Assembly: GCA_003165005.1 (NCBI GenBank)
Contig: PLSB01000059.1
Coordinates: 616 to 34,851, forward strand
From: Acidobacteriaceae bacterium
GTDB lineage: Bacteria > Acidobacteriota > Terriglobia > Terriglobales > Acidobacteriaceae
Length of the DNA: 34,236 nt
Direction: 5' to 3'
Of the stretch, positions 1 through 34,236 are shown in pieces; positions within the stretch are counted from its first letter, which is position 1, and every line of letters starts with the position of its first letter. The translations under genes and the position numbers were made by a program. The notes under the pieces are model-generated. The model saw nothing but the letters and a program-made list of their open reading frames with translations, did no database searches and was not told the DNA's origin.

Positions 1-353
1 AGCACGCGCTGCGACTGCTCGGTTTTCTTGAGCAGGTCGGTAATTTGCGACAGTGTGGCCACGCGGGGGACGATCCGCGAGCCGAGCAGGCCGGCGATTT
101 CGTCGAGGATCATCAGGCGCGAGGGGTCGCTGACGGCGATCACCAAGGCGTCGGCAGTGTGCTCGATGGGCACGAAGTTGTAGCGAAACATGAGCTCGAC
201 GGGGACGGTGCGCAGCAGCTCGTGCTGAATCTTGAAGTTCTTGAGGTCGACGAACTCGGCGTGGTAGCGGCGGGCCAGGGACTCGGCCTGGGCGCGGTCG
301 TCGCCGGCGGCGGGCACGGGCGCGGGCATGGGGACAACGTTAGTCTCGGCCAT
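1..353 (-). CDS. PilB/GspE-type secretion ATPase, N-terminal part (runs off left edge)
   Basis: This is the first 117 codons of a type IV pilus assembly or type II secretion ATPase, the cytoplasmic motor that powers pilin or pseudopilin assembly. The visible part matches the N-terminal GspE/PilB regulatory domain: residues about 20-110 carry the pattern of a short helix, FVDLKNF, a VPVELMFRYNFVPI strand/helix, then DALVIAVSDPSRLMILDEI and a QITDLLKK-type end. The Walker motifs lie outside the window. The ATG at 353 is preceded by AAGGAGAT at good spacing, which decides the start. It lies downstream of and on the same strand as a PilC/GspF gene, so the two are probably co-transcribed. The leader carries a duplicated start region (338-455). 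PilB and GspE cannot be told apart from this fragment. Confidence 0.85.
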   Translation of the reverse strand, partial: MAETNVVPMPAPVPAAGDDRAQAESLARRYHAEFVDLKNFKIQHELLRTVPVELMFRYNFVPIEHTADALVIAVSDPSRLMILDEIAGLLGSRIVPRVATLSQITDLLKKTEQSQRV

Positions 354-441
354 TCGCCGGATCTCCTTTCGTGGTATTCCACCCTTTCGCAAAGAACGCG
401 AAAGGATGGGGCACGGGGCTCAGGGCGTTAGTCGCGGCCAT
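340..441 (-). other. Vestigial 33-codon reading frame with its own start signal, ahead of the ATPase gene
   Basis: An ATG at 441 sits 8 nt after a TAGGAGG that overlaps the pilC-like stop codon. It opens a 33-codon frame ending in TAA at 340-342, 14 nt inside the start of the ATPase gene. The first five codons (MAATN) are nearly those of the ATPase (MAETN), because the start region is duplicated. It may be the original ATPase start left out of frame after insertion of the hairpin at 379-419, or a leader peptide giving coupled translation. No function is claimed. Confidence 0.4.
379..419. repeat. Family A palindromic element, copy 1
   Basis: An imperfect palindrome with 8-bp arms CCTTTCGC (383-390) and GCGAAAGG (398-405) around the loop AAAGAAC, inside the conserved flanks CCACC and ATGGGGCACGG. 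A second copy at 4460-4501 has the same loop and flanks but a longer, compensated stem. Confidence 0.8.
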
Positions 442-453
442 TCGGCGAACCTC

Positions 454-1647
454 CTACATTGCGTTCGACTGCCCGAGCGAAAAGATGGGCAGGTAGAGCG
501 AGATCAGGATAAAGACCACAACGACGCCCATGACAATGAGGATCGCGGGCTCGATCAAGGCCAGAGCGGCGGCCAGAGCCGTGGCCACGTCTTCCTCGAA
601 GAATTCGGACAAGGAGTTGAGCATCTGCGGGAGCGCGCCGGTTTGCTCGCCGACGGTGATCATCTCCGTGGCCAGGCCGGGAAAGACGCCGGTTTTGGCG
701 AGGGAATCGGCGAGACTCTTGCCCTCGCGCACGGTGACAATGGAAGCCACGATGGCGCGGGAGACGCGGCGCGAAGAGATGGAGCGCGCGGCGGTTTCCA
801 GCGACGGCACCAGCGGCAAGCCGCCGGTGAGCAGCGTGGAGAGGGTACGCGCGAAGAGGGCCACCTGGTACTTGAGCCAGATTCTGCCGAAGACAGGAAG
901 GCGCACGCGCACGCTATCGGCAAAGTCTTTGCCGCCCTCGGTGAGGAAGAAGCGATAGAGGGTGTAGCCGGCGGCGGCGGCGATGAGCACCTGGTAGAGG
1001 ATGGTGTGCTGCATCCACTTGCCGAAGCTGAGCAGAACCAGAGTGAGCGTGGGGAGCTTGTTGCCGAGCTGGTCGTAGAGCTGAGCGAACTGCGGCACCA
1101 CCACCGTGAACATGAAGATGAGCAGGGCGCAGACCAGCGTGAGCAGCACGGTGGGATAGATGAGCGAGCCGATGAGCTTTTTGCGCAGGGCGAGCGCGAC
1201 CTTCTGGAAGCCCACGTAGCGGTCGAGAACTTCAGGCAGGTTGCCGGAGCGCTCGCCGGCCAGAATCGTGGTGGTGTACATGAGCGGGAAACCGCTTTGC
1301 GCTTCGAAGGCGGCGGAGAGCTCCTGGCCGGTTTTGACGCGCGCGGCGACGTCTTCGAGCTGTCCGGCGAAGATGGCGTTCTTCTGGATCTTGCCGAGCA
1401 TCTGGAGCGAGCCGAGGATGGGCAGGCCGGCGCGGATGAGGGTGAGGAACTGCGAATTGAAGATGAGGAAGGGCTCCAGCTTGACCTTGCGGCGGCTGCG
1501 GCCGATGACGCCGCGGGCGCGCACCGAAAAGACGTGGTAGCCCGCGTGGATGAAGCGGGCGCGCAGCTCCTCGGCCGTGGCCGCGGTCTGCACCTGCTCC
1601 TGTACGCGGCCGCGCTCATCGGCCAGCTTGATTACGAACTCTGCCAT
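454..1647 (-). CDS. PilC/GspF-family inner-membrane protein of a type IV pilus or type II secretion system
   Basis: A polytopic inner-membrane platform protein that links the assembly ATPase to the pilus or pseudopilus. At 397 residues it has the normal family length. It shows two T2SF repeats (about residues 60-185 and 265-385), each followed by hydrophobic segments: the IYPTVLLTLVCALLIFMF stretch, a segment near residue 215, and a strongly hydrophobic C-terminal segment ending about 10 residues before the stop. Family-typical words include FLTLIRAGLPI, LAGERSGNLPEVL and MITVGEQTGALPQML. The start at 1647 (MAEFVIKL) fits family alignments; an in-frame start at 1680 adds 11 poorly conserved residues, and neither has a clear Shine-Dalgarno. 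The ATPase gene follows on the same strand, so the order here is F-type before E-type. Confidence 0.92.
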   Translation of the reverse strand: MAEFVIKLADERGRVQEQVQTAATAEELRARFIHAGYHVFSVRARGVIGRSRRKVKLEPFLIFNSQFLTLIRAGLPILGSLQMLGKIQKNAIFAGQLEDVAARVKTGQELSAAFEAQSGFPLMYTTTILAGERSGNLPEVLDRYVGFQKVALALRKKLIGSLIYPTVLLTLVCALLIFMFTVVVPQFAQLYDQLGNKLPTLTLVLLSFGKWMQHTILYQVLIAAAAGYTLYRFFLTEGGKDFADSVRVRLPVFGRIWLKYQVALFARTLSTLLTGGLPLVPSLETAARSISSRRVSRAIVASIVTVREGKSLADSLAKTGVFPGLATEMITVGEQTGALPQMLNSLSEFFEEDVATALAAALALIEPAILIVMGVVVVFILISLYLPIFSLGQSNAM

Positions 1648-1812
1648 AGCAAGTTTTTGCCGGGTGCGCGCTTCACACACAGCCGGAAAGTTCTCGAAAA
1701 GTGGTTCCTCATCAAGGGTAACAGTCTTGACTCATGAAATAGACGAAGCGAAGGCGCTGGACGTTCGAGGAGGTTCTACCCCGAAGCCCGCCGGCGGCGT
1801 TAGGATGCTGGG

Positions 1813-2097
1813 ATGCAATGGTTCGCGGGTCACCTCAGTTTGCTGGCGGGCATCCTGGCGGATTGTCTGACGTTTGCCGGGGGCCTGCTCCTGGCTCGTG
1901 ACGGGTTTCAGCGGCTGAAAGACTTTTACGAAAGCGAGATGGATGCGCGTTTTCGCGAGCACTTCCCGGATCTGAACCTGGTGAATGAACAAGAGCGGCA
2001 GGCCAGGGTGTCCGAGCGGTGGGCGGTGCGAGGGCTTCTCCTGGTGGCGGCGGGATTCGTACTCGAGATCGCCGCCCGCTGCCTGGAGACGGGGTAG
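1813..2097 (+). CDS. Small hypothetical membrane protein
   Basis: A 94-residue protein that I do not recognise. It has a hydrophobic segment at about residues 5-27 and a second at about 69-87, with a charged central part (residues about 33-67, rich in E, R and D), suggesting a membrane hairpin with a soluble loop. AGGA lies about 10 nt before the ATG. It is divergent from the PilC-like gene, with 165 bp between the two starts, and ends just upstream of the inverted repeat and promoter of the AbrB-like gene. Coding status rests on length, hydropathy pattern and the lack of a better frame. Confidence 0.55.
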   Translation: MQWFAGHLSLLAGILADCLTFAGGLLLARDGFQRLKDFYESEMDARFREHFPDLNLVNEQERQARVSERWAVRGLLLVAAGFVLEIAARCLETG

Positions 2098-2104
2098 GAT
2101 CGGC

Positions 2105-2137
2105 GGATTGGCGGAAAATCCGCCAATCCGGTATACT
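2105..2137 (+). promoter_or_regulatory. Candidate promoter with operator-like inverted repeat for the AbrB-like/RelE-like pair
   Basis: A perfect 11-bp inverted repeat, GGATTGGCGGA (2105-2115) and TCCGCCAATCC (2119-2129) with loop AAA, is followed two bases later by a TATACT -10-like hexamer (2132-2137). The repeat covers the -35 position. No T-run follows, so a terminator for the upstream gene is less likely than an operator. Type II toxin-antitoxin promoters are commonly autorepressed at such palindromes; that it works so here is inference. Confidence 0.6.
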
Positions 2138-2205
2138 ATCCCTGCGGTAAAAAGACGGCAAGACTCATTCACGAAAACGGAGAGGAAAGGAGGCCGCGGA
2201 TTCAG

Positions 2206-2598
2206 ATGACCCTAGCTACATTCAAGCTGCCCATCGGGAACAAGTGCCAGGTAACCATCCCCAAGAAATGCATGGGGCTGCTGTCGCTCGACGTGGGCGA
2301 CGACCTGCTGCTGGAGGTGAAGGGCGACCATGCGATTCTGCATCCCGCGGTGAGTGTTCCGCGGCGCGAACTGCCCGAAGAGCTTTGGAAGAAATTCGAG
2401 GCGAGGCGCGGCCCCAAGCCAACGGATATTCCCCTGAAGACACTGCTCAAAGAGATCGGCTACAGGCCCAAGTCCAAGGGGCGGAATGCCCAGCCGGCGC
2501 GAGTCAGCGCGGCGCGCGGGAAAGCGTCGGGGGTGAGCCGCACGCGGGTTCGAGCTAGCGGCGCGATGCCTGCCGCTGCCGCAGAGTCGGGAGCTTGA
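2206..2598 (+). CDS. AbrB/MazE/SpoVT-like DNA-binding protein, putative antitoxin
   Basis: A 130-residue protein whose first about 48 residues fit the swapped-hairpin AbrB fold: KLPIGNKCQVTIPKK, then DVGDDLLLEVKGDHAILHP. This fold occurs in transition-state regulators and in antitoxins. Residues about 50-90 form a charged region that could bind a partner, and the last about 40 residues are a low-complexity Ala/Arg/Ser tail. A strong Shine-Dalgarno (AGGAAAGGAGG) precedes the ATG. A RelE-like gene starts 54 bp downstream on the same strand, the usual antitoxin-first order. The operator-like repeat upstream supports self-regulation. It could instead be a stand-alone regulator. Confidence 0.72.
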   Translation: MTLATFKLPIGNKCQVTIPKKCMGLLSLDVGDDLLLEVKGDHAILHPAVSVPRRELPEELWKKFEARRGPKPTDIPLKTLLKEIGYRPKSKGRNAQPARVSAARGKASGVSRTRVRASGAMPAAAAESGA

Positions 2599-2652
2599 GG
2601 GGCTGTTCGGCTCCGCATGGAGGCAAGACTCTGCCGTGCTAGGATGGCTGGC

Positions 2653-2949
2653 ATGGCCCGCGACCTGTGCCTCATCGACGCCGATTCCGCGGTGAAGCGC
2701 GACATTCTGGAATGCAGCGCCGAGGTTCGCCGGGAGATTGGCGGCTTCCTTGAGAGTCTGCAGGGGGACCCGCTTCCAAGGGAACGCAAGCCGATGGGCA
2801 AAGGAGCCTTCTACCTTCAGTTGCCCTGCGGAATCTTTGTAGGCTGGGAGATTGTAGGGGACCTCTTCCACCTTGTTCTGCATGGGCCGGACGACACCTG
2901 CCTGGTGCGCATTCTGGGTGTGGGCTGGGAAAGCCCGGTTGCGTTGTAA
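2653..2949 (+). CDS. RelE/ParE-superfamily-like protein, putative toxin
   Basis: A 98-residue protein with the size and secondary-structure order of RelE/ParE toxins: two N-terminal helices (SAVKRDILECSAEVRREIGGFLESL), a DPLPRERKPMGKGAFYLQL segment resembling the family's 'basic turn then strand' pattern, then strands FVGWEIVG, FHLVLHG and VRILGVGW. RelE members are ribosome-dependent mRNA interferases and ParE members poison gyrase; no catalytic set can be assigned here. I chose the ATG at 2653 because AGGA sits 8 nt upstream; ORF extensions to 2617 lack such a site. It is paired with the AbrB-like gene. A degenerate or non-toxin family member remains possible. Confidence 0.6.
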   Translation: MARDLCLIDADSAVKRDILECSAEVRREIGGFLESLQGDPLPRERKPMGKGAFYLQLPCGIFVGWEIVGDLFHLVLHGPDDTCLVRILGVGWESPVAL

Positions 2950-3015
2950 GGCCGCGCGGAGAGAGCCCTGATTTTGAACTCATCTCATCGATCCATAGCA
3001 AGGGGGGCCGTTTTC

Positions 3016-4428
3016 ATGCAACGAGCCGGCGGACTCGCGGGAAACTTTTTGGCACGGACAGGGAGTGCGCACGGATTGCGCCGGCGCTGGCGGTGGGCGG
3101 CGGGGCTTCTAGTGCTGGCGGCGGTGGGCGCGGCGCTGATTCCGGCGGGTCTGGTTCCGGTACTGAGCGGACGGCGGCAGGCCACGGTTGCGATTCCTTA
3201 TCCGCACGACCTCGGGCAGGTGAGTTTTGCCGTGGCGGGGGATGTGATTCCGCATGAGCCGGTGAGGGCTGCGGCCAAGGCGGAGGGCGGCGGCGAGCCG
3301 GGATGGGCGGCGCTGTTTGCCGATGTGGCCGACGTCTTTGAGGGCGCGGATTTCGGATTTGTGAATCTGGAGACGCCGGTGGCGCCCGAGCACTCGAAGG
3401 GGACCAAGGCTTTCCTCTTCGACGGGCCGGTGGAGCTGCCGCAGGCGCTGAAGGCGAGCGGGATCAAGATTATTTCGTTTGCCAACAACCACGTGATGGA
3501 CCAGGGGTGGGCGGGGTTTGCGGAGAGCCGCGAGCACCTGAAAGACGCGGGGCTGCTGTTTGCGGGAACGAGCGACAACGCGGCAACGGCGTGGCAGCCG
3601 GTGATTACCGAGGCTAACGGCATCAAGGTAGGCTGGCTGGGCATGACGCGCTGGCTCAACGGCAACCGCAATCCCGAGAAGGACGACCAGCCGCACGTGA
3701 ATTTTTATCCCTATCCGGGCGAGGCCAACGGCGCGCCGGGAGCGGACGAGGCCACCGTGCTTGCGGCGGTGAAGGCCGCGCGGGCGCAGTGCGATCTGCT
3801 GGTGATTTCGGTGCATTGGGGCATTGAGTACGCGACCGCGCCACGGACGGAGGACGTGGACCTGGCGCACAAGATGCTGGAGGCCGGAGCGACGGTGATA
3901 GTGGGCGCGCATCCGCATGTTTTGCAGCCGATGGAGACCTACAAGACGCAGGATGGGCGCGACACGGTGATTTTTTATTCGCTGGGGAATTTTCTGTCGA
4001 ATCAGTCGCGGAGTTATGTGGATGGGCTGAATCCGGACTCGAATGGCGATCCACGGGACGAAATGATCGGATTATTTGCGGCGGTGAAGCGGGATTACGG
4101 GCCGGCGGGCGTGCGCGTGGAGTTGGGGCACGTGGGCATGTTGCCGGTGTGGGAGGACAACAACCGGAACGCGATGGCTGCGGGGCGCGAAAAGAAGCCT
4201 GCGATCAGGCCGGTGCTGATTGACCGCGAGATTCCGCCCCTCGATGCGCGGCTGGATGAGCTGAACAAAAAGGCGGCGGGAACCGCGGGGCTGACGGGCG
4301 ACGAAAAGAAGGAGTTTATCGAAGTGACGAAGCGGCTGAAGCTGTTGATGGACCGGCGGGCGCAGATTCTGGGGCGCGTGGGGGACGATTATGTGGTGGC
4401 GCCGCCGAAATTGGCGGTAAAACCATAA
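3016..4428 (+). CDS. CapA-family metallophosphatase-like protein (poly-gamma-glutamate/capsule type), membrane-anchored
   Basis: A 470-residue protein with a basic N-terminus and one membrane segment (about residues 27-50), then a periplasmic CapA (PGA_cap) domain. Visible family motifs are AVAGDVIPH (about 72-80), VNLETP (116-121), FANNHVMDQG (155-164), VISVHWGIEY (263-272), GAHPHV (297-302) and YSLGNFLSNQ (321-330), which form the calcineurin-like metal site and fold. CapA proteins act in capsule or poly-gamma-glutamate attachment in Firmicutes; in other bacteria the substrate is often unknown. The ATG at 3016 has a GGGGGG/AGG-type ribosome site 9 nt upstream; a TTG at 2974 is the alternative. 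No PGA synthase genes are adjacent. Confidence 0.88.
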   Translation: MQRAGGLAGNFLARTGSAHGLRRRWRWAAGLLVLAAVGAALIPAGLVPVLSGRRQATVAIPYPHDLGQVSFAVAGDVIPHEPVRAAAKAEGGGEPGWAALFADVADVFEGADFGFVNLETPVAPEHSKGTKAFLFDGPVELPQALKASGIKIISFANNHVMDQGWAGFAESREHLKDAGLLFAGTSDNAATAWQPVITEANGIKVGWLGMTRWLNGNRNPEKDDQPHVNFYPYPGEANGAPGADEATVLAAVKAARAQCDLLVISVHWGIEYATAPRTEDVDLAHKMLEAGATVIVGAHPHVLQPMETYKTQDGRDTVIFYSLGNFLSNQSRSYVDGLNPDSNGDPRDEMIGLFAAVKRDYGPAGVRVELGHVGMLPVWEDNNRNAMAAGREKKPAIRPVLIDREIPPLDARLDELNKKAAGTAGLTGDEKKEFIEVTKRLKLLMDRRAQILGRVGDDYVVAPPKLAVKP

Positions 4429-4459
4429 TGATCCGTCCCTTGATAGGCGGGTTGCTCTC

Positions 4460-4501
4460 CCACCCTTTTCCGCAAAGAACGCGGAAAAGGATGGGGCACG
4501 G
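4460..4501. repeat. Family A palindromic element, copy 2
   Basis: Arms CCTTTTCCGC (4464-4473) and GCGGAAAAGG (4481-4490) pair perfectly around the loop AAAGAAC, with the flanks CCCACC and ATGGGGCACGG shared with the copy at 379-419. It lies 32 bp after the CapA-like stop codon. It could form a hairpin at the mRNA end, but has no T-run. Confidence 0.8.
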
Positions 4502-4547
4502 CGACAGGGGTTTAGGGCCGGATTCATAGGCGACACGAGCCGAGACC

Positions 4548-5102
4548 ATGCAGAGGCAGGGAACCAGGAGCGCGGAGAGACCACCGTCCACAGCGTTGGG
4601 CGCGGTGCTGGGTGTGGCGGTGATTCCCCTGCTGGCTATGGGCGCGTGTCTGGCGATTCCCTACACGGTGGGCGCGCGATGGCTGCGGATGCATCGCGAA
4701 CATAAGCTGCGGTTGCTGATGAAGTCGCGGGGAAGGCTGATCGCGTGGCCGGAGTTTGTGCGCGCGATGCATGAGCGAGGCGGCACGTGCCTCGAGGAGA
4801 AGTTCTCGCCCAAGGGCCCGGTGCGGTTCTGGTGGACGCCTGAAGATGTGCAACGGGAATCGCCGCACGAGATCATCGACTGGTTCACGATGCGCAAGGG
4901 CCGGCAGTATGTGCCCTTTGTGCACTGGTGCCGCGCGCGGTATACCAGCGCCGACGGCGGCAGCGCGGTGCTGGTAGATGCGCCGCTGGCGCCGCGGCGG
5001 GAGATTTACGCCTTGTGGTCGGAGTGCCGGTCGGATGCGGCGAAGGCAAAGTGGATCGAAGTGGCTCCGCCGGAGATTCTGCCGCACAAGCCGGGGGAGT
5101 GA
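4548..5102 (+). CDS. Hypothetical single-pass membrane protein
   Basis: A 184-residue protein I do not recognise. Residues about 15-42 are hydrophobic (ALGAVLGVAVIPLLAMGACL and on), followed by a basic stop-transfer stretch (RWLRMHREHKLR). The soluble remainder is rich in Trp, Arg and Glu, with WPEFVRAMHERGG, FWWTPEDV and IIDWFTMRKGRQYVPFVHWC, and looks like a compact domain. The Shine-Dalgarno is weak. It follows the CapA-like gene by 119 bp, with the family A hairpin in between, and converges on the EamA transporter gene. Codon choice matches neighbouring genes. Confidence 0.65.
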   Translation: MQRQGTRSAERPPSTALGAVLGVAVIPLLAMGACLAIPYTVGARWLRMHREHKLRLLMKSRGRLIAWPEFVRAMHERGGTCLEEKFSPKGPVRFWWTPEDVQRESPHEIIDWFTMRKGRQYVPFVHWCRARYTSADGGSAVLVDAPLAPRREIYALWSECRSDAAKAKWIEVAPPEILPHKPGE

Positions 5103-5111
5103 AGGGGACAG

Positions 5112-5210
5112 CGAGTCAGCGGGTTAGCGAGTTGGCAAGTTGGCGAGTTGGCCAGTTTGCGAATCAAACCTGCTTTATTGCTAACACCGCTAGCTCCGCT
5201 AACGACGCTG
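5112..5210. repeat. Short tandem word array with partly inverted partner (8- and 9-bp units)
   Basis: Positions 5121-5160 hold five octamers of the form NAGTTGGC (GGGTTAGC, GAGTTGGC, AAGTTGGC, GAGTTGGC, CAGTTTGC). Positions 5180-5206 hold three nonamers starting GCTA (GCTAACACC, GCTAGCTCC, GCTAACGAC). GTTAGC on the left and GCTAAC on the right are inverted relative to each other. The arrays fill the gap between two convergent genes. Confidence 0.7.
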
Positions 5211-5214
5211 TTCT

Positions 5215-6177
5215 TTACTCCAAGATTACGGCCGGTTCCGTTTCGTGGCCGCGCGTGGTAAGGGTGATGGCTGCGCCGAGGATCAGCGCGCCGCCCAGCC
5301 ATGCGTAGGGGCCGAGGCGCTCGCCCAGCAGTTCCACGCCGAGGATGGAACCGAGGGCCGGCTCGATGTTGAGGAAGACGCCGGCGCGCGAGGTTGGCAC
5401 GTGATGGATGCCCCAGTTCCACAAAAGGGTGGTCGTCGCCGTGCACAGCAGGCCGCTGATGGCCAGGGCAATCCAGGCCGTCAGGCTGACGTGGGCGAGC
5501 GGCAGGGGCTCGATCTTCTGGTGGGTCACGGGCTTGAGCAGCCAGGAGCCGAGATTCCAGGCCACCAGCATCAACGTGCCGGAATAAATGGTGTATGCGG
5601 TGACGACCGGCGGGCTGTGCGTCTGCATCAATTTTTTGGAGAGCAGAATCCAGGCCAGGGCGACGAGGAGCGACGCAATCACCAGCAGATCGCCCAGGAG
5701 CGAGGGGGTTTCGCGGCCGGTGGTGGCGCGGTCGCCGCCCAGAACCACCATGGCCGCGCCGGCCGTGGAGGCGCACAAGGCCAGCCAGCCGATCCGGTCG
5801 AGCCGCTCGCCGGCAAAGATGGCGGCCGCCGCGGCCAGCAGCACCGGCATGGCGCCCACCATGAGAGAAGCGTGGCTCACCGTGGTCAGCACCAAGCCGT
5901 GAAACTGCAAAAGGAACTGGATAGGAATGCCGAAGGCCGCGGTCAGCAGCATGGTGCGCCACTCGCCGGCGGTCAGGCGCGCGCGGCGGCCGAGCATCAC
6001 GGGCGCCATGCCCAGGCAGGCAAAGAGAAAACGGTAGAGCACCATGTGCTCCACGTTCATCTCGTCGAGCGCGAGCCTGCCCCAGTAGAAGCCTGTGCCC
6101 CAGAGGGTTCCGGCCAGCGCGCATGCGCCGTAGCCCAAAAACCTGATCTGCCCGCTCGCCGAACCTTGTGCTGCCAT
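5215..6177 (-). CDS. EamA/DMT-family transporter, 10 transmembrane helices
   Basis: A 320-residue inner-membrane protein with two EamA repeats (about residues 11-145 and 165-305), the standard drug/metabolite-transporter layout. Visible features are the opening helix with GTLWGTGFYWGRLAL, RFLFACLGMAPVML, the HASLMVGAMPVLLAAAAAIFAGE segment typical of helices 3-4, and the second-repeat signature TSRAGVFLNIEPALGSILG followed by GERLGPYAWLGGALILGA. Substrates in this family range from amino acids to purines and cannot be predicted. The start at 6177 (MAAQGSASG) begins just before the first helix; longer in-frame starts add low-complexity sequence. It is divergent from the secreted protein gene at 6342. 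Confidence 0.88.
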   Translation of the reverse strand: MAAQGSASGQIRFLGYGACALAGTLWGTGFYWGRLALDEMNVEHMVLYRFLFACLGMAPVMLGRRARLTAGEWRTMLLTAAFGIPIQFLLQFHGLVLTTVSHASLMVGAMPVLLAAAAAIFAGERLDRIGWLALCASTAGAAMVVLGGDRATTGRETPSLLGDLLVIASLLVALAWILLSKKLMQTHSPPVVTAYTIYSGTLMLVAWNLGSWLLKPVTHQKIEPLPLAHVSLTAWIALAISGLLCTATTTLLWNWGIHHVPTSRAGVFLNIEPALGSILGVELLGERLGPYAWLGGALILGAAITLTTRGHETEPAVILE

Positions 6178-6341
6178 TCTTTTTCTACTGTCGCACATGC
6201 GGCCGCGCGCGGGTTTCGCCCGGCACACGCGGCCGTGAGATGAGACGCGCGCTTTCGGCGCAGAGGCGGAATCGGCGAGAATACTGTTCGGTGGCGAAGG
6301 TGCAGGGAATCGTGAGGGCGATTGAGCGGTTGTGGAGGCCC

Positions 6342-7847
6342 ATGAGGACAGAAGCGGCGATGGCTCGTGCGCAGCTTGCCCAGAGGCTAAAGCCCGCACT
6401 TCTTTTTGCGGCCGTCGCGGCACCCTTCGACTTCGCTCAGGGCAGGCTGAAGCCGTGCCCTTTCGCGTTTCGCGCTTCGGCGGGAAATCTTCGGCAAACT
6501 CGGCAAGGGACCGCGGTTCCCGCCTTGGCAGCCTTGGCCGTGGCCGGGGCTCTCGGCCTTTTTGCGCCATTTCTCGCGGCGCAAGATGCAGCCGGGCCGG
6601 CTGCTCCGGTGACGCCGCGGCATCTGATCAATCGTTTTCCCGATCAACCTTCCCTTCCGCCCGCATTCAGCATTCCCCTCGGACCGCTGGGCTTTGCTGC
6701 GCCCGGCGCCATCTATCTGGGCGCGCGCAACTCCCTGGTCTCTCTCGATTTCCTCGACGAGGACCGGCTGCTGTTCACCTTTCGCGTGCCGGGGCTCATC
6801 CACCGCGACCCCAAGAGCGGCGAGGAAGGCGACGAGCGCCAGATTCGCGCCGTGGTGCTCAAGCTGCCGCAGGGCACGGTTGAGGCTGAGGCATTGTGGA
6901 CGGTGCACGACCGCGTGCGCTACCTGTGGCCGCTCAAGAACGGCCATTTTCTCGTGCGCGACCGCAGCCATCTATTCGAAGGCGACGCCACGCTCCGCTT
7001 GAAGCCGTACCTCGACTTTCCCGGCCCGCTGCTCTGGCTCGATCTCGATCCAGCGCAGCAGTATATCGTGACAAACTCGGAAGAGCCGCATGCGCCCGAG
7101 GCCTCTGCGGACGGGTTTTCATCCGCGGGGCGGAGATCCGGGCAGGTCTCCAGCGCCTCGACGGCCATGCCTACAGGGACCACGGATGCCGACTCGGAAA
7201 CGGCGCAGGATGATCTTCCCGACAAGGTAGTGCGCATCCTGCGGCGCGACTCGGGCCAGGTGATGCTGGTGAGCCGGGCGCGCACGGCCGTGCATCTGCC
7301 CATCAACTCGACGGGGTATCTTGAAAACCTGCGCGGCCGCAGCGTGGAGTGGATGCTGAACTTCCACTACTTCACGGGCGGCAGCAAGATCCTGGGCAGC
7401 GCGGCATCGGGGTGCGAACCCGATGACAGCTTTCTTTCAGAGAACGAGATTCTGATGGAGGGGTGCAACGATGACGGCGCGAGCAGGCTGGTGGCGATGA
7501 CTACCGACGGCCGAACGCTTTGGATCACGCAGGCGCCGGGCACTGAGGTGTGGCCGCAACTGACCGTGGCGCCCAACGGCTCGCGCCTGGCTTGGACGAC
7601 GCTCGATACCATCCGCTCGGTGAACAGCTTTGCGCCCATGGACAATCAAACCGTGAAGGAGCAGTCGGTGACGGTCTTCGATGCGGCCACCGGCGACATC
7701 GCGCTGGTCTCGCCGCTCAGCCCCATTCTCGATGCCGGCGGCAACGTAGCCATCTCTCCATCGGGCCGTCGCGTGGCCCTGCTCAATGCCGGCGCCATTG
7801 AGATTTTTGATTTGCCTCCGGTGCCGGCGGTGCCTGGGAAACATTGA
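6342..7847 (+). CDS. Secreted protein of unknown function, probably beta-propeller-like
   Basis: About 501 residues from the ATG at 6342 (GGAGG 4 nt upstream); an ATG at 6360 is also possible. Unusually, the hydrophobic export signal (AALAVAGALGLFAPFLAA) lies near residues 62-82, behind a stretch encoded by the family B repeat (6381-6466), so translation may really start later at a GTG or TTG near 6526-6540. The mature part has repeated WD40/propeller-like strands (NSLVSLDFLDEDRLLFTF, GSKILGSA, LWITQAPGTEVWPQLTVAPNGSRLAWTT, VAISPSGRRVALLNAGAIEIF), suggesting a six- or seven-bladed propeller. I do not recognise a named family. The stop codon overlaps the first unit of the heptamer array at 7846. 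Confidence 0.72.
   Translation: MRTEAAMARAQLAQRLKPALLFAAVAAPFDFAQGRLKPCPFAFRASAGNLRQTRQGTAVPALAALAVAGALGLFAPFLAAQDAAGPAAPVTPRHLINRFPDQPSLPPAFSIPLGPLGFAAPGAIYLGARNSLVSLDFLDEDRLLFTFRVPGLIHRDPKSGEEGDERQIRAVVLKLPQGTVEAEALWTVHDRVRYLWPLKNGHFLVRDRSHLFEGDATLRLKPYLDFPGPLLWLDLDPAQQYIVTNSEEPHAPEASADGFSSAGRRSGQVSSASTAMPTGTTDADSETAQDDLPDKVVRILRRDSGQVMLVSRARTAVHLPINSTGYLENLRGRSVEWMLNFHYFTGGSKILGSAASGCEPDDSFLSENEILMEGCNDDGASRLVAMTTDGRTLWITQAPGTEVWPQLTVAPNGSRLAWTTLDTIRSVNSFAPMDNQTVKEQSVTVFDAATGDIALVSPLSPILDAGGNVAISPSGRRVALLNAGAIEIFDLPPVPAVPGKH
6381..6466 (+). repeat. Family B repeat element, copy 1 (inside a reading frame)
   Basis: About 86 bp running from GAGGCTAAAGCCC to GCCGTGCCCTTTC. It shares a near-identical core of about 45 bp with 9286-9372, from GCGGCACCCTTCGACTTCGC through the GTGCCCTTTC end, and its head GGCTAAAGCCC with 24311-24323. 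Here it is read in frame as part of the N-terminus of the secreted protein. Confidence 0.85.
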
Positions 7848-7970
7848 TCAGTGATCAGTTGTCAGTTGTCAGTGGCCGGCGAGCAGCGAGCGGCGAACGG
7901 ATAAAGCCATCGGTTAATAACTAAAGTCTAAAGGCTGACCACTGACCACTGATCACTGACCACTGTTTTT
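7846..7970. repeat. Inverted pair of heptanucleotide arrays with trailing T-run
   Basis: Left array 7846-7873 is four heptamers (GATCAGT twice, TGTCAGT twice), the first overlapping the stop codon of the preceding gene. Right array 7935-7965 is the same word inverted (ACTGACC, ACTGATC, ACTGACC, ACTG), followed by TTTTT. The arrays can pair over about 28 bp and, with the T-run, could act as a terminator for the upstream gene. Confidence 0.75.
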
Positions 7971-7990
7971 ATGTACACTGAGCGACGGGG

Positions 7991-8734
7991 GTGTTCTTGT
8001 CCACGGCAGTTGCGCACTATACGGCCGCGGCGGCCAGCGATTGTGGCCGCAAGCGCCCATCCAACGAGGATGCATTCGGTTTTTCCGTCGAGCACGGAGT
8101 GTACGTGGTCTGCGACGGTATGGGCGGGGCGGCCGCGGGCGAGGTTGCAAGCTCACTCGCCGTCGACGAGATGATGCGCCTGCTCACCAGCCGCGATGCG
8201 GACCGTGCGCTGGTGGACGACGCCGAAGCGGCTGTCGCCAGCGCCAATGCGTCCATCTTCATGCGCGCGCGGAATAGCCGCAACCTGAGCGGCATGGGCA
8301 CCACGCTGGTTTCGCTGCTGGCCGAGGAGCGCCGCGGCTGGATGATCAACGTGGGCGACAGCCGTGGCTACCGCATGTGCAACTCCAGACTGGAGCAGAT
8401 CACGCTCGATCACTCGCTGGTGGAGGAGCAGGTGCGCCTGGGCCGCATGGACCGGCTGGAGGCGCAGCGCTCGCCGTTCAAGAACGTGATCACGCGCGCA
8501 TTGGGCACGCAGAGTTCGGTGACGCCCGACGTTTTCGAGCTCGAAACCGAGCCCGGCGATCTTTTCCTGCTCTGCTCCGACGGCCTGACGCGCGAACTCT
8601 CCGACGCGGTGATTGAATGGCTGCTGAAGCTCGATCTGCCTCTACAGGAAATGTGCGCGCGGCTCGTCGCGGCCGCCAACGATGCCGGTGGCCACGACAA
8701 TATCACCTGCCTGTTGGTGCGGGCGGAGGCGTAG
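7991..8734 (+). CDS. PP2C-family (PPM) serine/threonine protein phosphatase
   Basis: A 247-residue soluble PPM phosphatase of the bacterial PrpC/Stp type, which dephosphorylates substrates of Hanks-type kinases with two metal ions. The motifs are in order: SNEDAFG (24-30), VCDGMGG (40-46), GMGTTLV (101-107), INVGDSRGYR (119-128), LDHSLVEEQ (139-147), LCSDGLT (194-200) and GHDNIT (234-239). The metal-binding aspartates D27, D42, D197 and D236 are all present. Start is GTG at 7991 with a weak GGGG upstream. No kinase gene is adjacent; a VOC protein gene follows after 62 bp. Confidence 0.93.
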   Translation: MFLSTAVAHYTAAAASDCGRKRPSNEDAFGFSVEHGVYVVCDGMGGAAAGEVASSLAVDEMMRLLTSRDADRALVDDAEAAVASANASIFMRARNSRNLSGMGTTLVSLLAEERRGWMINVGDSRGYRMCNSRLEQITLDHSLVEEQVRLGRMDRLEAQRSPFKNVITRALGTQSSVTPDVFELETEPGDLFLLCSDGLTRELSDAVIEWLLKLDLPLQEMCARLVAAANDAGGHDNITCLLVRAEA

Positions 8735-8796
8735 GACGGCGATTGGCTCGAAAGTTTCCTGTTGCACTTCCGGGCCTGCCGGTGCATTCTACCGGC

Positions 8797-9201
8797 ATGA
8801 CGCAACCATTCAGACTCGGCCAGTACGACATCATCGGCTTTGTGACCATCGTCGATGTCGAGCGGGCAAAGGAGTTCTATCGCGACACCCTCGGCTTGCG
8901 GCTGGTCTCCGAAGAGCCGCCCTTCGCGCTGGTCTTCGATGCCAACGGCATCATGCTGCGCCTGGTCATGGCCAAGCAGTTGCCGCCTGCCCATGGGACG
9001 GTTCTCGGCTGGAGCGTTCCCGATATTGCGGCCACCGTCACAGATCTCAATCAGGCGGGCGTGGCCTTTGAGCGCTTCGACGGCATGAAGCAGGACGAGC
9101 TGGGAATCTGGCCCTCGCCTTCGGGGGCAAAGATCGCCTGGTTCAAGGACCCCGATGGGAACATCCTGAGTGTCACGGAGTTTCCGGGCGAAAAGCAGTG
9201 A
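8797..9201 (+). CDS. VOC (glyoxalase/bleomycin-resistance) superfamily protein
   Basis: A 134-residue single VOC domain with the paired beta-alpha-beta-beta-beta modules: residues 12-58 (GFVTIVDVERAKEFYRDTLG, LVFDANGIMLRLV) and 68-129 (TVLGWSVPDIAATVTDLNQAG, AWFKDPDGNILSVTEF). The family covers glyoxalase I, dioxygenases, fosfomycin resistance proteins and others. The first-strand metal-ligand His is replaced by Phe15, while the C-terminal Glu128 remains, so activity as a canonical metal-dependent glyoxalase is doubtful. The ATG at 8797 gives the compact domain. It lies 62 bp after the PP2C gene on the same strand. Confidence 0.88.
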   Translation: MTQPFRLGQYDIIGFVTIVDVERAKEFYRDTLGLRLVSEEPPFALVFDANGIMLRLVMAKQLPPAHGTVLGWSVPDIAATVTDLNQAGVAFERFDGMKQDELGIWPSPSGAKIAWFKDPDGNILSVTEFPGEKQ

Positions 9202-9285
9202 CAGCTGATTGGGGCGTGTTCTCGCGGACGTCAGAGGCTCGAAAGAAATAGGGAAGCCAAGGGCGAGGTCCGTGAGGAGCAAACC

Positions 9286-9372
9286 GCAGGGGCTAAAGCC
9301 CTTGACTCCGTTTGCTGCGTTTGCGGCACCCTTCGACTTCGCTCAGGGCAGGCTAGAAGTCGTGCCCTTTCA
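9286..9372 (+). repeat. Family B repeat element, copy 2 (intergenic)
   Basis: Runs from CAGGGGCTAAAGCCC to AAGTCGTGCCCTTTC, in the 240-bp gap between two convergent genes. The shared core with copy 1 (6381-6466) is near-identical. It contains GGGCT/AGCCC mini-hairpin arms. Nothing else is seen in this gap. Confidence 0.85.
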
Positions 9373-9441
9373 CGAATCCGTGCACCATTCGATAATCCAA
9401 CCTAAAACTAGCAGGACCTTGGAAGCACGCAGCGTCAGCCG

Positions 9442-11049
9442 CTACTCGCCCACCACTTCGTGGCGGCTCTGCGAATCGTGGCTCGGGCGCTTGAGCAGCA
9501 GCACGAGGGGAATGCAGGCCAGGGCAAGATAACCGAGCAGGCGGAAGTTGTCAGCATAGGCCAGGACCGCGGCCTGCTGCTGCAGGCTGCCGTAGACCGC
9601 GCCCAGCGCCAGGCGATGCGCCAGGACCGCATCGGCGCCGCCGGTCTGGAAGTGGGAGGCGAGGCCCTGCACGGCATTGGTTGCGGCCGGGCTGGCGGCG
9701 GTCAGATGGGCGCTCATGTAACTCTGGTGGACCTGTGCCCCGCGCACCAGATTGGCGGTGAGCGCGGCGATGCCGATGCTGCCGCCGATGTTGCGGACCA
9801 GGTTGTAGATGCCGGCGGCGTTGCCCATCTCCTGCTTGCGCAGGCGGCTCATGGCCAGCGTGGTCAGCGGTACAAAGACAAATCCCCCTCCAAAACCATT
9901 CCAAAAATTCGGCCAGACCACGTCGCTCATGGCGATGCCCAGGTTGACGCGGCTCAACATGAGCGTGGAGACAGCGAAGATGGCCATGCCGAAGGCCAGA
10001 AGAGCACGGCTGTCGAAGCGGTTGATGAGCACGCCCACCATCAGCATCGCCAGCATGGAGCCCAACCCGCGCGGGCTCACCGCCAGGCCGCTGTCCATCG
10101 CCGAATAGCCCAGCAGGGTTTGCAAAAACAGAGGCATAAAAGCCGTGACGCCGTAGAGCAGGACGCCGAAGAAACCGGTGATGAGGGTTCCCGTGCGGAA
10201 GTTGGGGTCCAGGAGGGCGTGCAACTGCACGATGGGGTCGCGGCACAGGAGCTCGCGGGCCACGAAACCGAGAAACATGGCGACGGAAAGCGCGGTCAGC
10301 CAGCGAATCCAGGTGGCTTCAAACCAATCCGCTTCCTGGCCTTTGTCGAGCACCAGTTGCAGGCTGCCGAGCCAGACCGCCATGAGCGCGAAGCCGATGC
10401 CATCGATGGCCATGCGGCGCGCGTGGCGCAGATAGGGCGGATCTTCGATGTAGAGGTTGGCCATGAACAGCGCCAGCAGGCCGACGGGAAGATTGATGTA
10501 GAAGATCCAGCGCCAGGAGTAGCTGTCGGTGATCCATCCGCCCAGGGTGGGTCCGATGACGGGCGCCACCACGATGCCGACTCCGTAGGCAGCCATGGCC
10601 TTGCCGTGTTTTTCCGGCGGGAAGCTCTCAAGCAGGATGGATTGCGCCAGCGGCTGCATGCCGCCGCCGCCCGCGCCTTGCAGCACGCGCGCCACAATCA
10701 GCATGGGCATGCTCAGGGACATGCCGCAGAGAATGGATGCGGCGGTAAAGGCCAGGATCGAGTACATCAGCAGGCGCTTGCGGCCGATGCGCCGCGCAAG
10801 CCATCCGGAAGCCGGCAGCATGATGCCGTTCGAGACCAGATAGCTGGTGAGAACCCAGGTGGATTCGTCGGTGGACGCAGAAAGGCTGCCGGCGATATGC
10901 GGCAGGGCCACGTTGGCGATGGAGGAGTCGAGCACCACCATGAAGGTGGCCAGCATCACGCTGACGGCGACGATCCACGGATTGACCGTGGGCCGCCACT
11001 CGGCGTGCGCAGCGCCGCCCGTGCGCGCTGGATTGCTGGTTGTGCTCAT
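9442..11049 (-). CDS. DHA2-family (EmrB/QacA) major facilitator, multidrug efflux type, 14 TM
   Basis: A 535-residue inner-membrane proton antiporter. Signatures: VVLDSSIANVALPHIAG in helix 1 (DHA2 motif D1), STDESTWVLTSYLVSNGIMLP in helix 2, motif A GWLARRIGRKRL in loop 2-3, the LQGAGGGGMQPLAQSILLESFPP stretch, and the antiporter motif C-like GVGIVVAPVIGPTLGG. Fourteen hydrophobic segments fit the DHA2 layout. In Gram-negatives EmrB partners with a HlyD-type adaptor (EmrA) and an outer-membrane channel; neither is adjacent here. The start at 11049 (MSTTSNPAR) gives a short cytoplasmic lead; a longer frame to 11193 is unlikely. It is divergent from the GH29 gene, with 114 bp between the starts. 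Confidence 0.93.
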   Translation of the reverse strand: MSTTSNPARTGGAAHAEWRPTVNPWIVAVSVMLATFMVVLDSSIANVALPHIAGSLSASTDESTWVLTSYLVSNGIMLPASGWLARRIGRKRLLMYSILAFTAASILCGMSLSMPMLIVARVLQGAGGGGMQPLAQSILLESFPPEKHGKAMAAYGVGIVVAPVIGPTLGGWITDSYSWRWIFYINLPVGLLALFMANLYIEDPPYLRHARRMAIDGIGFALMAVWLGSLQLVLDKGQEADWFEATWIRWLTALSVAMFLGFVARELLCRDPIVQLHALLDPNFRTGTLITGFFGVLLYGVTAFMPLFLQTLLGYSAMDSGLAVSPRGLGSMLAMLMVGVLINRFDSRALLAFGMAIFAVSTLMLSRVNLGIAMSDVVWPNFWNGFGGGFVFVPLTTLAMSRLRKQEMGNAAGIYNLVRNIGGSIGIAALTANLVRGAQVHQSYMSAHLTAASPAATNAVQGLASHFQTGGADAVLAHRLALGAVYGSLQQQAAVLAYADNFRLLGYLALACIPLVLLLKRPSHDSQSRHEVVGE

Positions 11050-11163
11050 GAGCCAGTTTACTTGAACGGCCACGCTTGTCGCTCGCCGCCGGGCGTGGAG
11101 CGCGCGGCCGATTGCGCGGTTCGATTGCGCCCCACGAGCGCCGCGTGATAGGAATAGGCCGTC

Positions 11164-12702
11164 ATGAGAATCGATCGCCGGAAACTGTTGCATTGGATGG
11201 GCGGCGCTTCTACCGCACTGGCCTTTTCACGCTTTTCTCCCGCGCAGTTGGCCGCGGCCGCGCCGTTTGCGCCTACGCGCGAGTCGCTCGCCGCCTACCG
11301 CATTCCCGAGTGGTTCCGCGACGCCAAGTTCGGCATCTGGTCGCACTGGGGTCCGCAGTCGGCGATTGAAGACGGCGATTGGTACGCGCGCAACATGTAC
11401 ATCCAGGGAAGCGAGCAGTACCAATATCACGTTGCCAATTACGGCCATCCGTCCAAGGTTGGCTACAAGGATCTGGTCGGCAACTGGAAGGCCGCGAAGT
11501 GGGACCCCGATTCTCTGATGGGCCTCTACAAGAAAGCCGGCGCAAAATACTTCATGAGCATGGGCGTGCACCACGATAACTTCGACCTGTGGAACTCGAA
11601 ATACACGCGGTGGAATGCGGTCGAGATGGGGCCGAAGCGCGACGTGGTGGGCACGTGGCGCGATGCGGCGCGCAGGCACGGGCTGCGCTTCGGCGTTTCG
11701 GAGCATTTATGGATCAGCTACAAGTGGTTCGCGGTGAGCCACGGCGCAGATAAGACCGGGCCGCTGGCCGGGGTGGCCTACGACGGCGTCGATCCGCAGT
11801 ATGCCGACCTTTATCACGATGCCGCCTCGGCGAAATTCATCGACGACCTGCAGTGGAACGACGACGGCATTCCCGACTCGTGGCGCAGGCACTACCTCGA
11901 TCGCATGACCGATCTGATCGACAAATACCAGCCGGACCTGCTCTACACCGACGGCCATCTGCCCTTCGCGGAGTACGGGCTGAAGATGGTTGCGCACCTT
12001 TACAACGTGAGCGCGCAAGCGCATAGCGGCCAAGTGGAGGCGGTGTACACGAGCAAGGAGCCTGCGGACTGCGCCGTGGGCACGTGCGCGCTCGATCACG
12101 AGCGCGGCGTCGCGGACGGGATCGCCGAGCAGCCTTGGCAGACCGACACCTGCATCGGGCAGTGGCACTACAAGCGCGGCCAGAAGTACAAGAGCGCGAA
12201 AAAAGTCATCGATATGCTCACCGACATTGTGAGCAAGAACGGCAATCTGCTGCTGAATTTTCCGCTGCCCAACTCCGGCGAGCTCGACGCCGAGGAGATG
12301 AAGGTGCTCGAAGGCATCACCGCGTGGATGGCCGTGAACAGCGAGGGCATTTATGCAACGCGGCCGTGGAAGATCTACGGCGAAGGACCTTCGACGCAGG
12401 TCGCGATCAAGTCAAGCGGGTTCAACGAAGACAAACGCGGCGATTTCGGCGTCGAGGACGTGCGCTTCACCATCAAAGGCTCGACGCTCTACGCGTTTGT
12501 GATGGGTTGGCCGGAAAAAGCGGCGCTGGTGCGGACGCTTGTGAAGAATGGGCCGCAGAATTCCGGCAGGATTCAACGCGTGACGCTGCTGGGATACGGC
12601 GGCCAGGTCAAGTGGAAGCAGGACGAGAGCGGCTTGCGCGTGGAGATGCCGGCGGAGAGGCTTTCCGAGATCGGCATCACGTTGAAAGTGGAATTGGCGT
12701 AG
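11164..12702 (+). CDS. GH29-family alpha-L-fucosidase, Tat-exported
   Basis: A 512-residue exported glycosidase. The N-terminus has a twin-arginine signal (DRRKLLHWMGG, then ALAFSRF and an Ala-rich cleavage region near residue 33). The GH29 catalytic barrel shows AKFGIWSHWGPQS (54-66), the KAGAKYFMSMGVHHDNFDLW segment (124-143) matching the family HHDGF pattern, and the nucleophile region PDLLYTDGHLP with candidate nucleophile Asp263. A beta-sandwich follows the barrel (from about residue 390). GH29 enzymes remove terminal alpha-L-fucose with retention; the substrate glycan is unknown. AGGAATAGG precedes the ATG. A Gfo/Idh/MocA gene follows after 41 bp, probably in the same operon. Confidence 0.9.
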   Translation: MRIDRRKLLHWMGGASTALAFSRFSPAQLAAAAPFAPTRESLAAYRIPEWFRDAKFGIWSHWGPQSAIEDGDWYARNMYIQGSEQYQYHVANYGHPSKVGYKDLVGNWKAAKWDPDSLMGLYKKAGAKYFMSMGVHHDNFDLWNSKYTRWNAVEMGPKRDVVGTWRDAARRHGLRFGVSEHLWISYKWFAVSHGADKTGPLAGVAYDGVDPQYADLYHDAASAKFIDDLQWNDDGIPDSWRRHYLDRMTDLIDKYQPDLLYTDGHLPFAEYGLKMVAHLYNVSAQAHSGQVEAVYTSKEPADCAVGTCALDHERGVADGIAEQPWQTDTCIGQWHYKRGQKYKSAKKVIDMLTDIVSKNGNLLLNFPLPNSGELDAEEMKVLEGITAWMAVNSEGIYATRPWKIYGEGPSTQVAIKSSGFNEDKRGDFGVEDVRFTIKGSTLYAFVMGWPEKAALVRTLVKNGPQNSGRIQRVTLLGYGGQVKWKQDESGLRVEMPAERLSEIGITLKVELA

Positions 12703-12743
12703 GGGCTTTGAAAACCGGGGCTCGCCGGGGGGAAAGGAAGACA

Positions 12744-13889
12744 ATGGCCGAGGCACGCAAGCTGCGCATGGGCATGGTGGGCGGAGGGCCGGGCGCTTTT
12801 ATCGGGCCGGTGCATCGCATGGCCGCGGAGCTCGACGGCGAGATCAAGCTGGTGGCGGGCGCGTTTTCGCAGTCGGCGGCGCGGTCGCGCGAGGCGGGCG
12901 TGCGCTACAAAATCGACCCCGCGCGCGCTTACTCCGACTACCGGCAGATGATCGAGGCCGAGCGCAAGCGTGCGGACGGGATCGACTTTGTCGCCATTGT
13001 GACGCCGAATCATGTGCACCTGCCGGTGGCGCTCGCGGCGCTCGCAGCAGGCATTCCCGTGATGAGCGACAAGCCGGCGACTGCGACCTACGAGGAAGTG
13101 CTGCAGCTCGAAGCCGCGGTAGCGAAGAGCGGGCTGCCGTATGGATTGACGCACACCTACGCGGGCTACGCGATGGTGCGCGCGGCGCGGGCGATGTGCG
13201 CGGCGGGCGAGTTGGGAACCATTCGCAAGGTTGCCGTGGAGTATTTTCAGGGCTGGCTGAGCGGGCCGCTGGAGACGACGGGGCATAAGCAAGCGGCGTG
13301 GCGCGCCGATCCCGCGCAGAGCGGCGCCGGCGGGGCGATTGGCGACATTGGCACGCACGCCTTTCATCTGCTCGAGTACGTCAGCGGCTTGAAGGTGACG
13401 GCAATGAACGCCACGCTGCGCACGGTGGTGCCGGGACGCCGGCTGGACGACGATTGCAACGCATTTCTGCGCTTGAACAACGGCGCTGCCGGCACGCTGG
13501 CCTGCTCGCAGGTGGCCGCCGGCGAGATGAACGCGCTCGCACTGCGCATCTATGGCGAGAAGGGTTCGCTTGCATGGCGGCAGCAGGATCCGAACCGCTT
13601 GATCGTGAAATGGCTGGACAGGCCGGAGGAGATTCATCACGCGGCGATGAGCTATCTGAGCGCCGATGCGCGAGCTGTGGCGCGCACACCGGCCGGCCAT
13701 CCCGAGGGGTATTTGGAGGCCTTTGCCGTGCTTTACCGCGAGTTTGCCGATGCGCTGAACGCGTGGAAGCAGGGGCAGGGCAATGCGCTGCCGGAGACGC
13801 TGCCGGGAATTGAGGCGGGCGTGCGCGGGATGCGGTTTATTGAGCGGGCGATCGAGAGCAATCGCGGAGAGAACTGGGTAGATTTCTAG
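12744..13889 (+). CDS. Gfo/Idh/MocA-family NAD(P)-dependent sugar oxidoreductase
   Basis: A 381-residue cytoplasmic dehydrogenase. The N-terminal Rossmann domain has MGMVGGGPGAFIGPVH (9-24), IVTPNHVHLPVALAALAAG (85-103) and the family's lysine motif as SDKPATA (108-114). The C-terminal domain carries GGAIGDIGTHAFHLLEY (197-213), with Asp201 and His205 in the usual catalytic places. Such enzymes oxidise a sugar hydroxyl, often at C1, C2 or C3. AAGGAAG lies 5 nt before the ATG, 41 bp after the GH29 stop, so fucoside or a related sugar is a reasonable substrate guess. The reading frame is open far upstream, but that part is the shadow of the GH29 gene. Confidence 0.9.
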   Translation: MAEARKLRMGMVGGGPGAFIGPVHRMAAELDGEIKLVAGAFSQSAARSREAGVRYKIDPARAYSDYRQMIEAERKRADGIDFVAIVTPNHVHLPVALAALAAGIPVMSDKPATATYEEVLQLEAAVAKSGLPYGLTHTYAGYAMVRAARAMCAAGELGTIRKVAVEYFQGWLSGPLETTGHKQAAWRADPAQSGAGGAIGDIGTHAFHLLEYVSGLKVTAMNATLRTVVPGRRLDDDCNAFLRLNNGAAGTLACSQVAAGEMNALALRIYGEKGSLAWRQQDPNRLIVKWLDRPEEIHHAAMSYLSADARAVARTPAGHPEGYLEAFAVLYREFADALNAWKQGQGNALPETLPGIEAGVRGMRFIERAIESNRGENWVDF

Positions 13890-13966
13890 GAGACAGCTTC
13901 GAGCTTTTGCCCCCTAGCTTCTAAAACAAATCTCCTGTTGGTGCAGAGTTGTTCGGTTCATTTCGC

Positions 13967-14065
13967 CGCGGCCCTCCGGGGCGCGGTTTTTGGGGGGCAA
14001 CGTCCCCAGGGTTTCGCTTCGCTTCACCCTGGGCTATTATCGGTTGCCCCTCCGGGGCAAGGGCT
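13967..14065. repeat. Compound nested palindromic element
   Basis: Outer arms GGGGCAAC (13994-14001) and GTTGCCCC (14043-14050) enclose inner arms CCCAGGGT (14005-14012) and ACCCTGGG (14026-14033) around a TTCGCTTCGCTTC loop; GCCCCTCCGGGGC forms a further hairpin at 14047-14059. It lies in the 421-bp gap between the oxidoreductase and isomerase genes. The 14066-14163 part shows no gene. Confidence 0.8.
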
Positions 14066-14163
14066 GCGAGCCGGCAAGATCGTCGCTCTGCACCAAGGAG
14101 AGAGACGCTCTTGCTCAATGGTGCGGGATGAGGCTGCATCGCCAGACTGGTAAGGTGAGTTAG

Positions 14164-14232
14164 AGCCTGTCGAAGAACAACCGCAGATCCTTCGACTCCG
14201 CGCCGCTACGCGACGCTCCGCTCAGGATGAAA
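14164..14232. repeat. Family B-related element (CTTCGACTCCGC...CTCAGGATGAAAG)
   Basis: Shares the 'CTTCGACT then CGCTCAGG' frame with the cores of the elements at 6381 and 9286, but with different flanks, and contains GCGCCGCTACGCGACGC. It sits about 80 bp upstream of the TIM-barrel isomerase start. Single copy here, so grouping with family B is tentative. Confidence 0.45.
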
Positions 14233-14310
14233 GCGTTGCATTATATGTGCAGTACTCGATAAGAAAGAGGTTCGGTTTCGCAGGAAGATACTGAGTTTGA
14301 GGAGTGAACG

Positions 14311-15363
14311 ATGAAGACCATCAAGGGTCCTGCAATTTTTCTGGCGCAGTTTGCCGGCGATGAGGCGCCTTACAACACGCTGGAGGGCATGGCGGGTTGG
14401 GCGGCGAAGCACGGCTATGTGGGCATCCAGATTCCGAGCTGGGATCGGAGGCTGTTCGATCTGAAGCGCGCCGCCGAGAGTGAGGCGTATTGCGACGAGG
14501 TGAAGGGAATTGCGGCGCGGACGGGCCTGGCAATAACGGAGCTCTCCACGCACCTGCAGGGGCAACTGGTGGCGAGTCACCCGGCCTTCGATACGCTGCT
14601 CGATGGATTTGCGCCGGCGGAGCTGGCCGGGAATGCGCAGGCCAAGGCTGCGTGGGGGGTCGAGCAGTTGCTTTGGGCTGCGAAGGCGAGCCGCAACTTG
14701 GGCCTGACGGCTCATGCAACATTTTCGGGCGCGCTGGCGTGGCCGTTCTTTTATCCCTGGCCGCAACGGCCCGCGGGACTGATTGACGAGGCGTTCAAGG
14801 AATTGGCCGCGCGCTGGCTGCCGATTTTGCGCGCCTTCGACGAGGCGGGAGTGGATGCGTGTTTTGAGCTGCATCCCGGCGAGGATCTGCACGACGGCGC
14901 GACCTTTGAGCGGTTTCTCGACGCGGTGGGCAATCATCCGCGCGCCGCGATTCTTTACGACCCGAGCCACATGGTTTTGCAGCAGTTGGATTATTTGGCT
15001 TTTCTCGATCTCTATCACGAGCGGGTGCGCGCGCTTCACGTGAAGGACGCGGAGTTCCGGCCGAGCGGGCGCGCGGGCGTGTATGGCGGCTATCAGGATT
15101 GGATCGACCGGCCGGGACGCTTTCGCTCGCTGGGCGACGGGCAGATCGATTTTGGGCAGATCTTCAGCAAGATGGCGCAGTATGATTATCCGGGCTGGGC
15201 GGTGGTGGAGTGGGAGTGCTGCATCAAGCATCCTGAAGTGGGCGCGGCCGAGGGCGCGAAGTTTGTGCGCGAGCACATCGTTCGCGTGACGGATCGCGCG
15301 TTTGACGATTTTGCGGGCAGCGGCGCGGATGCGGGGCGGAATCGGAAGATTCTGGGACTCTAG
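14311..15363 (+). CDS. Sugar phosphate isomerase/epimerase-type TIM-barrel protein (xylose isomerase-like fold)
   Basis: A 350-residue cytoplasmic protein of the AP-endonuclease-2/xylose-isomerase-like superfamily. Candidate metal ligands occur at the ends of barrel strands: Glu186 in CFELHPGE, Asp217 and His220 in LYDPSHM, His243 in ALHVKDAE and Glu300 in VVEWECC. A long GVYGGYQDWIDRPGRFRSLG stretch (256-275) matches the closing loop seen in family members linked to Gfo/Idh/MocA dehydrogenases. Shine-Dalgarno GAGG precedes the ATG. It follows the dehydrogenase on the same strand but behind 421 bp of repeats, so it may have its own promoter. It may isomerise, epimerise or cleave the keto-sugar product. 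Confidence 0.88.
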   Translation: MKTIKGPAIFLAQFAGDEAPYNTLEGMAGWAAKHGYVGIQIPSWDRRLFDLKRAAESEAYCDEVKGIAARTGLAITELSTHLQGQLVASHPAFDTLLDGFAPAELAGNAQAKAAWGVEQLLWAAKASRNLGLTAHATFSGALAWPFFYPWPQRPAGLIDEAFKELAARWLPILRAFDEAGVDACFELHPGEDLHDGATFERFLDAVGNHPRAAILYDPSHMVLQQLDYLAFLDLYHERVRALHVKDAEFRPSGRAGVYGGYQDWIDRPGRFRSLGDGQIDFGQIFSKMAQYDYPGWAVVEWECCIKHPEVGAAEGAKFVREHIVRVTDRAFDDFAGSGADAGRNRKILGL

Positions 15364-15401
15364 TCATCGGAATGGATGCATTCCCGGCGGGTGGATAAAG
15401 G

Positions 15402-15451
15402 GTGCGGGCGAGGACGCCCGCACGACAGCCGGTCAGGAGACCGGCGCTACA
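15402..15451. repeat. Family E tandem hairpin element, copy 1
   Basis: Two adjoining hairpins: GTGCGGGCG-AGGA-CGCCCGCAC (15402-15423) and GCCGGTC-AGGA-GACCGGC (15428-15445), each followed by a GACA/TACA-type linker. The loop is AGGA in both although the stems differ. The stop codon of the minus-strand nuclease gene (15447-15449) lies in the linker. Confidence 0.9.
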
Positions 15452-16556
15452 AAAGCAAATCTGCTTCATCGATCGGCGAGGGCGTTTTTCCGGGCGCGAC
15501 GATGCCGTATTTCCGATCGAGGAACTTTTGCAGCGCTTCAGGAAGCACTGCGGACAGCTCCTGCCAGGTGAGGACCTTCAGGCGGACTCGCAAGACGGAG
15601 CTTTTCACCGCAGCCATCACCTCGAACCAAGCTTCGCGCAAGTCGGGACGGCGAGCATCGTGCATCACGCAGAAACTTGAAGCGGAAACATGCGCGGCGA
15701 GCACGTTGCGGATGAGTTGATAGCTCGCGTAGCCCCCTTCGCCGGGTGAGCGGAAGGTGGATTCGACTGGCGTGAAGAGCGCGGGATCGGCGACGACGCT
15801 TTCGAATTCCTGCGAGGCGTTCTCGGGAAACTCACTCGCCTGCATCCAGCGCGTAGTGGCGATTTCGGCGCGCGGCAGGCGGCCGCGGTCGAAGACTTCG
15901 TCGAAGTCGCGGTAGGACTCGACGATTGCGGCGGAGCGCGATTGGAAATCGCTTTCGGTCAGCTTGGCCTCGACGAGAAGCGAGCCGAAGCGCATGTCGA
16001 CCTCGGTGCGATCGAATCGTCCATTGGCGAGAGGAACGCGGGCCTTCCAGCCAAAGACCGGATCGGCGCCAGGGACCGGCTCTGCGCTTGCGTCGATGCC
16101 GAGCAGGTTGCGAACCGCCGTGGACTCGGCGACACCGGGCGTGCAGAAGATGTTCATCAGCAAAGCATCGGAGCTCATCGAGGAGTCGAGCTCGCGCCAG
16201 CGGCGCGTGGGATCGAGCTGCGGTTTCGGCAGCGAGCGAGCCGCCTGGGCGTGGACCTTGTCGAAGCGGCGCATCCAATCCGGCCGTGCGAGGATGGCGG
16301 CGTAGGCTGCATCGAAGAAGTTGCCGTGCCGGCCGGCTTCCCACCCCACGGACGAAGACCTTTCCCCACCCCAAGAAGTACAAATCACTTCTTGGGGACC
16401 CCCGATGTCCATGGGGACCCCGCATTCGGGCGCATAGACGATGACCGGCGCGCTTCCGTAGCTCTCCACATGCGCGCGCCCGCGCGCGTAGGCGCGATTG
16501 CGCAGGGTCAACTCCCAGCGAAGCTGCGTGGCATACAGGCTCGTCTTCCCAGCCAT
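15447..16556 (-). CDS. Putative restriction endonuclease-like protein, PD-(D/E)XK type (resembles PGN_0703 family)
   Basis: A 369-residue protein. Residues 184-204 (TEVDMRFGSLLVEAKLTESD) give Asp187, Glu196-x-Lys198, the D...ExK core of PD-(D/E)XK nucleases, and the following YQLIRNVLAAH (279-289) fits the PGN_0703-type family as I recall it. No methyltransferase, specificity subunit or helicase is adjacent, so it is an orphan. Residues about 46-72 are encoded by an in-frame palindromic insertion, and the last residues (DEADLLL) and stop come from the family E element, so both places deviate from the expected protein. The start could also be 16610; neither start has a Shine-Dalgarno. Activity is unproven, and a decaying gene is possible. 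Confidence 0.68.
   Translation of the reverse strand: MAGKTSLYATQLRWELTLRNRAYARGRAHVESYGSAPVIVYAPECGVPMDIGGPQEVICTSWGGERSSSVGWEAGRHGNFFDAAYAAILARPDWMRRFDKVHAQAARSLPKPQLDPTRRWRELDSSMSSDALLMNIFCTPGVAESTAVRNLLGIDASAEPVPGADPVFGWKARVPLANGRFDRTEVDMRFGSLLVEAKLTESDFQSRSAAIVESYRDFDEVFDRGRLPRAEIATTRWMQASEFPENASQEFESVVADPALFTPVESTFRSPGEGGYASYQLIRNVLAAHVSASSFCVMHDARRPDLREAWFEVMAAVKSSVLRVRLKVLTWQELSAVLPEALQKFLDRKYGIVAPGKTPSPIDEADLLL
16365..16401. repeat. Family A-like palindrome inserted in frame in the nuclease gene
   Basis: Perfect 11-bp arms CCCCAAGAAGT (16369-16379) and ACTTCTTGGGG (16387-16397) with the 7-nt loop ACAAATC. The frame 'CCCACC - stem - 7-nt loop - stem - GGGG' matches the family A copies at 379 and 4460, though the stem and loop bases differ. 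It is read as residues 54-63 of the nuclease without breaking the frame. Confidence 0.75.
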
Positions 16557-16789
16557 ATGGAGCAGAGTACACCTGCGGCGGAGGGACGCAGCACGCGCGG
16601 GGATTTTCATATTGTTTGTGGAAAAACAACAAAAGATCTCAGCGGTTTAGGGGATTTGTAACTGGGTTCTAACACTCTTGTGACTTCATCGCAACCTTTG
16701 CTTGCTACGGTCGGAGCAGCACGATCATTGGCGATTCCCCATCGTCCGGGTCATCAAAAAATACAGATTCCCAGTTTTGGAGGACAATT

Positions 16790-19684
16790 GTGACACATCA
16801 CTACAGGCGCAGCCGGTTGCGGTTGCGCGCATGCGTTCTATCCCTGGTTGCGCTTATCGCCTTTGCTGCCATTCACATTCACGCGCAGACGGCGAGCGCC
16901 AAGCTCGAAGGCACCATTTACGACGCGCAGGGCGGAACCGTGCCCAATGCCACTGTGACCGCGACCAACATCGCCACCGGTGAAAAGAAGACCGTTCAAG
17001 CGAGTAGCGGCGGCGGCTATTCCATCGATGGGCTCCCCGCTGGCGCCTACACGCTGGAGGCAGTAGGCGATGGATTTGCCAGGAACTTCAAATCCGGCAT
17101 TGTGCTGGGCGACGGGCAGACGCAGCAGGTGACGCTGACGCTCGAGGTTGGCGCGCTGGTGCAGGAGGTGACGGTCAATGCGGGAGTCGACTCTGTGGCT
17201 GTGCGAAGCGCTCCCAGCGGCGGCTTTCTCGAGGAGCGCTCTGCTCAGTCGCTGATTTCCAGCAACTATATTCAGAACTTCACCTCGCCGATCGCCGATT
17301 TCGGCGAGATCGTGCAGATCGTTCCCGGCACTTTCACGACCAGCACGGATGGCGTTGGCCTGGGGCAGAGCAAGACGTACTTCCGCGGCTTCCCTGACGG
17401 CGACTATGACATCGACTTCGACGGCATTCCCTTCTACGACACCAATACGCCGACGCACCACTCGTGGGCCTTCTTCCCGGCGCAATGGATCGGCGGAGTT
17501 GACTTCGACCGCAGCCCCGGCACGGCCTCGACGATTGGGCCTACTCCTTTCGGCGGGTCCATTCACCTGCTCTCCCAACCGCTTATCGGCGAGCAGGACA
17601 TCCGCGGAACCTTCTCATACGGCACCTGGAACACCAAGCTCTACGACGCGGCTTACAATTCCGGGCCTTTCGGATTCTTCGGCAGCCCGAAGAAGTCGAA
17701 TCTGTTCATCGACTGGCAGCGCATGACGTCGGACGGTTATCAAACGTTCAACTACAACGTGCGCAATGCCGGTTCGCTGCTCTATCAGTACCAAATTTCG
17801 CCCAGGACCATGCTGACCGGCTACAGCGGCGTACTTCGCCTGAACGCGAATACGCCGAACATCAGCTCGACGCGCTGCATGCTCTACGGCGTCTCTGCGC
17901 CCGGCGTGCCAGCGACCGGCTCGAATAGCTGCCTCAACGCCGATACGGCGAACGGGCGGGCTCCCTACACGGGCGCGGGCCTCAAATTCCTGATGGTTGC
18001 ACCCAATGCCAACGACCCGGCCAACTGGTTCAACTATCAATACAACTCCTACCAGGTTCCGACGGATTTTGAATATGTGGGCCTGAAGAAGGAGTTTGGC
18101 AAGGGCTGGTATCTGGATTTCAAGGGCTACACCTACAACTACGACAACGGCGAACTCTACTCGAACGCCAAGCCGCAAACCGAAGTGACCCAGGCCGCGG
18201 CTGTTGCTAATCCCTCCCTGGTGCCCGGAGCCTTTGTCACCGGCGGCAAGGCCTACTATGACGGCGTAGCCATCGCTCCCTGCGACGTTGCGGTCAGCAA
18301 GACCTCGGGCGGAATCACGACAGTCATTGAGCCTTGCGGCATCGACAAGTACAACAGCTATCGCAAGTATGGCGAGACGGCGGTGCTTACGCAGGCCTCG
18401 CAGCTTGGCGTGCTGCGCGCCGGCATGTGGTACGAGTGGGCGGATACCAACCGGCACCAGTACCCGAGCGATCCGACCACCGGCTGGACCGATCAGGCAC
18501 TGCCCAAGTTCAACGAGACCTACTGGACCAACTCCTATCAGCCCTTTGCTGAATTTGAGTTCCACGTGACGCCCCAATTCAATATCACGGCGGGAACGAA
18601 ATTCGCTGCCTACACCATCGATGTGCTGCATCACGCCGACGACGGCTCAACGGTTGGTCCTTTGACCTGCGCTCCCGAGACCAATCCCACCACGCCTTGC
18701 TCGGCGACTGTCACCAACACAGGCAGCTTTACCGCATGGTTGCCGTCGCTCGATTTCAACTACCGCCTGCAGTCCAACTGGTCGGTCTACGGACAGGTTT
18801 CGACGGGCAGCATCGTACCCCCGAGCGCGGTGTACGACTACTACCAGACGCCGACAACCGCAGTTCCCAACCCGCAATTGAAGACTCCTCCCAAGCAGCA
18901 GAGGTCCACCACCTATCAGGTTGGCTCGGTGTACAAGGGGCAGAAGTTTACGCTGGATGCCGATGCCTATCGCATTCGCTTCCAAAATAGCTACGCCTCC
19001 GCAGAGGATGTGACCGCCGGGGACGACAATCTCGGCGATACTTTCTATGCAATACAACCGAGCTCAGTTTCGAAGGGAGTTGAATTTGAAAGCACGATGG
19101 TGTTGCTCAATGGCCTGAATCTCTACCTGAACGCAACCGCTGGAAATGCCTTCTATGCGGGTTCGTTGAATGCCGGAAGCCTGACTGCGCCGTATTCTCA
19201 GAAAGCTCCATCCGGCCTGTGGGTGGCGCAAACGCCGACCGATACCGAAGAGCAGGGTCTCACCTACCAGAAGAGAGGGTTCGATCTGGGCATCTTCAAT
19301 AAGCGCGTAGGCGAACAGCGCGTTGACAGCGGCTCCTACACCGACGTTGGGGGCGAATCGATCATCTTCCACAACCAGGCGATCATTGTTCCGTTCAGCC
19401 AGCTGGGCAGCTACTTCAACTACACGATTCGCAACCATTCGATCTTCGACCAGACGAAGATCCGTTTGAGTGCAACCAACCTGCTCGACTCGCACAATAT
19501 CCAGAGCCTTTCGCTGGCCAACTCACCGACTACGCAGCCGCTCGTCGGAACCAATGGAACCACTTACACCGACCAGTTCAACGCGACCACCGCCATTAGC
19601 GGCGCCGATACGCCGGGGATCATGGCCGGACGCAGCTTCTCGGTTTCGGTGACGTTTGGATTCGCGCCGGAAGGGAAGAAGTAG
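16790..19684 (+). CDS. TonB-dependent outer-membrane receptor with N-terminal carboxypeptidase-regulatory domain
   Basis: A 964-residue outer-membrane receptor that imports ligands, often oligosaccharides in this group, using TonB energy. Residues 1-33 are a signal peptide (LVALIAFAAIHIHA, then Q). Residues about 38-122 are a CarboxypepD_reg-like Ig fold (KLEGTIYDAQGGTVPNATVT, GGGYSIDGLPAGAYTLEA). The plug follows (about 130-290: TYFRGFPDGDYDIDFDGIP, IGPTPFGGSIHLLS), and the rest is strand-rich barrel ending in RSFSVSVTFGF plus a short charged tail. GTG at 16790 is preceded by GGAGGA, which fixes the start. It is flanked by a GH29 cluster and a GH51 gene, which suggests carbohydrate uptake. 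The 179 bp to the divergent nuclease gene hold no other gene; a TTGTGA near 16678 may be a -35, but no good -10 is seen. Confidence 0.93.
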   Translation: MTHHYRRSRLRLRACVLSLVALIAFAAIHIHAQTASAKLEGTIYDAQGGTVPNATVTATNIATGEKKTVQASSGGGYSIDGLPAGAYTLEAVGDGFARNFKSGIVLGDGQTQQVTLTLEVGALVQEVTVNAGVDSVAVRSAPSGGFLEERSAQSLISSNYIQNFTSPIADFGEIVQIVPGTFTTSTDGVGLGQSKTYFRGFPDGDYDIDFDGIPFYDTNTPTHHSWAFFPAQWIGGVDFDRSPGTASTIGPTPFGGSIHLLSQPLIGEQDIRGTFSYGTWNTKLYDAAYNSGPFGFFGSPKKSNLFIDWQRMTSDGYQTFNYNVRNAGSLLYQYQISPRTMLTGYSGVLRLNANTPNISSTRCMLYGVSAPGVPATGSNSCLNADTANGRAPYTGAGLKFLMVAPNANDPANWFNYQYNSYQVPTDFEYVGLKKEFGKGWYLDFKGYTYNYDNGELYSNAKPQTEVTQAAAVANPSLVPGAFVTGGKAYYDGVAIAPCDVAVSKTSGGITTVIEPCGIDKYNSYRKYGETAVLTQASQLGVLRAGMWYEWADTNRHQYPSDPTTGWTDQALPKFNETYWTNSYQPFAEFEFHVTPQFNITAGTKFAAYTIDVLHHADDGSTVGPLTCAPETNPTTPCSATVTNTGSFTAWLPSLDFNYRLQSNWSVYGQVSTGSIVPPSAVYDYYQTPTTAVPNPQLKTPPKQQRSTTYQVGSVYKGQKFTLDADAYRIRFQNSYASAEDVTAGDDNLGDTFYAIQPSSVSKGVEFESTMVLLNGLNLYLNATAGNAFYAGSLNAGSLTAPYSQKAPSGLWVAQTPTDTEEQGLTYQKRGFDLGIFNKRVGEQRVDSGSYTDVGGESIIFHNQAIIVPFSQLGSYFNYTIRNHSIFDQTKIRLSATNLLDSHNIQSLSLANSPTTQPLVGTNGTTYTDQFNATTAISGADTPGIMAGRSFSVSVTFGFAPEGKK

Positions 19685-19711
19685 AGCAACTCAGACGGGC
19701 ACAGAAACAAG

Positions 19712-19751
19712 GGCCGCGTTCATGGAGAGATCCATAACGCGGCCTTTTTTT
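19712..19751 (+). terminator. Rho-independent terminator
   Basis: Stem GGCCGCGTT (19712-19720) and AACGCGGCC (19736-19744), extended by an inner ATGGA/TCCAT pairing around GAGA, followed by seven T residues (19745-19751). It starts 28 bp after the receptor stop codon and lies between convergent genes, so it ends the receptor transcript. Confidence 0.93.
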
Positions 19752-19764
19752 CGCGCGCAACAAT

Positions 19765-21150
19765 TCAGATGAGAACGGGTGTGTCGGCCACGCCGGCCGC
19801 TCCAAAGACGCGCCGGTAGCGCTCGATTTCTTCGCGGTTGCCGAGGGCCTTGGACTGATTGTCGGAGAGTTTCACGGCGGGACGGCCTTCGACTTCAGTC
19901 AATTTGCAGACCAAGCCGACGGGATTGAAGCCGTCATCGCCCCGCGGATTTGAGTTGCGGAAGTCGTTGGTGAGGAGCGTGCCCCAGCCGGCGCTGAAGC
20001 GGATGCGGCGCTCGGGAGTCCAGCGGTTGGGGTCGCGAAAATCGCCGGCCGAGCGGAAGTCGTCGGGCGTGGCGCCGTTGCGGAGGGTTCCGGCGAAGTA
20101 AGCGTGCTGGCCGAGAATCTGCTCCACGTCGAGCGCGTCGCTCGAGATCAGGCGCTTCTGGCGCGGATCGCGTCCGTGGCGCTCCAGCCATGCGATGTAT
20201 TCGTCACCGGCTACGTAGGCGTCCTTGCTGTCGATGCGCTGTCCGGTCCAGTTGGCCACCCACTCCGGCGCGTGGCGCAGAAATTGCGTGGTGCCGAAGG
20301 TGTCGGGCAGAAGAATCTGCAACTCGCCCTGGTAGCTTTGCTGCCACAATTCGAGCAGACGGTACTGCGCCGCGCGCAACTCCTCGTCGTCGCGCGCCAG
20401 CGCAGCCATGGCCATAGGCAGCTCGTGGCCGTTGGTGCCGATGGCCTCAAGATCGTGCTTGTAGGCGAGGAAGGCGTTGGAGGTTCCGGTGAAGCTCGAG
20501 CCGATGGTGTCGCGCATGGCGTTCACGACGTACTCGTGCCAGAGAAAACTGTGCCTGCGGCGGGTGCCGAAGTCGCTGATGCTGAGATCGGGAACGCCGC
20601 GCAGGCGCTCCATCTTTTCCCAGAGCCGCGTCTTGGCGCGGGCGTAGAGAATGTCGAGTTCGAGTTCGCTCAAATGCTTGAGCGCGGCGCGCGTCTTCAG
20701 TTCGCCGATTTGGGCGAGCGCGTAGATCTCCCACATCGACGTTCCCGACCAGAGTCCCTCGAAGCGGAGTTGCAACTGGCCGTCGTCGACGGAGAGCTCG
20801 TAATCGGAGAGCCGGAAATCGTGCTCCAGCCAGTCGAGGAAGGCCGGCTCAAAGATGCCGCGGCGGCCGAAGAAGGTGTTGCCGGCGAGCCAGACCAGCT
20901 CCGATTTGCGGAAGCGCAACTGGCGCGTGGCTTCGAGCTGCTCGCGAAGCTGCGCGAGGCCGACGATTTCGCCCAGGCGGACGGAGGTGGTGCGGTTGAT
21001 GAGCGTGAAGGTGGCGTGGGTGCGGGGAAAGTGCTTCCAGATGAACTGGAGCATGAGAAGTTTGTAGAAATCGGTGTCGAGCAGGGAGCGCGTGATGGGA
21101 TCCATCTCCCAGTTGTGATCGTGCGCGCGGCGGGCCAGGTCGATAATCAC
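19765..21150 (-). CDS. pncB: Nicotinate phosphoribosyltransferase
   Basis: A 461-residue cytoplasmic enzyme that makes nicotinate mononucleotide from nicotinate, PRPP and ATP in the Preiss-Handler NAD salvage route. Evidence: SLLDTDFYKLLMLQFIWKH near the N-terminus (22-40), WLSGTSMWEIYALAQ-like substrate region (GLWSGTSMWEIY, 132-143), ISDFGTRRRHSF (191-202), GTSNAFLAYK (222-231) and GTNGHELPMAM (238-248), whose His242 matches the autophosphorylated histidine of the family. The GTG at 21150 has a TAAGG upstream; an ATG at 21105 gives the more typical MDPITRSLL start and is nearly as likely. It converges with the receptor gene and is divergent from the methyltransferase gene. Confidence 0.95.
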   Translation of the reverse strand: MIIDLARRAHDHNWEMDPITRSLLDTDFYKLLMLQFIWKHFPRTHATFTLINRTTSVRLGEIVGLAQLREQLEATRQLRFRKSELVWLAGNTFFGRRGIFEPAFLDWLEHDFRLSDYELSVDDGQLQLRFEGLWSGTSMWEIYALAQIGELKTRAALKHLSELELDILYARAKTRLWEKMERLRGVPDLSISDFGTRRRHSFLWHEYVVNAMRDTIGSSFTGTSNAFLAYKHDLEAIGTNGHELPMAMAALARDDEELRAAQYRLLELWQQSYQGELQILLPDTFGTTQFLRHAPEWVANWTGQRIDSKDAYVAGDEYIAWLERHGRDPRQKRLISSDALDVEQILGQHAYFAGTLRNGATPDDFRSAGDFRDPNRWTPERRIRFSAGWGTLLTNDFRNSNPRGDDGFNPVGLVCKLTEVEGRPAVKLSDNQSKALGNREEIERYRRVFGAAGVADTPVLI

Positions 21151-21232
21151 GATACCTTAATTTACTCTGGTTGCGCGGGCACGGGAAGTAAACTGAATGC
21201 GCAAGATTATAGGAGCAGGAACGGAGTTCGAG

Positions 21233-22102
21233 ATGCACGGCCTCGGAGATTGGTTGAAAGACGGCGTCCTCATCAGCGATGGCGCGTGGGGAACACAGTT
21301 GCAGGCGCGGGGATTGCCCGTTGGGGCCCTTCCCGACACGTGGAACCTGACGCATCCCGAACAGGTGGAGGACGTGGCGCGCACGTATGTTGAGGCGGGC
21401 AGCCAGGTAATCCTGACCAACAGCTTTCGCGCCCATGCGATTGCCATGCACGCGAGTTCCGCGGCCGATTTGGACGCGATCAATCGCGCGGCGGTCGAGA
21501 TCTCGAAGAAAGCCGCAGGCACGCAGGCGCTGGTCTTCGCGTCGATCGGGCCGGCGGGCAAGATGCTGGTTTCCGGCGAAGTGAGCGCCGAAGAATTGAC
21601 TTGGGCGTTTACGGCACAGGCGCAGTCGCTCGCCCGCGCGGGCGCCGATGCGCTGCTGATCGAGACCATGAGCGATCCCGAAGAGGCGCGGCTGGCCGTC
21701 GCAGCGGCAAAGGCCACAGGATTGCCGGTGATCGCGTCGTTTGCGTTCGATTCCGGCAAGAACAAGGACCGGACGATGATGGGCGCAACGCCCGAGGTCG
21801 TGGCTGCCGCAATGGCGGAGGCAGGCGCGGACGGGGTGGGCGCGAACTGCGGCGTGGGCGTGGAGTTTGCCGGGGCGATTTGCCAGCGGCTGCGCGCGGC
21901 CTGCGATCTGCCCGTCTGGATCAAGCCCAACGCGGGATTGCCGGTGGTGGAAGGCGCGGCGATTCACTACGCGACAACGGCCGAGTACTTTGCCTCGCAC
22001 TTTGCGGCGTTGCGCGACGCGGGCGCATCGTTTGTCGGCGGATGTTGCGGCTCGACGCCGGAGTTTATCCGGGCGCTGGTGGCGGCGCGCGGTGCGGTGT
22101 AA
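21233..22102 (+). CDS. Homocysteine S-methyltransferase family protein (MmuM/BHMT-like)
   Basis: A 289-residue Hcy-methyltransferase barrel that in known members moves a methyl group from S-methylmethionine, betaine or methyl-folate to homocysteine or a related thiol. The zinc cysteines are present: Cys206 in GANCGVG and Cys271-Cys272 in VGGCCGSTPEFI. Other family words are ISDGAWGTQLQARG (14-27), WNLTHPE (37-43) and LTNSFRAH (61-68). The ATG at 21233 has GGAACGGAG upstream; an in-frame ATG at 21197 is the alternative. There is no B12-binding domain, so it is not full MetH. The methyl donor is not predictable from sequence. Confidence 0.9.
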   Translation: MHGLGDWLKDGVLISDGAWGTQLQARGLPVGALPDTWNLTHPEQVEDVARTYVEAGSQVILTNSFRAHAIAMHASSAADLDAINRAAVEISKKAAGTQALVFASIGPAGKMLVSGEVSAEELTWAFTAQAQSLARAGADALLIETMSDPEEARLAVAAAKATGLPVIASFAFDSGKNKDRTMMGATPEVVAAAMAEAGADGVGANCGVGVEFAGAICQRLRAACDLPVWIKPNAGLPVVEGAAIHYATTAEYFASHFAALRDAGASFVGGCCGSTPEFIRALVAARGAV

Positions 22103-22182
22103 ATCGTGCACGTTCCCATCGTTCAGAATTGAGGCATCGACTCGCCCATAGCGGACCCTGCTACCTTGCATGGTTGCCCGAT

Positions 22183-22232
22183 GTGCGGGCCTGGAGGCCC
22201 GCACGACAGCCGGTCAGGAGACCGGCGCTACA
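22183..22232. repeat. Family E tandem hairpin element, copy 2
   Basis: Two hairpins: GTGCGGGCC-TGGA-GGCCCGCAC (22183-22204) and GCCGGTC-AGGA-GACCGGC (22209-22226), with linkers GACA and GCTACA. A further partial GCCGGCGCTAC follows at 22240. It fills the gap between two convergent genes, as copy 1 does. Confidence 0.9.
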
Positions 22233-22259
22233 AGTGGACGCCGGCGCTACTGCGAGTGG

Positions 22260-24155
22260 TTAGTAGCTCAACTCCAGCACATTCACCGAATACGGCGCAA
22301 AAGTTTGCGTGAAGTTGGGGCCCGGGATGGGGACTTTGGCCGCTGCGGGCTTTACGGCATCGGGATGCGTGATGCTGTTGGTGGCGTTAGGGGTTCTGCC
22401 GCTCATGGTGGTGAGTGTGGCCAACGGCGCGAGTTTTTGGACGCCGGTGAGCGCGATCGCGAGCGGTTGTGCGGTCGAGGTTGCGTTGACCACCTTGACG
22501 AAAATCTTGCGCTTCGCGTCGTCGCGTGTGACGGAGGCGTAGACGCGCGCGGGCGCATTCGCGAGCGTGCTGGCGACAACCTCGGTGCCGAGATGCGTTG
22601 AGAACATCACCTGCGTCCAGTAGCTGGGCGAGCCGTAGCTCGTGAGCGCGTCGTAGCCGATGAGGTCGGGGGCCCATTGCATGCCGCCGGGATTGACGTT
22701 GACGAAGAGCGGCGCGTAGCTGGTCATGATGATGAGATCGCTGTTGCGTTCGAGGCCCGTGAGCCAGGCCGCGTCGGCGAGCGCGGCTTCGAGGTCCGGC
22801 GTGGGATTGCCCTCGCGCGTGGCCCATTCGCCGACAAAGATCTTCGGGCCCTTGCGGTCGGCGGCATCGTAGTGGTGCGCCTGCGCGAAGGTCTCCTCGG
22901 CTGGCATGTAGAAGTGCTCGTCGAGGACGTCGGGCGTGACGCCTTTCACGGGCGTGGTGGCGATGATCTGGAGAGTAGGATAGTGCTGTTTGAAGGCGTG
23001 GTAGAACTGCGCGAAGCGGCCGTCGTACGAGTGCGAGCGGTCAAATTGGTCCTCGTTTCCCACTTCGACATAATGCAGCGGGAACGGCGCAGGGTGGCCG
23101 TCTTTGATGCGCTCTGCGCCCCATTTGGTGTCCGCGCCGCCGGTTACGTACTCGATCTCGTCGAGCGCATCCTGGACGTAGGGTTCGAGCGCCGGGCCGG
23201 GATCGATGTGCTCCTGCTGAAGGGAGTAGCCGGCATAGACGGCGAGCACGGGCTCCATCTTCAAGTCCTCACACCACTCCAGGAATTCGAGCAGGCCCAT
23301 GCCGTCGGACGAGCGGTAGCTCCATGGGCTCGGGTGCGTGGGGCGGTCGGTCCGCGGGCCGATGGTTTTCTTCCAATCGAAACGGTCGGCGATGTGATCG
23401 CCCTCTAGATAGTTGCCGCCGGGCAGGCGCAGGAATTTGGGCTGCATGGCGGCCAGCTTTTCCATAATGTCCACGCGGTTGCCGCTGGGCCGCGCATGAT
23501 AGGTGGGCGGAAAGAGCGAGACCAGGTCGAACCAGACCGTGGCCGGGCGAGCGATGGTGAGGAGGAGATGGTTGTTCGAGGAAGGGGGAACGCCGGCGGT
23601 TTTGAGCGTCCAGGTGAACTGCTTCCATTCGCCGGTGAGGCCGGTGACCGTGGTTGTGGCCGCAACCGCGCCGGTCTGATCGTTCTCAAGGCTCACGGTG
23701 ACGGCAAGGCCCGGTGCGTCGGTCTTGGCGTAAAACGATCCCGTGTAGACGGTTTGCGGGCGCACGGGAATGCCCCAGTAGCCGCCGTTCTCCACCCCCG
23801 CGGGCGAGCCCGGAGCGGCCGCGGAGACGCTGACGCGAAGGCTGCGCGTGAGCGCGGCGCTGGGACCGGTGGCCGAGTCGATTGAGACATTGACCGCGGA
23901 GTTGCCGCGCGCCACCATTGGCCAGGAAACCAGCGCGTCCCAGGCGGTGCTCGGCGTGCGGTCGCGCACCAGTTCGCCATAGATGCCGCCGTCGTAGGAG
24001 TAGTTGATCTCCTCGGTCATGAGGCCGTAGAGCGTGGGGCTGACCTTGGCGATGGGCTGGTCGGCCTGGATGGTGAACGACGGCGTCTGCGCGTAGAGGG
24101 GCAGGGACAAGGCGAGGGCGGCAAGGAATGCGGCGACGAGGGATGGTTTGTTCAT
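22260..24155 (-). CDS. Secreted GH51-family alpha-L-arabinofuranosidase with carbohydrate-binding module
   Basis: A 631-residue exported glycosidase that removes arabinofuranosyl side chains from plant polysaccharides such as arabinoxylan or arabinan. Residues 1-22 are a signal peptide (LVAAFLAALALSLPLYA). A CBM4/9-like beta-sandwich spans about 75-215. The GH51 barrel follows: FLRLPGGNYLEGD (241-253), MEPVLAVYAGYS (300-311), acid/base Glu368 in VEVGNEDQF and nucleophile Glu443 in FVGEWATREG. A C-terminal beta-sandwich ends in APYSVNVLELSY. The start at 24155 begins exactly at the signal peptide; an upstream frame to 24194 lacks one. The stop sits 28 bp from the family E element. Confidence 0.92.
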   Translation of the reverse strand: MNKPSLVAAFLAALALSLPLYAQTPSFTIQADQPIAKVSPTLYGLMTEEINYSYDGGIYGELVRDRTPSTAWDALVSWPMVARGNSAVNVSIDSATGPSAALTRSLRVSVSAAAPGSPAGVENGGYWGIPVRPQTVYTGSFYAKTDAPGLAVTVSLENDQTGAVAATTTVTGLTGEWKQFTWTLKTAGVPPSSNNHLLLTIARPATVWFDLVSLFPPTYHARPSGNRVDIMEKLAAMQPKFLRLPGGNYLEGDHIADRFDWKKTIGPRTDRPTHPSPWSYRSSDGMGLLEFLEWCEDLKMEPVLAVYAGYSLQQEHIDPGPALEPYVQDALDEIEYVTGGADTKWGAERIKDGHPAPFPLHYVEVGNEDQFDRSHSYDGRFAQFYHAFKQHYPTLQIIATTPVKGVTPDVLDEHFYMPAEETFAQAHHYDAADRKGPKIFVGEWATREGNPTPDLEAALADAAWLTGLERNSDLIIMTSYAPLFVNVNPGGMQWAPDLIGYDALTSYGSPSYWTQVMFSTHLGTEVVASTLANAPARVYASVTRDDAKRKIFVKVVNATSTAQPLAIALTGVQKLAPLATLTTMSGRTPNATNSITHPDAVKPAAAKVPIPGPNFTQTFAPYSVNVLELSY

Positions 24156-24213
24156 GACCCCGCAATCGTACTGCGGAGGCGGAGGGGTTGACAATCTGGA
24201 AAGGGTTTACCGG

Positions 24214-24262
24214 AGCCAGTAGCCAGTAGCTTGTAGCCAGTAGCCAGTAGCCAGTAGCGAGG
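24214..24262. repeat. Heptanucleotide tandem array, left arm (AGCCAGT x 7)
   Basis: Seven consecutive heptamers: AGCCAGT, AGCCAGT, AGCTTGT, AGCCAGT, AGCCAGT, AGCCAGT, AGCGAGG. The array lies 58 bp upstream of the GH51 start, in the 336-bp gap to the sugar kinase. An inverted array of the same word is at 24437-24492. Confidence 0.9.
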
Positions 24263-24310
24263 AGGCGGCTGGAAAGATCACGAACGGCGAGCGGAATTTG
24301 CAAGCGAAGA

Positions 24311-24372
24311 TCCTGCAGGGGCTAAAGCCCGCGCGTTTTTTGGGCACTTTCGGCACGAGTAAACTCGTGCCC
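24311..24372. repeat. Family B-head element with perfect hairpin
   Basis: Begins with CAGGGGCTAAAGCCCG like the family B elements, but then carries a perfect 9-bp hairpin GGCACGAGT (24352-24360), AA, ACTCGTGCC (24363-24371) in place of the family B core. It lies between the two inverted heptamer arrays. Confidence 0.8.
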
Positions 24373-24436
24373 TGTTACAAGACCTTTCCTGGGGGTGCTC
24401 TTCAGCAAGCTGCTGGATTTCGAGGTCAGAAGGTTT

Positions 24437-24492
24437 GAGCTACGAGCTACCGGCTACTGGCTACAGGCTACCGGCTACAAGCTGCCGGCTCT
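24437..24492. repeat. Heptanucleotide tandem array, right arm (NGGCTAC x 8)
   Basis: Eight consecutive heptamers: GAGCTAC, GAGCTAC, CGGCTAC, TGGCTAC, AGGCTAC, CGGCTAC, AAGCTGC, CGGCTCT. The word is the reverse complement of the GTAGCC word in the left array. The array abuts the stop codon of the sugar kinase gene. Confidence 0.9.
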
Positions 24493-25496
24493 TAGCTTGT
24501 CGTCTTCTCGATGGCTGCCGTGATGGCAACGCGGACGGCATTGGGCAGGGCCGGCATGGCGCCGGAGTGCGAGGCCATCCAGGCGCCCCAGCGATTTCCG
24601 GCTTCGTTGAGTGTGGCCAGGCCGGCGCCGCGCAGCATGGAGTGAGCGATGGCCGCCGTGAAGGCGTCTCCGGCGCCGATGGGGTCGGCAACTTTGACGG
24701 GAAATCCGGGATGCTCGTCCCATGCCTCGCGCGTGACGAGCAAACTGCCCCGGCTGCCACGCGTGATGGCTACCGTTTGCAAGGAAGGAAACGCGGCAAG
24801 CAGGCGCTCGGCTGCCGTGAGCAGAGACTCGCTCGTCGATAGGGTCTGGCCTGTGAGGGGCGCGTTCTCAATGCTCGGGTCAATACTCGGGTCGGTGCTC
24901 AGGCCGGGACTCAGGTCGAGGAGGTCCAGCACCAGCGGCGTCTCGGCGTCGTTCATCTTGACCACGGTGGCAAGCCCCAGCGATTCCTCGAGAATCTCGG
25001 CCGAGTAGAAGGGTTTCCGAAGATTCACATCGAAGATGCGAATGCAGGCGTCAGAGGCCTCGGCGACGATGGTTTGAATGGTCTGCCGCGCCTGCGGGTG
25101 GCGCTGCGCCAGTGACCCGAAACAGAGGACGCTGGCGCGTTCGGCGAGCGCGACCCACTCATCGGGAAGCTCCAGGAAATCCCATGCTGCCGGTTCGTGA
25201 ATGGTGTAGTGCGGCTCGCCTGCTTCGAGACTGACGGCGACGCGGCCGGTTTCGTGGAGCGGATCGACCTGAAGGAAGCTGGTATCGACAGGCATCGGGT
25301 CCAGAATCGGGCGCAGGCGGTCGATGGCTTGGCGGCCCAGGTCGTCGCGGCCGATGCGGCTCAGGATTGCGGCATGATTGCCGAGACGGCCCGCCATCAC
25401 GGCGAAGTTGGCGGGCGCGCCACCCAGCCTCATGCCGTCGGGCAGAATGTCCCAGAGCAGTTCGCCGATTCCCAGGATCAGATGCGGTTCGTTCAT
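24492..25496 (-). CDS. PfkB-family sugar kinase (fructokinase-like)
   Basis: A 334-residue cytoplasmic ribokinase-fold kinase. Family marks: LGIGELLWDILPDG (8-21), GGAPANFAVMAGRLG (25-39), FDVNLRKPFYS (155-165) and the second PfkB signature DPIGAGDAFTAAI (271-283), with catalytic base Asp277 and the anion hole GAGD. Fructose is the commonest substrate for sequences like this, but others are possible. Residues about 194-210 are a low-complexity insertion encoded by four 12-bp repeats. GGAG lies 8 nt before the ATG. It is transcribed toward the GH51 gene, 336 bp of repeats away, so a shared operon is uncertain; the kinase may process a released sugar. Confidence 0.9.
   Translation of the reverse strand: MNEPHLILGIGELLWDILPDGMRLGGAPANFAVMAGRLGNHAAILSRIGRDDLGRQAIDRLRPILDPMPVDTSFLQVDPLHETGRVAVSLEAGEPHYTIHEPAAWDFLELPDEWVALAERASVLCFGSLAQRHPQARQTIQTIVAEASDACIRIFDVNLRKPFYSAEILEESLGLATVVKMNDAETPLVLDLLDLSPGLSTDPSIDPSIENAPLTGQTLSTSESLLTAAERLLAAFPSLQTVAITRGSRGSLLVTREAWDEHPGFPVKVADPIGAGDAFTAAIAHSMLRGAGLATLNEAGNRWGAWMASHSGAMPALPNAVRVAITAAIEKTTS
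24874..24921. repeat. 12-bp tandem repeat inside the sugar kinase gene
   Basis: Four imperfect 12-bp units: CTCGGGTCAATA, CTCGGGTCGGTG, CTCAGGCCGGGA, CTCAGGTCGAGG. On the minus strand they encode four-residue steps (SPGL, STDP, SIDP, SIE) in a loop of the PfkB protein, in frame. Such an array can change length by replication slippage without breaking the gene. Confidence 0.75.
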
Positions 25497-25512
25497 AAGG
25501 GCTCCAAGAGCG

Positions 25513-25540
25513 GGGAGTAGGGAGTAGCCAATAGGGAATA
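25513..25540. repeat. Short heptamer array (GGGAGTA x 4)
   Basis: Four heptamers: GGGAGTA, GGGAGTA, GCCAATA, GGGAATA, starting 17 bp upstream of the kinase start codon. No inverted partner is seen nearby. The rest of the 185-bp gap to the next gene shows no clear feature. Confidence 0.7.
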
Positions 25541-25681
25541 GAAAACAGTGGTTCGTGGAGAATTGTCAGCTATTCGCGTGCGATCGAGCAACATTCGACT
25601 TGCTGCCGTTGCCGGCAGCTTCCCCTGTTGATTAGCATCGAAGGGAAAGGCGTGGCCTGTGCCGCGCCGCGAGGAAGCGCC

Positions 25682-26050
25682 ATGAAATTGCGCATCAAGG
25701 GAGATTCTCTGCGGTTGCGTGTAGGGCCTGCGGAGGTTGAGCGTCTGACCGGCTCCGGACGCATCGAGGAGACCATCCACTTTGCGCCCGGCGTCCAAAT
25801 GACTTACGCGCTCGAACTCTCGGAAAGCGCAGCATCGATCTCGGTGGTTGGCTCGCCCGGCGAAGTGGTTGTCCTTGTGCCCACCCGCGTGGCGCAGGCG
25901 TGGGCCCATGGCGACGAGGTTGGTATCTATGGCGCTCTTGCGAACGGCTCGGGGTTCCTTGAACTCGCCATTGAAAAGGATTTTGCATGCCTCGACACGA
26001 GCCACGCCGGCAACCACGACACCTATCCCAACCCCAAAGCTGCTTGCTGA
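25682..26050 (+). CDS. Small conserved protein of unknown function (DUF7009-like)
   Basis: A 122-residue soluble protein. It opens with KLRIKGDSLRLRVGPAEVERL and has the pattern IEETIHF, TYALELSE, VVVLVPTRVAQAWAHGDEVGI and a C-terminal LELAIEKDFACLD with an Asn/Pro/Cys-rich end (TYPNPKAAC). I recall this pattern from a short conserved family of Acidobacteria and Bacteroidetes annotated only as a domain of unknown function. The ending with two cysteines (residues near 103 and 122) may bind a metal; this is speculation. GAGGAAG lies 6 nt before the ATG. It has no close operon partner. Confidence 0.7.
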   Translation: MKLRIKGDSLRLRVGPAEVERLTGSGRIEETIHFAPGVQMTYALELSESAASISVVGSPGEVVVLVPTRVAQAWAHGDEVGIYGALANGSGFLELAIEKDFACLDTSHAGNHDTYPNPKAAC

Positions 26051-26110
26051 CCCGCATTTCTCGCGGATGTCTCGGCGGCAGGGGAAATGGCGCAATTTTG
26101 ACCGTAGCCT

Positions 26111-26160
26111 GCGGGGGTCAGGAGACCCCCGCTACAGCCGGTCAGGAGACCGGCGCTACA
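26111..26160. repeat. Family E tandem hairpin element, copy 3
   Basis: Two hairpins: GCGGGGGTC-AGGA-GACCCCCGC (26111-26132) and GCCGGTC-AGGA-GACCGGC (26137-26154), each followed by TACA. The second unit is identical to those at 15428 and 22209; the first has a new stem with the same AGGA loop. Confidence 0.9.
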
Positions 26161-26454
26161 CTTCCTCCGTCGCAGCATCACGCAGTCTCGGTACTAGCAG
26201 GCAGAGTCCGATTCAGCGAACGCAGTCGATGGAAATCCGCGGTTGGTTTTCGGAGGTTCGCGTGGAGAGGGCATTCGGGGGTATGATGCTCGCCATGCAC
26301 GAATGCGGCAGCCTTGCCTGCGGAGACAATTCCGCAGGGATCGGGGTTTGTGTCGACTTGGATGAAAACGGAGCTGTCCTGTCCAATGCGGTCGCGGCTG
26401 GAATTTATATGAATTGCCTGTAGTTTTCCCTTGATTTGCCGTTGGGGTTTTTTG
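26161..26454 (+). other. Intergenic leader of the flippase gene
   Basis: About 294 bp with no supported gene. It holds a perfect hairpin CCTGCGGA (26317-26324) and TCCGCAGG (26331-26338), and an AT-rich TTTATATGAATT near 26404-26415 that could be a -10 region, though no matching -35 is seen. A 46-codon Cys-containing frame (26284-26423) is not supported as a gene. Confidence 0.4.
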
Positions 26455-27831
26455 ATGCCGACGGTTCTTGAAGCCACAAGGAGAGCCCCCGAGCCGATCG
26501 GGGCAGACGGGATGCATCGCAGCATCCTGCGTGCGGCCGTCTCGGTTGGCGCGGCAGGCGTGATCGTCAAGCTCGTGGCCACGGCGAAGGAGATCGCCGT
26601 CGCCTCGGTCTATGGCCGCTCCGACGCCATGGACGCGTTTCTGGCCGCGGCGCTGATTCCCAGCCTGCTCGTGAACCTGATCTCCGAGTCGATGAACCAG
26701 GCGCTGGTGCCTACGCTGGTCCGGGTGAGGGAGAAGGAGGGCCGCGAGCGGGCGCAGCAACTGCTGGCGAGCTCGATGCTCTGGATGTGCCTGCTGCTCG
26801 GCGCCGCGTCGCTGCTGATGGCGCTACTGGCGCGCGGCTTCTTCCCGCTGATCGCCTCGAACTTCCCGCCCGCTAAACTCGCACTTTCAATCCGGCTGTT
26901 TTACGGGCTCTTGCCGATCGTCCTGCTCACCGGCATCGCCACCAACTGCACCGCCATTCTGAATACGCTCGATCGCTTCGCGCTGCCGGCGCTGGCGCCT
27001 GCCGTCATCTCCGTCTCGATCCTCTTCGGAGCATTGTGGTGGGGCGGACGCTTCGGCATCTGGGCCATGGTTTACGGCACACTGGCGGGTTCGTTGCTGC
27101 ACGTCGCGATTGTGGCTTGGATGATGGAAAGGCACGGCTATCCCTTTCGCCTGGGTTGGCATGGCATGAATGAGGCCACGCGCGAGGTCGCCGGGCAATA
27201 TGGTCCCGTTCTGCTGAGCAGTGTGGTTTCCTCGGGCGGCTTGCTTGTCGACCAGTCCATGGCCGCGATGCTGGCCGCGGGCAGCGTCTCCGCGCTGGTC
27301 TACGCCAATCGATTTGTCAGCGTGGTGTTGACGCTGCTAGCCGGCGCGGTTTCGACCGCCATCGTGCCTCACATTTCGCGCCTCGTCGCCCACCGCGACT
27401 GGGTGGGATGCCGCCACACCATTCGCACCTGGGTGCGGCTCACGGCGCTGGTCTCGGCGCCCATCGCGGTCCTGCTCATCGCGGGCGCGCGTCCGCTGGT
27501 GCGCGTGGCCTACCAGCACGGCCGCTTCGGCACGCACGACACCACGGTCGTGGCCGCGGTGCTCGCCATGTACGCTGTGCAGATTCCGTTTTACGTGACC
27601 AGCCGCGTCTACTACCGCTTTATCGTGGCCATGCGCCGCACCGATCTTGTCCTCTACTGCGGCATGATCAACCTGGGCCTCGATATTGTGCTCAATCTCG
27701 TCCTCATGCACTGGTTCGGCGTGGCTGGAATCGCCCTTGCCACCTCGCTCTGGACTGTGAGCACCTTCTTCTTCCTCTGGTACTGGAGCCGCAAGCTGCT
27801 GAAGCGCGCAGAGTTGGAGGGGGCCGCATGA
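26455..27831 (+). CDS. MurJ/MviN-like lipid-linked oligosaccharide flippase
   Basis: A 458-residue polytopic inner-membrane protein of the MOP superfamily, with about 12-14 hydrophobic segments. The MviN/MurJ pattern is visible: AKEIAVASVYGRSDAMDAFLAAALIPSLL near the start, NLISESMNQALVPTLVRVREKEG in place of the family's 'F..AF.P.F....' segment, ANRFVSVVLTLLAGAVSTAIVPHIS, and GRFGTHDTTVVAAVLAMYAVQIPFY. MurJ flips lipid II, but paralogs in polysaccharide clusters export other lipid-linked units, as Wzx does; the glycosyltransferase context favours the latter. GGGG lies 7 nt before the ATG at 26455. Its stop overlaps the next start by 4 bp (ATGA), showing an operon. Confidence 0.85.
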   Translation: MPTVLEATRRAPEPIGADGMHRSILRAAVSVGAAGVIVKLVATAKEIAVASVYGRSDAMDAFLAAALIPSLLVNLISESMNQALVPTLVRVREKEGRERAQQLLASSMLWMCLLLGAASLLMALLARGFFPLIASNFPPAKLALSIRLFYGLLPIVLLTGIATNCTAILNTLDRFALPALAPAVISVSILFGALWWGGRFGIWAMVYGTLAGSLLHVAIVAWMMERHGYPFRLGWHGMNEATREVAGQYGPVLLSSVVSSGGLLVDQSMAAMLAAGSVSALVYANRFVSVVLTLLAGAVSTAIVPHISRLVAHRDWVGCRHTIRTWVRLTALVSAPIAVLLIAGARPLVRVAYQHGRFGTHDTTVVAAVLAMYAVQIPFYVTSRVYYRFIVAMRRTDLVLYCGMINLGLDIVLNLVLMHWFGVAGIALATSLWTVSTFFFLWYWSRKLLKRAELEGAA

Positions 27832-28616
27832 CTCTAAAACCCGCGCAGTACCTGCTGCGCATCGACGATCTTTGCCCCACGGTTCGGGCCGAAAGCTGGG
27901 CGCAGTGGCAGGCACTGATCGCAGATTTCGACTTGAAGCCGATTCTGGCCGTGGTTCCCGACAATCGCGATCCGGAGCTCGAGGTTTCTCCACCCGACGC
28001 GGCGTTCTGGGAGCGCATGAGGGCTCTCGAGGCTGCCGGAGCGGAGATTGGCCTGCACGGCTACCGCCATCTGTGCGTGAGCCGGGGGCGCAGCCTGATC
28101 GATTTGCACCGCACCTCGGAGTTTGCCGGCGTGCCCGCGGAAACGCAACGCGCATGGATCGGGGAGGGCCTCGGCATCCTGCGCGGCCACGGCCTCAACC
28201 CGAAGATCTGGGTTGCGCCGCGTCACGGCTTCGATGCCGAAACCATCCGGGCGTTGCTGGGGGAGGGAATTACGCTCTTGTCCGACGGTTTCACCCGCGT
28301 GCCGTTCCTTCGCCGCGCCATGACCTGGATTCCGCAACAGCTCTGGGCGCCGGTAGAAAAATCAAGCGGATTGTGGACCATCTGCGTCCACCCCAACACC
28401 GCCGGCGAAGCGGAGATCGCGGCCCTGCGCGGCTTCCTGGCTCGACACGCAACGCAATTCACCTCAGTGGATCGCGTCCTCTTCGATTCAGCGCCCACCG
28501 CCTTGACTCTCGCCGAGCGCTTTCAGGCTGTGTGCGCGCTGCGACGCCGCAAACTCTCCCACGCCGTGGGGCCCATTCGCCGGCTGGGGCACTTGCGATC
28601 CAGCAACTCCCCATAA
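27828..28616 (+). CDS. DUF2334-type polysaccharide deacetylase-like protein
   Basis: A 262-residue protein with the NodB-like metal site: Asp13-Asp14 in RIDDLCP and His77/His81 in GLHGYRHLC, plus WVAPRHGFD (about 128-136) and a late VHP (ICVHPNTAG). These fit carbohydrate esterase 4-like DUF2334 proteins, which probably remove N-acetyl groups from glycans. It has no signal peptide, so it would act on cytoplasmic precursors. It is translationally coupled to the flippase (4-bp ATGA overlap). Its last 31 codons overlap the convergent glycosyltransferase gene by 94 bp; the C-terminal part (RRRKLSHAVGPIRRLGHLRS) looks atypical, so read-through past an earlier end is possible. Confidence 0.85.
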   Translation: MTLKPAQYLLRIDDLCPTVRAESWAQWQALIADFDLKPILAVVPDNRDPELEVSPPDAAFWERMRALEAAGAEIGLHGYRHLCVSRGRSLIDLHRTSEFAGVPAETQRAWIGEGLGILRGHGLNPKIWVAPRHGFDAETIRALLGEGITLLSDGFTRVPFLRRAMTWIPQQLWAPVEKSSGLWTICVHPNTAGEAEIAALRGFLARHATQFTSVDRVLFDSAPTALTLAERFQAVCALRRRKLSHAVGPIRRLGHLRSSNSP

Positions 28617-29698
28617 AGCTGCTCCCAGCGGTCGAGAACGGTTTCCAGGCTGAATTGCAGGATCACGCGTTGCCGTGCCCGCGCGCCGATGGCGCGCCGT
28701 TTCCTGGACGGAGTGTGCATCAACCAGCTCATGGCCGCGGCCAGCCCTTCGGGATCGCCCGCAGGCGCCAGCCAACCCGTTTCTCCATCCGCAATCACTT
28801 CGCGTGTGCCGGGAACGTCGGTGGCCACAACCGGAAGTCCGCAAGCTCTGGCCTCCAGAAGCACCATCGGCAGCCCTTCGCAGCGCGACGAGAGAACAAA
28901 TCCATCGGCGGCTTGCATCCAGCGCCTCACCTGCGGTTGGAAACCGGCAAAGCACACGCGTTCGTTGAGGCCGAGCCGCACCGCCAATTGCCTCAGCTCC
29001 GTTTCAAGGGGGCCGGCGCCGCATATCAGCAGATGCGCGGGCTTGGGAGCGCGCGTAAAGGCGTTCAAGAGCGTCGGATAGTCCTTGACCGGCTCCAGGC
29101 GGCCCGCGGCCAGCCAGAGAAACTCATTCCCGATTCCAAGCTCTTCCCGCGCCGCCGCACGCACCCGCGCATCCGGTTGCCAGCGGTCCACATCGACGCC
29201 GTTGCCTACCACCGAGAGACGGTTCTCGCTCACCAACCCGGCTGCGAGATGCGCCGTGGCGGCCGCTTCGCTCACGGCAGTCACGTGGTCGGGCAGCCAG
29301 CGGCTGCAGCGATAGCCGAGCCGCAGCCCCGGCCGTCCGGGGTTGGAGTTATGGATGGTGTCGATCACCACCGGAACCGATGCGGCCAGGCGCGACCACC
29401 TTGCAAACCATGCGGCGTGGGGCAAGTGGGCGTGCAGCACGTCGGGCTGCTCGCGGCCAAGCCACCTGTGGAAGCGCAGCCAGCCGCGCGGGTCGGCGAG
29501 CCCTTTGCGCATCTTCAGGCTCAGGAACGCAACGCCCGCGTCCGCCAGCTCTTGGGCCGCGGCGCCTCCTGTGCCGGAGAGCGCGACCACGCTCACCCGC
29601 CAGCCCCGCCGGGACAATCCCTTGGCCAGGAGCATGACCTGCTGTTCGGCCCCGGCGATGCGGTCGAGGCCCGGAATGGCGATCGCGGCGTGGCTCAT
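28523..29698 (-). CDS. GT4-family glycosyltransferase
   Basis: A 391-residue retaining GT-B glycosyltransferase acting at the cytoplasmic face on a lipid-linked glycan. The N-terminal acceptor domain starts MSHAAIAIPGLDRIAGAEQQ. The C-terminal donor domain has LAAGRLEPVKDYPTLLNAF, LLICGAGPLE and the E-x7-E motif in CEGLPMVLLEARACGLPVVA, followed by TREVIADGETGWL. Sugar and linkage are unknown. The start ATG at 29698 overlaps the stop of the small membrane protein gene (ATGA), so the two are coupled. The last about 25 residues are encoded in the 94-bp overlap with the convergent deacetylase gene and are probably not conserved. Confidence 0.9.
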   Translation of the reverse strand: MSHAAIAIPGLDRIAGAEQQVMLLAKGLSRRGWRVSVVALSGTGGAAAQELADAGVAFLSLKMRKGLADPRGWLRFHRWLGREQPDVLHAHLPHAAWFARWSRLAASVPVVIDTIHNSNPGRPGLRLGYRCSRWLPDHVTAVSEAAATAHLAAGLVSENRLSVVGNGVDVDRWQPDARVRAAAREELGIGNEFLWLAAGRLEPVKDYPTLLNAFTRAPKPAHLLICGAGPLETELRQLAVRLGLNERVCFAGFQPQVRRWMQAADGFVLSSRCEGLPMVLLEARACGLPVVATDVPGTREVIADGETGWLAPAGDPEGLAAAMSWLMHTPSRKRRAIGARARQRVILQFSLETVLDRWEQLYGELLDRKCPSRRMGPTAWESLRRRSAHTA

Positions 29699-29946
29699 GG
29701 TCTCTTCCAGGCGTGTGTGCCGATCAGGTTCTCATAGGCGCTGACGGCATCATCGAATCCGAACTGATCCGCGGTCCGCGGCTTGACGAAAGCCATCGCA
29801 TCGGCCCGCTGCTGCCTGTGGAAGCGCGGCAACAGAGCAGCCACCGCGGCGCAAAGCGCCGCTACCAGAAAGGAGATGGCAAGGAAGGGAAGCGACAGAA
29901 GAATTAACAGCATTGAAAGCGATAGACGAACAAAGTTGCCGACCAT
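29695..29946 (-). CDS. Small membrane protein coupled to a glycosyltransferase
   Basis: An 83-residue protein with a long hydrophobic region (residues about 8-40, SLSMLLILLSLPFLAISFLVAAL and on), enough for one long or two short membrane helices, then a basic and polar tail of about 40 residues ending THAWKRP. GAGAGGA 5 nt before the ATG is a strong ribosome site, and its TGA overlaps the ATG of the GT4 gene. These two facts support a real gene. I do not recognise a family. It may anchor or regulate the glycosyltransferase; that is inference. A longer overlapping frame on the same strand (to 30217) lacks such signals. Confidence 0.72.
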   Translation of the reverse strand: MVGNFVRLSLSMLLILLSLPFLAISFLVAALCAAVAALLPRFHRQQRADAMAFVKPRTADQFGFDDAVSAYENLIGTHAWKRP

Positions 29947-30448
29947 GGATTCCTCTCAGCAACGCAGCAGTGCAACCGAGGTCAACCTGCAGATGCAACA
30001 GAGAAGCAAAATGCGAAATTGCTTTGGCGGGAAGCTTGCTCGACGATGCGGGCGATGCACTGTGAACTGAGCCGGAGGATTCACTGGCCGGCATGCCTAT
30101 CTGTTCGCCATCGAAGCTAGCTCCAACCGAAAACGCAGGAGTGACCGTGGTAACTCGTCGTTTGCCGGAGGAAGAGATCAGTATTCTTAGGAAACATAGA
30201 TTCAAAAATGTTGTCAAGTGTGGAAAACATATTTAGGAAAACAAGAAAGTTTATTACTTTAGTAAGTATCTTTCGTTCACGGTAGATGGCGCTCCCTGGG
30301 GCCATCCGAAGGACGCATCGCAGGGCAATCGTGTATCGAAATGTGGGAGGTTTTTCAACAAGCACGAGTGCACAGGCTGTGGAAAACGCATCTGGCGAAG
30401 AGCTTTTATGTACACCCGAGTTGAGTGGGGCCGTGACCGCAGCAGGGA
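29947..30448 (-). promoter_or_regulatory. AT-rich intergenic region, likely promoter region of the small-protein/GT4 operon
   Basis: The 502 bp between two same-strand operons contain no supported gene. Positions 30180-30275 are markedly AT-rich against the local background. They hold three related words in the same direction (TAGGAAACATA at 30188, TGGAAAACATA at 30221, TAGGAAAACA at 30234), a TTACT-TT-AGTAA palindrome (30254-30265), a minus-strand TTGACA (30210-30215) without a good -10, and GATGGC/GCCATC arms at 30285-30306. Two TTTTCCACA words (30219-30227 and 30378-30386, minus strand) match the loose DnaA-box pattern. A regulated promoter is the simplest reading. Confidence 0.45.
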
Positions 30449-31507
30449 CTAGACAGCCGCGCCGGCATGCGACGCGAAGAAGCCGTGGTGGAAACGCTGC
30501 CCCGGACGAATGTCTTCGAGAGCCAGAATGAGAGCGTCGGCCAGCGCATGCGATGAGACTTCCGCTGCCAGCCAAACCCCACTGCGCCCCTCGAGCAGTT
30601 CGACGACTCCGCCCGACGCCGGAGTGGCCACGAGGGGAAGGCCGGCAGCGGCGGCCTCGAGAAGCGCATTCGGCATGCCCTCGTAGCGCGACGACAAGAC
30701 GAAGAGCGTAGCGCCCGGGAAAAGCCCATAGGGAGTGTCGAGCGATTCCGCAATGCGGACTGCGCCGCCCAAATCTGTTTTCTGAAGAAGCGCCAGCAGC
30801 GCCGCCTTCTCGCGTCCGGAGCCGGCGATCGTGAGATCGGCCGAAGGGAATCGCTCGCGCACTTTGACAAGCGCCTCGATGAGCAGGTCGAAACCCTTTT
30901 CCGGCGCCAGCCTGCCTGCGGCGAGCAGGTGCGGGCCCTCGCCGCTCCACGCAGACGGCGCACTCTGTACGGCGAGAATGCCTTCGAGATCCACCGGGTT
31001 GGGCAAGACCGCGATCTTTTCGCCAGGGATTCCGATTTCGCGCGTCAGGTCCCTGGCCATGGCGCGCGACTGGCAGATGACGCAATGGGCACGCCGGTAG
31101 AGCAAGCGGTAAAGCAGGCGCGTATACCAGGGAAGACTGCCGTGAGCCAGAGCGGCAGAGACGGTTGCGTTTTGCCGGACCAGGACACGCGTTGCCGGCG
31201 GAAAGAAGGGGCGCAGAAACAGCGCCAGGAAGCTGATCTCGGGGGCGCCCGACAGAATCACGTTGGGCCGCAAGCGCCACACCAGCCGGATGAGCGGAAG
31301 CGCCGCGGCGCGTGCGCGCGCGGCGCCAAGCGCGTGGATCGTCACCCAGGCGGGCAGGGCGCCGGGAGCTGAATCTTGAGCCCGGACCAGGCACAGATGG
31401 ACCTCGAAGCTCTCTCGCGACAGGCCTCGCGCCACCAGCGCCATCACTTGCTGCGCGCCGCCGCCGCCAATCCGTGGAGTCAGCAGGAGGACTTTAGTGC
31501 GTGCCAC
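30449..31507 (-). CDS. GT4-family glycosyltransferase
   Basis: A 352-residue GT-B enzyme. The N-terminus (KVLLLTPRIGGGGAQQVM) has the glycine-rich acceptor-domain loop. The donor domain shows LLAAGRLAPEKGFDLLIEAL, LTIAGSGREKAAL and the E-x7-E motif in YEGMPNALLEAAAAGLPLVA. PNPVDLEGI marks the inter-domain region, as in WaaG/PimA-type proteins. The start is GTG at 31507, with AGGA 8 nt upstream; a TTG at 31531 is less likely. It is divergent from the next GT4 gene, with 184 bp between them that hold no gene and only weak promoter-like sequence. The sugar donor is unknown. Confidence 0.9.
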   Translation of the reverse strand: MARTKVLLLTPRIGGGGAQQVMALVARGLSRESFEVHLCLVRAQDSAPGALPAWVTIHALGAARARAAALPLIRLVWRLRPNVILSGAPEISFLALFLRPFFPPATRVLVRQNATVSAALAHGSLPWYTRLLYRLLYRRAHCVICQSRAMARDLTREIGIPGEKIAVLPNPVDLEGILAVQSAPSAWSGEGPHLLAAGRLAPEKGFDLLIEALVKVRERFPSADLTIAGSGREKAALLALLQKTDLGGAVRIAESLDTPYGLFPGATLFVLSSRYEGMPNALLEAAAAGLPLVATPASGGVVELLEGRSGVWLAAEVSSHALADALILALEDIRPGQRFHHGFFASHAGAAV

Positions 31508-31691
31508 AGTGTGTTTCCTGAAAGGATGCAATTGTCGAACAGTCTCGCGTGCGGGTCATGTGCTGGCAGTCACTGCATCTTTCTTGATAAACTTTTATGA
31601 ATGTCGAAAGTAATCGAATTGTAACCTTTCTTCCCTGAATCTGCGCCGAAGCACTCCCCGACGGGAGATTTCCAACTGCTGAGGCGCTCAG

Positions 31692-32921
31692 ATGGCCGAT
31701 TCGGCTTTCTTTCATCTTCATTTCTCGGCGACGTGCCAGAATCTGCCGCCAACGATTCTGATCGGTGTCACGCATGCGCAGACCTGTCTGGTGCTGGGGG
31801 CGCGGCTGCGCGCCCTGCGCAAGGCCGGCTTCCGCGTTCTCGTGCTCTCCAGTCCCGGGCTGCTGCTCGATCAGACTGCGACGCGCGAGGGCGTGGAGCG
31901 GATCGCACTGCCCATGCAACGCGGTATTGCTCCCTTCGCCGATCTGGTGGCCTTGTTCCGGCTTTGGCGGCTGATCGGCAGATGCCGGCCGGACCTGGTC
32001 GAGTTCAGCACCCCGAAGGCGGGACTGCTGGGGAGCATCGCCGCCTGGCTGCGCGGCGTGCCGCACCGCGTCTACATGCTGCGCGGCCTCAAGCTGGAGG
32101 GCACGTCGGGATTCAAGCGCCGCGTGCTGCTGGCCGCCGAACGCATGGCCGCCCGCTCGGCGCAAGTGGTTCTCTGCAACAGCGAGAGTCTGCGCGAGGA
32201 GGCCCTCGCGCTGCGCGTGGCCGATGCGAGCAAACTCCGTCTGCTTGGCGACGGAAGCAGCAACGGCGTCGATATCGATCGCTTTTCGCCTGGGCCGAGC
32301 AAGGTGCGCGAGGATCTGAACATTCCGGCGAGCGCTCCGGTGATTGGCTTTTCCGGCCGCTTGACGCGCGACAAGGGACTGCCCGAACTGATGGAAGCCT
32401 TCAAGATGATTCTTGCGGCCGAGCCTGCCACAAGGATGCTGCTGGTGGGTTGGTTCGATGCGGCCGAAGACGCGCTCGATCCCGAAGTTAGGGAGCGCAT
32501 TCTCCGTCATCCCAACATCGACTGCACAGGATTCGTAGGTGACACTGCGCCCTATTACCGCGCCATGGACGTGCTGGTTCTGCCTACGTGGCGCGAAGGC
32601 TTCCCGAATGTTGTGCTGGAAGCAGCGGCCACGGGAATCCCCGTCGTCACCACGGCGTCTACCGGCGCGCGCGACTCCGTGATTCCTGAAGTGACCGGCC
32701 TGTTGATTCCGCCGGGGTATCCCTACGCCATCTACGAAGCCGTGATGAAACTCATTCACGATCCCGAGCGGCGGCAGCGCATGGGCCAGGCTGCCCGCGC
32801 GTGGATTCTGGTGCACTACGCGGAAGCGCATGTTGTGGGCTTGACCGTCGATTGCTACAAAGGTCTGCTCGCGCAGCGGCTTACGGGACCGGTCTTGGCT
32901 GCGAAGAATGCAACGTTCTGA
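31692..32921 (+). CDS. GT4-family glycosyltransferase (PglA/CapM-like)
   Basis: A 409-residue GT-B enzyme. STPKAGLLGSIAAWLRGVP then YMLRGLKLE, and LGDGSSNGVDIDRF, are words of the GT4 subgroup that transfers a second sugar onto an undecaprenyl-diphosphate-linked sugar. The donor domain has IGFSGRLTRDKGLPELMEAF, FVGDTAPYYRAMDVLVLPTW and the E-x7-E motif in REGFPNVVLEAAATGIPVVT. Substrates are unknown. GAGG lies about 8 nt before the ATG; the first about 20 residues are not typical, so a later start is possible. No initiating sugar-phosphate transferase is in the window. Confidence 0.9.
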   Translation: MADSAFFHLHFSATCQNLPPTILIGVTHAQTCLVLGARLRALRKAGFRVLVLSSPGLLLDQTATREGVERIALPMQRGIAPFADLVALFRLWRLIGRCRPDLVEFSTPKAGLLGSIAAWLRGVPHRVYMLRGLKLEGTSGFKRRVLLAAERMAARSAQVVLCNSESLREEALALRVADASKLRLLGDGSSNGVDIDRFSPGPSKVREDLNIPASAPVIGFSGRLTRDKGLPELMEAFKMILAAEPATRMLLVGWFDAAEDALDPEVRERILRHPNIDCTGFVGDTAPYYRAMDVLVLPTWREGFPNVVLEAAATGIPVVTTASTGARDSVIPEVTGLLIPPGYPYAIYEAVMKLIHDPERRQRMGQAARAWILVHYAEAHVVGLTVDCYKGLLAQRLTGPVLAAKNATF

Positions 32922-33005
32922 AATCCTTGCATCGGTTCAGGGGTCTATACTGCGCTGGGCCATGCTCTCGAAAATTTCTTGACAACCGGAAAGGAGCCTG
33001 TGGGA

Positions 33006-33830
33006 ATGAAATACACGTCACTGATGTTTGCCCTGCTGTGGACAGGTATCGTTTACTGCCAGGATTCAAGTGTTGCTAAACCAGGGGCCGGCGTGACCGA
33101 GCAGACCACCGCTACTGCTGCACAGATGCCCGCTGCGAGCTCGGGAACCTCGAGCGAGAAGATGGCGAAGATCGTGGTTTACCGCGTAAAGGCATTCAAG
33201 GGGAGTGCCATTAAGCCGCCCGTGCTCTACGACGGACTCCTTGCTGCGTTTTTGTATAACGGCAGTTATGTTGAGCTGCTCGTGCCCCCGGGCCAGCACA
33301 TTATCAGCTCAGACAAACAGGGATCCAGGATTTTTGCTGGAAAGAGGGAAAACATACTGACGATCGACGCCAAGGCGGGAGAAGTCAGCTACGTTCAGCT
33401 GGAAGTCGTGATGGGCGCGTGGCACGGTGTTGGAGAGGTCCGCCAAGCCTCGCCGGAGGAGGGGAAGGCCGCTTCGGAGTCTCTTCCCCGGCAGGAGCCG
33501 GACTGGACCCGAGCTGGAAAGACCTGGCTGGACAGTCATACTGAGCCGGCGGCAATCAAGGTTGATGGCACCTGGCATGGGAGCGAATGGGGAGATATTG
33601 TCCTTCATCAGGCCGAGGGCAGCGGAGAGCTGAAGGGCACTTGCGACAAATGGGACATTAACGGATTGGTAAGCGGAAACCGCGTCTACCTGCTCTTTGC
33701 CAGCTACGGCGATGTTGCGTATTCTGCCGTGCTGACTGCCGCTGGCGATAAGACCCTGGACGGCGATTATGCCAAGGGCGTTCGGGCGGACGCTACTGCC
33801 GGGAAGACAATTCACCTGACCAAAGAGTAA
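33006..33830 (+). CDS. Exported protein with DUF2846-like domain
   Basis: A 274-residue protein. Residues 1-19 are a signal peptide (MKYTSLMFALLWTGIVYC); the Cys19 is not in a good lipobox. A Ser/Thr/Ala-rich linker follows. Residues about 53-140 match a DUF2846-like fold: IVVYRVKAFKGSAIKPPVLYDG, LYNGSYVELLVPPGQHII, VSYVQLEVVMGAW. The C-terminal part (about 180-270) is a second strand-rich domain with WHGSEWGDIVLHQ and TLDGDYAKGVRADATAGKTI, resembling a small beta-barrel of unknown role. AGGAG precedes the ATG. The gene follows the GT4 gene by 84 bp and ends before a terminator. Function unknown. Confidence 0.8.
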   Translation: MKYTSLMFALLWTGIVYCQDSSVAKPGAGVTEQTTATAAQMPAASSGTSSEKMAKIVVYRVKAFKGSAIKPPVLYDGLLAAFLYNGSYVELLVPPGQHIISSDKQGSRIFAGKRENILTIDAKAGEVSYVQLEVVMGAWHGVGEVRQASPEEGKAASESLPRQEPDWTRAGKTWLDSHTEPAAIKVDGTWHGSEWGDIVLHQAEGSGELKGTCDKWDINGLVSGNRVYLLFASYGDVAYSAVLTAAGDKTLDGDYAKGVRADATAGKTIHLTKE

Positions 33831-33861
33831 CCGGAGTTCGGGCTGACACCACGAGATGCAG

Positions 33862-33902
33862 TGGGACGGGCGCCCGAGAGAAGGGCCACGCCCGTCCCAT
33901 TT
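33862..33902 (+). terminator. Hairpin terminator (short T-run)
   Basis: Arms TGGGACGGGCG (33862-33872) and CGCCCGTCCCA (33889-33899) pair perfectly over 11 bp with a 16-nt loop, followed by TTT. It lies 32 bp after the preceding stop codon and 37 bp before the RNase J start. The short T-run makes partial termination likely. Confidence 0.7.
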
Positions 33903-33938
33903 GCGCAAAGGGCGCGGTGGTAGCATCGGAGTTGTCCG

Positions 33939-34236
33939 ATGAAATCAAAAAAACTGCAAATCATTCCTCTTGGCGGCCTGGGCGAGTTCGGCATGAACTG
34001 CCTGGCGTTGCGCTGGGAAGACGACATTATTGTCATTGACGCGGGGCTGATGTTTCCCGAGTCGGAGCTGCTGGGCGTCGACATTGTCGTGCCCGATATC
34101 ACCTACCTGATCGAGAACAAGAAGCACGTGCGCGGCATTGTGCTCACGCACGGCCACGAGGATCACATCGGCGGCCTGCCCTGGATCCTGAGCGAGCTGA
34201 AGGTTCCCGTCTACGCCACCGAGTTCACCCTGGCCT
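33939..34236 (+). CDS. rnj: Ribonuclease J, N-terminal part (runs off right edge)
   Basis: The first 99 codons of a metallo-beta-lactamase/beta-CASP ribonuclease that has 5'-3' exonuclease and endonuclease activity in mRNA and rRNA processing. Start LQIIPLGGLGEFGMNCLAL (6-24) and the zinc motif LTHGHEDHIGGLPW (69-82; His71, His73, Asp75, His76) are diagnostic, as is DAGLMFPESELLGVD (34-48). GGAG lies 8 nt before the ATG. The beta-CASP and C-terminal domains are outside the window. Confidence 0.95.
   Translation, partial: MKSKKLQIIPLGGLGEFGMNCLALRWEDDIIVIDAGLMFPESELLGVDIVVPDITYLIENKKHVRGIVLTHGHEDHIGGLPWILSELKVPVYATEFTLA

Follow-up and report, generated by a model that had tools for sequence, protein, structure and literature searches.

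Convergent arrays of short tandem units bracket intergenic spacers in an Acidobacteriaceae genome and may form the arms of expandable gene-end hairpins

Two arrays of heptamers lie in inverted orientation between a kinase gene and an arabinofuranosidase-like gene of an Acidobacteriaceae bacterium from soil, which raises the question of whether they are separate repeats or parts of a single structure, and of how such a structure would have arisen. The window, i.e. the whole stretch of 34,236 nucleotides that was analysed (contig PLSB01000059.1, positions 616 to 34,851), belongs to a genome assembly (GCA_003165005.1) of 3.9 Mb in 327 contigs that is 75% complete. The best named relatives of the kinase are found in the Acidobacteriaceae, the first being Terracidiphilus sp. 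MAG_BA147 (78%), and the nearest match to the spacer together with the kinase among 40 genus genomes showed 75% DNA identity. Rfam covariance models gave no matches in the window at gathering thresholds.

Direct reading and TRF both recovered the seven and eight inverted heptamers that had been reported in the initial annotation. The left array consists of the units AGCCAGT AGCCAGT AGCTTGT AGCCAGT AGCCAGT AGCCAGT AGCGAGG, the final one having diverged, and the right array of GAGCTAC GAGCTAC CGGCTAC TGGCTAC AGGCTAC CGGCTAC AAGCTGC CGGCTCT. The two represent one and the same word in inverted orientation. The right array indeed abuts the stop codon of the kinase gene, and both the 9-bp hairpin and the family B element between the arrays are real, family B being present at 47 places across the genome. 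It had gone unnoticed that such arrays start at stop codons and enclose spacers in convergent pairs. Folded as plus-strand RNA, the spacer is predicted to reach a raw energy of -156 kcal/mol. In this predicted fold, the arrays at 24214 and 24437 pair as the two arms of a single long hairpin, which fills the gap between the two genes. In the orthologous spacer of locus L025, both outer edges are conserved, the core is different, and the arrays comprise about 4-5 and 2-3 units versus 8 and 7 here. This difference in unit number fits local expansion.

Table 1. Coordinates of the repeats in the window and of the genes that flank the spacer under study.
Feature	Position	Strand	Remarks
Left arm, 7 AGCCAGT-type heptamers	24214-24262	+	AG strand into spacer; 58 bp to start of arabinofuranosidase-like gene
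Right arm, 8 heptamers, NGGCTAC (reverse complement of NGTAGCC)	24437-24492	-	AG-sense for kinase; begins at kinase stop codon
Core between the arms, family B copy (GGGGCTAAAGCCC ... perfect 9-bp hairpin)	24311-24383	+	
Perfect 9-bp hairpin GGCACGAGT-AA-ACTCGTGCC within core	24352-24371		
Entire spacer, predicted single long hairpin with the arrays as stem	24156-24491	.	
PfkB-family carbohydrate kinase	24492-25496	-	Upstream neighbour of spacer; stop at 24492
Alpha-L-arabinofuranosidase-like gene	22260-24155	-	Downstream neighbour of spacer; start at 24155
Second element, left arm, (AGTGATC/AGTTGTC)n	7842-7900	+	Starts on stop codon of gene ending 7847
Second element, right arm, (CTGACCA)n, inverted partner of 7842-7900	7921-7965	-	Followed by TTTTT
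Lone short array GGGAGTA/GGGAATA	25513-25541	+	AG antisense; ~16 bp upstream of kinase start

The arrays that had been noted near 7846 and 25513 were also found to be real, at 7845-7873 and 25513-25541. The former has an inverted partner at 7935-7965. Both arms of this second element belong to the same word class, and its left arm changes in the same period to other words (GGCGAGC). At scores of at least 14, the window contains four segments of period 7, two of period 14 (a harmonic) and none at any other period from 4 to 15, as compared to 0 segments in order-3 Markov shuffles of the window. Separately, a second dispersed hairpin family of the CAGCCGGTCTGGAGACCGGCGCTAC type was observed at 26110-26160 in the window, at 7836-7966 in L199 and after position 6050 in L025, the likeness of these three places being judged by eye; the L199 copy has 61 further matches in the genome sample.

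For a wider census, about 1.1 Mb of the genome was sampled, of which 825 kb were unchosen (contigs C1-C81, at most 20 kb each, with the window) and 273 kb were chosen, the latter comprising 20 stretches picked for array or family B matches. Genes were predicted with a simple codon-model script and not with a standard annotator. Although 78% of the sample is coding, 112 of the 118 period-7 arrays that it contains are intergenic. A 615-kb part of the genome yielded 33 or 40 period-7 segments, depending on the scoring, versus 0 in order-4 Markov shuffles. The notion that such arrays exceed chance is therefore upheld with both orders of shuffling. The consensus words included AGTGGTC (24 arrays), AGGGAAC (13), AGCTTCT (9) and AGTGATC (9), a tally that is biased because 52 of the 118 arrays came from the chosen stretches, 14 of these from contig L200. 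The words are thus diverse, as had been proposed, and the arrays do not all share one word. The words are not private to each locus, however, as is evident from the 24 arrays with AGTGGTC and from the single register and consensus described below.

The arrays were found to be strictly oriented at gene ends. Among the AG-sense arrays beside a stop codon, 48 of 57 lie within 10 bp of it, versus 1 of 52 antisense arrays (p ~2e-20 in a Fisher test, which treats arrays as independent). The same was observed for the unchosen contigs only (24 of 31 versus 0 of 32) and when contig L200 was left out (45 of 53 versus 1 of 48); six of the 118 arrays overlap predicted genes and were excluded from these distance counts. 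The median distance from stop to array is 3 bp. In 30 of the 48 cases the stop codon lies wholly ahead of the array, by 0-8 nt, and in 22 of these 30 the consensus word contains no stop codon in any frame. In the other 18 the stop lies inside the array, and here the repeat itself may supply it. Conversely, 25 of 54 AG-antisense arrays beside a start codon lie within 30 bp of it, versus 3 of 55 sense arrays. Judging from these counts for stops and starts, the usual direction of an array is away from the gene boundary, towards the interior of the spacer. Where arrays neighbour each other within a spacer, the convergent orientation predominates, with 22 of 29 cases (3 are ++, 3 are -+ and 1 is --), contig L200 supplying 6 of the 22, and with 10 of 13 cases on the unchosen contigs (the other 3 being ++). 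Arrays were found in 44 of 305 spacers between tandem genes, in 14 of 83 between convergent genes and in 5 of 98 between divergent genes; for tandem or convergent spacers taken together (58 of 388) versus divergent ones, the p-value is 0.007. The arms of these elements consist of tandem units from a single class of short words, mostly 7 bp long and sometimes 8 or 9 bp. They are mostly flush with the gene end, with the AG strand running into the spacer, so that they are convergent and, as a rule, complementary.

When the arrays were aligned over rotation and strand, they converged on one consensus, AG[TGC][GT]N[TA][CT]. The shared-register EM score was 308.7, compared to 167-170 for column-permuted arrays in 8 runs. 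For an analysis by position, the 18 of the 118 arrays that lacked an AG register or four units were excluded. Among the other 100, variability is 0.014 at position 2 (G) and 0.275 at position 5. Since positions 1 and 2 set the register, only the contrast among positions 3-7 serves as a test, and the excess variability at positions 5 and 6 was matched in 0 of 5000 permutations. The unit thus has a near-invariant AG start and a variable fifth (and sixth) base, and this constraint is much alike in 36 paired and 64 unpaired arrays. At least five four-letter cores (AGTG, AGGG, AGCT, AGGT and CGTG) occur in this one genome.

The period, which had been described as always 7, is not strictly so. Arrays with periods of 8 and 9, and a few with a period of 6, also occur between genes and look alike. 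For period 8, 6 of 7 AG-sense arrays lie within 10 bp of a stop codon versus 1 of 6 antisense arrays; for period 9 the figures are 11 of 16 versus 0 of 11, and for period 6, which is too rare for a judgement, they are 2 of 6 versus 0 of 8. Period 7 is the commonest period but not a special one, since arrays of periods 8 and 9 are anchored alike. Several other repeats were seen in this connection. An octamer array of the AGCGAGTT/AGCGAGTC type, belonging to the period-8 class, occupies the window spacer 5109-5162. A 9-bp family, AGCGGNGYT, forms long arrays, with several convergent pairs and stop anchoring too (L014 9946-10165; L163 13352-13507 and 17576-17857; L012 46-221), and a 6-bp intergenic family, AGTGYG, includes one convergent pair (L161 6434-6557, L017 3977-4443). 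At L166 11389-11497, the block AGTGGTC-AGTGTTC-AGTGATC is repeated in tandem, a higher-order block that suggests multi-unit duplication.

The position-specific constraint, similar with and without a partner array, together with the strict orientation at gene ends, is what would be expected if the arrays were clustered binding sites, where a nucleoid, transcription-end or RNA-binding protein reads a Y-AG-B-K block at 7-bp spacing and the arms merely set such sites at both ends of the spacer. A single protein would then need to accept five or more cores as well as arrays of periods 8 and 9 that are placed in the same way, and the words differ between species at the same spacer. We consider this explanation unlikely. 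Another word-based explanation, namely that the arrays are G-quadruplex elements as proposed for the GGGNATC and GGGGAYT repeats of Xanthomonas and Nostoc, can draw on the occurrence of an AGGG class that is placed in the same way as the rest. However, four G3 tracts with loops of 1-7 are present in only 22 of the 118 arrays, and words such as AGTGGTC, AGCTTCT and CGTGAAT, which cannot provide for G4, are placed alike. As a general cause, G-quadruplex formation is therefore rejected on grounds of word composition, and we regard it as highly improbable for the arrays at large.

For 22 arm pairs, the summed duplex energy was -738, versus -480 +/- 44 for swapped partners, and none of 5000 swaps reached the observed value, 3 of the 22 pairs being less complementary than the average swapped pair. 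Some pairs carry different words in their two arms, for example AGTGGTC with AGGGAAC or AGGGACT. When partners of stop-anchored arrays were sought with looser criteria, an inverted match was obtained in 19 of 31 spacers and a match in the direct-repeat control in 11 of 31, which is a weak contrast. In the 14 of 22 pairs that could be tested, the order of variant units in one arm was not mirrored in the other (296 versus 289.6 +/- 5.5). The complementarity thus reflects the shared word class, and in-register correction of one arm by the other is rejected for these 14 pairs.

If the arrays were the terminal inverted repeats of a mobile miniature element, their convergent ends, the recurrence of the same words at many loci and the presence or absence of elements at the same spacer (as judged from the lengths of the tuf>rpmG spacer given below) would all be accounted for, and some cores on contig L200 do look alike by eye. 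After exclusion of 3 of the 22 pairs with a gap below 25 bp, however, 16 of the 19 cores were without any other match in the sample. One had two weak matches, and two belong to large, separate REP-like families, namely family B and one other, which lie near an array elsewhere in 2 and 0 cases, respectively. Moreover, in orthologous spacers whose edges are conserved, the number of units has changed in place. We therefore disfavour a MITE with a conserved interior, and a mobile element of any such kind seems quite improbable. The look-alike cores on L200 (1549-1594, 1751-1795 and 2042-2087), for which BLAST at E 0.01 revealed no link, could possibly result from local duplication of whole elements.

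Family B, GGGGCTAAAGCCC ... GGCACGAGTAAACTCGTGCC, resembles the REP of a RAYT. Its copies adjoin Y1_Tnp genes in 2 of the 4 own-genome places listed among 8 found: on C273, a Y1_Tnp gene (8713-9009) is flanked by copies at 8553-8618 and 9086-9166, and on C83 another (54410-54712) lies beside a copy at 54801-54861. Together with the window copy, the places of interest are thus G000:C273:8553-9272 and G000:C83:54410-54861. In the genome sample, family B occurs near an array elsewhere only twice and is therefore probably an element separate from the heptamer arms. Most likely, the core in the window represents a REP-like insertion that landed between the arms. That the arms themselves are driven by a RAYT is rejected, as genomes G044 and G035 have no PF01797 match but 21 and 22 matches to the array pattern.

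Other species were inspected for similar arrays. The pattern AGTN4AGTN4AGTN4AGT was found in 75 of 100 family genomes and in 100 of 199 phylum genomes, with counts from 0 to 2659; the backward control of this pattern rises too, probably because many of the words contain TGA, and it thus does not provide a clean null. Genomes G184, G164, G176 and G196 have from 500 to more than 2600 matches, some other Acidobacteriota having none. Among the matches listed in the phylum scan, opposite-strand neighbours within 300 bp were convergent in 13 cases and divergent in 1, as counted by eye. No period-7 or period-8 arrays were detected in 200 kb of G017, a genome without matches to the pattern. In 200 kb of G047, neither of the two intergenic arrays among the three of period 7 was anchored at a stop codon, and both of the period-8 arrays were. 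These data from G047 lend weak support to the view that stop anchoring is general beyond the source genome.

The spacer between rpmG and the tRNA-Trp gene allowed a comparison of one orthologous position across species. As read by eye, its words are AGTGRTC, AGCTNTT, AGGGTTT, AGTGGYT or the octamers AATTGGGT and ATTGAATC, depending on the species, and both arms have mostly changed together. The word therefore varies between species at one spacer and the layout stays similar. Of the 30 loci initially collected, five without a tRNA-Trp match were excluded (L223, L232, L238, L239 and L245); a second set of 19 spacers was hand-picked, several of them because their genomes had few or no array matches. 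A fold with z < -3 was obtained in 22 of 44 genomes (17 of 25 in the first set and 5 of 19 in the second), versus 2 of 44 (2 of 25 and 0 of 19) for a control stretch behind the tRNA and 1 of 25 for the rpmG gene. The distance from the end of the fold to the tRNA-Trp 5' end was 0-11 nt in the first set of 25 spacers. Array-bearing spacers that fold no better than shuffles also occur (L222, L241, L244 and L246). The idea of a hairpin before tRNA-Trp in every species was dropped in view of the drop from 17 of 25 to 5 of 19 at z < -3 and of six spacers of only 7-25 nt. Indeed, the hairpin is dispensable, since 6 of the 44 spacers have this minimal length and 22 of the 44 do not reach z < -3. The neighbouring tuf>rpmG spacer measures 10-17 nt in L228, L242 and L244, 33-34 nt in L229 and L233, and at least 83 nt in the other 20 of 25.

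The persistence of folding at this orthologous spacer despite changed words would suit RNA hairpins with a function as terminators, processing sites or exonuclease barriers, which are selected for pairing and for which arrays are mere raw material. The enrichment behind stops and the scarcity in divergent spacers point in the same direction, as do an A-rich linker (A 0.50 and G 0.35 of 115 bases, versus 0.23 and 0.33 for all genes) and a somewhat T-rich tail. A fold that ends just ahead of tRNA-Trp could, in addition, shield the rpmG mRNA after RNase P cleavage. On the other hand, a run of at least four T is present at only 9 of 44 arm ends (compared to 6% of 15-mers taken at random from spacers), the spacer at this position is nearly absent in six of 44 species, and the source genome shows no excess of G.U pairs. 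On the sense strand, G.U and A.C mismatches number 99 and 101 in 78 inverted repeats with scores of at least 12, 62 and 62 in 38 repeats with scores of at least 17, and 43 and 47 in the 27 array-bearing elements alone. Spacers from the family lean mildly to G.U over A.C (39:27 and 24:17). There is thus no sign of selection on RNA pairing in the source genome, and functional hairpins selected for pairing are, in our opinion, a rather unlikely explanation. Complete intrinsic terminators are specifically disfavoured by contig L200 (C146), which carries the genes for L11, NusG, SecE, tRNA-Trp, L33 and EF-Tu plus four more tRNA genes. Here, convergent pairs occupy six spacers, adjoining tRNA genes as well as ORFs; they lie inside the EF-Tu/L33/tRNA-Trp/SecE/NusG/L11 cluster, where they separate the EF-Tu, L33, tRNA-Trp and SecE genes, and also between tRNA genes, directly ahead of these. 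With no evident promoter room before the tRNA, these pairs would hardly be complete terminators.

The explanation that we favour, with a probability of roughly 0.4, is that of an expandable gene-end hairpin element in intergenic spacers, the stems of which grow by slippage of whole units. The founder would have been an ordinary purine-first stem-loop behind a gene, with an A-rich linker and a T-rich tail. Small loops of 6-9 nt largely evade mismatch repair, and replication would lengthen the stem through slippage or duplication of complete units of this size. Because the founding stem is proposed to have been complementary, both arms would inherit the same word and then expand independently. 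Such insertions would be tolerated solely in intergenic DNA that follows a stop codon and lies away from promoters and ribosome-binding sites, whereby selection would restrict the arrays to gene ends. The likeliest benefit is a putative one, in which the long RNA hairpin would form the 3' end of the upstream mRNA or take part in its processing; against such an RNA role stand the equal sense-strand G·U and A·C counts and the six of the 44 species that are almost without a spacer. Local growth is favoured because unit number changes in place, because higher-order blocks occur and because several unit sizes share one architecture. Local generation as opposed to copying, which had been suggested in the initial annotation, agrees with the difference in unit number from the L025 orthologue, but the words recur at many loci. 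Words that recur at unlinked loci with unrelated cores are not explained by purely local growth. Neither does pure slippage predict the same variable positions in all word classes. The constraint on the unit is alike whether or not an array has a partner, which hints at an additional, sequence-specific cause and is the main weakness of the slippage model.

Heptamer repeats have so far been discussed word by word, as G4 (PMC4692102) or as the site of a translational regulator (PMC4679880), to judge from the accessible portions of these reports. A genome with many words and one placement separates the word from the architecture, and suggests that the constant feature is the position behind stop codons together with convergent, mostly complementary arms. 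What heptamer repeats do can thereby be tested one spacer at a time, for instance at rpmG/tRNA-Trp, with its natural word replacements in many species. It should also be noted that promoter, terminator and small-RNA predictions in spacers of Acidobacteriota may often fall on these arms.

Several known systems resemble the arrays described here. REP sequences are conserved palindromes tied to a RAYT. REP/BIME elements with RAYT (Y1_Tnp) genes and the present arrays are all intergenic, hairpin-forming and dispersed, and the family B core resembles a REP; unlike REP, the heptamer arms have no conserved core and also occur in genomes without a PF01797 match (G044 and G035). Cyanobacterial STRR are dispersed tandem heptamers with several words per genome. 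The present arrays share these properties, and the earlier proposal of the cyanobacterial repeats as a parallel is a fair one, the likeness being drawn from their general description. Three heptanucleotides are mentioned for Calothrix in the accessible text of PMC4692102.

The TAACTGA repeats of Beggiatoaceae, cyanobacteria and Bacteroidetes are, according to the accessible part of their description, mostly intergenic heptamers, some sets of which are split by related heptamers, and their indels between two Cyanothece strains occur mostly in 7-nt steps (PMC4679880). Their main location is ahead of start codons, similar words seldom occur as direct repeats, and the same portion of the text mentions only one inverted pair in the main genome (PMC4679880). 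In forward orientation toward the start they would be AG-antisense, like the start-side arrays here (PMC4679880). The reverse complement, TCAGTTA, reads as AGTTATC, a word found in the relative G047; in the source genome AGTTATC is absent from the consensus words of the 118 arrays and appears as a single unit in one L137 array. Whereas TAACTGA is thus described as start-side (PMC4679880), the arrays of our study lie mainly behind stops, are often paired and have free variable positions.

Another likeness is to the GGGNATC and GGGGA(C/T)T repeats of Xanthomonas and Nostoc, which have the same period of 7 and degenerate positions and, in Xanthomonas, an intergenic location and convergent placement at gene ends (PMC4692102). 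As far as the consulted sections of that report go, the Xanthomonas heptamers are 89-93% intergenic and close to the 5' ORF (28 nt on average), lie on the coding strand downstream and on the non-coding strand upstream of ORFs, and form 70 and 75 convergent pairs in two genomes, with lengths that differ between species (PMC4692102). The heptamer gene-end layout is therefore of an already known kind, since the Xanthomonas GGGNATC and the TAACTGA repeats share layout or orientation with it. Convergent inverted pairs near ORF ends are common to Xanthomonas and the present genome; a G3 tract in each unit is not a general feature here, as only 22 of the 118 arrays have four such tracts. The portions at hand describe a single type of G-rich word in each genome, examined with regard to G4 (PMC4692102), while we observed many words, mostly non-G4, along with periods 8 and 9, tighter stop anchoring and word turnover at an orthologous spacer. 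Among titles and abstract openings retrieved in searches of the open-access literature, such arrays were undescribed for Acidobacteria. With due reservation, we suggest that all these repeats could be 'satellite-like' stem arms of bacterial spacers, of which the Xanthomonas G4 heptamers, TAACTGA of Beggiatoaceae and cyanobacterial STRR would be dialects. The proposed shared grammar would consist of AG, two semi-fixed bases and free bases in units of 6-9 bp, with the AG strand running inward from each gene end. Words would sweep and replace one another as position, orientation and complementarity persist, driven by slippage and gene-end selection and not by a word-specific function. As far as can be seen from the accessible open-access literature, two features are new: arrays with many different words, most of them non-G4, and with several periods are tightly anchored at stop codons, and complementary words replace one another at a single orthologous spacer.
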